A stretch of 47,843 bases of DNA from an uncultured Verrucomicrobiota bacterium. GTDB taxonomy: Bacteria > Verrucomicrobiota > Verrucomicrobiia > Limisphaerales > UBA9464. The stretch covers positions 1 through 47,843 of the forward strand of contig CAIRNV010000451.1 of assembly GCA_903880005.1 (NCBI GenBank), in the 5' to 3' direction. The notes under the pieces are model-generated. The model saw nothing but the letters and a program-made list of their open reading frames with translations. It had not been told where the DNA came from and did not search any database. Both the position numbers and the translations under genes were made by a program. Below, in pieces: positions 1-47,843 of this stretch (positions are counted from its first letter, which is position 1; each line of letters opens with the position of its first letter).

Positions 1-112
1 CGTCGTTCGCTCGTTACGGGCCTCGTACCGGCCCGCGCCTCGCTCACTCCTCGGCTTGCGCAAGCATCTGCTTCGCAATCCCTTCCCTCCCAACTGAATC
101 GTCCCGGCTTAG
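1..112 (-). repeat. Family A palindromic element, copy 1 (cut by window edge)
   Basis: This is the left part, read on the minus strand, of a ~165-bp element found seven times in the window. On the minus strand it starts right after the argC stop: the TAA and the following GCCGGGACGATTCAG belong to the terminal inverted repeat. It continues with the shared internal sequence (GAAGCAGATGCTTGCGCAAG, then the CGGGCC/GGCCCG core) until the window edge. The distal inverted repeat lies outside the window. Confidence 0.85.
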
Positions 113-1176
113 ATGTGCCCAAGGAGCCCCGCCGTCTCGGGGAAGCCCGAGAGGATGTTGAAGCTCTGCACCGCCTGGCCCGAGGCGCCCTTCACCAGGT
201 TGTCCTCGGCGCTCACGATGACGAGGCGGCCCGTGCGCGGGTCGAGGCGCCACGCCAGCTCCAGGAAGTTGGTGCCCACCACGTTCTTCGTGTCCGGCAT
301 GGCCTTGCCTTCCAGCACGCGCACAAACGGCTCGTTGGCGTACGCGCTGGCGTAGCAGTCGGCGATGCGGCGCCCCAGGTCCGCGGCGGCCTCCGCCGTG
401 TGGAAGGCCTCCGCCGGGGCCACGTACAACGTCGTGTGAATGCCCCGATGCACGGGCACCAAGTGCGGCGTGAACTGGATCACCACGGGTTGCCCGGCCG
501 CGAATGAAAGCTGTTCCTCGATCTCTGAAAGATGCCGGTGCTTGGGCACCCCGTAGGCCCTCAGGCTCTCGTTGCACTCGCAGAACAGGTAGTCCACCTC
601 CGCCTTCCGACCCGCCCCGCTCACGCCGCTCATCGAGTCGGCAATGATCCCGCCGGGTCGCACCAGGCCCGACCGGAGCAACGGGATCAGCGGCAGAAGG
701 ATGCTTGTCGGGTAGCAACCCGGCGACGCGATCAACCGCGCCCGCGCGATCTCCGCCCGGTACACCTCGGGAAGGCCGTACACGGCCCCGGGCAGCAAGG
801 CCGGCGCCGGGTGCGCATGCGCGTAGAACTCCTGGTAGGTCGCCGCGTTCCTCAGCCGGAAATCCGCGCTGAGGTCGATGACGACCCGCCCCGCCTCCAG
901 CAAGGGCACCGCGAACTCCGCCGCCACGCCGTGCGGCAGCGCCAGGAAGACCACGTCGGCCACCCGGGCCAACGCCGCGGCGTCGGGCTCGGTGAAGCGC
1001 AGCGCCCGTGCCTTGGGATCGCTTGCAAAACGGGGGAACACCTGCGCGACGGACTGCCCCGCCGACTGCCGGGACGTGACCGCGACCAGGTCGGCATGGG
1101 GATGGTGCAACAGCAGACGGACAAGTTCCTCCCCCGAGTACCCGCTGGCTCCCATGATGGCGACGCGCTTCAACAT
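109..1176 (-). CDS. argC: N-acetyl-gamma-glutamyl-phosphate reductase
   Basis: ArgC catalyses the NADPH-dependent reduction of N-acetyl-glutamyl phosphate to the semialdehyde, the third step of arginine biosynthesis, in the cytoplasm. The protein (355 aa, usual length about 345) opens with the Rossmann motif GASGYSGEELVRLL and carries the catalytic cysteine in SPGCYPTS (about residue 154). It also has the family segments LPEVYR, GVSGAGRK and HLVPVHRGI. ATG 1176 was chosen because MLKRVAIMGASG fits the family N-terminus; an in-frame ATG nine bases upstream (1185) is equally possible, and neither has a clear ribosome binding site. The open frame runs far upstream without other homology. The gene is divergent from the sugar dehydrogenase, and its stop codon coincides with the end of a family A repeat. 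No other arginine genes are adjacent. Confidence 0.96.
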   Translation of the reverse strand: MLKRVAIMGASGYSGEELVRLLLHHPHADLVAVTSRQSAGQSVAQVFPRFASDPKARALRFTEPDAAALARVADVVFLALPHGVAAEFAVPLLEAGRVVIDLSADFRLRNAATYQEFYAHAHPAPALLPGAVYGLPEVYRAEIARARLIASPGCYPTSILLPLIPLLRSGLVRPGGIIADSMSGVSGAGRKAEVDYLFCECNESLRAYGVPKHRHLSEIEEQLSFAAGQPVVIQFTPHLVPVHRGIHTTLYVAPAEAFHTAEAAADLGRRIADCYASAYANEPFVRVLEGKAMPDTKNVVGTNFLELAWRLDPRTGRLVIVSAEDNLVKGASGQAVQSFNILSGFPETAGLLGHI

Positions 1177-1377
1177 GCCGGCCATCGTTGGAAAAGGTTG
1201 CCAGCGCTGCAATCGCAGATTCCCAGCGCCACAAACGAGGCTGCGAACGGATCCAATACGGACCGCGCCAAGACCCGCGATCCAGACCGACAGACCTCGC
1301 TGGCTCGTGGACTGGGGTTGCTCGCCATGACCTGCGGCGCTGCTCCGGGGTGACAGCGGGGGTGGGGGTGGGATAGA

Positions 1378-2805
1378 TTGGGGGCACGCTTGAATGCTTT
1401 GTTGTCCCACGCGCGTGCGCTGATTCCCTTGCTGGCCGTCGCCTTGGCCCTTTCGGCCCGGGGACAAGCCAGCTTCCGCAAGACCGTCCTCGAGGACTTG
1501 TGCGACAACCCCATGGAACTCGCACCCTTGCCCGACGGGCGGGTCGTGTTCATCGAGCGATTTGGGAAGGTCCGCATCTGGAGGCCGGATGCGCAGCGGA
1601 CGGTGTTGTCCGGGGCGCTGCGGGTGCATGGCAACGTGAACGCCATCCAGGCCGGGCAGGCCGACAAGGGAAGCTGGGAATCCGGCTTGATGGGCGTCGC
1701 GGCCGACCCCGGCTTCTCCACGAATCACTGGATCTACCTGTACTGGTCGCCCGCAGGCGACGCGCCGGAGAACCGGGTCTCGCGCTTCGCCCTCGATGGC
1801 GACCGGCTGGACGTCGCGTCGGAAAAGGTCGTCCTGCGCGTGCCCGTCCAACGCGAGGTTTGCTGTCACGAGGCGGGATCCCTCGCCTTCGACGGCCAAG
1901 GCAACCTCTACGTGTCCACGGGCGACAACACCAACCCCTTCGAGTCCGATGGCTTCAACCCCGTGGACTCGCGCGAGGGACGGCATCCGTTCGACGCCGC
2001 GCGGTCGGCCGGCAACGCCAACGACCTGCGCGGGAAGATCCTTCGCATCCATCCGGAGCCCGATGGCTCGTACACCGTGCCGCGCGGCAACCTGTTCGCG
2101 CCCGGCACGCCGACAACGCGCCCGGAGATCTTCGTCATGGGTTGCCGCAATCCGTTCCGGATCTCGGTGGACCGGGCCACCGGGACGTTGTCGTGGGGCG
2201 AGGTGGGGCCCGACGCCCGGGAACCCCGGCCCGGACGCGGCCCGGCAGGCTTCGACGAGATCAACCGGACGCAATCGGCGGGCAACTTCGGCTGGCCGTT
2301 CTTCATCGCGGACAACCGGCCCTACCACGCGCACGACTTCGCGTCGCGGACGTCGGGCGACGCGTTCGACCCGGCGCATCCGGTGAATCCATCGCCACGG
2401 AACACGGGCCCGCGCGACCTGCCGGCGGCGCGGCCCGCCTGGATGTTTTATCCGTACTCGCCGTCCGCGCGCTTCCCGGCCGTGGGCTCCGGCGGCCGAA
2501 CCGCTTGTGCCGGGCCCGTCTATCACTTCGACCCGTCGCTGGCATCCGAGGTGAAGCTGCCGGCGACGTTCGACGGCTGCCTGTTCATCTACGACTGGGA
2601 ACGCCATTGGATCCTTGCGGTCCACCCAACAGCCGATGGCCAACCTGGCCGCATCGAACGCTTCGCGCCGGACATTGCGCTCAAACGACCCGTCGAGATG
2701 GAGCTGGGGCCCGATGGCGCCCTGTACGTGATCGAGTTCGGATCCGGATGGGAAAACAACAAGGACTCCCGGGTCGTCCGGATCGAGTCGGTGCCCGTTC
2801 GCTAG
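1378..2805 (+). CDS. Secreted PQQ-dependent sugar dehydrogenase-like protein (GSDH family)
   Basis: This is probably an extracytoplasmic beta-propeller oxidoreductase of the glucose/sorbosone dehydrogenase family, which uses PQQ to oxidise sugars; the substrate cannot be told. The 475-aa protein begins at TTG 1378, preceded by a GGGGGTGGGA purine stretch. Residues 1-30 form a signal peptide (basic start, LIPLLAVALALSARG core). Family features follow in order: NPMELAPLPDGRVVFIER, GLMGVAADPGF, NRVSRFALDGD, HEAGSLAFDGQGNLYVSTGD, DLRGKILRI and GCRNPFRISVD. Length and domain order fit single-domain family members. No cytochrome domain was seen, although in Planctomycetes and Verrucomicrobia related proteins often carry one. 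It lies 45 bp upstream of the lipoate-ligase-like gene on the same strand. Confidence 0.85.
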   Translation: MGARLNALLSHARALIPLLAVALALSARGQASFRKTVLEDLCDNPMELAPLPDGRVVFIERFGKVRIWRPDAQRTVLSGALRVHGNVNAIQAGQADKGSWESGLMGVAADPGFSTNHWIYLYWSPAGDAPENRVSRFALDGDRLDVASEKVVLRVPVQREVCCHEAGSLAFDGQGNLYVSTGDNTNPFESDGFNPVDSREGRHPFDAARSAGNANDLRGKILRIHPEPDGSYTVPRGNLFAPGTPTTRPEIFVMGCRNPFRISVDRATGTLSWGEVGPDAREPRPGRGPAGFDEINRTQSAGNFGWPFFIADNRPYHAHDFASRTSGDAFDPAHPVNPSPRNTGPRDLPAARPAWMFYPYSPSARFPAVGSGGRTACAGPVYHFDPSLASEVKLPATFDGCLFIYDWERHWILAVHPTADGQPGRIERFAPDIALKRPVEMELGPDGALYVIEFGSGWENNKDSRVVRIESVPVR

Positions 2806-2850
2806 GGTGGAGGCTGCGACCGACGCCATTCCCCTTCAACGGCGCGTGCC

Positions 2851-3582
2851 ATGGTGACCTTCGAGCTGCCGGCCACGACCCCGCCCATGGAATGCCTGGC
2901 GTGGGACGAGGCCTTGCTGGACGCCGTCGAGGAGGAGGCGTGCGAGGCGGCGCTGTGGTTTTGGGAGTCGCCGATTCCCTGCGTGGTGGTGGGCTACGGG
3001 CAAACGCCCGAGCGCGAGGTCCACATGGAGGCGTGTCGCGCGGACGACGTCCCGGTCCTTCGACGTTGCAGCGGCGGGGGAACGGTGGTGCAGGGACCCG
3101 GTTGCCTGTCCTACGCGCTGGCGCTCCCGATCGACTCGGCCCCCGCGCTGGCGACCGTGAGCGGCACGAACGCCCATGTCATGGCCCGGCAACGCGACGC
3201 CCTAGCCCGGATCGTCGAGGGAACGGTGGTCGTGCGCGGCCACACAGACTTGGTTTGGAACGGGCGCAAGGTCTCGGGCAACGCCCAGAGAAGGAAGCGA
3301 CGGGCGCTGCTGTTCCACGGCACGTTTCTGCACGGGTTCGATCTCGCGAGGGTCACGCGTTGGCTTCGGGCACCATCCTCCGAGCCCGCCTACCGCGAGG
3401 GACGGGCCCATGAGGCCTTCATCAGCAACGTCCCCTGCCCTGCCCGGCTCATCTGCAAGGCCTTGGCGGACGAATGGCAAGCAATGCCCGCAGCCGTGCC
3501 AAGGGACGCTTCCATCCGCGTGAAGCACCTGCTGGAGGAACGCTACGCCCGTGCCGAATGGCATGCGCGCCGGGCGTCCTGA
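2851..3582 (+). CDS. Lipoate-protein ligase A-like protein (BPL/LplA fold)
   Basis: This 243-aa protein belongs to the biotin/lipoate ligase-octanoyltransferase superfamily, whose members attach lipoate or octanoate to a lysine of E2 or GcvH domains. Visible motifs are the nucleotide/lipoyl loop RRCSGGGTVVQGPGCLSYAL (residues 71-90) and the segment DLVWNGRKVSGNAQRRKR (133-150), whose Lys140 matches the family's invariant lysine. ALLFHGTFLHG follows. It starts at ATG 2851 after a weak ribosome binding site. GcvT, a glycine-cleavage enzyme whose partner GcvH is lipoylated, is encoded 13 kb away, so the link is only suggestive. It could be a true ligase or an octanoyltransferase (LipM-like); the length fits LipM-like single-domain forms. 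Confidence 0.82.
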   Translation: MVTFELPATTPPMECLAWDEALLDAVEEEACEAALWFWESPIPCVVVGYGQTPEREVHMEACRADDVPVLRRCSGGGTVVQGPGCLSYALALPIDSAPALATVSGTNAHVMARQRDALARIVEGTVVVRGHTDLVWNGRKVSGNAQRRKRRALLFHGTFLHGFDLARVTRWLRAPSSEPAYREGRAHEAFISNVPCPARLICKALADEWQAMPAAVPRDASIRVKHLLEERYARAEWHARRAS

Positions 3583-3670
3583 AGGGAGCCACCACGTTCC
3601 CAGGCCTCGTTTCGTCGCCGCATCGTACGAAAGGCGGCGGGAGCAGGGGAAACGGACGAACGGCCAAGTG

Positions 3671-3735
3671 AAAGTGGAAGCGGCTTCCAGCCGCTTGGCC
3701 AGAATGGATTAGCGGCAAGATGCCGCTGCCACTTT
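3671..3735. repeat. Family C palindromic element
   Basis: This is a nested inverted repeat. The outer arms AAAGTGGAAGCGGC and GCCGCTGCCACTTT enclose two smaller hairpins, AAGCGGCTTCCAGCCGCTT and AGCGGCAAGATGCCGCT. It lies 88 bp downstream of the lipoate-ligase-like gene and resembles intergenic repeats I recall from other Verrucomicrobiota. Only one copy was found here. A role as a 3' hairpin or a small non-autonomous element is possible. Confidence 0.75.
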
Positions 3736-3824
3736 GCAACCGGCGCGCAGACGCGCGGGGCAGTCGCGTGGACCTTTTGTTGAATTCTCATGGCCCACCC
3801 GCTCCTAGAATGTGCCGATGACGT

Positions 3825-4199
3825 CGAAGAACCCATTTCCCTCGCCGACAAAGCCTTTTTCCCCGCTAGAGACGCTCGTTCCTCGGGAAAAAATGCACTT
3901 TCCAGGCTGGAAGTTGGCTTTTGGGCCTAAAAAAAGAGTTCTTGAGCCGAAGAAGCGGGTTCCCGCCGGGAAAAAGTGGCTGTTCCGCGCCGGAAGACCG
4001 CAGTTCCAGGGAAAAGGGGCGTTTTTCGGCGCGATCAGCCTCCTCGGATCGCAAGAGGGAGGTTTTTTCGCGATGGGGAGACCCTTTTTCGCGTGGAAGG
4101 AGGGGTTTCTCGCGTGAAGGGAGGGTTTTTTGGCGTGGAAAGACGTTTCCAAGCTGAAACCGGACGTTTCCGGGCTCAAATGAGCCTCGAAACGGCCGC
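3825..4199. repeat. Degenerate tandem array with 21-bp period (about 18 units)
   Basis: The tract divides cleanly into 21-bp units starting at 3825, 3846, 3867, 3888, 3909, 3930, 3951, 3972, 3993, 4014 and 4035. The 4035 unit is 18 bp, and the phase resumes at 4053, 4074, 4095, 4116, 4137, 4158 and 4179. Units are highly diverged but share a pattern: a purine-rich half (GGAAGGGAGGG or GAAGA...) followed by a TTTTTCGCG-like half. Several frames stay open on both strands because the period is a multiple of three. This gives lysine/phenylalanine-rich heptads such as PKKRVLE and PKKRVPA, but no frame looks like a normal gene. I therefore treat it as non-coding. With the flanking elements it accounts for the 730-bp gene-free stretch 3583-4313. 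Confidence 0.8.
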
Positions 4200-4251
4200 C
4201 GGTCGTAAAACGTCCGATCTTTTCGGCAGATTTCGGGGTTCGGACTGGCAC

Positions 4252-4286
4252 AACGCCGCCGAGGTCGGGGAGACCTCGGCGGCGTT
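4252..4286 (-). terminator. Strong hairpin downstream of pilC
   Basis: A perfect 15-bp stem, AACGCCGCCGAGGTC paired with GACCTCGGCGGCGTT around a 5-nt loop, lies 27 bp past the pilC stop on the minus strand. No T-tract follows on that strand, so it may be a factor-dependent terminator or an RNA-stabilising 3' hairpin rather than a classical intrinsic terminator. Confidence 0.6.
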
Positions 4287-4313
4287 CGCTGGCGGTCAAT
4301 CAACGTGGCGGGA

Positions 4314-5648
4314 TTATTCTCCGCCGCCGCCATCGCTGCCCAGCTTGTCGATGAGCGTGATGAGCGGGAGGAAGAGCGCGATGACGATCGAGCCCACGAT
4401 GACGGCGAGGAACACGATCATGATGGGCTCGAGGAGGGATGTCATGGCGGACACGGCATTGTCCACCTCCTCGTCGTAGTTGTCGGCGATCTTCAGCAAC
4501 ATCTCGGGCAACGCGCCGGTCTGTTCGCCGACGTCCACCATGGAGATGACCATGGGGGGGAAGACGGACGATTTCTCGAGGGGTGCGGTGATGGTTTCGC
4601 CCTCCTTGACGGAGTCGTACACGGCGGACACGGCGCGGGCGACGACGAGGTTGCCGGCGGTTTCACGGACGATGGTCAAGGCCTGGAGAATGGGAACGCC
4701 CGATTGGACGAGCGTGCCGAGGGTTCGGGTGAACCGTGCGATGGCGACCTTGGAGATGACGGAGCCGAGGACGGGGAACTTGAGCTTCACCTGGTCCCAT
4801 ACGTAGGCGCCCTTCTTGGTCTTGAGGGCGATCTTGAAGGCGATGACGAAGGCGACGAGGCCCCAGATGACGGGGCCGGGCAAGGGGATGCCGCCGGCCC
4901 ACTCGGGGAAGATGATCGTGTAGTTCTTGAGCGCGTCCGAGATGTTGAGGACGAACATCGTGAACCCGGGCATGCCGGCGTCACCGCCCAGCAGGTCCGC
5001 GAAGATGGACTTGAACTTGGGGACGACGACGATCATCAGCAGCGCCAGGATCGCGACGGCAACGACCATGACGGCGGCTGGATAGAACATGGCGGCGACG
5101 ACCTTGCCCTTGATCTTCTCGGCCTTCTCCATGAACTCGGCGAGGCGCTTGAGGACGACCTCGAGCACGCCGCCGATTTCACCGGCCTTGACCATGTTCA
5201 CGAAGAGCTTGTTGAAGACCTTTGGGTGCTGGGCCAAGCCCTCGGAGAAGGTGGAGCCGCCCTCGATGGACTCGGCGAGCTCGCCGAGGATGCGCTTGAG
5301 GGTGGGGTGTCGCTCCTGCTTGCTGAGGACGCGAAGCCCGCGCAGCAAGGGGAGGCCGGCCTCGACGAGCGTCGCCAACTGGCGGGTGAACGTCGTCAGG
5401 ATCTTGGGCTTCACGCCCCCGCCGATGTTGATGTTCATCCCGCCGCCCTTGCCCTTGGCCTTGGCCTTGGCCTTGGCCTTCGCGGCGGCTTGAGCGGCAT
5501 CCTTGGGCTTGTCCGCCTCCACCACCTTGGTGGGGTGGAAGCCCATCTCGCGCAGGCGGTTGATGGCCTCGGACTGGCTGGCGACCTCGAGCACGCCCTT
5601 GGTCTCCTTGCCACGCGTATCCATGGCCTCGTAGTTGAACTTCGGCAT
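4314..5648 (-). CDS. pilC: Type IV pilus / type II secretion inner-membrane platform protein (PilC/GspF family)
   Basis: This polytopic inner-membrane platform protein couples the PilB/PilT ATPases to pilin assembly and disassembly. The 444-aa protein has the N-terminal MPKFNYEAMDTRGKETKG typical of PilC/GspF, then an Ala-Lys-rich linker (about residues 50-70, AKAKAKAKAKGKGGG). Two GspF repeats follow, beginning near FTRQLATLVEAGLPLLRGL (about 86) and IARFTRTLGTLVQSGVPIL (about 290). Each ends in a membrane segment (AAVMVVAVAILALLMIVVV and IMIVFLAVIVGSIVIALFL). An additional hydrophobic segment, VIWGLVAFVIAFKIAL, lies between. It is the last gene of the minus-strand pilus operon, 32 bp after pilB, with a strong hairpin downstream. 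The Ala-Lys linker is longer than in well-studied PilC proteins. Confidence 0.95.
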   Translation of the reverse strand: MPKFNYEAMDTRGKETKGVLEVASQSEAINRLREMGFHPTKVVEADKPKDAAQAAAKAKAKAKAKGKGGGMNINIGGGVKPKILTTFTRQLATLVEAGLPLLRGLRVLSKQERHPTLKRILGELAESIEGGSTFSEGLAQHPKVFNKLFVNMVKAGEIGGVLEVVLKRLAEFMEKAEKIKGKVVAAMFYPAAVMVVAVAILALLMIVVVPKFKSIFADLLGGDAGMPGFTMFVLNISDALKNYTIIFPEWAGGIPLPGPVIWGLVAFVIAFKIALKTKKGAYVWDQVKLKFPVLGSVISKVAIARFTRTLGTLVQSGVPILQALTIVRETAGNLVVARAVSAVYDSVKEGETITAPLEKSSVFPPMVISMVDVGEQTGALPEMLLKIADNYDEEVDNAVSAMTSLLEPIMIVFLAVIVGSIVIALFLPLITLIDKLGSDGGGGE

Positions 5649-5680
5649 AGCGTCCTCCGTGGAGTATCAGGCTCCCTTGC

Positions 5681-7381
5681 TCACGTGTATTTCAAGACTT
5701 CTTCCACGGTGGTATCGGCACCGTACACGGACCGCATCCCGTCCTCGCGGAGGGTCACCATGCCCATCTCGATGGCTTTTTGGCGGATGACGACCGTGGG
5801 GGCGCGCTCGTTGATCAACGTTCGGATGGCGTCCGTGACGACCAAGAGCTCGAAGATGCCCTTGCGACCCTTGTAGCCCGTGTCGTTGCAAGCCGGGCAA
5901 CCGCGGCCGTAGAAGAAGTTCTTGTCGCCCAGGTCCAGGGCGGAGAGGCCCACGGAGGCGAGCTGGTTTTCGTTGGGCTCGAACGACGTCTTGCAGCGCA
6001 CGCAAACCCGGCGGACCAACCGTTGCGCGAGCACGGCCAGCAGGGTGGACGAGATGAGGAAGGGTTCCACGCCCATGTCCACCAAGCGCGTGACGGCACC
6101 GGCGGCGTCATTCGTGTGGAGAGTCGAAAGCACGAGATGGCCCGTGAGCGAGGCCTGGATGGCGATCTGGGCCGTCTCAAGGTCGCGGATTTCGCCGAGC
6201 ATGATGATGTCCGGGTCCTGACGAAGGAAGGCCCGGAGCGCCTTCATGAAGGTTAGGCCCGCGCCCTCGTTCACCTGCACCTGCATGATGCCCTCGATGT
6301 CGAACTCCACGGGGTCCTCGACGGTGAGCAACTTCGTGTCGATGGCGTTCACCCGACGCAGGCAAGAGTAGAGGGTCGTCGTCTTGCCGCACCCGGTCGG
6401 CCCCGTGACGACGAAGATGCCGTTGGGCTGGTTGATCGCCTCCAGGACGTATTCATGGACGCTCTTGGGCAGTCCAAGGGTCTCGATCTCGAGGTTGACG
6501 GAGGATCGGTCGAGGACGCGGAGCACCACCGACTCGCCGAAGGCCGTGGGCAGGGTGGAGACGCGGAGGTCCACCTGCTTGCCGGCGATGTTGACCGATA
6601 TGCGGCCGTCCTGCGGGAGGCGGCGCTCGGAGATGTTCAGGTTCGCCATGACCTTGAGGCGCGACGTCACGGGTCCGGCGAGGTGCTTCGGCGGCGGCGT
6701 CATCTCGTAGAGGGCGCCGTCCACGCGGTAACGGATCTTGAACTCGTCCTCGAACGGCTCGAAGTGGATGTCCGAGGCGCGGTCCTGCACGGCCTGCATG
6801 AGGACGAGGTTCACGAACTTGACGATGGGCGCGTCGTTGACGGCCTCGTCGAGCTTGAGAAGCCCGGCCTTCAGCTCGTCGCCCTGCACCACCACGTCGT
6901 CGCCGCCGAGTTCCTTCAGCAGGTCCGCGTAGCCGCCGCCCGCCAAGGCGGGGTAAAACTTCTCGACGGCCTTCACCACCTCCGCGGGATTGGCCACGAG
7001 CAACTGGACCTGCCCCTTCACCGTCAAGGACAGCTCGTCCACGGCGGCTGGGTTCAAGGGGTCCGCCATCGCGAGCTGCACCGTGTCCCCGTACAAGGCC
7101 AGCGGGACGCATTGGTACATGCGCGCGGTCTCGGGCGGCACCGTCGCCAGCACCTCCGCCGTCATCTGTCCCTCGTCCACGGACACCACCATGCTGCCGA
7201 GGTGGTCGGCGATCACCTGCAACGCGGTGTCGAGGTCGAGCATCCCGTAGTCCTGGACGACCTGCAGGGACGGCTTGCCGCTGCGGGTCATCTCCTGGGT
7301 GACCTCGTCCAGTTGCAGGTCGTCGAGCAGGCCCCGTTCCCGGATCAAGGCCAGCAGGGGATCAGTTGCGACTTCGGGCAT
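5681..7381 (-). CDS. pilB: PilB/GspE-type assembly ATPase (copy nearer pilC)
   Basis: This cytoplasmic hexameric ATPase powers pilus or pseudopilus extension. The 566-aa protein has an N-terminal MshEN/GspE-N domain (about 1-150), then the N2 domain with [20 protein letters not shown] (about 203-222). The ATPase core contains Walker A GPTGCGKT (327-334), Asp box TVEDPVEF, Walker [11 protein letters not shown] (391-400) and the His box [10 protein letters not shown] tetracysteine zinc site is formed by CVRC (about 460-463) and CPAC (about 495-498). It lies 57 bp downstream of pilT and 32 bp upstream of pilC, clearly in one transcription unit. The gene symbol is by family; GspE or MshE are alternatives. 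A second ATPase of the same family heads the operon. Confidence 0.94.
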
Positions 7382-7438
7382 GACGGAGGGGGGTGGGCGG
7401 GTTGGGTGGGGTGATGGGTGAAAAGGTGGCCGGGTGGG

Positions 7439-8542
7439 CTACTTGCGACGTGCCTGGGCCTCGGCCCGCGCCTGCTTCAGTTCCTGGAGCTTCTGGTGGA
7501 TCGTCGTGGGATCCTGAGCCTTGGTCACGACCTCCTCCTCGGCGATCAAGCCTTGGCCCCACTTGTCGATAAGGAACGAGTCCAAGGTCACCATGCCGTA
7601 CTTCGCGCCCGTCTGGATGTCGGACTGGATACGGAAGGTCTTGTTGTCGCGGATGAGCGCGCCCACGGACGGCGTGTTGACCATGACCTCGAACACCGCC
7701 ACGCGGCCCGGCTTGTCCACGCGGGGGATGAGGAGCTGGGAGATCACCGCCTGCAACACCGTGGAGAGCTGGATGCGAATCTGCTCCTGCTGGTTCTGCG
7801 GGAACGCGTTCACGATACGGTCGATCGTCTTGGCGGCGCCCGTCGTGTGCAGGGTGCCAAACACCAAGTGACCCGTCTCGGCGGCGGCGATGGCTGCCTC
7901 CATCGTCTCAAGGTCCCGAAGCTCGCCCACGAGGATCACGTCCGGGTCCTGCCGAAGCGCACGACGCAGGGCCTCCGCGAAGCTCGGGACGTCCACGTGG
8001 ACTTCACGCTGCGTCACCACGGCCTTCTTGTGCTTGTGGTAGTACTCGATGGGGTCCTCGATCGTGATGATGTGCGCGTGGTTGCTCTCCTCGTTGATGA
8101 TGTTGAGCAAGGACGCCAGCGTCGTGGTCTTGCCGGAGCCCGTCGGCCCGGTGACGAGGATGAGTCCCCTGGGACGGTACAGGAGCTCCCGGACCGACGG
8201 CGGGATGCCGATCTGCTCCATCGTCAGGAGCTTGGACGGGATCTGCCTCATGACGATGCCGAAGTTCCCCTTCTCCTTGAAGGCGGACACGCGGAACCGC
8301 GAGGCCTCGCCGAACGCGAGCGCGAAGTCCGCGCCACCCTTCTCCCGGATTTGCTGGATGTGGTCCTCGGACGTGATGGAGCGCATCAACTCCTCGGTGT
8401 CCTCCGGGCGCAGCGGGGGGCCGTCCACGCGCTGCAAGACGCCGTGGATGCGGATGACAGGGGGGATTCCCGATCGGATGTGCAGGTCGGCGCCCCCTTC
8501 GGACACCATCAACTGCAACAAGTCGGACATCTGGTAGGACAT
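7439..8542 (-). CDS. pilT: Twitching-motility retraction ATPase PilT
   Basis: PilT hydrolyses ATP to depolymerise type IV pili. The 367-aa protein has the family N-terminus (DLLQLMVSEGGADLHIRSGI), Walker A GPTGSGKT (132-139), Asp box TIEDPIEYYH, Walker B DVILVGELRD (201-210) and the His box FGTLHTTGAAKTIDRI. The PilT-specific C-terminal region ISQLLIPRVDKPGRVAVFEV is also present. It lacks the zinc tetracysteine of PilB, as expected. It sits between the two PilB-like genes (69 bp after one, 57 bp before the other). Its presence argues that the operon makes a retractable type IV pilus rather than only a type II secretion system. Confidence 0.96.
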   Translation of the reverse strand: MSYQMSDLLQLMVSEGGADLHIRSGIPPVIRIHGVLQRVDGPPLRPEDTEELMRSITSEDHIQQIREKGGADFALAFGEASRFRVSAFKEKGNFGIVMRQIPSKLLTMEQIGIPPSVRELLYRPRGLILVTGPTGSGKTTTLASLLNIINEESNHAHIITIEDPIEYYHKHKKAVVTQREVHVDVPSFAEALRRALRQDPDVILVGELRDLETMEAAIAAAETGHLVFGTLHTTGAAKTIDRIVNAFPQNQQEQIRIQLSTVLQAVISQLLIPRVDKPGRVAVFEVMVNTPSVGALIRDNKTFRIQSDIQTGAKYGMVTLDSFLIDKWGQGLIAEEEVVTKAQDPTTIHQKLQELKQARAEAQARRK

Positions 8543-8611
8543 GGCTTGAAATCGCGGTCTCGGACAATGCTGGGGGTTCTGGATGGAGGGAGAAGCAAAT
8601 CCCTTGCCGGA

Positions 8612-10324
8612 TCAATGGTCCACGACGGTCGCGCGCACGACCTCATCCACCGTGGTGAGGCCGGCCAGGACCTTGCGGGTGCCGTCCTCGCGCAGGGTGC
8701 GCATGCCCATCTCGCGCGCCTTCAGGCGCAACACGTTCGATGGGATCTTGTCGAAGATCAGCTTCCGGCCTTGGTCGTTGATGATAAAGATCTCGAAGAT
8801 GCCGAACCGGCCCTTGCAACCGGTCTTGTTGCACGTCGGGCAGCCCCGGCCCTTTTTCGGCGTGGCCGTCGCCAGCATCTCCGGCGTGATGTTCAGCGAA
8901 CGGCACTCGGCCTCGTCCAGCACCGCGGGCGCCCCGCAGTTCTTGCAGACGCGTCGCACGAGGCGCTGGGCCATCAAGCACCGGGTCGCGGAAGCCACCA
9001 AGAAGGGCTTGATGCCGATGTCGATCAAGCGCGCCACCGCGCCCGGGGCGTCGTTGGTGTGCAACGTCGAGAACACGAGGTGACCCGTCAGCGACGCGTT
9101 GATCGCGATCGTCGCCGTCTCCAAGTCGCGGATTTCCCCCAGCATGATCACGTTGGGGGACTGGCGCAGCATCGAGCGCAAGGCATGCGCGAAGGTGAAG
9201 CCGATGACCTCGTTCACCTGCACCTGGTTGATTCCCGCCAGCATGTACTCAACCGGGTCCTCCACCGTGATGATCTTGCGGTCTGGGCGGTTGATGTAGT
9301 TGAGGCAGGAGTAGAGCGTCGTCGTCTTGCCGGAGCCCGTCGGCCCCGTCACCAGCAGGATGCCGTCCGGCAGCGCGATCAACCGCTCGAACGTCTGCTG
9401 GTCATCCGCAAAGAACCCCAGCTCCGCCAAGCCCAGCCGCAGGCCGGTCTTGTCGAGGATACGCATGACGATCGACTCGCCGTGCTGCGTCGGCACGCAG
9501 TTGACGCGGAGGTCGATGGTCTTGCCGCCGACGTTGGTCTGGATACGGCCGTCCTGGGGAATCCGCCGCTCCGCGATGCTCATCCCGGACTGGATCTTGA
9601 GGCGGGCCACGATCGGGGGCTGGAGCCGCTTGGGCGGGTCCTTTTGCTCCATCATCATGCCGTCGATCCGGTACCGCACCCGGAACCGCTTGGCCATCGG
9701 CTCGAGGTGGATGTCGGACGCCCGCATCTTGAAGGCGTCCACGATGATCTGGTTGACCAGCTTGATGATCGGGGCGTCGGCGTCCACCGCCTCGCCATCC
9801 GCGCCCACGGCGCCAGTCATCTGGGTCACCTCGACCTCGCCCTCGGTGATGTCCTGGATCATCTGGGCGATCCCGCCGTCGTCGCGGCTCGCGTTGCCGT
9901 AGTACTTGGACAGCGCCGACTCAATATCGGCCGACGACGCCACGCGGAGCTCCACCGTCTTCCCAATGGCGACCTGCAACCCGTCGATGGCCTCGATGTC
10001 CGAGGGATCGCTCACGGCCACCGCCACGGCGCCGTCGTTCACCGAAACGGGCACGGCGTTGAACTTGCGCGCCACATGCCGCGGCACGGCCGCGATCACC
10101 TCGTCCGAAATGCGCAGGTCCCCGAGCTGGACGGATTCCACCCCGAAGTACGTGGCCTTGGCCACGACCACCATCGAAGGGTCCACGAGCCCTTGCTTCA
10201 CCATGGTGTCCAGCACCCCTTCGCCGGTCGATTCGGCCTCGGGTCGCGCGGCGTCCACTTGGTCATGGGTCATCAGGCCCATGTCCACCATGGTCTCGAT
10301 CAAGAAGTCATCTTTGGCAGCCAC
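8612..10324 (-). CDS. PilB/GspE-type assembly ATPase (operon-leading copy)
   Basis: This second assembly ATPase (570 aa) has the same layout as its neighbour: an N-terminal MshEN-like region (KDDFLIETMVDMGLMTHDQV onward) and an N2 domain with SDIHLEPMAKRFRVRYRIDG. The core has Walker A GPTGSGKT, Asp box TVEDPVEYML, Walker [11 protein letters not shown], His box FSTLHTNDA and zinc cysteines CKNC and CPTC. The start was placed at GTG 10324, where VAAKDDF matches the neighbour's N-terminus and a GAAGGA lies 12 bases upstream. The frame stays open upstream into a family A repeat, and an ATG near 10292 is an alternative. It is the first gene of the four-gene operon. Which copy extends the pilus and which serves secretion cannot be told from sequence. 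Confidence 0.92.
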   Translation of the reverse strand: MAAKDDFLIETMVDMGLMTHDQVDAARPEAESTGEGVLDTMVKQGLVDPSMVVVAKATYFGVESVQLGDLRISDEVIAAVPRHVARKFNAVPVSVNDGAVAVAVSDPSDIEAIDGLQVAIGKTVELRVASSADIESALSKYYGNASRDDGGIAQMIQDITEGEVEVTQMTGAVGADGEAVDADAPIIKLVNQIIVDAFKMRASDIHLEPMAKRFRVRYRIDGMMMEQKDPPKRLQPPIVARLKIQSGMSIAERRIPQDGRIQTNVGGKTIDLRVNCVPTQHGESIVMRILDKTGLRLGLAELGFFADDQQTFERLIALPDGILLVTGPTGSGKTTTLYSCLNYINRPDRKIITVEDPVEYMLAGINQVQVNEVIGFTFAHALRSMLRQSPNVIMLGEIRDLETATIAINASLTGHLVFSTLHTNDAPGAVARLIDIGIKPFLVASATRCLMAQRLVRRVCKNCGAPAVLDEAECRSLNITPEMLATATPKKGRGCPTCNKTGCKGRFGIFEIFIINDQGRKLIFDKIPSNVLRLKAREMGMRTLREDGTRKVLAGLTTVDEVVRATVVDH

Positions 10325-10462
10325 AACGTAAAAAGGTCCTTCAACCTCGGCTCGCTTTACTCGGCGCGGGGAAGAACGGGCGTGAGTAAACGGCCCCGCC
10401 GCTCCCAAAGTCAAACGCGGACCACGTCGTGACCCGATTTCAACCTCCCGCGAAGGACAAAA

Positions 10463-10626
10463 CCGGGACGATTCGGTTGGGAGGGAAATGATTGCGAAGC
10501 AGATGCTTCCGCAGGCCGAGGAGCGAGCGAGGCGCGGGCCGGCACGAGGCCCGTCACGAGCGAACGACGAAGGATTTGCGCAAGCAGATCCAGCAAGCAC
10601 GACCGACCCAACGGAATCGTTCCGGC
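10463..10626 (+). repeat. Family A palindromic element, copy 2
   Basis: This is a near-complete ~164-bp copy. The left arm CCGGGACGATTCGGTTGGG and right arm CCCAACGGAATCGTTCCGG bracket the shared interior (GAAGCAGATGCTTCCGCAGG, CGGGCC/GGCCCG core, TTTGCGCAAGCAGATCCAGC). It lies in the 378-bp gap between the pilB-like start (10324) and the symporter stop (10703), 76 bp beyond the symporter stop. The rest of that gap shows nothing recognisable beyond probable promoter DNA for the pilus operon. Confidence 0.88.
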
Positions 10627-10702
10627 GAAGCACCGCGCCCCGTCCGCCGCGTTGGTCGTGATGCGTGCATCGTCTCCCAGGGCAGCCCGCCTGTTGCCGC
10701 CT

Positions 10703-12166
10703 TCACGCCTCGTCCCGGGTCCGGGCCAACGCCATCAACCCCATGACGGTCAGCACCGCGTTCACCAGCAGCAGCTCGGTGCCAAACCGATAGCCGCCGA
10801 GCCACCGTGCCGAGTTCGCGGACATCCAGCCGCACGCCATCGGGGCCGCCACGCAGACCACCGGCAACCACGGCCCTCCCACGCGAGCCCGCGTGCCCAG
10901 CCCCAGCACGAACAACCCCAGCAACGGCCCGTACGTGTAGCTCGCCATCCCCATCACCAGGTCGATCACCGGCACCGTCCCGCCCTGGTACGCGCGCAGC
11001 ACCAGGATCACCCACAGCAACACCACCGCGAAGCCCACGTGCACCCGGCGACGCACCCGCCCCTTGGCCGCCTCGTCCAGGTCCCCCCGTTGCTCCAGCC
11101 GAAGGAAGTCAAAGCAGAAGGACGTCGTGAGCGTCGTCAGGACCGAATCCGCGCTGTTGAAGGTCGCCGCGGTCAACCCCACCACGAAGACCACGGCCGC
11201 CATCGTCCCCAGGTGATGCAACGCCAGCGTGGGAAACACCTGGTCCGTCGCCGTCGGCAACACGATCCCCCGATCCCGCGCATGCGCATGCAGGAGCCAC
11301 CCCATCCACAGGAAGCACAGGTTCACGGGCACCTGCACCAACGCGAACGCGTACAGGTTCTTTCGCGCCTGGCCGGCATCCGGGCACGACAGGCTCTTCT
11401 GCATGTTGTTCTGGTCCAGCCCCGTCATCACCACCGTGATCGCCGCACCCGCGAGGAACTGCTTCCAAAAATATCCCGGCGACCGCCAGTCCCAGTCGAA
11501 GACCCGTGTCAGGTCGCTGTCCCAAGCCCGGGCCAGCAACGCGCCCGGCCCCAGCCCCAGCTCGTGGCAGATCACGACGACCGTCAGCAACAACCCCAGC
11601 AGCAAGAACCCGCTCTGCAACGTGTCCGTCCACACCAACGTCCGGATCCCTCCCCGGATCGTGTACGCAAGGATCAGCGCCAGGATGCAGGGCACCGCCA
11701 CCCCGAAGGGAATCCCCAGCGGCCCGAACACGAACCTCTGGAATACCTCCGCCGCCAGGAACAACCGCGCCGAAGCCCCCAACACGCGCGACACCAAGAA
11801 AATCGCGGCCCCCGTCCTCTGGGCCGTGGCCCCAAACCGCTGGCCGAGGTAGCCGTAGATGGAGGTGAGCCCGAGCCGGTAATACAGGGGCATCAACACC
11901 TCCGCGATGACGACGTACCCCAGCACGTACCCCAGCACCATCTGGAAGTACCCGAACGCATGGGTCGCCACCTTTCCCGGTACCGAGATGTACGTGACGC
12001 CCGAGAGGGAGTCGCCGATCAAGCCGAACGCCACCACCCACCAGCGCGACTGGCGATTCCCCAGGAAGTACCCGGACGCATCCGCCCCGCGCCCCGTCCA
12101 CCACGCCACCGCGCAGACCGCGCCGAAGTAGGCCACCGCCACGGCCAGGATCAGCCAAGGATTCAT
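10703..12166 (-). CDS. Sodium:solute symporter (SSS family)
   Basis: This is an inner-membrane secondary transporter of the sodium/solute symporter family. The 487-aa protein starts at ATG 12166, preceded by a strong GGTGGGGGG ribosome binding site, and has about 13 hydrophobic segments. Family signs include WWVVAFGLIGDSLSGVTYIS near the N-terminus (sodium-site region), YLGQRFGATAQRTGA, TIRGGIRTLVWTDTLQ and TGLDQNNMQKSLSCPD. The segment VGLTAATFNSADSVLTTLTT matches the conserved NSADS... region of the fold. The substrate is unknown; sugars, sialic acid, proline or pantothenate are all transported within the family. It stands alone on the minus strand between two repeat-bearing gaps. Confidence 0.92.
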   Translation of the reverse strand: MNPWLILAVAVAYFGAVCAVAWWTGRGADASGYFLGNRQSRWWVVAFGLIGDSLSGVTYISVPGKVATHAFGYFQMVLGYVLGYVVIAEVLMPLYYRLGLTSIYGYLGQRFGATAQRTGAAIFLVSRVLGASARLFLAAEVFQRFVFGPLGIPFGVAVPCILALILAYTIRGGIRTLVWTDTLQSGFLLLGLLLTVVVICHELGLGPGALLARAWDSDLTRVFDWDWRSPGYFWKQFLAGAAITVVMTGLDQNNMQKSLSCPDAGQARKNLYAFALVQVPVNLCFLWMGWLLHAHARDRGIVLPTATDQVFPTLALHHLGTMAAVVFVVGLTAATFNSADSVLTTLTTSFCFDFLRLEQRGDLDEAAKGRVRRRVHVGFAVVLLWVILVLRAYQGGTVPVIDLVMGMASYTYGPLLGLFVLGLGTRARVGGPWLPVVCVAAPMACGWMSANSARWLGGYRFGTELLLVNAVLTVMGLMALARTRDEA

Positions 12167-12246
12167 CGTGCCCCCCCACCCTGCCCCAGAACCGCGCCGC
12201 AGGGCAGCCCCATCTTCCCGCGCATGCGATGCGGCGGGTCGGCACA

Positions 12247-12310
12247 TCCCGAAGTTGTGGGTGATCCCGAAACCGTCGTGGGCACGCCGGGACGATTCAG
12301 TTGGATCGTC
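12247..12310. repeat. Remnants of family B and family A elements
   Basis: The stretch from CATCCCGAAGTTGTGGG through GATCCCGAAACCGTCGTGGG matches one arm of the family B element at 29344. It is followed directly by GCCGGGACGATTCAGTTGGA, a family A terminal arm. No partner arms follow, so this looks like two decayed or nested elements in the 238-bp gap upstream of the symporter. Confidence 0.55.
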
Positions 12311-12404
12311 ACGCCCAAGGTGACGCCGAAGCGGGTGCAGCCCGAGCGTGAAGCAAGTGAGGGGCGCGGCGGATATTCCCCCAGGCCGGCGGGCGCCGGG
12401 TGCA

Positions 12405-13415
12405 TCAAGGCGTCGCCGACCCGCCGACGAACTCCACGTCGGCGCTCAACTCCGGCGTCAGGTAACGGTCGGGGACCTTGACCTTGACCTTCACCTGCAA
12501 CGTCCCCTTCTGGCGGCTCGCCTCCGGCGCGATCTCCGCCACGGTCGCCTCATATCGCCGGTCCCGGTACGCCTGGGGCGTCACCACGCAACGCTGCCCC
12601 AACCGCACCTTCGCGAGGTCGGACTCCCCCAGGTCCACCTCCACTTGCAGTTCCCCGAGGTCCGCCACCGCCAGCAGCGAGGTGGAGGGGCCACGGCCGG
12701 TGCCAAAGGACTGCGGCGTCACCAACTCCTGGGCATCCACCATGCGCTCCAGCACCACGCCATCCACGGGAGACCGGATCGTGCACCAATCCAGCCACGT
12801 CTCCAGCAACCGTCGCGCGCCCTCGACCTGCCGCAGCGTGGCCTCCGCCGAGGCCAGCGCGAGGCCGGCGTCGTCGAGCACCTTTTGCATCTCCACCTGG
12901 TTGCGGACGAGGTCGGTCGCGCGACGCACGTCCATGCGTGCCTTGTCCACGGCGACCTTCGCCACGGCGACCTGGCCGTCGTTCTCCGCGAGCCGTGCGC
13001 GGTACTCGGAGTCGTCGAGGAGGACCACCACCTGGCCGTTTGTGACGGCGTCGCCCTTCCTCACCCCGATCCACTTCACCACCCCCATGAAGCGGGGGCT
13101 CAGCTCGATGCGTTCGCGGGCCACGATGTAGCCCTGGGCGGTCAGGATCGAACCCTCCACGCGGCCCGTCGCCTGCGAGGCTCCCGCCGTCGTCTGCGGC
13201 CCCGCGCCCGTGGGTGCGGCGTTGGTGCCCGACTTCATCCGGAGATCCCTGGGCGTCGCATGGGTGCGATTGTCGTCCCCGGGCCTGGGCAAGGCCAGCC
13301 ACGCAACCCAGGCGACCACGACCCCCACCACGGCGAGGATCCAGCCCAGGGGCCCGCCACGGCGTTGCTTCTGGTGCGAGGCGATTCGGAGACGTTCGAG
13401 GGGATCTTGGCTCAT
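12405..13415 (-). CDS. HlyD/MacA-type periplasmic adaptor of an ABC exporter
   Basis: This membrane-fusion protein should link the ABC permeases to the periplasm or outer membrane. The 336-aa protein starts at ATG 13415 (MSQDPLERLRIAS), has one N-terminal membrane anchor (GWILAVVGVVVAWVAWLAL, about 27-45), then a lipoyl half (GYIVARERIELSPRFMGVVK, KGDAVTNGQVVVLLDDSEYRA). An alpha-hairpin follows (ARLAENDGQVAVAKVAVDKA to VEGARRLLETW), then the second lipoyl half IRSPVDGVVLERMVD and beta-barrel domains to the C-terminus. Its start overlaps the stop of the upstream permease by 4 bp (ATGA), which shows tight translational coupling. The substrate is unknown. Confidence 0.92.
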   Translation of the reverse strand: MSQDPLERLRIASHQKQRRGGPLGWILAVVGVVVAWVAWLALPRPGDDNRTHATPRDLRMKSGTNAAPTGAGPQTTAGASQATGRVEGSILTAQGYIVARERIELSPRFMGVVKWIGVRKGDAVTNGQVVVLLDDSEYRARLAENDGQVAVAKVAVDKARMDVRRATDLVRNQVEMQKVLDDAGLALASAEATLRQVEGARRLLETWLDWCTIRSPVDGVVLERMVDAQELVTPQSFGTGRGPSTSLLAVADLGELQVEVDLGESDLAKVRLGQRCVVTPQAYRDRRYEATVAEIAPEASRQKGTLQVKVKVKVPDRYLTPELSADVEFVGGSATP

Positions 13416-14665
13416 GCGCTCTTCAATGCGGAGATGACCGGCGTGCGTGCCGCCCGCAGGGCCGGCAGCAGGCTTCCAGCCAGACCGATGGCCACTGCGA
13501 ATGCAAGCCCCAGGCCCATCAGGTCTGGCGTCACGCGAAACTGGAAGACGGTCTCCGCGAACGACTGGAAGTCCAGCGTCCCCGTCGCCAGCCCGTTCGT
13601 GAATCGCGCCAACCCGCAGCCCAGCAAGCCGCCGGCGGCCGAGAGGCATGCGCCCTCCACCATGAAGCACGCCACGACGGCCCGACGCGAGTAGCCCAGG
13701 ACACGCAGCGTGCCGATCTCGCGCGTCCGCGCCGCCACGCTCGCGTACATCGTGTTCATCGCCGCGAACACCGCCCCCACGGACATGGCCACCCCGAGGA
13801 CCGCCGCGATGTACTTGATGGGCTTCGCCGTCATCGTTTGCTTCGAGTAGTACTCCACCTCGTTCTCGGCCCGCAGCGAGAACCGCCGGTCCCCCTCGAT
13901 CCTCGCCGCCAACACCTTGGCCGCCGCCGGGTCCGTCGGGCGCATCAGGAGGCTGGAGTACGGTTCCCGGTCAAACACCGCGCGCGCCTCGTCGGCATCC
14001 ATCCAGGCCTCGGAGTCAAACGCGCTGCCGCCCCCGTCGAAGTGCCCCACCACCCGCAGGCGCGCCCGCCCCGCCTTCACCTCACCCCCCATTCCAAAGT
14101 CCCGGAACCGCCGCGACAACGAACGCGCCACGACCACCTCGCGCCGGCCCGGCTCAAACCACCGGCCCTCCACCAGGCGCACCTGGGGACGCAGCTCCAT
14201 GCCCGAGGCGGTCACGCCGCGCACCAAGGCGTTGGCCTCCCCGGGCCCCTGCGACCGCGCCGACGAGATGATCGCGACCACCTCGGCCGAGATCACGGGC
14301 CGCCCGGCGGCGTTGCGGGCGAGGCCCTCGAAGGACTCGATGATCCGGAACTGCTCCCTCGTGACCAGGCTGCCGGACTCCGCCTGGGACCCCTTCCGCA
14401 CCACCAGCAAGTTGTCCGGGTCGCCCGTGCTGGCCGAGCTCGCCTCGATCCCGCGAGCCATCGCCCGAAGGGCGACGAACACCGCCACGACCGCCGCGAT
14501 CCCCAGCACCGTCGCCACCGAGGACCGCCATCGAACCACGACGTTGCGCAGGTTGTACTGGATGGGAAGCCCCGCCAGCCGCGCAAGCCATGACATCAGG
14601 CCAAACGCCGCCGCGACGCCGCCCGCCAGCCCCAGCCATCCCCATGCCTCGCCTCCCGTGCCCAT
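13412..14665 (-). CDS. FtsX/MacB-type ABC permease (second)
   Basis: This is an inner-membrane permease of the MacB/LolC/FtsX fold. The 417-aa protein has two N-terminal hydrophobic stretches (GWLGLAGGVAAAFGLMSWL and the helix VATVLGIAAVVAVFVALRA), a large periplasmic domain (about 70-270) and three C-terminal membrane helices. The cytoplasmic coupling signature ARTREIGTLRVLGYSRRAVV is present, and the C-terminus GSLLPALRAARTPVISALKS matches the FtsX family. It follows the first permease by 8 bp and overlaps the adaptor by 4 bp. The two permeases are separate polypeptides rather than one MacB fusion, so they may form a heterodimer. Confidence 0.93.
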   Translation of the reverse strand: MGTGGEAWGWLGLAGGVAAAFGLMSWLARLAGLPIQYNLRNVVVRWRSSVATVLGIAAVVAVFVALRAMARGIEASSASTGDPDNLLVVRKGSQAESGSLVTREQFRIIESFEGLARNAAGRPVISAEVVAIISSARSQGPGEANALVRGVTASGMELRPQVRLVEGRWFEPGRREVVVARSLSRRFRDFGMGGEVKAGRARLRVVGHFDGGGSAFDSEAWMDADEARAVFDREPYSSLLMRPTDPAAAKVLAARIEGDRRFSLRAENEVEYYSKQTMTAKPIKYIAAVLGVAMSVGAVFAAMNTMYASVAARTREIGTLRVLGYSRRAVVACFMVEGACLSAAGGLLGCGLARFTNGLATGTLDFQSFAETVFQFRVTPDLMGLGLAFAVAIGLAGSLLPALRAARTPVISALKSA

Positions 14666-14673
14666 GCGCGCCT

Positions 14674-15819
14674 TCAGTCCAGCGTCTTCAAGCCCGAGAC
14701 CACGCTCATCCGTCCCACGGAGATCGCCGGGCCCAGCGACGCCACGATCCCCAGCAACGCCGCCACGACGCCCGCCGTCGCCATGATCCGCGGCGTCACC
14801 TCAAAGACGATGAAGATGCCGCCCGTGAGCCTTTGGATGTCCAGGAGCGTCCAGGCCGCCCAGGCGCCCCCAATCCCCACGGCGCCCCCCAGCGCCGACA
14901 ATCCAAACCCCTCCGCCAAGATGAAGCCCAGCAGGTCGCGCCGCTTGTATCCCAGCGCCTTCAACACCGCCATCTCCCGGAACCTCTCGCGAATCGTCAT
15001 GCTCATCGTGCTCGCCGACACCAACGCCAACGTGAAGACGATCACCCCGTTCACCGTGCGTATCAGCGCCGCCACGTTTCCCAGCATCCCCACGAAGCCC
15101 ATCTGGAACGCCCGCTCGCTCTCCGCACGCACCTCCGCCGCCGTGTTTGCAAACCTCCCGTCGATCGCCGCGATCACCCCCGGGACCTTCTCCGCCGACT
15201 CCACCCTCAAGTACCACGTCCCCACCGTCCCAAGGTCCCCCGTCAGCTCATCCAGCAGCTTGTGGTGAAAAAACACCCCCCGGTCGTCCACCGTCCCCTC
15301 AAACACGGCCGCAATCCGCAGGTCGAGGTCGCACGGGTAGAACGTCCCCCGAAACTTCATCCGGTCGCCCACCTTCAACCCGTACCGCTTCATCGTGTCG
15401 CGCCCCACCATGCAGCTCGTCCGGTCCTTCTCCCACGCGTCGTAGTCGCCCCCCGAGACGCGCCCTTCCACGAGCAATGAACGGAACCGCCGCGGCTCCA
15501 CGGCGAACTGAGCGAAGCTCGTGAACTCCTCGTCGTTGTATTGGCCCCCGAAGTACGTGAACGGCGTCACGGCCACGATCCCGGGGATGCGCTCGATCTC
15601 CGCCAACTGACGCGCCGGCAAGGGCTGGACCAACGACACCTTGTTGCGCGCGATGATCCGGAGCGACGCCCCCTCGGATTCCGGCGGCACCGTCAACTCG
15701 CGCTGCAACGTCATCATGCTCGTCAGCAACGCCGCGCTCACCGCCACGCTCGACACCGTCAGCACCGATCGCCTCGGGTTCCTCAGCGCGTTCTTCAGGA
15801 TGAACGTCCACGTTGTCAC
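14674..15819 (-). CDS. FtsX/MacB-type ABC permease (first)
   Basis: This inner-membrane permease (381 aa) pairs with the next gene. The start was set at GTG 15819 because VTTWTFILKNALRNPRRSVL is the standard MacB-family N-terminus and the GTGA overlaps the ATPase stop by 4 bp; the open frame upstream is a shadow of the ATPase gene. It contains an N-terminal helix (VLTVSSVAVSAALLTSMMTL), a periplasmic domain with FTYFGGQYNDEE, and three C-terminal helices. The coupling motif is IRERFREMAVLKALGYKRRD. Order and overlaps indicate one operon: ATPase, permease, permease, adaptor. Confidence 0.93.
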   Translation of the reverse strand: MTTWTFILKNALRNPRRSVLTVSSVAVSAALLTSMMTLQRELTVPPESEGASLRIIARNKVSLVQPLPARQLAEIERIPGIVAVTPFTYFGGQYNDEEFTSFAQFAVEPRRFRSLLVEGRVSGGDYDAWEKDRTSCMVGRDTMKRYGLKVGDRMKFRGTFYPCDLDLRIAAVFEGTVDDRGVFFHHKLLDELTGDLGTVGTWYLRVESAEKVPGVIAAIDGRFANTAAEVRAESERAFQMGFVGMLGNVAALIRTVNGVIVFTLALVSASTMSMTIRERFREMAVLKALGYKRRDLLGFILAEGFGLSALGGAVGIGGAWAAWTLLDIQRLTGGIFIVFEVTPRIMATAGVVAALLGIVASLGPAISVGRMSVVSGLKTLD

Positions 15820-16523
15820 GGCACGATCTCGCCCTTCTCCAGGTGCAGGCTCCGCGTCCCATACGCCGCCGCCTTCGGGTCGTGCGTGACCATGATCACC
15901 GTCTTCCCGGCGTCCCGCGCCAACGACGCCAGGATCCCCAGCACATCCGTCGCCGACTTCGCGTCCAGGTTTCCCGTGGGCTCGTCCGCCACGACCAACA
16001 CCGGGTCCGTCACCAACGCCCTCGCAATCGCCACCCGCTGCTGCTGCCCGCCCGACAATTGGTCCGGCCGGTGGTGCATCCGGTCCCCCAGCCCCACCAA
16101 CTCCAAAGCCGCCCGCACCTGCTCCCTCCGCTGCGCCCGGCCCAACCGCGTCAACATCAGGGGCAACTCCACGTTCTCCGCCGCCGTCAGCACCGGGATC
16201 AGGTTGAAGCTCTGGAACACAAAGCCCACGTACTGGTTCCGCCACTCCGCGAGGTCCGACTCGTCCAGGTTCCCCACGTTGATCCCCTGCACCTCCACCT
16301 CCCCGGACGTGGGCCGGTCGATCCCCGCCACAATGTGCAGCAACGTGGACTTGCCGGACCCGGATGGCCCCATCAGCGCCACGAACTCCCCGGGTTGGAT
16401 GTCCACCGACACCGCGTTCAGGGCCGTCACGTCGATGTCCCCCTGCCGATAAACCTTCGACAGGGACCGAACCCTCACAATCGGGTCCTTCTTCGTGCTT
16501 GTCGGGGGAGGCGGCGTGTTCAC
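15816..16523 (-). CDS. MacB/LolD-type ABC transporter ATPase
   Basis: This cytoplasmic ATPase energises the two FtsX-type permeases downstream. Its motifs are all canonical: Walker A GPSGSGKST, Q-loop VFQSFNLIPVLTAAENV, signature LSGGQQQRVAIARAL, Walker B VLVVADEPTGNLD and H-loop MVTHD. The start is uncertain. GTG 16523 (VNTPPPPTSTKK, 235 aa) keeps the full first strand IVRVRSLSKVY. GTG 16478 (220 aa) is preceded by a good AAGAAGGA ribosome binding site 7 bases away but trims that strand. It begins 25 bp after gcvT ends on the same strand, so it may be co-transcribed with gcvT. Confidence 0.93.
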   Translation of the reverse strand: MNTPPPPTSTKKDPIVRVRSLSKVYRQGDIDVTALNAVSVDIQPGEFVALMGPSGSGKSTLLHIVAGIDRPTSGEVEVQGINVGNLDESDLAEWRNQYVGFVFQSFNLIPVLTAAENVELPLMLTRLGRAQRREQVRAALELVGLGDRMHHRPDQLSGGQQQRVAIARALVTDPVLVVADEPTGNLDAKSATDVLGILASLARDAGKTVIMVTHDPKAAAYGTRSLHLEKGEIVP

Positions 16524-16548
16524 AACCCGTGATGCAGTGGCCCGGGCC

Positions 16549-17688
16549 TTACTTCTTGTACAACGGCTTGCGGGCCACCTCCGCCGCATGGCGCGTACCC
16601 CGGATCTCCACCTCCAACACGGTGCCCGGAGCCGACAACGCCGGCGGCACGTAGGCCATCCCGATGCCAGCCCCCAAGGAAGGGCTCTGGGTGCCGCTCA
16701 CCACCACGCCCACCTTTTCCCCGCCCGACCACATCGCGTACCCCGGTCGCGGCGGAGCCGACCGCCCCGTCATCCGGAACGCCACGCACTTCTTGCCCAC
16801 GCCCTCGGACTTCTGGCGCGCAAGGACCGTCCGCCCGGCGAACTCGCCCTTGTCCCAGCTCACAAAATACCCAAGGCCCGCCTCCATCGGCGTGGTCGCC
16901 TCGTCCAGCTCGTGCCCGTACAGGGGGTACCCCATCTCCGTCCGCAACGTGTCCCGCGCGCCGAGCCCGGCGGGGACCAACCCGTGTGGCCGCCCCGCGT
17001 CCAGCAAGCGCTGCCAAACCGCCTCCACCGCGCCCGATGGGACGACCACCTCAAAGCCATCCTCACCCGTGTAGCCTGTCCGAGCCACCCATGCGTCCAC
17101 GCCATCCAGGGCCCAGCACCCCAACTCGTTCTTCTTCAGGTCCAGCACGGATCCCACCCTTGCCCCGCCCGTGGAAGGCCCGGGGAACACCGACCCGATG
17201 AACGCCACCACCGCCGGCCCTTGCACGGCCACCGCCGCCATGACGCCCGAGGCATCCTCGACTTCCGCCCCGCCGCCCGCGAAGCCCGCCAAACGCCGTT
17301 GCATCCAATCCACGTCCACGTCCGCTCGCGAGGCATTGATGACCAGCAGGTATTCCTCGGCGCCCGTCCGGTACACATAGAGGTCGTCCACCACGCCGCC
17401 GTCGTCGCGGCACATCAACGTGTACTGGGCTTGCCCGACGCACAGCTTCCGGACGTCGTTCGTCAACGTCGCGTTCAGGAACGCCTCCGCCCGCGGCCCG
17501 CGCACCCATGCCTCGCCCATGTGGCTGATGTCGAAGATTCCCGCCGCGCGCCGCACCGCATGGTGCTCGTCCACGATGGACGTGTACTGCACCGGCATGT
17601 CCCAGCCCCCGAACTCGATCAATCGCGCGCCGAGCCGTTGGTGCGCCCCATGCAACGGGGTCTTGCGAAGTGTGCCTGTCGATTCCAT
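16549..17688 (-). CDS. gcvT: Glycine cleavage system T protein (aminomethyltransferase)
   Basis: GcvT transfers the methylene group from aminomethyl-lipoyl GcvH to tetrahydrofolate and releases ammonia. The 379-aa protein (family about 365) shows [41 protein letters not shown], the folate-site region [12 protein letters not shown] with the following [29 protein letters not shown] and the C-terminal [19 protein letters not shown] 17688 was chosen because [13 protein letters not shown] fits the family; the frame is open further upstream, with another ATG near 17748. No GcvH or GcvP is in the window. A search of the 5' region for glycine-riboswitch sequence found nothing convincing. Confidence 0.96.
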
Positions 17689-17959
17689 GACCCGCCGACC
17701 CTGCCCCGGAAGCACCTCCGCCGCGACCCCATTCTGCGAAGCCTTCATGCGCGAAAGCGCGTTTCCACCGCATCTCCCAACCGGTACGCGGCCCATCGCA
17801 TGCCATGCGTGCATGCAGCGGGAATGGAGATGGGCCCAGCCTCGCCCTGCGCCGACCCATCGCCCCTCCAAAAATGCACCTTGCCTCGGGCATTCCGATT
17901 CCCAAGATGCCCGCCCGGCCCCGGGTCAGAGCCATTGCCAGGGGCTCGGTTGTCGTTGC

Positions 17960-18178
17960 ATGTCCATCAAAGAGGAACCGATCCAGGTCATCGGCACCGT
18001 CACGCAGGTGCTGCCTGGCACCATGTTTCGCGTGGAATTGCCCAACGGGCACGTCGTCCTGGCCCACATCTCGGGCAAGATGCGGAAGAACTTCATCCGC
18101 ATCTCCGTGGGCGACCGCGTCCAGGTCGAGATGTCGCCCTACGACCTCGGCAAGGCGCGCATCACCTTCCGGAATTAG
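17960..18178 (+). CDS. infA: Translation initiation factor IF-1
   Basis: IF-1 binds the ribosomal A site during initiation. The 72-aa protein is a complete single OB/S1 domain: [40 protein letters not shown] and [18 protein letters not shown] are diagnostic. It starts at ATG 17960. It stands alone on the plus strand, divergent from gcvT across a 271-bp gap that holds probable promoters and no other gene. Its stop codon TAG is made by the first bases of a family A fragment, and its last 17 bp overlap the 3' end of the convergent isomerase gene. Confidence 0.97.
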
Positions 18179-19010
18179 CCGGAGCGATGCGGTTGGGAGG
18201 GAAGTGCCGTCGAAAAGACTCCATGGTGGCCTTCATCGCGGCGTCGGCATCGGGCAATGGCCGAACCTCGGCTGAGATCCAGCCATCATAGCCGACATCC
18301 TCCAGCGCCCGGGCGACGGGGCCGACATCCAGGTGGCCCATGCCCACGGCCCGGCGATTGGTGTCCGCGAAGTGGACGTGGCCGATCATGGGCCCCGCCC
18401 GGCGAATGGCCGCCGGCATGTCCGCCTCCTCAATGTTCATGTGGAAGAGGTCCAGGAGGAGCCGGACGTTGCGGGTCCGGAGGGTGGGCAGGAACGCCAG
18501 GGCGTCCTCGACGGTGTTGAACAAGTTGGTTTCGTAGCGGTTGAGTGGCTCGTAAAGCAGGGGCACTTCGAGGGCGTGGGCACGGGGCCCGAGCTGGTCC
18601 AATGCCTCCTTCAACCAAGCCAACGCCTGCTCGCGCTCGACGCCGTCGGGCACGCGGCCTTGCATCGAGCCTAGGATCGCCGGGACGCCAAACCCGCCGG
18701 CGAAATCGATGATCGCCCCGATGAAGTCGCGCGCGCACATGCGGACGTGCGGATCGGGGTCGGTCAATGAAAGCTTCCTGCGGAGCCAACCCGCCCCGGT
18801 GCCCATGGCGGCCATGCGGAGCCCGTTCGCCTGGAGCACGGTGCGCAACTCGCGCCCGTTCAAGTCGTCGGCATGCCCCGGGAAGATCTCCACGCCGTCG
18901 AACCCAGCCTCCGCGGCCCGCCGGAGGGACGCCTCCAACCCGTCGTGCAGGACAAATGGGCCTCCCCTTGCCTCCGGCACCAAGCACACGGTCACCGCGC
19001 ATCGCATCAT
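18162..19010 (-). CDS. Sugar phosphate isomerase/epimerase-like TIM-barrel protein
   Basis: This cytoplasmic TIM-barrel enzyme belongs to the xylose isomerase-like/AP endonuclease 2 family (hydroxypyruvate isomerase and epimerase relatives); the substrate is unknown. The 282-aa protein has [18 protein letters not shown], the barrel strands [52 protein letters not shown] and [10 protein letters not shown], which carry the usual Glu/Asp/His metal ligands. ATG 19010 or 19007 are both possible. It is the last gene of a minus-strand cluster (membrane protein, adk, fmt). Its C-terminal ~10 residues ([10 protein letters not shown]) are encoded by a family A repeat fragment and the end of infA, so the tail has probably been replaced or extended by the element. 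Confidence 0.88.
18177..18206 (+). repeat. Family A element, left-arm fragment
   Basis: The sequence AGCCGGAGCGATGCGGTTGG followed by GAGGGAAGTG matches the left end of the family A element and then stops. Its start forms part of the infA stop codon, and it lies inside the 3' end of the convergent isomerase gene. Confidence 0.75.
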
Positions 19011-19094
19011 GAGGGCGGACGATGCCAAGGCGGCGCCATGGAGGCGAGAGCGAGCTTCGCGGCGCGCCCCGCACGTCCTCGCCAAGCCGCGCCT

Positions 19095-20051
19095 CTACCC
19101 GAAGGACTCCACCGCATGGCCCGCCGCGTAGGCCGCGGCCGTCATGCGTCGCCCGCCTTCTGGCTGGACTTCCAACAGCCGAATTCCGTCGCGGCCGCAC
19201 GCCACCACGATGCCGTCGTGGGAGGATCGAACGATGCTGCCCGGCGGCCCAGCCACGCCCGGCTCAACGGCCAACGCGTGAATCTTCAGGATCTGCGGGG
19301 GGCCGCCGGAGGCCTTCCTTGCCGTGCAAAACGTGCCGGGCCACGGCGCGAACGCCCGGGATCGCCGTTCCACCACGTCGGCGGCCTGGGTCCAGTCCAC
19401 GCGTCCGTCCTCGCGCTGGATTTTCCGGGCGTAGGTCACGCCGTGGGCCGGTTGCGGGACCGCCGTGAGCTGGCCGGCCGCAAGCCGAGGCAGGCTTTCC
19501 ACCACCAGTCCCGCCCCCAGCTCCGCGAGTCGGTCATGAAGGCTGCCCCCCGTCTCGCCGGGGCCAATGGGCGTCCGGACGGTGGCGAGCACGGGACCCG
19601 TGTCGAGACCGGCCTCCATGCGCATGAGGCACGCCCCCGTCTCCGCGTCACCCTCGGCGATGGCCCATTGGATGGGCGCGGCCCCGCGCCATCGGGGCAG
19701 CAGGGACGTATGGACGTTGAGGCAGCCGAGGCGAGGAACGTCCAGCAAGGGCTGGGGAAGGATTTGGCCGTAGGCCGCCACCACGGCGACGTCCGGGGCC
19801 CATGCGCGAAAGGCGTCGATGAAGCCGGGATCCCGCGCGCGCTCCGGCTGGAGCAACGGGATGCCGCGCTCGATGGCCTCCAGCTTCACCGGCGGCGCTT
19901 GCAAATGGAGGTTCCGCCCGGATGGCTTGTCCGGCTGGGCCACCACCCCGACCAATCGCCAAGACAATCCGGCGTCGTTGGCCAAGCGCGAGAGAATGAC
20001 CCGGGCCAGCCCCGGCGTCCCCATGAACACCACACGCAAGGGAAGACTCAT
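19095..20051 (-). CDS. fmt: Methionyl-tRNA formyltransferase
   Basis: Fmt formylates initiator Met-tRNA using 10-formyl-tetrahydrofolate. The 318-aa protein (usual 310-320) has the N-terminal FMGTPGLARVILSRL, the catalytic region NVHTSLLPRWRGAAPIQWAI (Asn and His of the active site) and GLDTGPVL carrying the catalytic Asp. The C-terminal OB domain has YARKIQREDGRVDW, AFAPWPGTF and GIRLLEVQPEGGRRM. It begins 22 bp after adk ends and is followed by the isomerase gene, all on the minus strand. Confidence 0.97.
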   Translation of the reverse strand: MSLPLRVVFMGTPGLARVILSRLANDAGLSWRLVGVVAQPDKPSGRNLHLQAPPVKLEAIERGIPLLQPERARDPGFIDAFRAWAPDVAVVAAYGQILPQPLLDVPRLGCLNVHTSLLPRWRGAAPIQWAIAEGDAETGACLMRMEAGLDTGPVLATVRTPIGPGETGGSLHDRLAELGAGLVVESLPRLAAGQLTAVPQPAHGVTYARKIQREDGRVDWTQAADVVERRSRAFAPWPGTFCTARKASGGPPQILKIHALAVEPGVAGPPGSIVRSSHDGIVVACGRDGIRLLEVQPEGGRRMTAAAYAAGHAVESFG

Positions 20052-20073
20052 GGGATGGCCCAGGCCGGGTACT

Positions 20074-20721
20074 TCAGGATCCCTCGCCCGGCCGAACGGT
20101 GAACACGGTCTGGCCGTCGCTGACGGCCGGCTTGGGAATCCGTGCGATCACCCGAAGGATGTCCAGCAACACGAGAAGCGGCTCCTGGGTGGAGTCGATC
20201 TGGTGGATGATCGTGTCCGGGTAGCAATCGAGGACCGCGCGGGTCTCGCGCTTGTAGGTCTCAAGGCGGGCGCGGATGACATCGACGTTGGCGTCATCCA
20301 GGCGGTTTTCCTTCAGGGCCCGCCGTTGCAAGCGGCCCACCAACTTGTCCATCTGCGGGCAGAAGAGGTTGAAGATCGCCTTCACCTCGATCAGCTCGGC
20401 CATCAACTCCACCTGCCTCGGGTTACGAGGGATGCCGTCGAGGACCAACGTGTCGGCGTCCGGGTTGAAACGGCCCGTGGCAATCAAGCCTTGGATGGAT
20501 TGCTTCCAGAGCTCGATCGTGGGCTCGTCGGGCACCAACTGCCCCTTCGACGCGTACTCCACGAACACCCGCCCCAAGGGCGAGTCCACCCGCAGGCTGC
20601 GGAACGCGTCGCCGCACGAGTAGTGCACGAAGTTGGGGACCTGCCCGATGATCTTCCCCTGCGTGCCCTTGCCAGCGCCGGGGGCACCAAACAACAAGAT
20701 GGCCCGATGACGAGCGCTCAT
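20074..20721 (-). CDS. adk: Adenylate kinase (short, zinc-less LID)
   Basis: This enzyme converts AMP and ATP into two ADP. The 215-aa protein has the P-loop LFGAPGAGKGTQ, the NMP-binding region FVHYSCGDAFRS, VLDGIPRNPRQVELMAEL (AMP-binding, LDGxPR) and the catalytic segment RALKENRLDDANVDVIRARL with YKRET. The lid is short and lacks four zinc-binding cysteines. LDGIPRN instead of the common LDGFPRT, and a tail ending TVFTVRPGEGS, are small departures. An adenylate-kinase-like nucleotide kinase of another specificity is therefore possible but less likely. It lies 22 bp downstream of the membrane-protein gene and 22 bp upstream of fmt. Confidence 0.88.
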   Translation of the reverse strand: MSARHRAILLFGAPGAGKGTQGKIIGQVPNFVHYSCGDAFRSLRVDSPLGRVFVEYASKGQLVPDEPTIELWKQSIQGLIATGRFNPDADTLVLDGIPRNPRQVELMAELIEVKAIFNLFCPQMDKLVGRLQRRALKENRLDDANVDVIRARLETYKRETRAVLDCYPDTIIHQIDSTQEPLLVLLDILRVIARIPKPAVSDGQTVFTVRPGEGS

Positions 20722-20743
20722 GCTTCAACCTTTGCGCGGATGG

Positions 20744-21703
20744 CTAGGCGGCCCTCAACGTGACCGACTGGATCACGCCGTAGTCCAACGGGGCCTCCTC
20801 GCCGTCCACCCGTTGCACAATGACCTCGGACGCGTTCATGCGGTTGATCTTGTTGGCCACCACGGGTCCGGAAGCCCCGACGATTTCCATCACCAATCCC
20901 TCCGCCTCCGAGGCCTGGGCCGAGGGCAGGAACATGCCGAACTGGGTCTCGAAGAAGCGGCGGTTGAAGGTGAACTCACCCTTCCCAAACGTGCGCGGAA
21001 GCTCCGAGTTCCCTTGCACTCCGCCCCCACCGGTCCTCAAGCCCATTTGCTGCACCAGCGAGGGACCCGAGTCGGCGACTTGCAACGTCGTGGCCGCCAT
21101 CGCCTCCGCCGTGGCGTTCACCTCCTCGGGTGGCGTCCACTTGGGCATGGCCAGGTAGATGAGGGGGCCCACCACCGGCAGGACCGCCGACAACCCACAC
21201 ACCAAGGCTGGCGAGCGCCACCGGAAACGCGCGACCTCAAAGCCAAAGAAGATGTTCGCCGCGTACATCAAGCCCATGAAGAACATGCCCCCGGGCGTGA
21301 GGATGGCCGCCAACGCACCCTTGGCCACCGCCGGGTTCCCCACCCGCTGCGGCTCCGCCACCTTGAACGGCTTCCGCTCCTTCTTCACCTCCTCCGGCGT
21401 CGGCATCGTCACGTACGGCTGCACGAACCTCCCCGCCTTCGCGTGGTTCGACAACGCCAGCAACGACTCGTCCGCCAGGCGCCCCCAGTCCGTCTTGGGC
21501 GAGTAGCCGCCACCCTCCAGCTTGAGCACGAACCCATCCTTGTCCGCCGTGAGGATCTCGCCGGTCAACGACGTGCCATCAATCAACCGCACCTCGATCG
21601 CCCCCAATCGTAGTGCCGCCGCGAACAGCAGCATCAACGCCCAGCCTATCCATGCCCGATGACCTTGTGTCACGAGGGCGACCCTGCCAAAACCCCGCGC
21701 CAT
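20744..21703 (-). CDS. Membrane protein of unknown function
   Basis: I do not recognise this 319-aa protein. It has a probable signal anchor (WIGWALMLLFAAALRLGA), then a small beta-rich segment IEVRLIDGTSLTGEILTADK that resembles an SH3-like or Sm-like barrel. A linker rich in charged residues (TPEEVKKERKPFKV) follows, then two or three membrane helices (AAILTPGGMFFMGLMYAANI, ALVCGLSAVLPVVGPLIYLA). The soluble C-terminal domain has GEFTFNRRFFETQFGMFLP and ends in VDYGVIQ-like strands. The start is unclear: ATG 21703 was used, and GTG 21673 (VTQGHRAW) gives a more typical leader. It is the first gene of the adk-fmt cluster. The two-domain layout with helices in the middle suggests a membrane-bound scaffold, but this is inference. 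Confidence 0.75.
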   Translation of the reverse strand: MARGFGRVALVTQGHRAWIGWALMLLFAAALRLGAIEVRLIDGTSLTGEILTADKDGFVLKLEGGGYSPKTDWGRLADESLLALSNHAKAGRFVQPYVTMPTPEEVKKERKPFKVAEPQRVGNPAVAKGALAAILTPGGMFFMGLMYAANIFFGFEVARFRWRSPALVCGLSAVLPVVGPLIYLAMPKWTPPEEVNATAEAMAATTLQVADSGPSLVQQMGLRTGGGGVQGNSELPRTFGKGEFTFNRRFFETQFGMFLPSAQASEAEGLVMEIVGASGPVVANKINRMNASEVIVQRVDGEEAPLDYGVIQSVTLRAA

Positions 21704-21724
21704 GGGGCGAGGCCATTTTTCCGC

Positions 21725-21765
21725 CATCCCGAGGTTGTGGGATGGAAACGCGTCGCGGTCGTTGT
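21725..21765. repeat. Family B element fragment
   Basis: CATCCCGAGGTTGTGGGATG and the following bases match the start of the family B element at 29344. It lies between the divergent membrane-protein and lyase genes, and the open frame of the lyase runs through it. Confidence 0.5.
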
Positions 21766-21779
21766 CACCCTGCGCCCGC

Positions 21780-23168
21780 TTGGAAGCAACACGCACCCCA
21801 TCGCTCACGCCCGATGCCCTCGACGCCTTGCGCTCCGAGGGCGACGTGAACCTCTCCCCTCGCCGCAGGGAGTTCGCGCGCCAACACCTGGGCGACGTCA
21901 CCCAGGACCTCCTTGCCGAGGACGCCCGCCTCTTCCTTCACCAGTCCCTTTCCACCCCGTGCCTCAACGCCCTGTCGAAGGCCGAGGGCGCCTCCATCGA
22001 GGATGTCGAGGGACGACGTTACCTCGACTTCCACGGCAACAACGTCCACCAGGTCGGCTTCGCTCACCCGCGCGTCGTCCAGGCCATCAAGGACCAGCTC
22101 GACACGCTGAGCTTCTGCACCCGTCGCTACACCTGCACCCCCGCCGTCGAGCTGGCACGCCGCCTCGTCGAGCTGGCCCCCGGCGACCTCACGCGCGTCC
22201 TCTTCGCCCCCGGCGGCACCTCCGCCATCGGCATGGCCCTCAAGCTGGCCCGCGTCGCCACCGGACGCTTCAAGTTCGTCTCCATGTGGGACTCGTTTCA
22301 TGGGGCCTCCCTCGACGCCATCTCGATCGGCGGCGAGGCCGTTTTCCGGAAGGGCATCGGCCCCCTGCTGCCCGGCTGCGAGCACGTGCCGCCGCCCGAG
22401 CCCCTCAAGTGCCCCTTCCAATGCGGCCACACCTGCTCCCTCGCCTGCGCCGACTACGTGGAGTACGTGCTCGAAAAAGAAGGGGACGTGGCCGCCGTCA
22501 TCGGGGAGACCGTTCGTTGCACCCCCTTCATACCGCCCCCGGACTACTGGCGGCGCATCCGTGCCGCCTGCGACCGCCACGGCGCGCTCCTGATCCTGGA
22601 CGAGATCCCCATCGGCCTCGGACGCACGGGCCGCATGTTCGCCTGCGAGCACTACGACGTGGTCCCCGACATGCTGGTCCTGGGCAAGGGCCTGGGCGGC
22701 GGCGTCATGCCCTTGGCGGCCCTTCTTGCACGCGAGCACCTCAACGTCGCCTCGCACACCGCCCTCGGGCATTACACGCACGAGAAGAACCCCGTCGCCT
22801 GCGCGGCCGGCCTCGCCACCCTCGACGTCCTCCGCGACGAAAACCTCGTCGAGCACGCGCGCGCCCTGGGCCTCCACGCCCTCCAACGCTTCCAGCAACT
22901 GCGCAACAAGCACGCCGGCATCGGCGACGTCCGCGGCCTCGGCCTCCTGATGGGCATCGAGCTCGTCCGGCCCGGCACGCACCCCGGCCACCGCCCGATC
23001 CCTGATTCCGACCGCGCCGAGCGGGTCATGTACGAGGCCCTTCGCCGCGGCCTCAACTTCAAGGTCACCATGGGCAACATCCTCACCCTGACGCCGGCCT
23101 TGGTCCTTTCACCCTCCGAGCTCGACCACGCCATCGACATCCTCGACGCCTGCCTCTCCCTTCCATGA
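21780..23168 (+). CDS. pbfA: PLP-dependent class III aminotransferase-fold enzyme, probable (R)-1-hydroxy-2-aminoethylphosphonate ammonia-lyase (PbfA-like)
   Basis: This is a fold-type I PLP enzyme in the class III aminotransferase family. Motifs are DEDARLFLHQSLSTPCL-like at the N-terminus, YLDFHGNNVHQVGFAHPRVV, FAPGGTSAIGMALKLARVAT, WDSFHGASLDAISIGGEAVF, LILDEIPIGLGRTGRMF (PLP-pyridine Asp) and MLVLGKGLGGGVMPLAALLA (PLP lysine). Close coupling to phosphonoacetate hydrolase (4-bp ATGA overlap) and these motifs fit PbfA. That enzyme deaminates hydroxylated 2-aminoethylphosphonate to phosphonoacetaldehyde, feeding the phosphonoacetate route. The specific function is inference from context; a generic transaminase remains possible. 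The start is uncertain: TTG 21780 (462 aa) avoids the family B fragment, while ATG 21702 reads through it. A Cys-rich stretch CPFQCGHTCSLACADYVEYV is notable. Confidence 0.82.
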   Translation: MEATRTPSLTPDALDALRSEGDVNLSPRRREFARQHLGDVTQDLLAEDARLFLHQSLSTPCLNALSKAEGASIEDVEGRRYLDFHGNNVHQVGFAHPRVVQAIKDQLDTLSFCTRRYTCTPAVELARRLVELAPGDLTRVLFAPGGTSAIGMALKLARVATGRFKFVSMWDSFHGASLDAISIGGEAVFRKGIGPLLPGCEHVPPPEPLKCPFQCGHTCSLACADYVEYVLEKEGDVAAVIGETVRCTPFIPPPDYWRRIRAACDRHGALLILDEIPIGLGRTGRMFACEHYDVVPDMLVLGKGLGGGVMPLAALLAREHLNVASHTALGHYTHEKNPVACAAGLATLDVLRDENLVEHARALGLHALQRFQQLRNKHAGIGDVRGLGLLMGIELVRPGTHPGHRPIPDSDRAERVMYEALRRGLNFKVTMGNILTLTPALVLSPSELDHAIDILDACLSLP

Positions 23169-24409
23169 ACACCATCACCGTCAACGAACGCACCTATCGA
23201 CTGCCCGCATCACCCGTCGCCGTCCTTTGCCTGGATGGAAGCGCCGACGACTACCTCGACGCCGCCTTGATTCGGGGCCGGATGCCCCGGCTCCAGTCGT
23301 TGATCCTACAAGGGTTCCGCGGCCTCGCCCGCGGGGCCATGCCCAGCTTCACCAACGTCAACAACTCCTCCATCGTCACCGGCGTCCCGCCCTCCATCCA
23401 TGGCATCGGCGGCAACTTCTTCTACGACGTCGCATCGGGGCAGGAGGTGATGATGAACAGCGCGCGGTTCCTCCGTTGCCCCACCCTCTTCCCCGCCGTC
23501 CAGAAGGCCGGGCGCAAGGTCGCGGTCGTCACCGCGAAGGAAAAGCTCCGCGACATCTTCGCCTCCGGCCTCGTCGAGTGCGGCGGCATCGCCTTCTCCT
23601 CGGAGAAGGCCTCGCAGGCCCGCCTCGCATCCCATGGCCTCGACGACGCCGAGGCCGTCGCGGGCCCCACCCCTCCCATCTATTCCGGCGAGGCATCCGT
23701 CTATGTCCTGCGCGCCGGGGCCAACCTCCTGGCCCAGGGCCGCGCCGACTTCCTCTACCTCAGCACGACGGACTTCATGCAGCACAAGTTCGGCCCCGAA
23801 GCGCCCGAGGCGCTCGACTTCTACCACGACCTCGACGTCCAGGTCGGGCGCCTGCTCGACCTCGGGGCCGTCGTGGGCATCACGGCCGACCACGGCATGA
23901 ACTGGAAGCGCCGCGCCGATGGCTCGCCCAACGTCGTGTACCTCGAGTCCGAGCTCGTCGCACGCTTCGGGCCCGGCTTCCGGGTCATCCTTCCCATCAC
24001 CGACCCCTACGTCGTCCACCATGGCGCGCTCGGGTCGTTCGCCCAGGTTCACCTTCCATACCCCCATCCCAACCCCGCCCTTCTCGACGACGTCATCCGT
24101 TGGCTGCGCACGGTGCCGGGCGTCACGGAGGCCCTCGACCGCCCGACGGCGGCGGCCCTCATGCAGCTCCCTCCGGATCGCATGGGCGACCTCGTGGTCT
24201 GCGCCGGGCGCGACGTCGTGCTGGGGCGCACTCCGCAGTACCATGACCTGAAGGTGATCGAAGGCGGGCTGCGTTCCCATGGCGGGCGGGGCGAGGAAAT
24301 GGTCCCGTTCATCGTGAGCAAGCCGCTCAACGCACGCCACGCGGCGCTCGCCCAAGGCGACCCCCGCAACTTCGACATCTTCGACTTCACCCTCAACGGC
24401 CCCGCGTGA
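23165..24409 (+). CDS. phnA: Phosphonoacetate hydrolase
   Basis: PhnA splits the C-P bond of phosphonoacetate to acetate and phosphate with two zinc ions; it belongs to the alkaline phosphatase/nucleotide pyrophosphatase superfamily. The 414-aa protein shows LCLDGSADDYLD (metal Asp24), the nucleophile region MPSFTNVNNSSIVTG (Thr63), LSTTDFMQHKFGPEAPEA (Asp203, His207), GITADHGMN (Asp242, His243) and the late metal histidine in GLRSHGGRGEEMVPF. The family-typical N-terminus VNERTYRLPASPVAVLCLDG is also present. It overlaps the PbfA-like gene by 4 bp. Together they form the lower half of a 2-aminoethylphosphonate route; phnW, phnY, a phosphonate transporter and a regulator are not in this window. 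Confidence 0.93.
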   Translation: MNTITVNERTYRLPASPVAVLCLDGSADDYLDAALIRGRMPRLQSLILQGFRGLARGAMPSFTNVNNSSIVTGVPPSIHGIGGNFFYDVASGQEVMMNSARFLRCPTLFPAVQKAGRKVAVVTAKEKLRDIFASGLVECGGIAFSSEKASQARLASHGLDDAEAVAGPTPPIYSGEASVYVLRAGANLLAQGRADFLYLSTTDFMQHKFGPEAPEALDFYHDLDVQVGRLLDLGAVVGITADHGMNWKRRADGSPNVVYLESELVARFGPGFRVILPITDPYVVHHGALGSFAQVHLPYPHPNPALLDDVIRWLRTVPGVTEALDRPTAAALMQLPPDRMGDLVVCAGRDVVLGRTPQYHDLKVIEGGLRSHGGRGEEMVPFIVSKPLNARHAALAQGDPRNFDIFDFTLNGPA

Positions 24410-24442
24410 TCCGCCCGCGTCGCCCGAGACATTCGCCCTCCC

Positions 24443-25015
24443 ATGCCCCTGCCCCACGTCGTCCTGGCCTCCACGTCACCGCGCCGACGCGAGCTGCTCC
24501 GGCATGTGGTGGAGTCTTTTGACGTGGCGGACAGCGGCGCCACGGAGCTGCACGGCGCGCTGCTCCCCCCACGGGCCTTGTGCGAGGCCAACGCCCGGAT
24601 CAAGGCCATGGCCGTGGCGCGCGATCGTCCCCAGGCGCTCGTCATCGGGGCGGACACGCTGGTCTTTTTGGATGACCAACCCCTGGGGAAGCCCGCCGAC
24701 CTCGACGAGGCGCGCTCCATGCTTCGCCGGCTTTCCGGGCGGGTCCACGCCGTGATCACGGGCGTGTGCCTCGTCCATCGCGAGGCGGCCCGCATGACCT
24801 GCTTCGCCGAGGCCACCCACGTCCGGTTCAAGGCCTTCGGCGACGACGTCATCGACGCCTACCTCCGCGCCGTCCCCGTGCTGGACAAGGCGGGATCCTA
24901 CGCCATCCAGACCCACGGCGACTGGCTCGTCGAACAAGTGGAGGGGTCCCTGACCAACGTCATCGGCCTGCCGGTGGAACGTCTGGGGGATGTCCTCGCG
25001 ACCTGGGGGCGGTAG
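24443..25015 (+). CDS. maf: Maf-family nucleotide pyrophosphatase
   Basis: Maf proteins hydrolyse non-canonical or pyrimidine nucleoside triphosphates. The 190-aa protein has all family motifs: LASTSPRRRELLRHV at the N-terminus, VIGADTLVFLDDQPLGKPAD, SGRVHAVITGVCLV, VPVLDKAGSYAIQTHGDWLV and VEGSLTNVIGLPVERL. The SPRR and DKAGSYAIQ forms point to the dTTP/UTP-pyrophosphatase (YhdE-type) subgroup. It starts 33 bp after phnA and ends 6 bp before a family A element. Confidence 0.93.
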   Translation: MPLPHVVLASTSPRRRELLRHVVESFDVADSGATELHGALLPPRALCEANARIKAMAVARDRPQALVIGADTLVFLDDQPLGKPADLDEARSMLRRLSGRVHAVITGVCLVHREAARMTCFAEATHVRFKAFGDDVIDAYLRAVPVLDKAGSYAIQTHGDWLVEQVEGSLTNVIGLPVERLGDVLATWGR

Positions 25016-25021
25016 CGCCTT

Positions 25022-25186
25022 AGCCGGGGCGATTCAGTTGGGAGGGAAGTGATTGCGATGCAGATGCTTGCGCAAGCCGAGGAGTGAGCGAGGCGCGGGC
25101 CAATTCCAGGCCCGTAACGAGCGAACGACGAAGCTCTTGCGAAAGAAGATCCAGCAAGCACGACCGACCCAACGGAATCGTTCCGG
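25022..25186 (+). repeat. Family A palindromic element, copy 3
   Basis: The left arm AGCCGGGGCGATTCAGTTGG and right arm CCAACGGAATCGTTCCGG bracket a complete interior. It begins 6 bp after the maf stop in the forward orientation. The core reads CGGGCC...GGCCCG. A 126-bp stretch follows before the SPFH gene, with no other recognisable feature than its ribosome binding site. Confidence 0.9.
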
Positions 25187-25312
25187 ATTAGATGCGTGGG
25201 CCGTGATGGTTCCGCCGGATCGCCACGGCTGGAATTCCGGGTTCACATTCCAATTCTTGCAGGCAGGGTGCAGGGGGCAGGCTGGCCGCGCCTCGAACGA
25301 GAAAGGACACAC

Positions 25313-26398
25313 ATGGGACTGATGGATTACCTCCGCACGCAATTCCTTGAGATCATCCAGTGGGAGGATGACTCGCGCGACACGTTGTCATGGCGGTTCC
25401 CGGACCAGGACAAGGAGATCAAGAACGGGGCCCAGCTCATCGTCCGCGAGTCCCAGGCCGCCCAGTTCGTCCACCTGGGCCAGTTCGCCGACACGTTCAG
25501 CCCCGGCAAGCACACGCTCACGACCCAGAACATCCCCATCCTTTCGACCCTCCTCGGCTGGAAGTTTGGCTTCGAGTCGCCCTTCAAGTGCGACGTCTAT
25601 TTCGTCAACACCCGCCTGTTCACCGGCAACAAATGGGGGACGTCCAACCCCGTCATGCTGCGCGACCCCGACTTCGGGATCGTCCGCGCCCGGGCGTTCG
25701 GGACCTATGACTTCAAGGTCGTGGACGTCCCCGTCTTCCTCCGAGAGGTGGCGGGCACGGACCACCACTTCCGGCTCGAGGAATTCCAGGACACGATGCG
25801 TTCGCGGCTCGTGTCGGCGTTCACCGACGCCCTCGCGTCCAGCCGCCTTCCCGTCCTGGATGTGGCGTCTCGCTACGCCGAGGTCGGCGGGGCCTTGCTG
25901 CCCGTCCTCAACCCGATCCTCCGCCAGAAGTACGGCCTCGAGCTCGGGGCCTTCATCATCGAGAACGTCTCCGTTCCGCCCGAGGTCGAGCAGGCCATCG
26001 ACAAGCGCTCCTCCATGGCCGCCATCGGCAACCTCAACGACTACGTGAAGCTCCAGATGGCCGAGGGCATCGCCAAGGGCGACGGCGGCGGCGGCCCCGG
26101 CGGGCAGGTCACGCAGTTTGCCATGGGCATGGCCCTCGCCAACCAAATGCTCCAGCAGGCCGGCGGCGTCCTCGGCCAAGCCACCCCTCCCGCCGCGCCG
26201 GCCGCGCCCGCCTCGCCCACGACGCCAGTTGCCACGCCAGTGCCCGAACTGTTGTCCCCGGCCGACGCCGCCCGCGTCCTCGGCGTCACCGAGGCCGACG
26301 TCGTGCAGGCGCTCTCCGAGGGATCGCTTAAGGGCAAGAAGATCGGCTCCGCCTGGCGCATCACCCGGGCGGCCATCGACGACTTCCTGCGCGCCTGA
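25313..26398 (+). CDS. SPFH/Band 7 protein (YdjI-like) fused to an excisionase-type HTH
   Basis: The 361-aa protein starts at ATG 25313 with a good GAAAGGA ribosome binding site. The first ~265 residues match the SPFH subfamily that includes Bacillus subtilis YdjI: MDYLRTQFLEIIQWEDDSRD, LIVRESQAAQFVHLGQFADT, FSPGKHTLTTQNIPIL, RAFGTYDFKVVDVPVFL and FIIENVSVPPEVEQAIDKRS. A Gly-rich linker (GDGGGGPGGQ) and a Pro/Ala spacer (about 285-315) lead to a C-terminal helix-turn-helix of the excisionase/MerR-like kind, LLSPADAARVLGVTEADVVQ to GSAWRITRAAIDDFLRA. Known YdjI acts with YdjG/YdjH at the membrane in the PspA stress response. The next gene is YdjG-like, but no PspA is present here. The added HTH is the odd part. 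Confidence 0.88.
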   Translation: MGLMDYLRTQFLEIIQWEDDSRDTLSWRFPDQDKEIKNGAQLIVRESQAAQFVHLGQFADTFSPGKHTLTTQNIPILSTLLGWKFGFESPFKCDVYFVNTRLFTGNKWGTSNPVMLRDPDFGIVRARAFGTYDFKVVDVPVFLREVAGTDHHFRLEEFQDTMRSRLVSAFTDALASSRLPVLDVASRYAEVGGALLPVLNPILRQKYGLELGAFIIENVSVPPEVEQAIDKRSSMAAIGNLNDYVKLQMAEGIAKGDGGGGPGGQVTQFAMGMALANQMLQQAGGVLGQATPPAAPAAPASPTTPVATPVPELLSPADAARVLGVTEADVVQALSEGSLKGKKIGSAWRITRAAIDDFLRA

Positions 26399-26425
26399 CG
26401 AAAAGGCCCTTCACGCCCCAGGAAC

Positions 26426-27718
26426 GTGTCGCAGGAACCCTCGTCCGCAGGTCGGCCCCCCGGTGTTCCGCCGCCGTTGCCTCAACCCGGCACGGCGGCG
26501 CCGCCCAGCGCAGAGGGTTCGTCACAACCCGGTGCCGTCCCGCCGCCCCTTCCTGCGGCACCCCAGGCTCCGCCGGCCGACGCCCCGCCGCCGGAGGCCG
26601 TCGCCCAGGCCCGGTTCCACTGCGCGTCCTGCGGTGCCGAGGCCACGTGGAATCCCGCGCAGGCCGCCCTCGTCTGTTCCCATTGCGGCACGGTCGCCCC
26701 TTCGCAACCCGTCGCCGGCACGCAGGCCGCCGATGCCATCGCCGAGCACGACTTGGTGGCCGCGTTGCGCTCCATCCCGGATGAACGCCGCGGCTGGCGC
26801 ACCGCACGCACCCAGGTGCGTTGCCAGTCCTGCACCGCCATCAGCGTCTTTGACCCCGAGAAGATCGGCCAACGATGCGATTTTTGCGGGTCGTCCGCGC
26901 TCGTCCCGCACGAGGACATCAAGGAATCGTTCACCCCGGAGAGCCTCCTGCCCTTGGCGTGGGCCGAGTCGAAGGTCCGCGAATCCGTCCGGGCATGGTA
27001 CCGGTCAAGGTGGTTCGCCCCTTCCGCCCTCGGCACGCGGGCGATGACCGACACGGTTCGCGCCGTGTACATCCCCTACTGGACCTTTGACGCGCGGGTG
27101 CACGCGCCGTGGACGGCCGACAGCGGGTACTACTACTACGAGACGGAGACGTACCGCGATGCCCAGGGCAACTTCCAGACACGCCGTGTGCAACGCGTCC
27201 GCTGGGTTCCCAGCGCCGGCGTGGTGGATCACTTCTTCGACGACCAACTGGTCCCCGCCACCCGGGGCGTCCACGCCACCCTGCTGCGCGCCGTGGAGCC
27301 TTTTCCCACGCGGGACCTTGTTCCCTACGACCCGCGCTTCCTGGCAGGCTGGGTCGTCGAGCGATACCAAATCGACCTCGTGAGCGCCGCACGGGCCGCG
27401 AGGGATTCCATGACGATCGAACTGCGCGCCCTGTGCGCCGCGCAGGTGCCCGGCGACACCCACCGCAACCTGTCCGTCTTCCCCGAATGGTCCGCACAGA
27501 CCTTCAAGCACGTCCTCGTGCCCGTCTGGCTCCTCACGTATCAATACCATGGGAAGCCCTATCAACTCGTCGTCAATGGCGTGACGGGCTCGATCGCGGG
27601 CGAACGGCCCTACTCGCTCTGGAAAATCCTGTTCCTGGTGCTCGCCATCCTCGCGGTCGCGGGCGTGCTCTTTTACTTCATGGAACCCGACCGACCCGCC
27701 TACCGCTTCCGGCATTAA
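26426..27718 (+). CDS. Zinc-ribbon membrane protein (YdjG-like partner of the SPFH protein)
   Basis: This 430-aa protein begins at GTG 26426 with a Pro/Ala-rich unstructured region (1-60). Two zinc ribbons follow: FHCASCGAEATWNPAQ...LVCSHCG (about 64-90) and RCQSCTAISVFDPEKIGQRC with DFCGS (about 132-157). The middle domain has VRAVYIPYWTFDARVHAPWT, TADSGYYYYETETY and FLAGWVVERYQIDLV, as in the TFIIB-type zinc-ribbon proteins that accompany SPFH proteins. One C-terminal membrane helix, ILFLVLAILAVAGVLFYFM, anchors it. The gene starts 27 bp after the SPFH gene. Its TAA stop coincides with the first bases of a family A element. The role is inferred from the Bacillus YdjG/YdjI pairing. Confidence 0.83.
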   Translation: MSQEPSSAGRPPGVPPPLPQPGTAAPPSAEGSSQPGAVPPPLPAAPQAPPADAPPPEAVAQARFHCASCGAEATWNPAQAALVCSHCGTVAPSQPVAGTQAADAIAEHDLVAALRSIPDERRGWRTARTQVRCQSCTAISVFDPEKIGQRCDFCGSSALVPHEDIKESFTPESLLPLAWAESKVRESVRAWYRSRWFAPSALGTRAMTDTVRAVYIPYWTFDARVHAPWTADSGYYYYETETYRDAQGNFQTRRVQRVRWVPSAGVVDHFFDDQLVPATRGVHATLLRAVEPFPTRDLVPYDPRFLAGWVVERYQIDLVSAARAARDSMTIELRALCAAQVPGDTHRNLSVFPEWSAQTFKHVLVPVWLLTYQYHGKPYQLVVNGVTGSIAGERPYSLWKILFLVLAILAVAGVLFYFMEPDRPAYRFRH

Positions 27719-27880
27719 CCGGAACGATGCAGTCGGGAGGGCAGTGATTGCGAAGCAGATGCTTGCGCAAGCCAAGAAGTGAGCGAGGCGCGGGCCAGTA
27801 CGAGGCCCGTCACGAGCGAAGGACGAAGGATTTGCGCAAGCAGATCGAGCCAGCACGACCGCCCCAGCGGCAGCGTTCCA
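27717..27880 (+). repeat. Family A palindromic element, copy 4
   Basis: The left arm AACCGGAACGATGCAGTCGG overlaps the TAA stop of the zinc-ribbon gene. The interior is standard (GAAGCAGATGCTTGCGCAAG, CGGGCC/GGCCCG) and the right arm CCCCAGCGGCAGCGTTCC is the most diverged of the set. The right end lies 24 bp from the convergent FGE-like gene. Confidence 0.88.
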
Positions 27881-27903
27881 GATGAGGCATCCCTCCGCCC
27901 CCA

Positions 27904-29112
27904 TCACCGCACGCCAGCGAGGATCACGCGAAACCCGAGGTTGCTACTCCGGTAGGTCGGGGCCGATCCATTCCTGAAAGCCGCCCGCGCATAGGGGGCG
28001 CCGCACCCCCAACACCCGCCTCGCAGCACCCGCGTGGGGCCCGAGGCCGGACCCATCGGATCCTGCACCACGCCCGCCGGGTACGAGCCATACCAGTCGA
28101 GGCACCATTCCCACACGTTTCCCAGCATGTCATGCAGGCCCCACGCGTTCGCTTCCTTCTGCCGGACCGGCCGCGTCTGGCTGCCCGAGTTGCCCGACCA
28201 CCACGCGATCGCCCCCAGCTCGCCATGGCGCGGCCCCGTCGTTCCGCCGCGCGCCGCGTATTCCCACTCCGCCTCCGTCGGGAGCCGGAAGGCTTGCTGC
28301 AAGCCCACCCGTCCTGCCGCGCGCTCGCGGTCCGTCAGCCTGCGGCAATACTCCACCGCATCCTCCCAACTGACCCGCTCCACGGGCAAGGTGGCTCCCT
28401 TGAAGAACGAGGGGTTGGTCCCCATGACGCCCTCGTACTCCTCCTGCGTCACCTCGTGGTCGCTCATCCAAAAACCACGGCTCACCACCACCTCATGCAG
28501 CGTTTCGTCAAAGAAGCGCCCATCCTCGCCCACCGGGCTTCCCATCTGAAACGCGCCGGCTGCCACCCACACGAATCCGTCCGGCCCGCCCTTCGGCACC
28601 CGTTTCAAGGACCGGTAAAAGCGAGCCTCCGAACCCGCCTCCATGTCCACCAGCACGGATCCCTCCGAACCCAGCACCACGTTCGTCCATGCCGTCCAAG
28701 GACCCGTCAAACCCGTGGCCCACTCCACCCGCACCGCCGTGCCCCTCGGGCCCCGCACGGTGAGCTTCGGCACGAGGACCACATCCATGGGCAACCCATC
28801 CAAGGCATCCTCCGGACGGTCCACCACCACCTCCGGAGCCATCAGGTATCCGCTGCCTCCCTCCACCAGCACCACGGCCCCCACACGATCCCCGTCCAAC
28901 ACCGCCCGGGCCATCGCCCCCTGCCCGCCTCCCCCGGTGATCGACACGCCGGGCTCCACGACGTAACCCGAGCCCCCCGAGGTCAGCGTCAGGGAGATCA
29001 CCTTCCCCGCCGCCACCGTTGCGAGCGCCGTCGCCTGTTGCTGCGCGAACGCCATGAACCCAAAGCTCCAAAGCACGGCCACGGCCACAAAGATCTGCTG
29101 GACGGTCTTCAC
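27904..29112 (-). CDS. Secreted protein with GGSGY repeats and a formylglycine-generating-enzyme-like domain
   Basis: The 402-aa protein starts at GTG 29112 with a signal peptide (VKTVQQIFVAVAVLWSFGFM...AQQ). Residues 30-100 hold two copies of a short repeat, VISLTLTSGGSGYVVEPGVS and VGAVVLVEGGSGYLMAPEVV. A beta-rich middle follows. From about residue 175 there is a SUMF1/FGE-sulfatase domain: GFVWVAAGAFQMGSPVGEDG, FWMSDHEVTQEEYEGVMGTN, PVERVSWEDAVEYCRRLTDR, FRLPTEAEWEYAARGG, GLHDMLGNVWEWCLDWY and RVLRGGCWGCGAPYARAAFR. At the usual C-x4-C active site, the first cysteine is present (WGC) but the second position is Ala. A true sulfatase-activating role is therefore doubtful. Many family members have other roles. 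Confidence 0.87.
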   Translation of the reverse strand: MKTVQQIFVAVAVLWSFGFMAFAQQQATALATVAAGKVISLTLTSGGSGYVVEPGVSITGGGGQGAMARAVLDGDRVGAVVLVEGGSGYLMAPEVVVDRPEDALDGLPMDVVLVPKLTVRGPRGTAVRVEWATGLTGPWTAWTNVVLGSEGSVLVDMEAGSEARFYRSLKRVPKGGPDGFVWVAAGAFQMGSPVGEDGRFFDETLHEVVVSRGFWMSDHEVTQEEYEGVMGTNPSFFKGATLPVERVSWEDAVEYCRRLTDRERAAGRVGLQQAFRLPTEAEWEYAARGGTTGPRHGELGAIAWWSGNSGSQTRPVRQKEANAWGLHDMLGNVWEWCLDWYGSYPAGVVQDPMGPASGPTRVLRGGCWGCGAPYARAAFRNGSAPTYRSSNLGFRVILAGVR

Positions 29113-29245
29113 CTCGAGCCCGATGCGACCCCAGACGCCCGGGGGCGTCAACCCTGCCTCGGCCAGGACCGTTCGGCGGCAAGGAACCGCCGGATCCAAA
29201 GGTTTCCCGGGGTCGGCCGCGCCGGCTTCCCGGAAGGCGCGGCCG

Positions 29246-29324
29246 GCCGGCACGATCCGGTTGGGTCGGCCGTGCTTGCTCGATCTGCTTCGACATCGCT
29301 TCCCTCCCAGCGGCGTCTCTCCGG
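29246..29324 (-). repeat. Family A element with internal deletion
   Basis: Both arms and adjoining interior are recognisable (GCACGATCCGGTTGGGTCGG, then CGTGCTTGCTCGATCTGCTT, then CGCTTCCCTCCCAGCGG) but about 85 bp of the core is missing. It lies upstream of the FGE-like gene. Confidence 0.65.
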
Positions 29325-29343
29325 CGAGGGGTGTCACTCGTCG

Positions 29344-29497
29344 GTGCATCCCGAAGTTGTTGGTGGTCCCGAGGAGGTCGTGTGGGCTCAACCCTGGGAG
29401 CGCGGCGGTCCCCGGCCGCCACTCCCTGCTCCCGCCCTGCGGGACCGGTCCGATATCCGCTGCACGTCCAGATCCCGCCGACAACTTCGGGATGCAC
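29344..29497. repeat. Family B palindromic element
   Basis: The 17-bp perfect inverted arms GTGCATCCCGAAGTTGT (29344) and ACAACTTCGGGATGCAC (29481-29497) enclose ~120 bp that contain GGGAGCGCGGCGGTCCCCGG and GTCCCGAGGAGG. Related fragments occur at 12247 and 21725. Together with the deleted family A copy it fills the 450-bp gap between the FGE-like gene and parA. Confidence 0.8.
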
Positions 29498-29562
29498 GGG
29501 GCACTCGTGGCCATCAGGATTCGGGATTGCCAGCGGGCTTGGCGCTGTCCCTTGATTGACGG

Positions 29563-30381
29563 GTGCCTACGCACTTGCCCCACGTCACGCACGTCGTCGC
29601 CGTCGCCAACCAAAAGGGCGGGGTCGGCAAGACCACTACGACGGTCAACCTGGCCGCGTGCCTCGCCGCCCAAGGCCATTCCGTGCTCCTCGTGGACCTC
29701 GATTCACAGGCCAACGCCACCTCCGCCGTCGGTGTTGAAAAGACCGAGGGCGGCTCCGTGTACCGCCCCCTCGTGGGCGATGGCGACCTTCTCGGCCGGA
29801 TCCGGCCCACGCCCTTCGCCAACCTCTCCATCATCCCCAGCGAGGTGGACCTGTGCGGCGCAGAGGTGGAGTTGGCCCGCTCGGACGACAACCTCAACCG
29901 CCTCCGCCGCATCCTCGAGCCTGTCCGGGCTTCCGGCAGGTTCGACGTCATCCTCGTGGACTGCCCGCCGTCGCTCGGCCTCCTCACACTCAATGCCTAC
30001 GCGGCCGCCGACCACCTCATCATCCCCCTCCAATGCGAGTACTTCGCGCTCGAGGGCATCGCGGCCGTCAGCCGCATCCTGTCCCAGATCCGCGACGGCG
30101 GCATCAACCCACGGCTCGAGATCCTCGGGGTCCTCATGACCATGTTCGACGCCCGCACCAAGCTCGCCCAATCCGTCGTCGGCGAGGTCCGGCAGCACTT
30201 CGGCGACCGCGTCTTCGACACCGTGATTCCCCGCACCACGCGCCTCGCCGAGGCCCCCAGCTTCGGCAAGCCCATCATCCACTACGACCGCTACAGCGCC
30301 GGATCGGCCGCCTACGAGGTCCTGGCCGAGGAAGTCGCCAAGCGCCTCGCGTTGCCCCGGCCGACGGCCGCCCGGACGTGA
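29563..30381 (+). CDS. parA: ParA/Soj-family ATPase
   Basis: This is a deviant Walker ATPase of the chromosome-partitioning family. The 272-aa protein (GTG start 29563) has the P-loop VANQKGGVGKTTTTVNLAAC, LLVDLDSQANATSAVG, Walker B VILVDCPPSLGLLTLNAYAA and the Soj-type IPLQCEYFALEGIAAVSRIL. The C-terminal VIPRTTRLAEAPSFGKPIIH motif is typical of chromosomal Soj. In most genomes parB follows directly; here the next gene is a secreted subtilase that overlaps by 4 bp, and no parB or parS-like palindrome was noticed nearby. parB may lie elsewhere. Confidence 0.94.
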   Translation: MPTHLPHVTHVVAVANQKGGVGKTTTTVNLAACLAAQGHSVLLVDLDSQANATSAVGVEKTEGGSVYRPLVGDGDLLGRIRPTPFANLSIIPSEVDLCGAEVELARSDDNLNRLRRILEPVRASGRFDVILVDCPPSLGLLTLNAYAAADHLIIPLQCEYFALEGIAAVSRILSQIRDGGINPRLEILGVLMTMFDARTKLAQSVVGEVRQHFGDRVFDTVIPRTTRLAEAPSFGKPIIHYDRYSAGSAAYEVLAEEVAKRLALPRPTAART

Positions 30382-33300
30382 GCCCGAGCATCCCCATGCC
30401 GCCCCGCCCAAGCCCAAGCCGAAGAACATGGATCGTCGCCGCGCTGGGGCTGGCCTTGGCCGGGGCGATTCACTGGGACCGATCGTCCGCGCTGGCTGAA
30501 TCTCCCCAGGTTATTTCTCCCGGCCGTGGCCTCGCCCTTCGCACGGCCGGGCCCGCCGCCGCTACGGCCGTGGACCCCTCCGTGCGCCGGATCGTCTTGC
30601 TCCGAGGCGAACCCATCGTCGAGCGGCACCTCCGCCACGACGACCCCGCCCGGGTCCAGGCCGCCCGCGTCGAACTCCAAGCCCGGCAATCACGCCTCGC
30701 CACTGCGGTCACCCAACGGGGTGGGCGCGTCCTCATGACGTGGAACCTCCTCCAGCATGGCGCATGGGTCGAGGTGCCCGCCGCCGCCGAGGCGTCCTTG
30801 GCCACCCTTCCGGACGTCGCCCGCGTCCTTGAGGAGCAGCATCATTCCCGGGCCACGGCCACGAGCGTCCCCTTCGTGCGCGCCCCTGCCGCATGGTCCG
30901 CCCCGACGCCGCTCACGGGACACGGCCTGCGCATCGGGATCATCGACTCCGGCGTGGATTACCTTCATGCCGACTTCGGCGGTCCCGGCACGGAGGCGAA
31001 CTACCTCGGCAACGACCCCACCGTGGTGGAGCCGGGTTCCTTCCCGACGGCGAAGGTGACGGGCGGAACCGACCTCGTGGGCGACGACTACGACTCCTCC
31101 AGCAGCGCCAACTCCCTGCCCCGACCCGACCCGGACCCGCTGGACCCCGCCGCCAACGGTCACGGCAGCCACGTCGCGGGCATTGCCGCAGGGCAAGGCG
31201 TCCTCGCGGACGGCCAACCCTTCCAAGGACCCTACGACCTTGCCGCCTCCACAAACCGGTGGCGCGTGGGCCCGGGGGTCGCGCCGGAGGCATCCCTCCA
31301 TGCCATCAAGGTCTTCGGACGCGGCGGCTTGACCTCCACCAGCATCGTCCTCCAGGCCCTCGAACACGCCGCCGACCCCAACCAAGACGGCAACCCGTCC
31401 GACCACCTCGACGTCGCCAACCTCTCCCTCGGCAGCTCCTTCGGCACCGACGACCCCGAGGAACCCCAGGCCGCCGCCATCCGCCGGTTGCTCAACCTCG
31501 GCTGCGTCGTCGTCCTGTCCTCGGGCAACGGCGGCAACACGGCCTTCAAGCTCGACTCCCCCGCATCCGCCGCCGCCGCCATCGCCGTCGCCAATGCCTA
31601 CGACGACGGCTTCGGCACCGGTGCCCTCTCCATCGACTCCCCCGGGTCCATCGCCAGCAAGGTGGCCGCCGTCGAAGGCCAGTTCACTCCACCCCTGGCC
31701 ACTTTGCCCCAGCTTTCAGGACGCCTCGTGCGCGTCCTTCCCAACCTCGCCTGCGACCCCATCGCCAATGCGGCCGACCTCCGCGACAACATCGCGTTGG
31801 TGGATCGCGGCACCTGCTTCTTCCTCGACAAGATCCGGTCCATCCAAGCCACCGGCGCCCGAGCCGTCGTCGTCGTCAACAACGTCGAGGGCCCGCCCAT
31901 CGTCATGGGTGCCAGCGGCCCGGCCGACGACATCGTCATCCCCGCCGTCATGATCTCCCGGCCCGACGGCGACCGCATCAAGGCCCGGCTGGCCGAGGGC
32001 GTCGTCGTCACCCTCGGCGACGACGTCCGCATCGGGTTCCCGGAGCTGGCCGACACGGTCAATGAAAGCAGCTCGCGCGGGCCCGTTTGGCCGCGCGCAC
32101 GGCTCAAGCCCGACCTGTCCGCCCCGGGTTCCTCCATCGAGTCCGCGCGGGCCGGATCCGGGTCGCTCTCCGCACCCATGACGGGAACCTCGATGGCGTC
32201 GCCCCACGTGGCGGGGGCCGCCGCGCTCGTCCGCCAGGCGCGTCGCGAATGGCCGGGACGTGACATCAAGGCCGCCCTCATGAACACCGCCGCCTCCCCC
32301 ATGCGCGGGACCAACGGCGCTGCGTTCCCCGAGTCCTGGGCCGGCGCCGGCCGCCTCGACGTCGCCGCCGCCACCCAAACAACCGTCATCGCCCGTGCCA
32401 CGGCCGACCCCGACGCCGTCAGCCTTTCCTTCGGGGCCATCCTGGCGGACCACCCCCTGGTCCGCACCCAATCCATCACCGTCATCAACCACGACTCATC
32501 GCCGGTCGCGCTTCGCGCCGAGCCTTCCTACACGCTGGATCAACCCGGCGCGCGCATCGTGGTCGCCCCCGACGCCTTCATCGTCCCGCCCCAAGGCTCC
32601 GCCGTGGTCGCCGTGCGCCTTGAAATCGACCCGGCCCGACTCGTTCCAAACCCCGACCTCGCCTCCGCCGCGCAAGCCCTGGGGCGACCGCGCCACGGCC
32701 TGCCCGAGGCCTCCGGGCAGGTGTGGTTCCGGGGCGGCCCCGTGGAGGTCCACGTGCCGTGGCATGCGATGGTCCGGGCCGTGGGCCATCCCGGTGCCAA
32801 TGCCACGTTGTCCGGCGTGGCGGCCGGCGACCCCGTGGTTGTTCCCCTCCCCACCTCGCCCGCCTCCAGCCCGGCCGACGGGGGCTGGGTGGCCGTCTTC
32901 CAACGCGGTTTCTTCAATGCCACGCCCAGCGCATCCGGCGACGGCCTCGCCACGGACATCATGGCGGCCGGGGCCACCTCGGACTTTCCCAGCAAGGGGA
33001 GCCTCGCCACCACGACGCTGTCGTTCGCGGTCGTCACGGCCGGGCCGTGGGTCACCCCGTCCCGTGCGTTCACGCGCGTGGACGTTGAAATCGACCGCGA
33101 TGGCAACGGCACCGTGGACGCCGTCCTGTCCAACGCCGACACCGGCCTCGTGACCGCCAATGACCTCACGGACGAGAAGTCGGCCACGGACGCCCACGTC
33201 GCCGCCGCCAAGGTGGGCGCGGGCGCCTGGGTCACGACCGCCCACTGGAACCGGTTGCTGGCGTCCGAGGCCGACCCCGCGCCGTTCCTCAATGGAGCGG

Positions 33301-33989
33301 TCGTCTTGTCCGCGACGGGCGCGGACCTTGGCCTGGCGAGCACCACCGCCGTGCTGCGCTACCGGGTCCGCAGCGACGGGGCCTTCTCGGATTCCACGCC
33401 ATGGATTGCCTTTCATCCCGCCCGTCCCCTCGTGGACGGGACCGCGACCCAACGCCCGGGCGGGCTCTGGCAACGTGAGGGACCCTCCGTCTCCGCCGTC
33501 GTTCGGCGGGCGAATGCCGCCGTCCACGGAGCCTCCCCGTCCGGACGCATCCAGGCCCTGCTCCTCCACCTCCATGCCCAACCCGGCACCCAGGCCGAGT
33601 CCATCGCCCTCGACCTGGGACAACCCGACACCGACGCCGACGGGCTGCCGGACTCGTGGGAACTCTCCAACCTGGGCGACCTGCGAGGCTCCGGCGCCAC
33701 CGACCGGGACGGCGATGGATTCCATGAACACGCCGAATGGAAGACGAACCTCGACCCATTGCGGCGTGACGCATTCGTGGGCGGCTTCTCATCGGAAGAG
33801 GGCGTCGTCCTCCAATGGACGGGAACACCAGGACGGATCTTCTCGATGCTTCGTGCGGAGGCCCTCGAAGGCCCGTATGCGCCGTGGAAATCCGGCGTGG
33901 TCGCCGAGCCGGGCATTCAACAGATTCTCGATCCGTCCCCGGTCCCCGCCACGGGCTCCCGCTTCTACCGGATTCAGGTGGTGCCTTGA
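30378..33989 (+). CDS. Large secreted subtilisin-like serine protease (S8) with PA domain
   Basis: The 1203-aa protein starts at GTG 30378, overlapping the parA stop (GTGA); ATG 30396 is an alternative. An N-terminal signal sequence (TWIVAALGLALAGAIHW) is followed by an I9-like prodomain (about 60-165). The S8 catalytic domain has Asp in IGIIDSGVDYLHADF, His in NGHGSHVAGIAAG and Ser in MTGTSMASPHVAGAAALVRQ. A protease-associated domain is inserted before the Ser motif (LVRVLPNLACDPIANAADLR, ALVDRGTCFFLDKI, ARAVVVVNNVEG). After ~785 come beta-sandwich regions, then calcium-type repeats DTDADGLPDSWELSNLGDL and DRDGDGFHEHAEW, and a C-terminal domain ending FYRIQVVP. All triad residues are present, so it should be active outside the cytoplasm. 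Confidence 0.93.
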   Translation: MSPSIPMPPRPSPSRRTWIVAALGLALAGAIHWDRSSALAESPQVISPGRGLALRTAGPAAATAVDPSVRRIVLLRGEPIVERHLRHDDPARVQAARVELQARQSRLATAVTQRGGRVLMTWNLLQHGAWVEVPAAAEASLATLPDVARVLEEQHHSRATATSVPFVRAPAAWSAPTPLTGHGLRIGIIDSGVDYLHADFGGPGTEANYLGNDPTVVEPGSFPTAKVTGGTDLVGDDYDSSSSANSLPRPDPDPLDPAANGHGSHVAGIAAGQGVLADGQPFQGPYDLAASTNRWRVGPGVAPEASLHAIKVFGRGGLTSTSIVLQALEHAADPNQDGNPSDHLDVANLSLGSSFGTDDPEEPQAAAIRRLLNLGCVVVLSSGNGGNTAFKLDSPASAAAAIAVANAYDDGFGTGALSIDSPGSIASKVAAVEGQFTPPLATLPQLSGRLVRVLPNLACDPIANAADLRDNIALVDRGTCFFLDKIRSIQATGARAVVVVNNVEGPPIVMGASGPADDIVIPAVMISRPDGDRIKARLAEGVVVTLGDDVRIGFPELADTVNESSSRGPVWPRARLKPDLSAPGSSIESARAGSGSLSAPMTGTSMASPHVAGAAALVRQARREWPGRDIKAALMNTAASPMRGTNGAAFPESWAGAGRLDVAAATQTTVIARATADPDAVSLSFGAILADHPLVRTQSITVINHDSSPVALRAEPSYTLDQPGARIVVAPDAFIVPPQGSAVVAVRLEIDPARLVPNPDLASAAQALGRPRHGLPEASGQVWFRGGPVEVHVPWHAMVRAVGHPGANATLSGVAAGDPVVVPLPTSPASSPADGGWVAVFQRGFFNATPSASGDGLATDIMAAGATSDFPSKGSLATTTLSFAVVTAGPWVTPSRAFTRVDVEIDRDGNGTVDAVLSNADTGLVTANDLTDEKSATDAHVAAAKVGAGAWVTTAHWNRLLASEADPAPFLNGAVVLSATGADLGLASTTAVLRYRVRSDGAFSDSTPWIAFHPARPLVDGTATQRPGGLWQREGPSVSAVVRRANAAVHGASPSGRIQALLLHLHAQPGTQAESIALDLGQPDTDADGLPDSWELSNLGDLRGSGATDRDGDGFHEHAEWKTNLDPLRRDAFVGGFSSEEGVVLQWTGTPGRIFSMLRAEALEGPYAPWKSGVVAEPGIQQILDPSPVPATGSRFYRIQVVP

Positions 33990-34150
33990 TGACCGCGAGG
34001 CAGCGCGCGGAAAATAGGGGTTGCCATCGGGAACCATTGTGAACAACCTGTTCATCAAACCGCGCCATTACGGCGGCGGGCCAAGCAGTTGGCCTGTGTC
34101 TTCGGTTTAGAATTGTTATCAAACGCAAGAAAACATTCAGGAGGAACAAG

Positions 34151-35323
34151 ATGAAGTTCAACAAGTGGTCACTGGCCCTCGCGGCCACCGGTGTCGTGAG
34201 CGTCGCCAGCGTCGCTCAAGCCCAGGAGTCCCATCCCGTCAACACCCTGCTCAGCTCGACGACCTTGAGCGGCTTCGTTGACACGTCGGCGATCTACAAC
34301 ATCGGCACGGGCCGCACCGTTGCCAACCGCTTCGCCAACACCGGCAGCGACCGTCAGGACGGCTTCAACCTCAACTCCGTCAACGTGCAGCTCGAGAAGC
34401 CCGTGGACGAGGGCACCTGGAGCGCCGGTTACAAGGCCGAACTGATGTTCGGGCCTGACGCCGTTGTGATGCCCGGCCGCCTCGGTGACGGCTCCCAGCT
34501 CGCCATCAAGCAGGCCTACGCCGCCCTCCGCGCCCCCGTGGGCAACGGCATCGACATCAAGGTCGGCCAGTTCGACCCGATCATCGGCTACGAGACGACG
34601 TCCTCGTACCAAAACCCCAACTTCTCCCGCTCGCTCGCCTTCAACAACTTGGAGCCGTTCGGTCACCAAGGCGTGTTGGCTAGCTACCAGTTCAGCGACG
34701 CCGTGGGCCTCTCCGTCGGCGTGGCGAACAGCGCCAACAACTCCGGCCGCTTTGGCTCCGCCAACGGCGGCGGCTCGACCTTGGGCGACATCAACCGCAA
34801 GTCCTCCATCGAGTCCTACAAGTCCTACATGGCTGGCATCGTCCTGAAGGCTCCTGAGTCCCTCGGCTGGCTCGCCGGCTCCTCCCTCTACGCGGGCGTC
34901 GTGCACGGCCTCGAGTCCGGCAAGAACAATGACCCGGTCACCTTCTACGTCGGCGCCAGCATCGCCACCCCGATCGAGGCCCTGACCCTCGGCGTCGGCT
35001 ATGACTACCAAGCCAATGGCATCGCCGACAGCAGCTACGCCAACGCCGTCTCCGGCTATATCTCCTACCAGCTCACCGAGAAGCTGAAGCTCAACAACCG
35101 CGTCGAGTACGCCACCAGCTCCGGCGGCGTGTTCCTCCCGGGCAACAGCAACGACGAGAAGGTGTTCGCCCTCACCTCCACCTTCGACTACGCGCTCTTC
35201 GCCAACGTCGTCACCCGCGCCGAGGCCCGCTGGGACCGCGCGGTCGGTGGCTCCGTCGCCCGTCCGTTCGACAACCAGAAGAACGACATCAGCCTCACGC
35301 TGAACGTCATCTACAAGTTCTAA
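34151..35323 (+). CDS. Outer-membrane beta-barrel porin (BBP2/OmpL-like)
   Basis: This 390-aa outer-membrane protein has a clear signal peptide (MKFNKWSLALAATGVVSVAS, cleavage after AQA) and a barrel built of alternating strands. The BBP2-like N-terminal LSGFVDTSAIYNIGTGR, IKVGQFDPIIGYETTSSYQN and LEPFGHQGVLASYQFSDAVG are present, and it ends with an aromatic residue (IYKF), as barrel proteins do. An AGGAGGA ribosome binding site stands 7 bases before ATG 34151, and an intrinsic terminator follows at 35340. Codon use is strongly biased to C-ending codons, consistent with high expression. The substrate is unknown. The gene is monocistronic. Confidence 0.9.
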   Translation: MKFNKWSLALAATGVVSVASVAQAQESHPVNTLLSSTTLSGFVDTSAIYNIGTGRTVANRFANTGSDRQDGFNLNSVNVQLEKPVDEGTWSAGYKAELMFGPDAVVMPGRLGDGSQLAIKQAYAALRAPVGNGIDIKVGQFDPIIGYETTSSYQNPNFSRSLAFNNLEPFGHQGVLASYQFSDAVGLSVGVANSANNSGRFGSANGGGSTLGDINRKSSIESYKSYMAGIVLKAPESLGWLAGSSLYAGVVHGLESGKNNDPVTFYVGASIATPIEALTLGVGYDYQANGIADSSYANAVSGYISYQLTEKLKLNNRVEYATSSGGVFLPGNSNDEKVFALTSTFDYALFANVVTRAEARWDRAVGGSVARPFDNQKNDISLTLNVIYKF

Positions 35324-35339
35324 TCGAACTTGGTTCATC

Positions 35340-35371
35340 AACCCCTGCCGTGACCCGGCAGGGGTTTTTTG
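35340..35371 (+). terminator. Intrinsic terminator of the porin gene
   Basis: A 10-bp stem AACCCCTGCC / GGCAGGGGTT with a 7-nt loop is followed by a run of T (GGGGTTTTTTG). It starts 17 bp after the porin stop and ends 41 bp before the ABC ATPase start. Confidence 0.92.
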
Positions 35372-35411
35372 TTGCCCGCATCGAATCCAATCGTCGCCCG
35401 CAACGGTGTCC

Positions 35412-36473
35412 ATGCCCACGACCCCGCCTTTCCTTCGGCTCCATCGTGTCTCCTGTCGTCTGGGCCATGTCGAAGCCTTGGCCGACATCAGCCTCGACAT
35501 CGCCCCCGCCGCCCGATGCATCGTCGCCGGCCCTTCCGGGGCAGGAAAAACCACCCTGCTGCGCATCGTCGCAGGACTTCAGCGGCCGTCCGGCGGCCAA
35601 ATCGAGTCCGATGGATGCGACATCACCGGCCTTCCGCCTGAAAGGCGACGCTTTGGATGGGTGGGACCCGAGCCGGGTTTGCTTCCCCAAATGACTGCGG
35701 TGGATCAAGTCGAGTTGCCATTGCGCCTTGCCCATGCCAGCCCCGGCGATCGTCGGATCGCTGCCTTGCAGGCCCTCGAACGGGTCGGCCTCGCCCATCG
35801 CGCAGGGCATCTGCCGCATCAACTCTCGTCAGGCGAGGCGATTCGCGTCGCCCTCGCGCGAGCGAGTGTGAACCAACCGCGATGCCTGCTTCTCGACGAA
35901 CCCTTTGCACGCATGGACACCGCCCAACGCGCCTCGTTGCGCGGTTGGCTCTCCCGCATGCAAGCAAGCACGGGTTGCGCCATCCTTGAGACATCCCATT
36001 GGCTGCAAGAATCCCTTCAGGATGCCTCTCATCTCGCCATCCTGCGTGATGGCCATCTGGTCCAAGCCGGAACCACCCGCCAGGCATGGCAACAACCCTC
36101 ATCCCCTTGGGTCGCTGACTTCCTGTCCGTCTTCCCGATTTGGTGGAGCACGCCAACCGATGCCGCACGGCGGGGGTGGAAGGGGCCGATTCCTGCGCTG
36201 GGATCCGCTTGCCGGCTCATTGGCGTGCGCTTGGACCTTGCTCGATGGGTCGTTGACCCGCCGTCGGAGCCATGCCTGGGCCCGTTGCAAGCATCCCGCG
36301 TGCTTCCCACTGGGTTCACGCCGGCCTTGGACGCCTTGTTTCCCGATGGCGAGCTGCGCCGAATCCCCATGCATGGGGCCGAATCCCCGCCGCAGGTAAA
36401 CACAAAGGGTTGGCTCGCATTCGGGGACGATGCCGTATTGATGACTTCAACGGACGATCGCTCCACAGGTTAG
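35412..36473 (+). CDS. ABC-type ATPase with altered Q-loop and signature (orphan)
   Basis: This 353-aa protein resembles the ATPase subunits of molybdate/spermidine-type importers. Its motifs are Walker A GPSGAGKTT (40-48), Q-loop region WVGPEPGLLPQMTAVDQVEL, signature-like LSSGEAIRVALARASVNQ, Walker B CLLLDEPFARMD and H-loop region LETSHWLQES. In the Q-loop the usual Gln is replaced (VGPEPG instead of VFQ), and the signature is LSSGE instead of LSGGQ. Asp and Glu of Walker B and the H-loop His are kept. The C-terminal ~130 residues do not clearly match a TOBE domain. ATG 35412 was chosen; GTG 35406 is possible. No permease or binding protein is adjacent. Its stop is 6 bp before a family A element. 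Confidence 0.8.
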   Translation: MPTTPPFLRLHRVSCRLGHVEALADISLDIAPAARCIVAGPSGAGKTTLLRIVAGLQRPSGGQIESDGCDITGLPPERRRFGWVGPEPGLLPQMTAVDQVELPLRLAHASPGDRRIAALQALERVGLAHRAGHLPHQLSSGEAIRVALARASVNQPRCLLLDEPFARMDTAQRASLRGWLSRMQASTGCAILETSHWLQESLQDASHLAILRDGHLVQAGTTRQAWQQPSSPWVADFLSVFPIWWSTPTDAARRGWKGPIPALGSACRLIGVRLDLARWVVDPPSEPCLGPLQASRVLPTGFTPALDALFPDGELRRIPMHGAESPPQVNTKGWLAFGDDAVLMTSTDDRSTG

Positions 36474-36478
36474 CCCTC

Positions 36479-36645
36479 AGCCGGGACGATTCAGTTGGGA
36501 GGGAAGTGATTGCGAAGCAGATGCTTGCGCAAGCCGAGGAGTGAGCGAGGCGCGGGCCAGTGCGAGGCCCGTAACGAGCGAACGACGAAGGAGTTGCGCA
36601 AGCAGATCGAGCAAGCACGACCGACCCAACTGAATCGTTCCGGCT
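36479..36645 (+). repeat. Family A palindromic element, copy 5
   Basis: This is a complete 167-bp copy with perfect arms at the inner part (CGATTCAGTTGGG / CCCAACTGAATCG) and ends AGCCGGGA / TTCCGGCT. It begins 6 bp after the ABC ATPase stop. The remaining 110 bp up to the Rrf2 operator show no gene. Confidence 0.92.
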
Positions 36646-36756
36646 TTGCATGAAGGCGACGTCATGAGGCTGACGTTTGAACCGGACAAGAAACGTCTGA
36701 AAAAGCCTTTGACCGCCCGGGCAACGTCCATAGGCTTGGGAATCAGGACTGGATTA

Positions 36757-36772
36757 GTCTGATTTATCAGAC
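36757..36772. promoter_or_regulatory. Probable Rrf2 operator
   Basis: A perfect palindrome GTCTGATTTATCAGAC (7-bp arms, 2-bp centre) lies 8 bp upstream of the Rrf2 gene start, within a locally AT-rich stretch (GGATTAGTCTGATTTATCAG). Position and form fit autoregulation by an Rrf2-family dimer; such sites are usually 20-25 bp imperfect palindromes. The binding is inferred, not shown. Confidence 0.6.
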
Positions 36773-36780
36773 GAGCGAAC

Positions 36781-37326
36781 ATGCAAATCACGAGGGCAGC
36801 AGAATACGGGGTGCTTGGGCTCATGGCCCTGGCCCGGCGTCCTCAGGGCGAGGTGGTGATGATCGAGACGCTCTGCACCGAGGAAGAGGTGCCGGTGAGC
36901 TTTCTCGGCAAGATCTTTCAGAGCCTGGCCAAGGCAGGAATCGTCAAGTCTGCGCGGGGTTCGGGAGGGGGCTTCAGCTTGGCTCGGACGCCTTCGGACA
37001 TCTCCGCGCTGGAGATCATTGAGGCCATTGAGGGCCCAATTGCCCTCCAGCGTTGCTTGGACCTGGATGAGGGATGCGACCATAGCCGGGGCTGCGCCTT
37101 GTGCGGCTTGCTCTCGGAAGCCCAGGAGCGCGTGAAGGAGGTCTTGGGCCGATCCACCCTTTCTGAACTTGCGGGGCGCCACATTCCGAATTCCTTGGTC
37201 CGGCAGGCGCGCGATCGTGGCCAACTGGTCATCAAGGAGCCCTGCGGCGAAGCGTGCAGCGATGCCTCAGACGCCCCCGCCAAGGACGGCACGCCCCCGG
37301 ATGGCAAGGGAACGATGGTTTTGTAA
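36781..37326 (+). CDS. Rrf2-family Fe-S-type transcriptional regulator (IscR-like)
   Basis: This 181-aa regulator has the winged-helix N-terminus MQITRAAEYGVLGLMALARR, then VPVSFLGKIFQSLAKAGIVK and the wing RGSGGGFSLARTPSDISALE. A cysteine cluster C92, C99, C105 and C108 (RCLDLDEGC, HSRGCALCGL) lies at the place where IscR binds its [2Fe-2S] cluster. The tail (about 150-181) is rich in Pro, Asp and Gly with two more cysteines (EPCGEACSDASD). It lies 22 bp upstream of iscU, so it very probably controls the iscU operon and itself in response to Fe-S status. NsrR/RsrR-like nitric oxide or redox sensing is an alternative. Confidence 0.92.
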   Translation: MQITRAAEYGVLGLMALARRPQGEVVMIETLCTEEEVPVSFLGKIFQSLAKAGIVKSARGSGGGFSLARTPSDISALEIIEAIEGPIALQRCLDLDEGCDHSRGCALCGLLSEAQERVKEVLGRSTLSELAGRHIPNSLVRQARDRGQLVIKEPCGEACSDASDAPAKDGTPPDGKGTMVL

Positions 37327-37348
37327 CGAAAACGAAGAGGAACGACCA

Positions 37349-37777
37349 ATGAGCGACACGTACACGTTGTATAATTCGACCGTAATGGATCACTTCATGA
37401 ACCCCCGCAACATGGGCGACCTCAAGGACGCCGATGGCGTGGGCGAAGTCGGCGCGGCGGCATGCGGCGACATCATGAAGATCAGCCTGAAGATCAAGGG
37501 CGGCCGCATCGAGGATGCGCGATTCAAGACCTTTGGCTGCGGCTCGGCCATCGCCAGCTCGAGCATGGCCACGGAATTGATCAAGGGCCGCACGATCGAG
37601 GAGGCCATGAACTTCTCGAACCAGGAGGTGGTGGAGGCGCTGGGCGGCTTGCCACCGGTGAAAATCCACTGCTCCGTCCTGGCGGAGGAGGCCCTCAAGG
37701 CGGCCTTGGAAGACTATGTGAAGCGGAACCCGGAGTCTGCCGCACCCGTCGCCAAGCCGGAGCCGGTCTCGGCGTAG
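37349..37777 (+). CDS. iscU: Fe-S cluster assembly scaffold IscU
   Basis: IscU is the scaffold on which [2Fe-2S] clusters are built. The 142-aa protein starts at ATG 37349 after AGAGGA. It has the three cluster cysteines and the conserved Asp: AAACGDIMKISLKI (Cys39, Asp41), FKTFGCGSAIASSS (Cys64) and PPVKIHCSVLAEEAL (His107, Cys108). The LPPVK chaperone-recognition motif (GLPPVKIHCS) is intact, so an HscA-like partner is expected elsewhere. A short Ala/Pro tail follows. All functional residues are present, in contrast to the IscS homologue downstream. Confidence 0.96.
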   Translation: MSDTYTLYNSTVMDHFMNPRNMGDLKDADGVGEVGAAACGDIMKISLKIKGGRIEDARFKTFGCGSAIASSSMATELIKGRTIEEAMNFSNQEVVEALGGLPPVKIHCSVLAEEALKAALEDYVKRNPESAAPVAKPEPVSA

Positions 37778-37959
37778 GCTTGTCCATGCCGTGGGGCGAG
37801 GGGTGATGACGCGATGGGTTCTTCCGCAGGCCCTGGAGCCATCGTGGCGCCCCGGAAAACGGTGCATTCATCAAAGCACGGAGCCCTTGCCCGGGAAGAT
37901 TCAGCCATCACCACCATCCCCACGGGTTCCTTCCAGCCCCTGCCGTCCAACGTGTTAAA

Positions 37960-38001
37960 GGCCCCGCCGTCTGATGGCTGATGCCGTCCGGTCGCGGGGC
38001 C
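37960..38001. other. Hairpin between iscU and the IscS homologue
   Basis: GGCCCCGC (37960-37967) pairs with GCGGGGCC (37994-38001) around a 26-nt loop, in the 268-bp gap between iscU and the next gene. A pyrimidine-rich stretch CTTCCCTTCC follows. It might be a weak terminator or attenuator, or part of the leader of the downstream gene. The rest of the gap shows nothing recognisable. Confidence 0.35.
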
Positions 38002-38045
38002 CTTCCCTTCCATCCTTTTAACGCCCGCTTCTTTCCATTGTCTTC

Positions 38046-39317
38046 ATGCGCAACGTCTATCTGGACCACCAATCGGCGACGCCCCTGCTGCCAGAGGCCT
38101 TCGAGGCCATGCGCCCCTTCTTCACCGAGTACTTCGGCAATGCCTCGTCGCTTCACCAGCACGGTCTCCGCGTGCGCGACGCCCTGAAGACGGCGCGCCA
38201 ACATCAAGCCGCCCTCATCCACGCGGAGTCCGAGGAGGAAATCTTCTTCACCTCGGACGGCACCGAGTCGGCCAACTTGGCGATCAAGGGCGTTGCGTAC
38301 GCCAATGAACGCAAGGGAAAGCACCTCGTGGTCTCCGCCACCGAGCATCCCTCCGTGATGAACTCGGTCGAGTTCCTCGAAAAGCAGGGGTGGACCTGCA
38401 CCCGCGTCCCGGTGGACTCCCAGGGGTTCCTGAGCCTCGATGCGCTGCGCGGGGCGCTGACACCCCAAACCGTCCTTGTCGCCGTGCATCATGTGAACCA
38501 TGACATCGGGACCATCCAACCCGTGGCGGACGTGGGGCGGATCTGCACGGAGGCCGGGATTCCGCTCTATGTGGATTGCGAGGCCAGCGCCGGATGGCTG
38601 CCCGTGGACGTCCGTGCGATGGGCGCATCCTTGGTGAGTTATTCGCCCCATCGGTTTTACGGGCCCAAGGGCGTCGGGGTGTTGTACCGGCACCGGCGCG
38701 CGCGCCTGGTTTCCATCTTGCATGGCGGCGTCCAGGAAGGCGGGCGTCGCGCCGGGACCGAGAACATCCCGGCGATTGTGGGTGCAGGCGTGGCGGCCGA
38801 GGTGGCGGCCAGGGAACTGGACGGCCGGGCCTCCCATGTGGCGGGGTTGCAACAACGCCTGTGGCAGGGACTTTTGCAGCGCATCCCGTACATCAAGCTC
38901 AACGGCCCCGTGCCGGGCCCGGGACGCGCCCCCAACAACATCAACATTTCCACCGAGTTCATCGAGGGCGAGGGCCAGTTGCTGCTGTGTGATCTCAACG
39001 GGATCGCCGTCGCATCGGGGTCATCCTGCGTCTCCAAGTCCCTCAAGATCTCGCATGTCCTGGCGGCCATCGGCCTCGACCACGCCCTCGCCCAAGGCAA
39101 CCTCATCCTGACCCTCGGCAAGGACAACACCGAGACCGACGTGGACTATGTCATCGAGACCTTTGCCAAGATCGTCGGCAAGCTGCGGGGCATGTCGCCC
39201 ATGTGGGACGAGTTTGAGCGCGGCGTGATTGATTCCGTCATCGCCCCGCGCGGCATCGGCCGATCCTTCAGCGAGCACGCCGCGGCGGTCTCGGGCAAGC
39301 CGGCGCATGGATCGTAA
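38046..39317 (+). CDS. IscS/NifS homologue lacking the PLP lysine
   Basis: This 423-aa protein aligns by eye with cysteine desulfurases over its whole length: VYLDHQSATPLLPEAFEAM, NASSLHQHG, FTSDGTESANLAIKG, SATEHPSVMNS, VHHVNHDIGTIQPV, YVDCEASAGWLPVDV, SYSPHRFYGPKGVGVLY, GGRRAGTENIPAIVGAG and VASGSSCVSKSLKISHVLAA. The sulfur-accepting cysteine is kept (Cys328), as are His101 and Asp177. The PLP-binding lysine of the SxHK motif is Arg203 (codon CGG at 38652). The Gln that contacts PLP is Ala180, and the substrate-carboxylate Arg of RxSLGR is Ile354 (LILTLGKDN). It is therefore unlikely to be a desulfurase. A C-terminal extension of about 30 residues follows. It lies 268 bp after iscU in the same direction. 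Confidence 0.9.
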   Translation: MRNVYLDHQSATPLLPEAFEAMRPFFTEYFGNASSLHQHGLRVRDALKTARQHQAALIHAESEEEIFFTSDGTESANLAIKGVAYANERKGKHLVVSATEHPSVMNSVEFLEKQGWTCTRVPVDSQGFLSLDALRGALTPQTVLVAVHHVNHDIGTIQPVADVGRICTEAGIPLYVDCEASAGWLPVDVRAMGASLVSYSPHRFYGPKGVGVLYRHRRARLVSILHGGVQEGGRRAGTENIPAIVGAGVAAEVAARELDGRASHVAGLQQRLWQGLLQRIPYIKLNGPVPGPGRAPNNINISTEFIEGEGQLLLCDLNGIAVASGSSCVSKSLKISHVLAAIGLDHALAQGNLILTLGKDNTETDVDYVIETFAKIVGKLRGMSPMWDEFERGVIDSVIAPRGIGRSFSEHAAAVSGKPAHGS

Positions 39318-39540
39318 CGCCGGGGCAACCTCGGCCTTGGGTGCACACCGGTGCAGCATCCGTGCCGCCGCGTGAGGGCACGCGCCCTACAACACGGGCG
39401 GAGCGTTCGGGTCCGTCGGAAAGGTTGGGTGAACGAGAGCCCGTCTCCAGCCTTTAGTCTGAACCTGACCCGCGCGTTTCCCGTCAGGGGGTGTCACTTC
39501 GGAATTCCCATCGCCGCGCGGCCTTCCATAACGTCGGGGC

Positions 39541-40443
39541 GTGCATTTCGACAAGGTGGCCTTGGTGGGCGTCGGCTTGCTGGGCGGTTCGCTGGGGTTG
39601 GCCCTCCGCGCCCGGCGCATGGCCGCGCATGTCTCCGGCCTCGTCCGTCGCGACGCATCCATCCGTGAGTGCCTCGAAAGGGGGGCCGTGGACTCCGCAT
39701 CCACCTCCATGGCCGAGGTGGTCTCGGGCGCGGACGTCGTCGTCCTGTGCACGCCGGTGGGCGACATGCCCGCCATGGCCCGGGCCATCGCCCCGTGCCT
39801 CGCTCCCCGGGCCGTGATCACGGACGTGGGCTCCGTCAAGGGATCCGTGATGCGCGAGGTGGCGCCCAAGTTGCCGGCGGGTTGCTTCGTAGGAAGCCAT
39901 CCCATGGCCGGGTCCGAGCAAGCCGGGGTGGGCGCTGCCCGGGCCGACCTGTTCGACGGTGCCCGATGCGCCGTGACGCCGTCCGCGGAGAGCTTGCCCG
40001 GCGTGACCGATGCCGTGGAGGGTCTATGGCGCGGCGTCGGGGCGGAGGTGATGCGGATGTCACCGGAGTTGCATGATGCCTGGGTTGCTCGCGCCAGCCA
40101 CTTGCCGCACGTGCTGGCAGCGGTGTTGGCCCATGACGTCCTGGATCCCTCGATGGCCGCCGAGGTCCGGAGGTTGTGTGCAACGGGCTTCCGTGACACC
40201 ACGCGCATTGCATCAGGACACCCGGGAATGTGGCGGGACATCCTGTTGTCGAACCGGGCGGCCATCCTCGAGGCGTTGGCTGAATGGCGCGACGAACTCG
40301 CTGGTCTTGAACGTCTGATCGCTGACGGGGATGCGGAGGGCACCGAGCGGTTCCTTGCCGAGGCCCGCCACCGTCGCGAGGCATGGACCCATTCCCCGCG
40401 CGGCCCCCACGCCGATTCATCCTCGTCCGCAACGCACGCCTGA
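39541..40443 (+). CDS. tyrA: Prephenate/arogenate dehydrogenase
   Basis: TyrA oxidatively decarboxylates prephenate (or arogenate) on the way to tyrosine. The 300-aa protein starts at GTG 39541 (VHFDKVALVGVGLLGGS). It has the NAD-binding GVGLLGGSLGLAL, VVLCTPVGDMPAMARAI, VITDVGSVKGSVMREV, GSHPMAGSEQAGVGAARADL and the helical C-terminal domain with SPELHDAWVARASHLPHVLA and FRDTTRIASGHPGMWRDIL. The SHLPHV histidine fits the catalytic site. Specificity for prephenate versus arogenate cannot be told. It is the first gene of tyrA-aroA-cmk, 7 bp before aroA. The 223 bp upstream of it show no gene. Confidence 0.94.
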   Translation: MHFDKVALVGVGLLGGSLGLALRARRMAAHVSGLVRRDASIRECLERGAVDSASTSMAEVVSGADVVVLCTPVGDMPAMARAIAPCLAPRAVITDVGSVKGSVMREVAPKLPAGCFVGSHPMAGSEQAGVGAARADLFDGARCAVTPSAESLPGVTDAVEGLWRGVGAEVMRMSPELHDAWVARASHLPHVLAAVLAHDVLDPSMAAEVRRLCATGFRDTTRIASGHPGMWRDILLSNRAAILEALAEWRDELAGLERLIADGDAEGTERFLAEARHRREAWTHSPRGPHADSSSSATHA

Positions 40444-40450
40444 CCTGCCC

Positions 40451-41743
40451 ATGCCCCTGCCTGACTTGATTGAAATCGACCCCCTGACTGCGGCGCCGCA
40501 CGCGCAGGTCACGGTGCCCGGATCCAAGAGCATCACGAACCGCGCGCTGGTCTTGGCCGCCTTGGCCGACGGTTCCACCACCTTGCGCGGCGCCCTCTGG
40601 AGCGAGGACACCCAGGTCATGGTCTCGTGCCTCCAAACGCTGGGCTTCGACGTGGCCGTGGAACCCGACCCGGGCGACCCCGCCAATCGAACCATCCGGG
40701 TGGTCGGGCAAGGAGGGCGAATTCCTCGGGGGGGCACGGCAGAGCAGCCCTTGTCTTTGCACGTGGGGAACGCCGGCACGGCGGCCCGCTTCCTGTCGGC
40801 CATGGTTTGCCTGGGTCCGGGGGCGTATCGGCTTTCCGGGGTCCCCAGGATGCACCAGCGCCCCCAGGCCGCCTTGCTCCAGGCGCTGCGCAGCCTCGGC
40901 TACCAGGTCGAGGCACCCAATGACCGGCTGCCCGCCGTGATTCATGGCCAGGGCGGTCCGAGGCCCGGGGTGTGCCATGTGTCCATCGCCGAGAGTTCGC
41001 AGTTTGCCTCGGCCCTGCTTCTCGCTGCCCCGCGCGCGGGTTGGGAGGTCATGATCGACGGCACGGCGGACGGCGACGAGGCACCCTATGTCGCGATGAC
41101 GACGCGGCTGGCCGGGACGTTCCCAGCGAGGGGCGGGATGGTGGACATCGAGCCTGATGCCTCGAGCGGAAGTTATTTTTGGGCGGCGGACTGGCTCCTT
41201 CGCGGGGGGAGACCCACGCCTTCTGGTTCGTCTCCCGTGGCGCGTTGGCCGGAGTCGGGGTGGCAAGTGGATGCCCGGTTCCCGGGATTCCTGCCCCTGC
41301 CGCCGGAGGTTTCCCGGGAACGACACCTGGGGGACAGCATCATGACGGCCATCGTGCTGGGGCCGTTCGCCGGTTATCCCGTGCGGTTCACGGACCTTGG
41401 CCGATTGCGGGTCCAGGAATGCGAACGCGTCGCGGCGCTCCGCGAGGGGCTCGCCCGATGCGGGGCCGACATCCACGAGGAGGGCGACACCTTGACGGTC
41501 CTGCCTTCTGCATTGCACGGGGCGGAGATCGAGACGCACGACGACCACCGGGTCGCCATGTGCTTCGCCACGCTGGCGCTGCAAGTGCCCGGCCTATGCA
41601 TTCGCAACCCGGCATGCGTCCGGAAAACGTTCCCCAACTTCTTCCAGAAGTTGGCCGCGCCCGCCCCGAACGGGCTCGGGGCCATCGTCCGCGACGCCCG
41701 CACGGGGCGACGCCTGGAAGGCGACAGCCTCCTTGCCACATGA
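40451..41743 (+). CDS. aroA: 3-phosphoshikimate 1-carboxyvinyltransferase (EPSP synthase)
   Basis: AroA joins phosphoenolpyruvate to shikimate-3-phosphate. The 430-aa protein has VTVPGSKSITNRALVLAALA at the N-terminus, SLHVGNAGTAARFLSAMVCL, the RMHQRPQAALLQAL segment and SIAESSQFASALLLAAPRA. In the second half it has DIEPDASSGSYFWAADWLL, GDSIMTAIVLGPFAG, RLRVQECERVAALREGLAR and THDDHRVAMCFATLAL. Helix 97-107-type sequence GNAGTAARFL differs from the E. coli GNAGTAMRPL (Ala for Met, Phe for Pro). Start ATG 40451. Its stop overlaps cmk by 4 bp (ATGA). Confidence 0.96.
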   Translation: MPLPDLIEIDPLTAAPHAQVTVPGSKSITNRALVLAALADGSTTLRGALWSEDTQVMVSCLQTLGFDVAVEPDPGDPANRTIRVVGQGGRIPRGGTAEQPLSLHVGNAGTAARFLSAMVCLGPGAYRLSGVPRMHQRPQAALLQALRSLGYQVEAPNDRLPAVIHGQGGPRPGVCHVSIAESSQFASALLLAAPRAGWEVMIDGTADGDEAPYVAMTTRLAGTFPARGGMVDIEPDASSGSYFWAADWLLRGGRPTPSGSSPVARWPESGWQVDARFPGFLPLPPEVSRERHLGDSIMTAIVLGPFAGYPVRFTDLGRLRVQECERVAALREGLARCGADIHEEGDTLTVLPSALHGAEIETHDDHRVAMCFATLALQVPGLCIRNPACVRKTFPNFFQKLAAPAPNGLGAIVRDARTGRRLEGDSLLAT

Positions 41744-42447
41744 CCCAGGCCTTCTGCGATGCCGCCTTGCGGCTGCCGCACGTCGTGGCCATCGACGGCC
41801 CCAGTGCCTCCGGGAAGGGAACCCTGGCCCGGCGCCTCGCAGCGGACTTCGGCTGCACCTACGTGGATAGCGGGGCCATGTACCGAACCCTTGCGTGGTG
41901 GACGTTGCAAAGCGGGCTGAGGTGCGAGAAGCCCATGAGGCCCTCGGAAGAGGACGCCATCGTGCGGCTCATGCGTCGTTGGGACGCGCGGCTGCGAGTG
42001 ATCGACGGTGCCGCATGGTTCACCGTCGCCGGCTACTTCCCGCGCGAGGAAATCCGATCAGACCGCGTCGAGAGGGCCGTGCCGGTGGTCGCGCAGATCA
42101 CCCGAATCCGCGTCTGGATGGTCGCTCGCCAGCGTGACTGCGCACAGTTTGGCCCGCTGGTCATGGAGGGCCGAGACATCGGGACCGAGGTCTTTCCCTT
42201 GGCGCAGGTGAAGTTCTTCCTCGAGGCCGATGCCGCGGTGCGAGAGCAACGCCTTGCGCAGCGCGGCAATGCGGGCAGCGCGGGGTCCGGGCGGGACGCC
42301 ATGGACGCCACGCGACGCAAGGGAGCCTTGTACCCCGCATTGGACGCCATCCGCATCGACAACACCCACCAAACCCCGGATGAAACCTATGAGATCATGC
42401 GTTCCCACATGGGCAGACTTCGCGTCGCCGGCGCTTGGCCAGCCTAA
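41740..42447 (+). CDS. cmk: Cytidylate kinase
   Basis: Cmk phosphorylates CMP and dCMP. The 235-aa protein has the P-loop VVAIDGPSASGKGTLARRLA, YVDSGAMYRTLAWWTL, the CMP-site region FGPLVMEGRDIGTEVFPLAQ with KFFLEADAAVREQRLAQRG, and IRIDNTHQTPDETYEIM at the end. It overlaps aroA by 4 bp, the widespread tyrA/aroA-cmk arrangement. Its TAA stop is directly followed by GCC of a family A arm. Confidence 0.95.
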   Translation: MTQAFCDAALRLPHVVAIDGPSASGKGTLARRLAADFGCTYVDSGAMYRTLAWWTLQSGLRCEKPMRPSEEDAIVRLMRRWDARLRVIDGAAWFTVAGYFPREEIRSDRVERAVPVVAQITRIRVWMVARQRDCAQFGPLVMEGRDIGTEVFPLAQVKFFLEADAAVREQRLAQRGNAGSAGSGRDAMDATRRKGALYPALDAIRIDNTHQTPDETYEIMRSHMGRLRVAGAWPA

Positions 42448-42612
42448 GCCGGAACGATGCAGTTGGATCGGTCGTGCTTGCTGGATCTTCCTTCGCAAGA
42501 GCTTCGTCCTTCGCTCGTTACGGGCCTCGTACCGGCCCGCGCCTCGCTCACTCCTCGTCTTGCGAAAGAATCTGCGGCGCAATCACTTCCCTCCCAACTG
42601 CATCGTTCCGGC
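42447..42612 (-). repeat. Family A palindromic element, copy 6 (inverted interior)
   Basis: The copy begins in the cmk stop codon with AGCCGGAACGATGCAGTTGG and ends CCAACTGCATCGTTCCGGCC. Its interior is in reverse orientation relative to copies 3-5. Both arms carry GATGCAG/CTGCATC where copy 5 has GATTCAG/CTGAATC, a paired change that keeps the arms complementary. Confidence 0.92.
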
Positions 42613-42655
42613 CCCGTTGCCCGGGGCGCCCTCGCTCGCACGTCGCGGGCCTTGG

Positions 42656-44320
42656 GTGGGTCTTTTGAACGGCATCCTGACCTTCGTGGCGGCCTTCAGT
42701 CTCCTTCGCCTTCCCGCCGCCACCCCCGGCGAATCCACCGTCGTCCTCTACCGCGAGGGCCACGCCGAGTCGAAGGCCGTGGCCGAGCATTACGCACGTC
42801 GCCGGGCCGTCCCGGACAAGAACGTCATCGGCCTCAAGACATCGTCCGACACCACGCTTTCGCGCGCGGCTTACCAGGCCGAGATCGAGGAACCCCTGAT
42901 CCGGGCCCTCGGTGAGCGAGGCCTGGCCCGTTTCGACCCCGTGGGCCCGAAGGCCACGGCCGCCCAATCCAAGGTCCCGTCCCGCTGCACGGCCGCCTCG
43001 GTGCAGTACATCGTTTTGTCCTATGGCATGCCCTACCGGATTGCGAACGCCCCGCATTTGTTGGCCGGGGAAACCAACGGCCTGCCCCAGCCGCTGCAAC
43101 GCAACAATGCGTCCGTGGACTCCGAGCTCTCCCTGCTCCCGTTGGCCGGGCGTTATCCGCTGGCGGGCCCGCTTCCAAACCCCTTCTACGTCAACACCAA
43201 CAGGCACCTGTTTACGCCCGCCCACGGCGTGTTCCTGGTGGGGCGCGTGGACGGCCCCAGCCCGGACATCGCCCGTCGCCTTGTGGACCATGCCATCCTT
43301 TGCGAAACCAACGGCTTCATGGGCGAGGCCTACTTCGACGCGCGAAACATCACGTCGGGATCCTATCAGGCCGGCGACATCTGGATCACCAACGCCGCCG
43401 CCGCCGCCCGGCGCACGGGCTTTGCCACCCACTTGGACAACGTGGCCGCCACCCTGCCGGCCACGTACCCGATGCCCAACATCGGCCTCTACTTCGGTTG
43501 GTACACGCCCCACGCGGACGGCCCGTTCGCACGCGACCTCGTGGAGTTCCTCCCAGGCTCGATCGCCTACCATCTTCATTCGTTTAGCGCAACGGCGCCC
43601 CGCAACGCCTCCAAGCACTGGGTCGGCCCCCTCCTCGCCAAGGGCGCCACCGTGACCTTCGGATGCGTGGACGAGCCCTACCTCGAGTTCACGCCCAACC
43701 CCCATGCCTTCCTGGAGCTGCTCGCCATCGGCGAGTTCTCCGTGGGCGAGGCCTCCCTGGCCTGCCAGCCACACCTGTCCTGGGCCAACGCCTTCTTCGG
43801 CGACCCCCTGTTCCGCCCCTTCCAGACGGACCTGCGCGCCTTGGAGGAACGCCAACAAAAGTCCGGCAGCCCGGCCCACGCATGGACGGTCCTTCGGCAA
43901 GTCAACTTCCTCATCCAAAACGGCCAGCCCGCCTCACGAATCCGGGACCAACTCCTGGAGTATCCGATGGCCACCAACCATCCCGTCCTTGCCGAGAAGG
44001 TCGCCCAGCTCTACGCCGCCGATTCACGGCACAAGCCCGCCAGCGAATGGTTCCAACGCGCGCTCGACCTCCAGCCCAGCCCGCAACACCGGCTTCGCAT
44101 CCTCCTCGGCCTCGCCGAATCCCTCGCCTTCTCCCAGCAGTCCAGGAAGGCCTTCGACTCGCTCCGGGCCGTCGAAGACCTCAGGCCGGACTACAAGGAC
44201 CTTCTCTCCTTCCGGCAACGTCAACTCGACCTGGCCAAGGACATCCTCGACGTCCCGGAAATCACGCGTCTGCAAGACGAGGTCCTGCGCATCAAGTCCC
44301 CGCCCCCGGCCAAGCCGTAA
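42656..44320 (+). CDS. TIGR03790-family protein
   Basis: This 554-aa protein matches the TIGR03790 family, known mainly from Verrucomicrobia and Planctomycetes, whose function is unknown. Typical features are the N-terminal hydrophobic leader (GILTFVAAFSLLRL), VVLYREGHAESKAVAEHYAR, RRAVPDKNVIGLKTS, QYIVLSYGMPYRIANAP, GVFLVGRVDGPSPDIARRLV, GLYFGWYTPHADGPFARDLV and AYHLHSFSATAPRNASKHWV. GATVTFGCVDEPYLEFTPNP and ANAFFGDPLFRPF follow. The C-terminal ~150 residues look like TPR-type helices (EKVAQLYAADSRHKPASEWF). GTG 42656 or TTG 42665 (after GGGTGGGT) are both possible starts. It is probably exported. It follows cmk across a family A element. Confidence 0.88.
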   Translation: MGLLNGILTFVAAFSLLRLPAATPGESTVVLYREGHAESKAVAEHYARRRAVPDKNVIGLKTSSDTTLSRAAYQAEIEEPLIRALGERGLARFDPVGPKATAAQSKVPSRCTAASVQYIVLSYGMPYRIANAPHLLAGETNGLPQPLQRNNASVDSELSLLPLAGRYPLAGPLPNPFYVNTNRHLFTPAHGVFLVGRVDGPSPDIARRLVDHAILCETNGFMGEAYFDARNITSGSYQAGDIWITNAAAAARRTGFATHLDNVAATLPATYPMPNIGLYFGWYTPHADGPFARDLVEFLPGSIAYHLHSFSATAPRNASKHWVGPLLAKGATVTFGCVDEPYLEFTPNPHAFLELLAIGEFSVGEASLACQPHLSWANAFFGDPLFRPFQTDLRALEERQQKSGSPAHAWTVLRQVNFLIQNGQPASRIRDQLLEYPMATNHPVLAEKVAQLYAADSRHKPASEWFQRALDLQPSPQHRLRILLGLAESLAFSQQSRKAFDSLRAVEDLRPDYKDLLSFRQRQLDLAKDILDVPEITRLQDEVLRIKSPPPAKP

Positions 44321-44369
44321 CGCCTCGCCAGGAAAAAACCGCGGCACCGCCCAACGCGAGCGACCCCGG

Positions 44370-45269
44370 TCAACACGACCGCGTGCCTCCCCACCACCAA
44401 CGCGCAAAGTTCTCTTCCAACTGAACCGCAAGGGCCTCGCAAGGCATCCGCAACGTCTCCGCCAACCCACGCAGGATCGCCCCGACATTCGCCGGATGGT
44501 TCAACCCTCCCGCGTCCCGTCCCACGACGATGCCGCCCCCTTCGCCCGTTCCTCCCAATCGATGCGGACGATAGACCTCCGGTGGCAACTGGTCGGGCGC
44601 GTCGCTCTCGACCAGCAACCGATCGAGGGGGATGGATCGAAACACCTCGCGCTGCGCCTTCTTGCGCTCGTGCAGGAAATAACCCGGGAAGCCAAAGAAC
44701 GCCCCCATTCGCACCAACGTGGGCACCATCTCCACCGGCCCGCCATAGCTGTGCAGCAGGAAGCCTCTCCCAGGCAAAGGTCCCCGGGCGAGAACCTCCA
44801 ACATCGGCCCCCACGCCCTCAGGCAATGCAGGCTCAACGGACGATCTATTTCCGACGCCAGCCTGAGGTGCACCCTCAGGACCGACATCTGCCGATCCAT
44901 CCCAGCCGCCGGCACGTCCCCCCGGCCGGCCACGCGTCGAAGGCGATCCGCCGCCCCCGGCTCATGGATCCACTTGTCCAGCCCGCACTCCCCCACCCCG
45001 GCCGCCGGACACGACTTCAACACGGCCTCCAAGCGTTCCTCCCAACCCGTCCCCTGCTCGTGCAACCACCAAGGATGCCATCCAAAGCTGGGCAACACGA
45101 GGCCTGGATGGGCCCGCGCGAGATCCGCGACCTCCCCCCAGTCTGACTCGCACGCACCGTTCGCCACCATCCACACCACGCCGGACCTGCGGCTGGTCTC
45201 AATGATCTCTCCAAGCCAAGGACGCAGTCGCTCGTCTTGAAGGTGATTGTGGGCATCCACGCAACGCAT
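44370..45269 (-). CDS. TatD-family metal-dependent hydrolase
   Basis: This 299-aa TIM-barrel hydrolase has the metal sites of the TatD family: VDAHNHLQD at the N-terminus (DxHxH), GVGECGLDKWIHEPG (Glu), RPLSLHCLRAWGPML (His), FLLHSYGGPVEMVP (His) and LLVESDAPDQLPPEV (Asp). Members act as 3'-5' exonucleases or D-aminoacyl/DNase-type enzymes; which applies here is unknown. It converges on the TIGR03790 gene with a 49-bp gap. The frame ends in a Trp-rich tail FARWWWGG. Confidence 0.88.
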   Translation of the reverse strand: MRCVDAHNHLQDERLRPWLGEIIETSRRSGVVWMVANGACESDWGEVADLARAHPGLVLPSFGWHPWWLHEQGTGWEERLEAVLKSCPAAGVGECGLDKWIHEPGAADRLRRVAGRGDVPAAGMDRQMSVLRVHLRLASEIDRPLSLHCLRAWGPMLEVLARGPLPGRGFLLHSYGGPVEMVPTLVRMGAFFGFPGYFLHERKKAQREVFRSIPLDRLLVESDAPDQLPPEVYRPHRLGGTGEGGGIVVGRDAGGLNHPANVGAILRGLAETLRMPCEALAVQLEENFARWWWGGTRSC

Positions 45270-45372
45270 CGTTCACACCTTGCCCCCGTCGCTCACCCCG
45301 GATCAACGACGGGACCGGGACATCGCCGCCGACCCCGCTGTCGGCACAAACAATCCTTCATGATCCGCACTT

Positions 45373-45539
45373 AGCCGGAACGATGCAGTTGGGAGGGAAG
45401 TGATTGCGCCGCAGATTCTTTCGCAAGCCGAGGAGTGAGCGAGGCGCGGGCCAGTTCCAGGCCCGTAACGAGCGAACGACGAAGAATCTGCGCAAGCAGA
45501 TCGAGCAAGCACGACCGACCCAACTGAATCGTTATGGCT
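45373..45539 (+). repeat. Family A palindromic element, copy 7
   Basis: The left arm AGCCGGAACGATGCAGTTGG and right arm CCAACTGAATCGTTATGGCT differ at one pairing position and at the outer TTATGG. The interior has a GATTCTTTCGCAAGCC variant shared in part with copy 6. It lies in a 575-bp stretch without a confirmed gene, preceded by TT so that TTAGCC again appears at its edge. Confidence 0.9.
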
Positions 45540-45844
45540 CAGGGATTGCCCGACGGCGGCGGACAGCAGATGTCCGACCCCCGGCTTCATGATGTCCCCA
45601 TGAACGCAATGCCACAGACGCTTCGGCAACAGCTCGGGTTCGACCTCGGCCGCCCATCCTCGCAAGACCACCGTCCACGCCGCCCTTGCAGCCGCGAACG
45701 AGCCGCCTGGTGGTTCCAGCAGATGCGCCAGGCCATCGGCGACCCGCAGCCCGGCACGCCCTCCCATGTCGATCGCAACGGCGGACTTGGGGTCAACGGG
45801 TCCGCAACGCCCATCCTCGGCCGCCGGGGGCTATCCCAAGCGCC
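45540..45844 (-). other. Gene-free stretch with a possible gene remnant
   Basis: No confirmed gene. On the minus strand a frame opens just after a TAG near 45833 and reads about 95 residues with normal-looking composition (VDPKSAVAIDMGGRAGLRVA, then LLEPPGGSFAAARAAWTVVL), then runs into the family A element. It has no start with a ribosome binding site and no family I recognise. It could be the remains of a gene cut by the element, or chance in high-GC DNA. Confidence 0.25.
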
Positions 45845-47329
45845 TCACGTCGCCGCCGGAACCTTCTCAAGCGCGTTGCGGTAGTCCGGAAGCGACCGCA
45901 CGAGTGGATGGGATTGCCACCAGTCGCCGTCATACTCGAGAAGCGCCAGGTTCCCTAGCAATCGTTGCGTCGCGTCGCACTGGGGCATGCATCGCGGTCC
46001 ACCCCGGTCGATCTCCGCCAGCAAGCGGTAGTCGTCGGGCTCAAGGATGCGACGATACTCGCCCGCCAGGGAACGAATCGCCTGCGTCACGGAGTCAGCG
46101 TCAAAGCGGTCCCCCCCGGCGTGTCCAAAGGCATGGTCCAGGAGGCGCATCAGGTCGCGTGGATGCCCTCCACTCGCCCCCACCAGTCGATCCAGCAGGC
46201 TCCAGTCCCCTGTCTCCACCGGGTCGGGGTCGAAGAATCGGGCGGGCGCTCGCAACAAGATCATCTGACGCATCACGTCGTAGGCGGCCAGGATGGGGAT
46301 GGGCCCCAGTTCGAACCGTGGCTGCGACGGGGCCCTTCGATGGTGCTCTTGGGGACCGCGGACCCTCACGGGAAGGCTTGGGCTGCCGGGATCGAACTTC
46401 TCGTGCAAGGTCAACGGGGCCAGCCGCACGATGCGGTCAAACAACGGCTGCACGCCCCCGGGTGGACGAATGGGCTGCACAGGCGCGCAGTGGACAAAGA
46501 TGCCATCCAATCGTCGAAGCGGATGGCTCTCGCCCCCAAAGAACGTGCGCCCATCATCGCCATCCAACCGATCCGTGCCGTCCAGGACGAACAGCAGGTC
46601 CCGTCCGAGCCCCTCCTCCTTGAGACGCCTGCGCGCCATGGCAACCAAGTGGTTGAACGCGTCGGCAAACCCATCGAAGCCCTCATGGAACGAGGTGGCA
46701 ACGGCCTCCCGACCCGCCAGTCCGGAACGACCCCAGGCAATCCAGGCATCCAGCAACTTCGCAACGCTCGCCTCGCCCATGCCTTGGACGCCGCCGTTTC
46801 CATCGCCATGCCCATTGCCATGGGAAGCAGTCCGCGACTCATGGCCATCCGACCATCCATGGACCGTGGGCTGGCTGGGCTGGGTGCGCAGCCACGTTTC
46901 CAGCAACCGAGTCCCGTCGCCATCCAATGGAACTCCTTCCTGCTCCATCTCCGTCAGCAGGCGCCGGCACAGGGCCAGGCAGACGTCGTGGCTGTGAAAC
47001 CGCCCACCGCCGACCGGCTCGCGCAGGATGTCCATGAAGACGACATGGAACAGGTCCGGGCCATGGAGCTGGGCGGCGATGCGTCGAAGCTCGGTGCTTT
47101 TCCCCGTGCCACGGTGCCCAGACAACAGGCTGCAATGGCGCGTCCGATCCATGCGCAACGTCCAGGTTCTTGAGTCCACGCCCAAGCTTCGGTAAAGACG
47201 ATCATGGCCCAGGTCCCGGCCCGGGCTGGTATCCACCCAACGCGGGTCACCGGCATCGAGAGGTTCATCATGCTTGAGCCGCCGGGCAACCTCCCAAAGG
47301 TCACGCGGCGGCAACTCGTTCGTGTTCAT
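45845..47329 (-). CDS. AAA/STAND-like P-loop ATPase of unknown role
   Basis: This 494-aa protein starts at ATG 47329 (MNTNELPPRDLWEVARRL). It has a P-loop SLLSGHRGTGKSTELRRIAA (GHRGTGKS at 71-78), a Walker B-like LLFVLDGTDRLDGD (about 245-258) and a C-terminal winged-helix-like region (LLDRLVGASGGHPRDLMRLL, DFADSVTQAIRSLAGEYRRI-like, LLAEIDRGG). This architecture is like AAA_16/STAND ATPases in which a partner domain or neighbouring gene gives the function. A Gly/His-rich insert (about 156-187, e.g. SHGNGHGDGNGG) interrupts the ATPase core and looks recent. No partner gene is visible on the left; the right side is cut by the window edge. Confidence 0.7.
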   Translation of the reverse strand: MNTNELPPRDLWEVARRLKHDEPLDAGDPRWVDTSPGRDLGHDRLYRSLGVDSRTWTLRMDRTRHCSLLSGHRGTGKSTELRRIAAQLHGPDLFHVVFMDILREPVGGGRFHSHDVCLALCRRLLTEMEQEGVPLDGDGTRLLETWLRTQPSQPTVHGWSDGHESRTASHGNGHGDGNGGVQGMGEASVAKLLDAWIAWGRSGLAGREAVATSFHEGFDGFADAFNHLVAMARRRLKEEGLGRDLLFVLDGTDRLDGDDGRTFFGGESHPLRRLDGIFVHCAPVQPIRPPGGVQPLFDRIVRLAPLTLHEKFDPGSPSLPVRVRGPQEHHRRAPSQPRFELGPIPILAAYDVMRQMILLRAPARFFDPDPVETGDWSLLDRLVGASGGHPRDLMRLLDHAFGHAGGDRFDADSVTQAIRSLAGEYRRILEPDDYRLLAEIDRGGPRCMPQCDATQRLLGNLALLEYDGDWWQSHPLVRSLPDYRNALEKVPAAT

Positions 47330-47640
47330 GTCGTTGCGCGCGCAGTACCCTCGCACGCGGCCGGACGCTTAGAACCCGTCAGGATTGGGTCAAGGAAGCG
47401 GCCGTAGAAATACTGGTGCATTTCTCTGAACACGCTCGCGCGCGCCACACGGAAACGAAGGTTCCCATGTCGTGGATCCGGCCGGGCCAGTGCCGCCTCA
47501 CCGGCAGGGTGAGACCCCTAATTCACCCCAAACGGGCCTATCTGCCCCGATGTGATGCCCCTTTCCTTGCCTTGGAATCTCCTTCAACCACCGTGTTTAC
47601 GATTTCAGTGAACGAAGCCATCCCGCGCAGAGGTCGCGGT
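47330..47640. other. Region upstream of the AAA ATPase gene
   Basis: A 311-bp non-coding stretch, locally less GC-rich (for example TGTGTTTACGATTTCAGTGA near 47590), likely holds the promoter of the minus-strand ATPase gene. I see no tRNA or recognisable operator. A minus-strand frame from the tandem repeat runs in to 47538. Confidence 0.5.
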
Positions 47641-47843
47641 ACGTCGTGTAAGGCCATCGGAACGTCGCGCAAGGCCATCGGAACGTCGCGCAAGGCCATC
47701 GGAACGTCGTGCAAGACCATCGGAACGTCGTGCAAGACCATCGGAACGTCGCGCAAGACTATCGGAACGTCGCGCAAGACTATCGGAACGTCGCGCAAGA
47801 CCATCGGAACGTCGCGCAAGGCCATCGGAACGTCGCGCAAGGC
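47641..47843. repeat. 21-bp tandem repeat, at least 9.7 copies, running off the window
   Basis: The unit ACGTCGCGCAAGGCCATCGGA repeats every 21 bp from 47641 to the end of the window. Differences are confined to a few positions (GCGC/GTGC/GTGT, GGCC/GACC/GACT). All frames stay open. The minus strand would encode the heptad LRDVPMV repeated, the plus strand GTSRKAI. Coding status cannot be settled because the tract is cut. Confidence 0.92.

Follow-up and report, generated by a model that had tools for sequence, protein, structure and literature searches.

Positions 3825 to 4199 of the DNA analysed here hold a non-coding array of units that are each two helical turns long, and this tract has the strongest helical A/T signal in the sampled part of its genome bin. 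That is the best-supported description of it. The window, meaning the whole stretch of 47,843 nucleotides that was analysed, belongs to a metagenome bin of 5.02 Mb in 492 contigs. The explanation favoured here is that the array is an architectural segment of DNA, curved and phased to the helix, which lies between convergent genes and arose when a unit of two turns was duplicated in tandem. We would give this explanation an even chance of being right.

The tract sits in a gap of 731 bases that runs from stop to stop of two convergent genes. The features involved are:
3825 to 4199, no strand assigned: degenerate array of about 17-18 units, found by autocorrelation, spectrum and grid fit, and an A/T outlier in the genome sample; array boundaries in this analysis were drawn by eye.
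3836 to 4171, plus strand: 16 T-runs on a 20.64-bp grid, from spectrum and grid fit.
2851 to 3582, plus strand: left neighbour, a lipoyl/biotin protein ligase-like gene (Pfam LplA-B_cat, E 9.8e-33).
4314 to 5648, minus strand: right neighbour, convergent, a PilC-like type II secretion F-domain gene (Pfam T2SSF, E 2.3e-67).
4252 to 4286, no strand assigned: perfect 15-bp inverted repeat whose loop has 5 bases; it separates the array from the T2SSF gene end, and its stem is terminator-like, without a T-run.
3662 to 3760, plus strand: dispersed REP-like repeat that precedes the array by 65 bp; its inverted arms, imperfect and 25 bp long, lie at 3671-3695 and 3711-3735.

The units follow a layout of roughly GGAAA-N(5-7)-TTTCC-N(4). 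At a lag of 21, self-identity of the tract reaches 0.472, where shuffles average 0.253 (z 9.1), and it is high at lags 41-42 and 62-63 as well. Not one of 1000 dinucleotide shuffles matches the lag-21 value at any lag from 1 to 70. A preliminary description of this DNA had proposed a degenerate array here and had named an autocorrelation peak at 21 as the check; both are borne out. The autocorrelation analysis finds the units to be without a conserved repeat, such as a CRISPR array, with its cas genes, would have between unique spacers. Tandem Repeats Finder reports just 2.7 units (4085-4140), which means that the array as a whole is too diverged for standard repeat tools.

The mean period is somewhat shorter than 21 bp. 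Computed over all four bases, the spectrum has its maximum at 20.75 bp when the tract is taken whole and at 20.6 bp in either half; a harmonic lies at 10.35 bp. A line through the centres of the 16 T-runs has a slope of 20.64 ± 0.04 bp over 330 bp, and the residuals have a standard deviation of 0.86 bp and a maximum of 1.4 bp. There are 17 grid positions, of which one, near 4045, lacks its T-run; this is in fair agreement with the 'about 18 units' counted earlier. The 21-bp period given there holds as a strong lag-21 signal, but not as a mean, which is ~20.6-20.75 bp. The phase had been called almost unbroken, with one slip of 3 bp at 4035. The grid does span the whole tract, but from one unit to the next the spacing varies between 19 and 22.5 bp and is not strict. 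With both halves in phase on the 20.64-bp grid, the slip is unneeded.

The A-runs are offset from the T-runs by 10.44 bp, which is half a period. A-runs and T-runs therefore alternate about every 10.3 bp, giving one A/T tract per helical turn. Each unit had been expected to show the same face of the helix, and with both kinds of run on the helical repeat this is so. In a scan of ~644 kb of the array's own bin (330-base segments, 10.0-11.2 bp per turn), the helical A/T signal of the tract is 32.5, and that of the next best stretch 12.7. The harmonic, the offset and this outlying position in the genome sample all show that the A/T runs keep step with the turns of the helix.

The predicted curvature of the array depends on the model chosen. 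With wedge angles of the kind derived from gel experiments, a 16-step model predicts a curvature of 1.14, against 0.43 for column-permuted arrays of the same period (z 6.4), and a model with a wedge at AA only also puts the array above column-permuted controls (z 8.0). Across 30 arrays of the class described below, the 16-step model gives p<0.05 in 18. Roll, tilt and twist values from protein-DNA crystals predict an array no more bent than its permuted units (z -0.1), and class means of only 0.5 and 0.3. The bending prediction that had been proposed as a check thus favours curvature under the wedge models, but not under the crystal-derived values.

Curved DNA of intergenic regions was reportedly treated by Kozobay-Avraham et al. 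in 2006. According to a passage of PMC4132750, short A/T runs phased at ~10.5 bp can yield persistent curvature, and periods of ~10 bp tend toward intergenic regions, which matches reports on promoter and termination regions. Passages of PMC4132750 and PMC4060949 describe curved DNA with phased A-tracts or AT-tracts in intergenic regions. The array resembles phased A-tract DNA in having short A/T runs once per helical turn, an intergenic position and, under the wedge models, predicted curvature. It is unlike it in that some 17 diverged tandem units, in which A- and T-runs alternate, provide the phasing, in that the surroundings are 62-70% GC, and in that other arrays with a similar period are found in the order.

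On the favoured explanation, a unit two helical turns long (~20.6-21 bp) would have been duplicated in tandem, repeatedly, to give the array. The units would then have diverged, while A-runs and T-runs went on alternating at each turn of the helix. The small bends would sum in one plane, and this would give intrinsic curvature. Between convergent genes, the result would most likely be an architectural site that favours a bend or a loop. The array may also seat a nucleoid-associated protein, and the positive supercoils from two converging polymerases could find room in it. A phase of 10.3 bp per turn, slightly under 10.5, would suit overwound DNA. Should spacing alone be kept under sequence drift, the array would lend itself to testing whether function can be encoded in helical phase and DNA shape. 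This would also account for repeat finders missing such arrays, as in the 2.7 units reported here, and the arrays provide a searchable, order-wide set for studying supercoil handling between converging genes.

A class of such arrays exists in the order. A scan of lags 6 to 100 at z > 6.5 over 573 kb of the own bin, a non-random sample in which some contigs weakly match the array, gave nine periodic matches. Seven of the nine have a lag of 21 (four matches), 42 (two) or 84 (one), and nearly all of those at the longer lags show 21 as a sub-lag too. The remaining pair consists of a weak, codon-like 63 inside pilC and one match at 18. A pattern of three TTTCC words spaced at period 21 matches in 38 of 196 genomes from the order, with 16 multi-match loci in 10 genomes; a multi-match locus is one with consecutive matches, counted by hand from listings. 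At period 24 there are likewise 38 genomes with a match and 2 such loci, and at period 22 there are 14 genomes and 1 locus. Outside the order the pattern matches in 27 of 115 genomes (114 further genomes plus the array's own), with four multi-match loci by hand count, three of which are 7-mer runs. With a viral origin in mind, a degenerate pattern was also matched to 3 viral contigs. A search of related genomes for similar arrays, as the preliminary description had suggested, therefore does find period-21 arrays in the order, and period 21 is favoured there over 22 and 24. The helical signal is less widespread: many other arrays of the class peak at 7 or 21 bp and not at 10.5 bp, and universal phasing of this kind was rejected.

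A literature search on 21-bp intergenic tandem repeats, or on those of Verrucomicrobia or Pedosphaera, found nothing on such arrays. Intergenic tandem repeats in Planctomycetota are mentioned in a passage of PMC9426551, and tandem repeats in Methylacidiphilum in a passage of PMC4210602.

Some arrays stand out individually. The window holds a second one, cut off by the contig end (47637-47843), which is a nearly perfect 21-bp array of ~9.8 copies with 95% matches and a unit unlike that of the first. In another genome, L211:10151-10480 is a 63-bp array (3x21) with hairpins in which, by eye, stem changes are paired. L215:12865-13261 is a 41-bp tandem array, or about four helical turns, in a genome that also has 21-bp arrays.

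The chief rival explanation is a neutral minisatellite. Slippage or unequal exchange would then proceed in steps that are a multiple of two turns, point mutations would account for the decay, and the phasing would come from the founder unit. We regard this as a serious possibility, though less likely than the favoured explanation. The tract has the periodic self-similarity above shuffles that marks a tandem repeat. As with bacterial minisatellites and variable-number tandem repeats, the arrays are intergenic and run head to tail, and clean ones (47637-47843 and L186) coexist with a decayed one (L037) in one bin. By eye, some arrays of the bin have unit families in common. The dispersal of one such family also fits neutral origin. 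So does the mixed gene context of 30 arrays: 8 convergent, 9 divergent, 6 tandem and 7 unknown, as judged by a crude ORF caller that mislabels the array studied here. Unlike in minisatellites, period 21 and its multiples dominate, and units diverge strongly within and between arrays. Against neutral decay, 20 of the 30 arrays are without an indel at 30-50% unit divergence under a 21-column cyclic profile, a stiff model that also missed the ±1 spacings of the array at 3825-4199. The A/T phasing of that array, an outlier in the genome sample, is a further argument against it.

Two results on the array itself speak for the neutral explanation. The grid residuals are not tighter than those of permuted gaps (P 0.30), and relatives are without the array. 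It is absent at each pilC locus of eight same-genus genomes, where a search with the region gives the pilC end as its main match and mostly the REP-like repeat among the further matches listed. At 80 pilC loci there is essentially no array and there are weak signals only, some of them codon-like. The closest named pilC relatives among these 80 listed loci come from Verrucomicrobia MAGs, Pedosphaera and Limisphaerales being among the names, and identity is at most 81%; the host would accordingly belong to Limisphaerales, or Verrucomicrobia subdivision 3. The array is therefore young, or quickly lost at this locus. Its absence in relatives argues for fast turnover, and it keeps the neutral reading alive. 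At this locus, the proposed look at related genomes thus gave a negative answer for the eight. The preliminary description had reasoned that strict spacing in diverged sequence suggests selection. The spacing is kept and the sequence has diverged, and selection on spacing is plausible, though neither the permuted gaps nor the relatives lend it support. A tie between the array and the pilus gene was considered and rejected on the eight genomes and 80 loci.

It is also conceivable, though unlikely, that the units are dyad binding sites for a dimeric DNA-binding protein. Two-turn spacing would put all such sites on one face of the helix. The units of the array are dyad-like (p 0.005). The same holds at p<0.05 in 13 of 20 arrays chosen for TTTCC or CCTTT at period 21, and in 3 of 10 taken without regard to the pattern, although three of those ten come from genomes picked for pattern matches. 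However, the units differ so greatly, both within one array and from array to array, that no one motif for a specific protein can be made out.

BIME/REP elements are also dyad-like and extragenic, occur several times per genome and have alternating REP units. The arrays share the first three properties, but lack a recurring conserved palindrome, and consist of ~21-bp head-to-tail units with no alternating REP units. With 3800-4230 as the query, the own bin gave just the locus itself and 15 weak matches (E 0.29 or more), so no conserved palindromic unit with many dispersed copies was found there.

A non-coding RNA, with a transcript folded as a long hairpin, is very improbable. The folding is real: the plus strand of the array folds better than shuffles (z -3.2, or -5.1 under other limits), and 21 of 30 arrays reach z <= -3 on at least one strand. 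This follows from units that are dyad-like, or quasi-palindromic. The partners in the long hairpin are paired no better than other units (p<0.05 in 5 of 30 arrays, p 0.76 here), and the arms within units covary at p<0.05 in 1 of 13 tests (p 0.69 and 0.15 for the two halves of this array). Every overlap with Rfam is far below gathering scores. The hairpin was rejected because the pairing and covariation tests failed.

The unit had also been read as seven codons, with frames that yield Lys/Phe-rich heptads. Open frames are indeed present, and the ATG at 3820 opens a heptad-like reading. A codon model trained on six genes of the window, both flanking genes included, scores the four array ORFs at -0.15 to -0.42 per codon, and the flanking genes at +0.23 and +0.69. 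Third-position GC is 0.49-0.65 in the array ORFs versus 0.84-0.93 in the flanking genes. No Pfam family matches the array ORFs at its cut-off, and no frame thus emerges as a conserved protein. As the period is not 21.0, the unit is not seven codons; seven-codon units would drift by ~6 bp over the tract. With negative codon scores, no Pfam family and a period of 20.64, coding was rejected. Ten ORFs that span other arrays gave a sole Pfam match, PP2C, at the end of a contig-edge ORF and away from the array. The 30 arrays have 238 stop codons where 390 are expected, owing to a general deficit of TA steps; among 45 permuted triplet sets the stop set ranks 17th in avoidance, which is nothing special. 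A small heptad-repeat protein, for example from the ATG at 3820 to a stop at 4117 on the plus strand or from 4299 to 3805 on the minus strand, is hardly credible given these scores, a plus frame that ends inside the array, and indels across the class that are mostly of single bases.

A wider version of the architectural explanation concerns Limisphaerales, or Verrucomicrobia subdivision 3, as a whole. These may have a class of fast-diverging non-coding arrays whose sole conserved property is the two-turn unit, and which would act as architectural elements read by shape and phase and not by sequence. They might, for instance, be sites of supercoiling or looping to which a nucleoid protein peculiar to the lineage binds. 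We consider this doubtful, although not far-fetched.

The window has dispersed repeats as well. The REP-like repeat at 3662-3760 is provisionally regarded as an element separate from the array. Tens of its copies are listed in the own bin and one same-genus genome. Of 20 loci around this repeat, one has a period-21 array and two have period 81. A second dispersed intergenic repeat, of ~170 bp, is found at 1-112, 10468-10626, 42446-42612 and 45370-45539, and is very common in the bin. Twenty loci were inspected for it, 19 around its copies and 1 around an array copy. One has an array, of period 63, and this locus also holds a copy of the L186-type array. A link between the array and the ~170-bp repeat was rejected on this count and because the repeat is common all over the bin.

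Finally, the bin contains a second pilC locus. Its first 1650 bases look identical to those of another same-genus genome, in a comparison of L238 (G000:C305) and L230 (G216:C327). Given this likeness, the contigs of the bin may come from two species.

Follow-up and report, generated by a model that had tools for sequence, protein, structure and literature searches.

The window, that is, the whole stretch of 47,843 nucleotides analysed here, corresponds to contig C451 of a metagenome-assembled genome (G000) that totals 5.0 Mb and 492 contigs. The named records of its close relatives are freshwater Verrucomicrobia. Copies of one palindromic element, referred to as Family A, lie next to argC, infA, maf, an ABC-ATPase ORF, cmk, nifU and other genes in the window (Table 1).

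Copies of the element in the window

Table 1. Family A copies, variants and decayed pieces in the window
Feature	Position	Strand	Context
Element copy, truncated by contig start	1..108	-	CTTAG at 108-112 contains argC stop (TAA, minus strand, 109-111)
Full copy	10463..10625	+	Target duplication not recognisable (ACAAAA / CGAAG); minus-strand genes on both sides
Left terminal repeat of decayed copy	12287..12330	+	Right end not found
Decayed copy	18178..18294	+	Begins at infA stop (TTAG)
Full copy	25023..25186	+	maf stop 7 nt before; flanks CTTAG (25019-25023), ATTAG (25187-25191)
Full copy	27719..27879	+	Abuts TAA of 26477-27718 gene; left flank ATTAA
80-bp short variant	29246..29325	-	Interior deleted, leaving the two ends fused
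Full copy under study	36480..36643	+	ABC-ATPase ORF stop 6 nt before; flanks CTCAG, CTTTG
Decayed full-length copy	37783..37935	+	Shortly past nifU
Full copy	42449..42612	-	cmk stop TAA within CTAAG (42444-42448)
Full copy	45374..45536	+	Flanks CTTAG, CTCAG; minus-strand genes on both sides

The first-pass annotation had placed seven near-complete copies of a ~165-bp inverted repeat in the window. All seven were found in those places, and when aligned in register most were 84-96% alike. The size was about right, the element body being 164 nt. Two of the three fragments that it listed, at 12288 and 18177, are decayed copies, while the third (29246-29325) is a complete short variant; the decayed copy after nifU had been missed. 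The assigned names argC, infA, maf, ABC ATPase and cmk matched NCBIfam or Pfam models, whereas the gene called "zinc-ribbon" had no family match. Contact with the stop codon was borne out at argC, at cmk, at the 26477-27718 gene and, through a decayed fragment, at infA. However, the touching bases, taken at first for the element's own, belong to a 5-bp target, CTNAG. A distance of 6 bp past the stop, given for both maf and the ABC ATPase, was correct for the latter and is 7 nt for maf. The claim that all copies except that at cmk share the orientation of the upstream gene did not hold, as the copies at 10463 and 45374 run opposite to their minus-strand neighbours.

Alignments of the argC, infA and maf proteins stop at or close to the end of their family models, and that of cmk reaches 213 of 217 model positions. 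These stops therefore look native and not truncated. The cmk orthologue in genome G004 ends at a similar place (GCCTAG). Many contigs, including that of the window, end inside a copy, which is to be expected of a repeat that interrupts short-read assembly. A 21-bp repeat, CATCGGAACGTCGCGCAAGGC, forms a tandem array at the contig end (window 47595-47843).

Structure, target site and placement

The 164-nt consensus is an imperfect palindrome that folds end to end into a single rod (-94.8 kcal/mol). The copy at 36479-36645 folded at -100.6 kcal/mol, with z = -12.3 against shuffles. At both ends the outer 19 positions read CCGGAACGATTCAGTTGGG, most positions being at least 90% conserved. A short form of ~80 bp consists of positions 1-43 fused to 121-164. 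Both the 164-bp and the 80-bp forms are short, non-coding and bounded by terminal inverted repeats, as is required of a MITE. A profile search of 1.125 Mb found 85 full copies, 17 short-form copies (~80 bp) and many decayed pieces, which made up 2.0% of the DNA; most of the sampled contigs had been picked for carrying a copy, which inflates this density, whereas position and orientation should be unaffected. Mean pairwise identity was 89%, and no two of 95 copies were identical. Genome-wide, a core 16-mer had 407 matches compared with ~30 for its reversed control, and the terminal 19-mer marked 743 ends compared with 0 in the control. From these counts we estimated ~370-450 elements, full or short, in the genome.

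Some copies lie in unusual surroundings. A PF01609 DDE transposase gene (L041/L148, G000:C31:1-426) holds two tandem copies of the element, and in another genome (L065, G012:C289) the middle of a copy is broken by an unrelated palindromic repeat (CAGCGCAGAG...CTCTGCGCTG). On contig C193 of the source genome (6536-7342, L245), a decayed copy encodes the N-terminus of a prepilin-like gene, a possible exaptation.

CTWAG was seen in both flanks of copies. The left pentamer equalled the right pentamer in 32 of 96 copies, where 10.9 were expected and the maximum in 2000 shuffles was 21; a target-site duplication is a further property of MITEs. Concordance between the flanks gave z = 7.5 at the middle N, 4.5 at the outer C and 2.9 at the outer G. 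Since the agreement reaches the outer C and G and is strongest at the middle base, the duplication comprises five bases. When copies were divided by score, exact pairs occurred in 14/32 and 14/32 of the two better thirds compared with 4/32 of the lowest-scoring, older third. Neighbouring tandem insertions have one single CTNAG between them. The limitation of exact duplication to a third of the copies counts against the model, and the missing duplications could have been erased by decay or by recombination between copies, or be an artefact of short-read mis-joins. No copy was found in the fetched orthologous stretches of relatives, where the flanks were too diverged to read the insertion site. 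Likewise, in eight congeners where base-exact empty sites were sought, the intergenic DNA was unalignable. Only 22 unoccupied non-genic CTWAG sites were counted in 1.125 Mb, while ~40-50 copies occupy CTWAG, so the supply of best targets may be almost exhausted.

Placement was examined in the same 1.125 Mb (22% of the source genome), fetched contig by contig. Our codon-hexamer caller defined 785 genes there (87.5% coding); it overlooked the ABC-ATPase ORF at 35406-36473. Only 1 of the 102 full or short copies lay within a gene, an intergenic bias. Of the non-genic copies, 31/101 were at a stop codon (-3 to +2 nt), compared with 3.5% of random non-genic positions (odds 12.4, p = 9e-21), which confirms the earlier view that the placement exceeds chance for intergenic repeats. 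Unoccupied non-genic CTNAG sites were also at stops in 20.3% of cases, leaving the copies an excess with odds of 1.74 (p = 0.07). The stop enrichment is therefore explained nearly wholly by target choice. On one strand or on both, every CTNAG includes a stop triplet (TAA, TAG or TGA), and a stop is preserved when the site is duplicated. The first-pass annotation had proposed a target at TTAG/TAA-like sites, and this idea was supported, with the stop-containing CTNAG as the target. It had also proposed an orientation bias and had named the absence of one as grounds for giving up that part. Over the 1.125 Mb, orientation relative to the gene at stops was the same in 15 cases and opposite in 17 (p = 0.86), so that part falls. 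Gaps holding elements were convergent in 29 cases, co-directional in 48 and divergent in 8, compared with 22, 78 and 20 for CTNAG sites (p = 0.02 over three classes). The convergent excess and the divergent deficit fit a loss of promoter insertions.

A probable IS1380 partner and alternative explanations

Of the 293 genomes of the order that were sampled, 167 had terminal-repeat matches. In one of these genomes (G041), a pair of ends lay 1.5 kb apart (locus L274). There, CTGAG-CCGGAACGATTCAGTTG and CAACTGAATCGTTCCGG-CTGAG enclose a 476-aa ORF that is an IS1380 transposase (NF033539 transpos_IS1380, E 3e-75, 253 bits compared with a cut-off of 180; also PF13701). The locus combines a transposase above the curated cut-off with short inverted ends and a duplication in the 4-5 bp range, which are the defining features of IS1380 elements. 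IS1247, a member of this family, has ends of 16/13 bp and a 5-bp direct repeat (PMC3281130). The source genome itself carries, on contig C131, a 474-aa homologue without internal stops that is 52% identical to the L274 ORF. This contig starts inside the left repeat (AACGATTCAGTTG), so the left end of the insertion sequence is cut off by the contig boundary; the right repeat is followed by CTAAG. A congener (G001) has an internally deleted copy of the insertion sequence between the same ends. The element thus has ends in common with an autonomous element, in G041 at 17 of 17 positions and in the source genome on contig C131. When 1.1 Mb of the source genome was scanned for paired ends, two pairs came up, both of them decayed copies around ordinary genes. 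G004 has ~56 core matches, yet no IS1380 gene was detected in it; the donor may have been lost or may lie in an assembly gap.

The distribution of the element is patchy, as the core is present in some congeners and in scattered families only. In G004, the element is 90-95% identical to copies in the source genome, whereas the genes next to one copy are 74-84% identical, which indicates spread or renewal after the hosts diverged.

With its identical ends and shared target, IS1380 has the best support as donor for a movement that we infer. The IS1380 transposase would be the enzyme that moves the element. Family A is very probably a non-autonomous palindromic MITE that is moved in trans by a DDE transposase of the IS1380 family and whose CTNAG target explains its placement at stops. 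In the proposed mechanism, the transposase would recognise the 17-bp ends CCGGAACGATTCAGTTG and would insert the element at 5-bp CTNAG sites with duplication of the target. As CTNAG always holds a stop codon on one strand, an in-frame stop would persist after insertion, and native stops would be one of the few places where an insertion does no harm, the genome being GC-rich and 87% coding. Genic insertions would be lost by purifying selection, and the palindromic interior would most likely be a passenger module.

The first-pass annotation had also suggested selection as a 3' RNA element, so that copies are retained at gene ends as terminators or stabilisers of mRNA ends. We consider this unlikely. 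The hairpin is very stable, convergent gaps are preferred and a small stop excess remains over CTNAG sites, all of which would suit such a role. However, the loss of promoter insertions also yields a convergent bias, and the 15:17 orientation was obtained despite an asymmetric interior. Many copies are distant from a stop, and Rfam covariance models gave no match at the gathering score or at E up to 5. With no orientation bias and no T-run after the hairpin, nothing requires a role as an RNA element. As a candidate intrinsic terminator the element was rejected, since the CTNAG flank has no T-run and orientation is balanced.

Mobilisation by an enzyme other than IS1380 was also weighed. IS5-group elements are known to use YTAR-like targets, and several further transposases are present, so a MITE with similar ends could have been moved by another DDE family (e.g. 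IS5-like). This is very unlikely, because the 17-bp ends are identical to those of the IS1380 element, and the PF01609 loci of the source and related genomes are unflanked by such ends except for the IS1380 copy on C131 and chance insertions. Even less probable is an origin as REP/REPIN-type palindromes moved by RAYT, the Y1 HUH tyrosine transposase, although the element is palindromic, intergenic and of high copy number, and Y1_Tnp genes occur in the order. REPs do occur in Verrucomicrobia (PMC3733652). The scan of thirty Y1 loci, however, found no element nearby, with a near case in G035 that looks incidental, and G004 has no Y1 match. The ends have no GTAG/CGTC tag, and a duplicated target is unexpected for REPs. 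Membership of REP/REPIN was rejected, as neither the GTAG/CGTC tag at the ends nor, at the Y1 loci scanned, a repeat-flanked RAYT gene was found. Many of the ~25 RAYT-like Y1 genes in G035 are 330-375 aa long; this set is apparently unconnected with the element.

Relation to known repeats and the interior hairpin

Family A resembles the IS1380 family (e.g. IS1247) in its inverted ends of ~16 bp, its 5-bp target duplication and the transposase family of its partner (NF033539, PF13701), and differs in having a long palindromic interior and no transposase gene. With the bacterial hairpin MITEs Correia/NEMIS, ERIC, RUP and Chunjie it shares short length, terminal repeats, target duplication, intergenic location, high copy number and size variants. 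Those elements, however, tend towards AT-richness and most have TA termini (PMC2229807); Family A differs in its GC-rich sequence, its CTNAG target and its link to IS1380. The 168-bp YPAL/RU-2 of Yersinia is a palindrome of similar length that is not AT-rich and duplicates its target, but the duplications are between 3 and 26 bp long and the repeats of YPAL lie internally (PMC2229807). REPs and REPINs are likewise high-copy intergenic palindromes; unlike Family A, REPs are 20-40 bp long and GTAG/CGTC-tagged, the GTAG type being linked to RAYT (PMC3733652).

Our searches of open-access papers found no IS1380-derived palindromic MITE. Within that scope the family is apparently undescribed, and both its link to IS1380 and the explanation through CTNAG are new. 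The striking placement is accounted for by an ordinary mechanism, namely a MITE with an IS1380 partner and a target that contains a stop. A regulatory-looking position on stop codons can stem from the target of a transposon, as CTNAG carries a stop and its duplication keeps one. A large and, it seems, undescribed group of GC-rich palindromic MITEs in Verrucomicrobia is now tied to IS1380 transposases, which makes their mobilisation testable.

The interior was compared in 18 representatives from Verrucomicrobia and Planctomycetota records that could be aligned through it, five of which (L157, L164, L166, L187 and L193) have unrelated outer arms. RNAalifold predicted 21 pairs in this alignment, 13 of them with compensatory changes. 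The purine-rich tip is nearly invariant and has no standard-pair complementarity (GAGGMGNGAGCGAGGCG ... AACGAGCGARCRACGAAG); invariance of its right side is inflated, as that stretch served as the search pattern, while the left side lay outside the pattern. Judging from the sequence, GAGCGA facing GAGCGA could pair there in tandem sheared G.A steps. Movement does not require the interior, since the short form has dispersed without it, and sequence copying from one arm to the other, rather than selection, could also maintain the complementarity of the arms. It is conceivable but rather unlikely that the interior hairpin has a function of its own as a structured module, either ssDNA or RNA, which transposon shells with differing ends have carried in Verrucomicrobia and Planctomycetota.

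Eight Planctomycetota and other records (L157, L164, L174, L176, L166, L187, L193 and L200) have the same interior hairpin with other ends, e.g. GGGACCGCGCAAAAATAA and GCGGCGTTAATAAAT. Some of the interior carriers with different ends are flanked by TTAG/CTTAG. It appears that ends and interiors are modules that can be swapped. Other, strongly palindromic elements of ~190-225 bp in three genomes (L275-L280; G028, G039 and G073) have the outer 17 bp of Family A and unrelated multi-hairpin interiors.

Follow-up and report, generated by a model that had tools for sequence, protein, structure and literature searches.

A lineage of lysine-less IscS homologues in Verrucomicrobiota and its association with the IscU scaffold

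In model systems a single protein acts on the scaffold IscU both as sulfur source and as platform, so it is difficult to tell whether IscU needs IscS for its sulfur only or for the platform too. The question is raised again by a gene in the window, the 47,843-nucleotide stretch of DNA from an uncultured Verrucomicrobiota bacterium analysed here, which encodes an IscS homologue without the PLP lysine. The pattern described below suggests that IscS can persist as a non-enzymatic assembly partner with sulfur supplied by another enzyme: evolution seems here to have separated the two roles, in many bacterial species that apparently have no other scaffold system. Single lysine-less cases from Archaea might be set aside as curiosities, which is not possible for a conserved lineage across many families. 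In addition, since lysine-less proteins are recognised by their similarity to desulfurases, pathway reconstructions would tend to misassign the sulfur step.

Active-site residues of the window protein

The gene (38046..39317, plus strand) is an intact open reading frame for an IscS/NifS homologue of 423 aa with the class V aminotransferase fold (Pfam Aminotran_5, 1.2e-62). Its translation reads SPHRFYGPKG at the SxHK site, and alignment with E. coli IscS places Arg203 (codon CGG, 38652..38654, plus strand) at the position of the PLP lysine, K206. The Gln that contacts PLP (Q183 in E. coli) is replaced by Ala180 (38583..38585, plus strand) and the Arg that holds the substrate carboxylate (R354) by Ile354 (39105..39107, plus strand). 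T76, H104, D180, S203, H205 and C328 of E. coli IscS are all retained. Among the retained residues are Asp177 (38574..38576, plus strand), which in canonical enzymes pairs with the PLP ring nitrogen, and Cys328 (39027..39029, plus strand), which the alignment and the AF2 model place in the mobile loop. In A. fulgidus IscS (reference sequence PDB chain 4eb5_A), D199, A176, L347 and C321 align with Arg203, Ala180, Ile354 and Cys328 respectively. Both alignments agree with an earlier note on this DNA regarding the three replacements, and the VNHDIG and RAGTE motifs, His101, Asp177, Cys328 and the intact frame are also as described there. The same note had considered that an alignment might put another lysine at the PLP place; we found none, K208 being the ordinary GPKG lysine that is common to most canonical enzymes too.

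The AF2 model (mean pLDDT 92) has the IscS fold, with TM-scores (target length) of 0.92-0.97 to E. coli IscS, A. fulgidus IscS and human NFS1, and its top fold matches are IscS/NFS1 structures, many of them in complexes with IscU/ISCU. The least certain internal stretch of the model is residues 327-331 in the Cys328 loop, as expected of a mobile loop. Among the NCBIfam models NifS scores best, with 417.5 bits, but does not reach its cut-off of 530.75, and all other listed NCBIfam desulfurase models likewise score below cut-off. Compared with group I cysteine desulfurases, the protein has the fold and the loop cysteine, and lacks the lysine, the Gln, the Arg and an equivalog score. Without the PLP lysine no aldimine forms in IscS/NifS enzymology and, with the cofactor and substrate residues gone as well, cysteine desulfuration would not be expected of this protein.

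Conservation of the lysine-less family

A scan of 84,980 species returned at least 80 loci, with 62-90 % identity among the matches listed, nearly all of which are titled Verrucomicrobia. To count residues we used 120 distinct Verrucomicrobiota homologues, divergent members included. Residue 203 is Arg in 114 of the 120, Lys in 4, His in 1 and Gly in 1. Gln180 is absent from all 120 and Arg354 is found in 1 of 119, while Cys328 and Asp177 are invariant (120/120 each); in a canonical comparison set the Gln, Lys, Cys and Arg are present in 12 out of 12. The arginine at position 203 is encoded by CGG (39 homologues), CGC (37), CGT (27), CGA (10) and AGG (1), and the use of five different codons indicates that the amino acid is kept rather than the codon. 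Most pairs have an omega of about 0.06-0.11 (full range 0.015-0.17), with dS close to saturation in the comparisons that involve the window gene. The conservation, the synonymous Arg codons and the low omega rule out a sequencing error or a pseudogene.

In the tree, the lysine-less homologues form one monophyletic clade (SH-aLRT 100). The four Lys203 members sit inside this clade and have neither the Gln nor the Arg, which makes them resemble partial reversals, or cases of a tolerated K/R exchange, and not active ancestors; position 203 may thus matter only for its charge, or may allow some chemistry. Three proteins from other orders of the same class (L143, L144 and L145) are more distant relatives with 44-47 % identity, in which the SxHK site reads YR, RG and HR. 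The SxHK motif is lost altogether in L144, and all three keep the Cys.

The residues of the PLP site are kept at 96-100 % (His101, His202 and Thr73 in 115 of 120 each, besides Asp177), more than a scaffold needs, which speaks against a pure scaffold and makes non-covalent PLP binding conceivable. One explanation would be an altered PLP enzyme or PLP-binding protein that holds PLP or another phosphate ligand non-covalently beside Arg203, for a different reaction or for a structural or regulatory role. Arg203 is conserved and not drifting, with Lys in the four members above, and the structure of the lysine-less A. fulgidus IscS is drawn with PLP (PMC9769115). However, virtually no member retains Gln180 or Arg354, the residues to which desulfurases owe their grip on cofactor and substrate, and we consider this explanation unlikely.

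Gene neighbourhood and the SUF system

Upstream of the window gene lie, on the same strand and in the order Rrf2-IscU-IscS, an Rrf2-family regulator (36781..37326, plus strand; PF02082, 1.8e-32, and NCBIfam) and an IscU scaffold of 142 aa (37349..37777, plus strand) with Cys39, Asp41, Cys64, Cys108 and LPPVK, which scores 195.9 bits with NifU_clost, over the cut-off. The gap between IscU and the lysine-less IscS is 268 nt. Pfam and NCBIfam agree on the identity of both upstream genes as first read from the sequence. Scanning the window operon for promoters and terminators gave nothing above chance. A 167-nt MITE-like element with terminal inverted repeats of about 35 nt is present twice in opposite orientations (36480-36646 and 42446-42612; the two copies are 89 % complementary), with one copy ending 134 nt before Rrf2. 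Its terminal motif is found 15 times in the window, where chance would give 0.01.

Most close members of the family have IscU just upstream on the same strand. Of 93 loci, among which some species occur twice, 64 have both Rrf2 and IscU on the strand of the lysine-less gene, almost always upstream of it, and another 16 have IscU alone, half of them on contigs ending within 1.5 kb. Each of the three Cys is present in 79-80 of 80 of these neighbouring IscU proteins, and the Asp in 80 of 80. The divergent members (41-67 % identity) mostly have neither IscU nor Rrf2 within about 2-3 kb. The pairing of a conserved lysine-less IscS with IscU stands for the close members and not, for the most part, for the divergent ones, and the suggestion that lysine-less homologues might always sit with Rrf2 and IscU fails for the divergent half.

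The most general neighbour is instead an Mrp/ApbC-like Fe-S carrier ATPase, the commonest adjacent gene across the fetched loci of the family. It is located downstream on the same strand in 92 of the loci fetched (duplicates included), often within 200 nt; in some loci SufT comes next after it. The window itself has no Mrp downstream of the lysine-less IscS, the next gene there being ORF 39541-40443, which from its sequence we take to be TyrA-like. In eleven loci (L118, L151, L156-L159, L161, L163, L168, L169 and L172) Mrp/ApbC follows directly with a gap below 100 nt; in all of these the 2-3 kb or so upstream are without IscU and Rrf2, and their genomes carry SUF.

The Rrf2 gene raises the possibility of a regulatory protein that would report, with Rrf2, the load of IscU while assembly itself is left to a Lys-type NifS. 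The frequency of Rrf2 beside IscU in the loci above is consistent with such a function, as are Cys92, Cys99, Cys105 and Cys108 of Rrf2, retained in nearly all relatives, and a locus (L164) where Rrf2 alone is directly upstream of the lysine-less IscS. Against this, the divergent members mostly lack Rrf2, and since Rrf2-type regulators commonly adjoin Fe-S assembly genes (PMC9973013) the neighbour says nothing specific. We regard a regulatory function as very improbable, and the sensing complex suggested in the earlier note found no support beyond this neighbour.

To relate the family to the scaffold systems of its hosts we surveyed 217 genomes of the order, requested at 85 % completeness or more. 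A close orthologue was defined by at least 72 % identity (one partial gene included) and an IscU-type protein by a NifU_N match at E 1e-40 or better; weaker NifU_N matches, which often share a contig with a nearby SufB/D, resemble SufU. Close orthologues are present in 54 genomes, of which 53 have IscU and 50 are without SufB/SufD. Divergent members occur in 49 genomes (46 with SUF, 3 with IscU), and the remaining 114 genomes have no member (110 with SUF, 1 with IscU). The pair of IscU and lysine-less IscS nearly replaces SUF in the surveyed order, and in about 50 species the operon for the single scaffold detected also encodes the lysine-less IscS. The finding is thus wider than the single locus of the earlier note, extending to a Verrucomicrobiota lineage. 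The surveyed genomes are related, so that the Fisher p of 1e-36 does not represent independent evidence, and the association with SUF probably rests on few independent losses. Furthermore, among 289 Verrucomicrobiota genomes surveyed across the phylum, nearly all from other orders, there are no close orthologues outside the order and SUF is found in 142, with no SufB/SufD in about half, so that lack of SUF does not by itself single out this family.

The window's genome (96.6 % complete) contains one NifU_N scaffold match, which is the window IscU, and no match to SufB/SufD (PF01458), for which 14 of 14 controls are positive. As the earlier note had anticipated, a normal desulfurase is encoded elsewhere in this genome: a Lys-type NifS on contig C79 passes the NCBIfam NifS cut-off, and a second Lys-type paralogue, below this cut-off, is on C120.

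Possible role and comparison with known systems

The retained Cys loop, the fold and the linkage to IscU would suit a protein docking on IscU. We favour, with some confidence, a role as a partner of IscU that is not itself a desulfurase, in which Cys328 serves as a sulfur relay or cluster ligand and sulfur comes in trans from a Lys-type NifS. The pseudo-desulfurase would have been kept as a structural partner that docks on IscU like IscS, and its flexible loop would bring Cys328 to the cluster site. Cys328 may then relay a persulfide accepted from the second, Lys-type NifS of the same cell. Alternatively it may be the fourth ligand of a nascent [2Fe-2S] cluster, as is Cys321 in the complex from A. 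fulgidus. Mrp/ApbC and A-type carriers would receive the clusters next. As divergent members in SUF genomes mostly have no IscU nearby, IscU cannot be the sole partner. More tentatively, we hypothesize that about 50 SUF-less Verrucomicrobiota obtain their whole-cell Fe-S supply via a scaffold with a pseudoenzyme IscS partner whose cofactor pocket, with Arg203 and the retained PLP-site residues, has been re-purposed; sulfur mobilisation and platform, which textbook ISC systems combine in one protein, would then be split between two IscS paralogues.

As a kind, a non-desulfurase IscS working with IscU is already known from Archaea. A. fulgidus IscS, where Asp replaces the Lys, has no desulfurase activity and gives the cluster a cysteine ligand (PMC7585200), and it is Cys321 that ligates the IscU cluster (PMC9769115). 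The comparison drawn in the earlier note is thus borne out by both literature and alignment for D199 and C321. A. fulgidus IscS (PDB 4eb5/4eb7/4hvk; D199K variant 4r5f) also shares with our family the loss of the Gln and the Arg, the loop Cys, the Asp and the IscS fold. It differs in having Asp for Arg203 and Asn for the preceding His, in its identity of about 42 % and in being archaeal. The free tree places it outside the Verrucomicrobiota clade, while a sister position is not rejected (p-AU 0.55, or 0.74 without the key columns) and the constrained tree has the higher likelihood, so either a shared origin or convergence would be compatible with the trees.

It is conceivable that the Verrucomicrobiota proteins simply copy A. 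fulgidus, with Cys328 solely a cluster ligand and with free sulfide or a low-molecular-weight persulfide reaching IscU without a desulfurase. Loss of the same three residues with retention of the Cys, together with the sister topology allowed by the trees, is in line with this possibility. The bona fide NifS in the genome and the complete canonical ligands of IscU argue against it, and the trees do not demonstrate common ancestry with A. fulgidus IscS; we rate it as improbable, somewhat below the altered PLP protein considered above.

M. acetivorans IscS1 is likewise reported to be without the lysine (PMC7585200) and, by its published description, is comparable in being encoded with IscU; its host differs in having two further IscS proteins (IscS2 shown active) and SufBC. 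We found no report of a lysine-less IscS in Verrucomicrobiota in the literature searched, the coverage of which is incomplete, and so far as that literature shows the bacterial clade, Arg203, the link to Mrp and the near-exclusion with SUF seem to be without precedent.

Returning to the IscU partner that we favour, its two-gene arrangement of a scaffold with an IscS-like protein is also that of the minimal IscU-IscS system (MIS) and of NifS/NifU pairs, and the window IscU passes the NifU_clost model. The MIS partner, however, is described as a cysteine desulfurase (PMC12192291), whereas the window partner is without the catalytic residues. With the E. coli ISC operon (iscRSUA-hscBA-fdx) the window shares an Rrf2-family regulator, an IscU with LPPVK and an IscS-like protein; it differs in the gene order, in the absence of the catalytic residues from its IscS, in the location of the A-type genes, which are elsewhere (contigs C275 and C5 encode A-type Fe-S carrier proteins), and in having no HscA over the cut-off. 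The best Hsp70 of the genome scores 618 bits against the HscA cut-off of 708.55, which only 1 of 14 controls passes. Immediately after the A-type gene on C5 (L173, G000:C5; seen in L133) is a J-domain gene, scoring 25.6 bits against the DnaJ cut-off of 27.8, whose product could be HscB.
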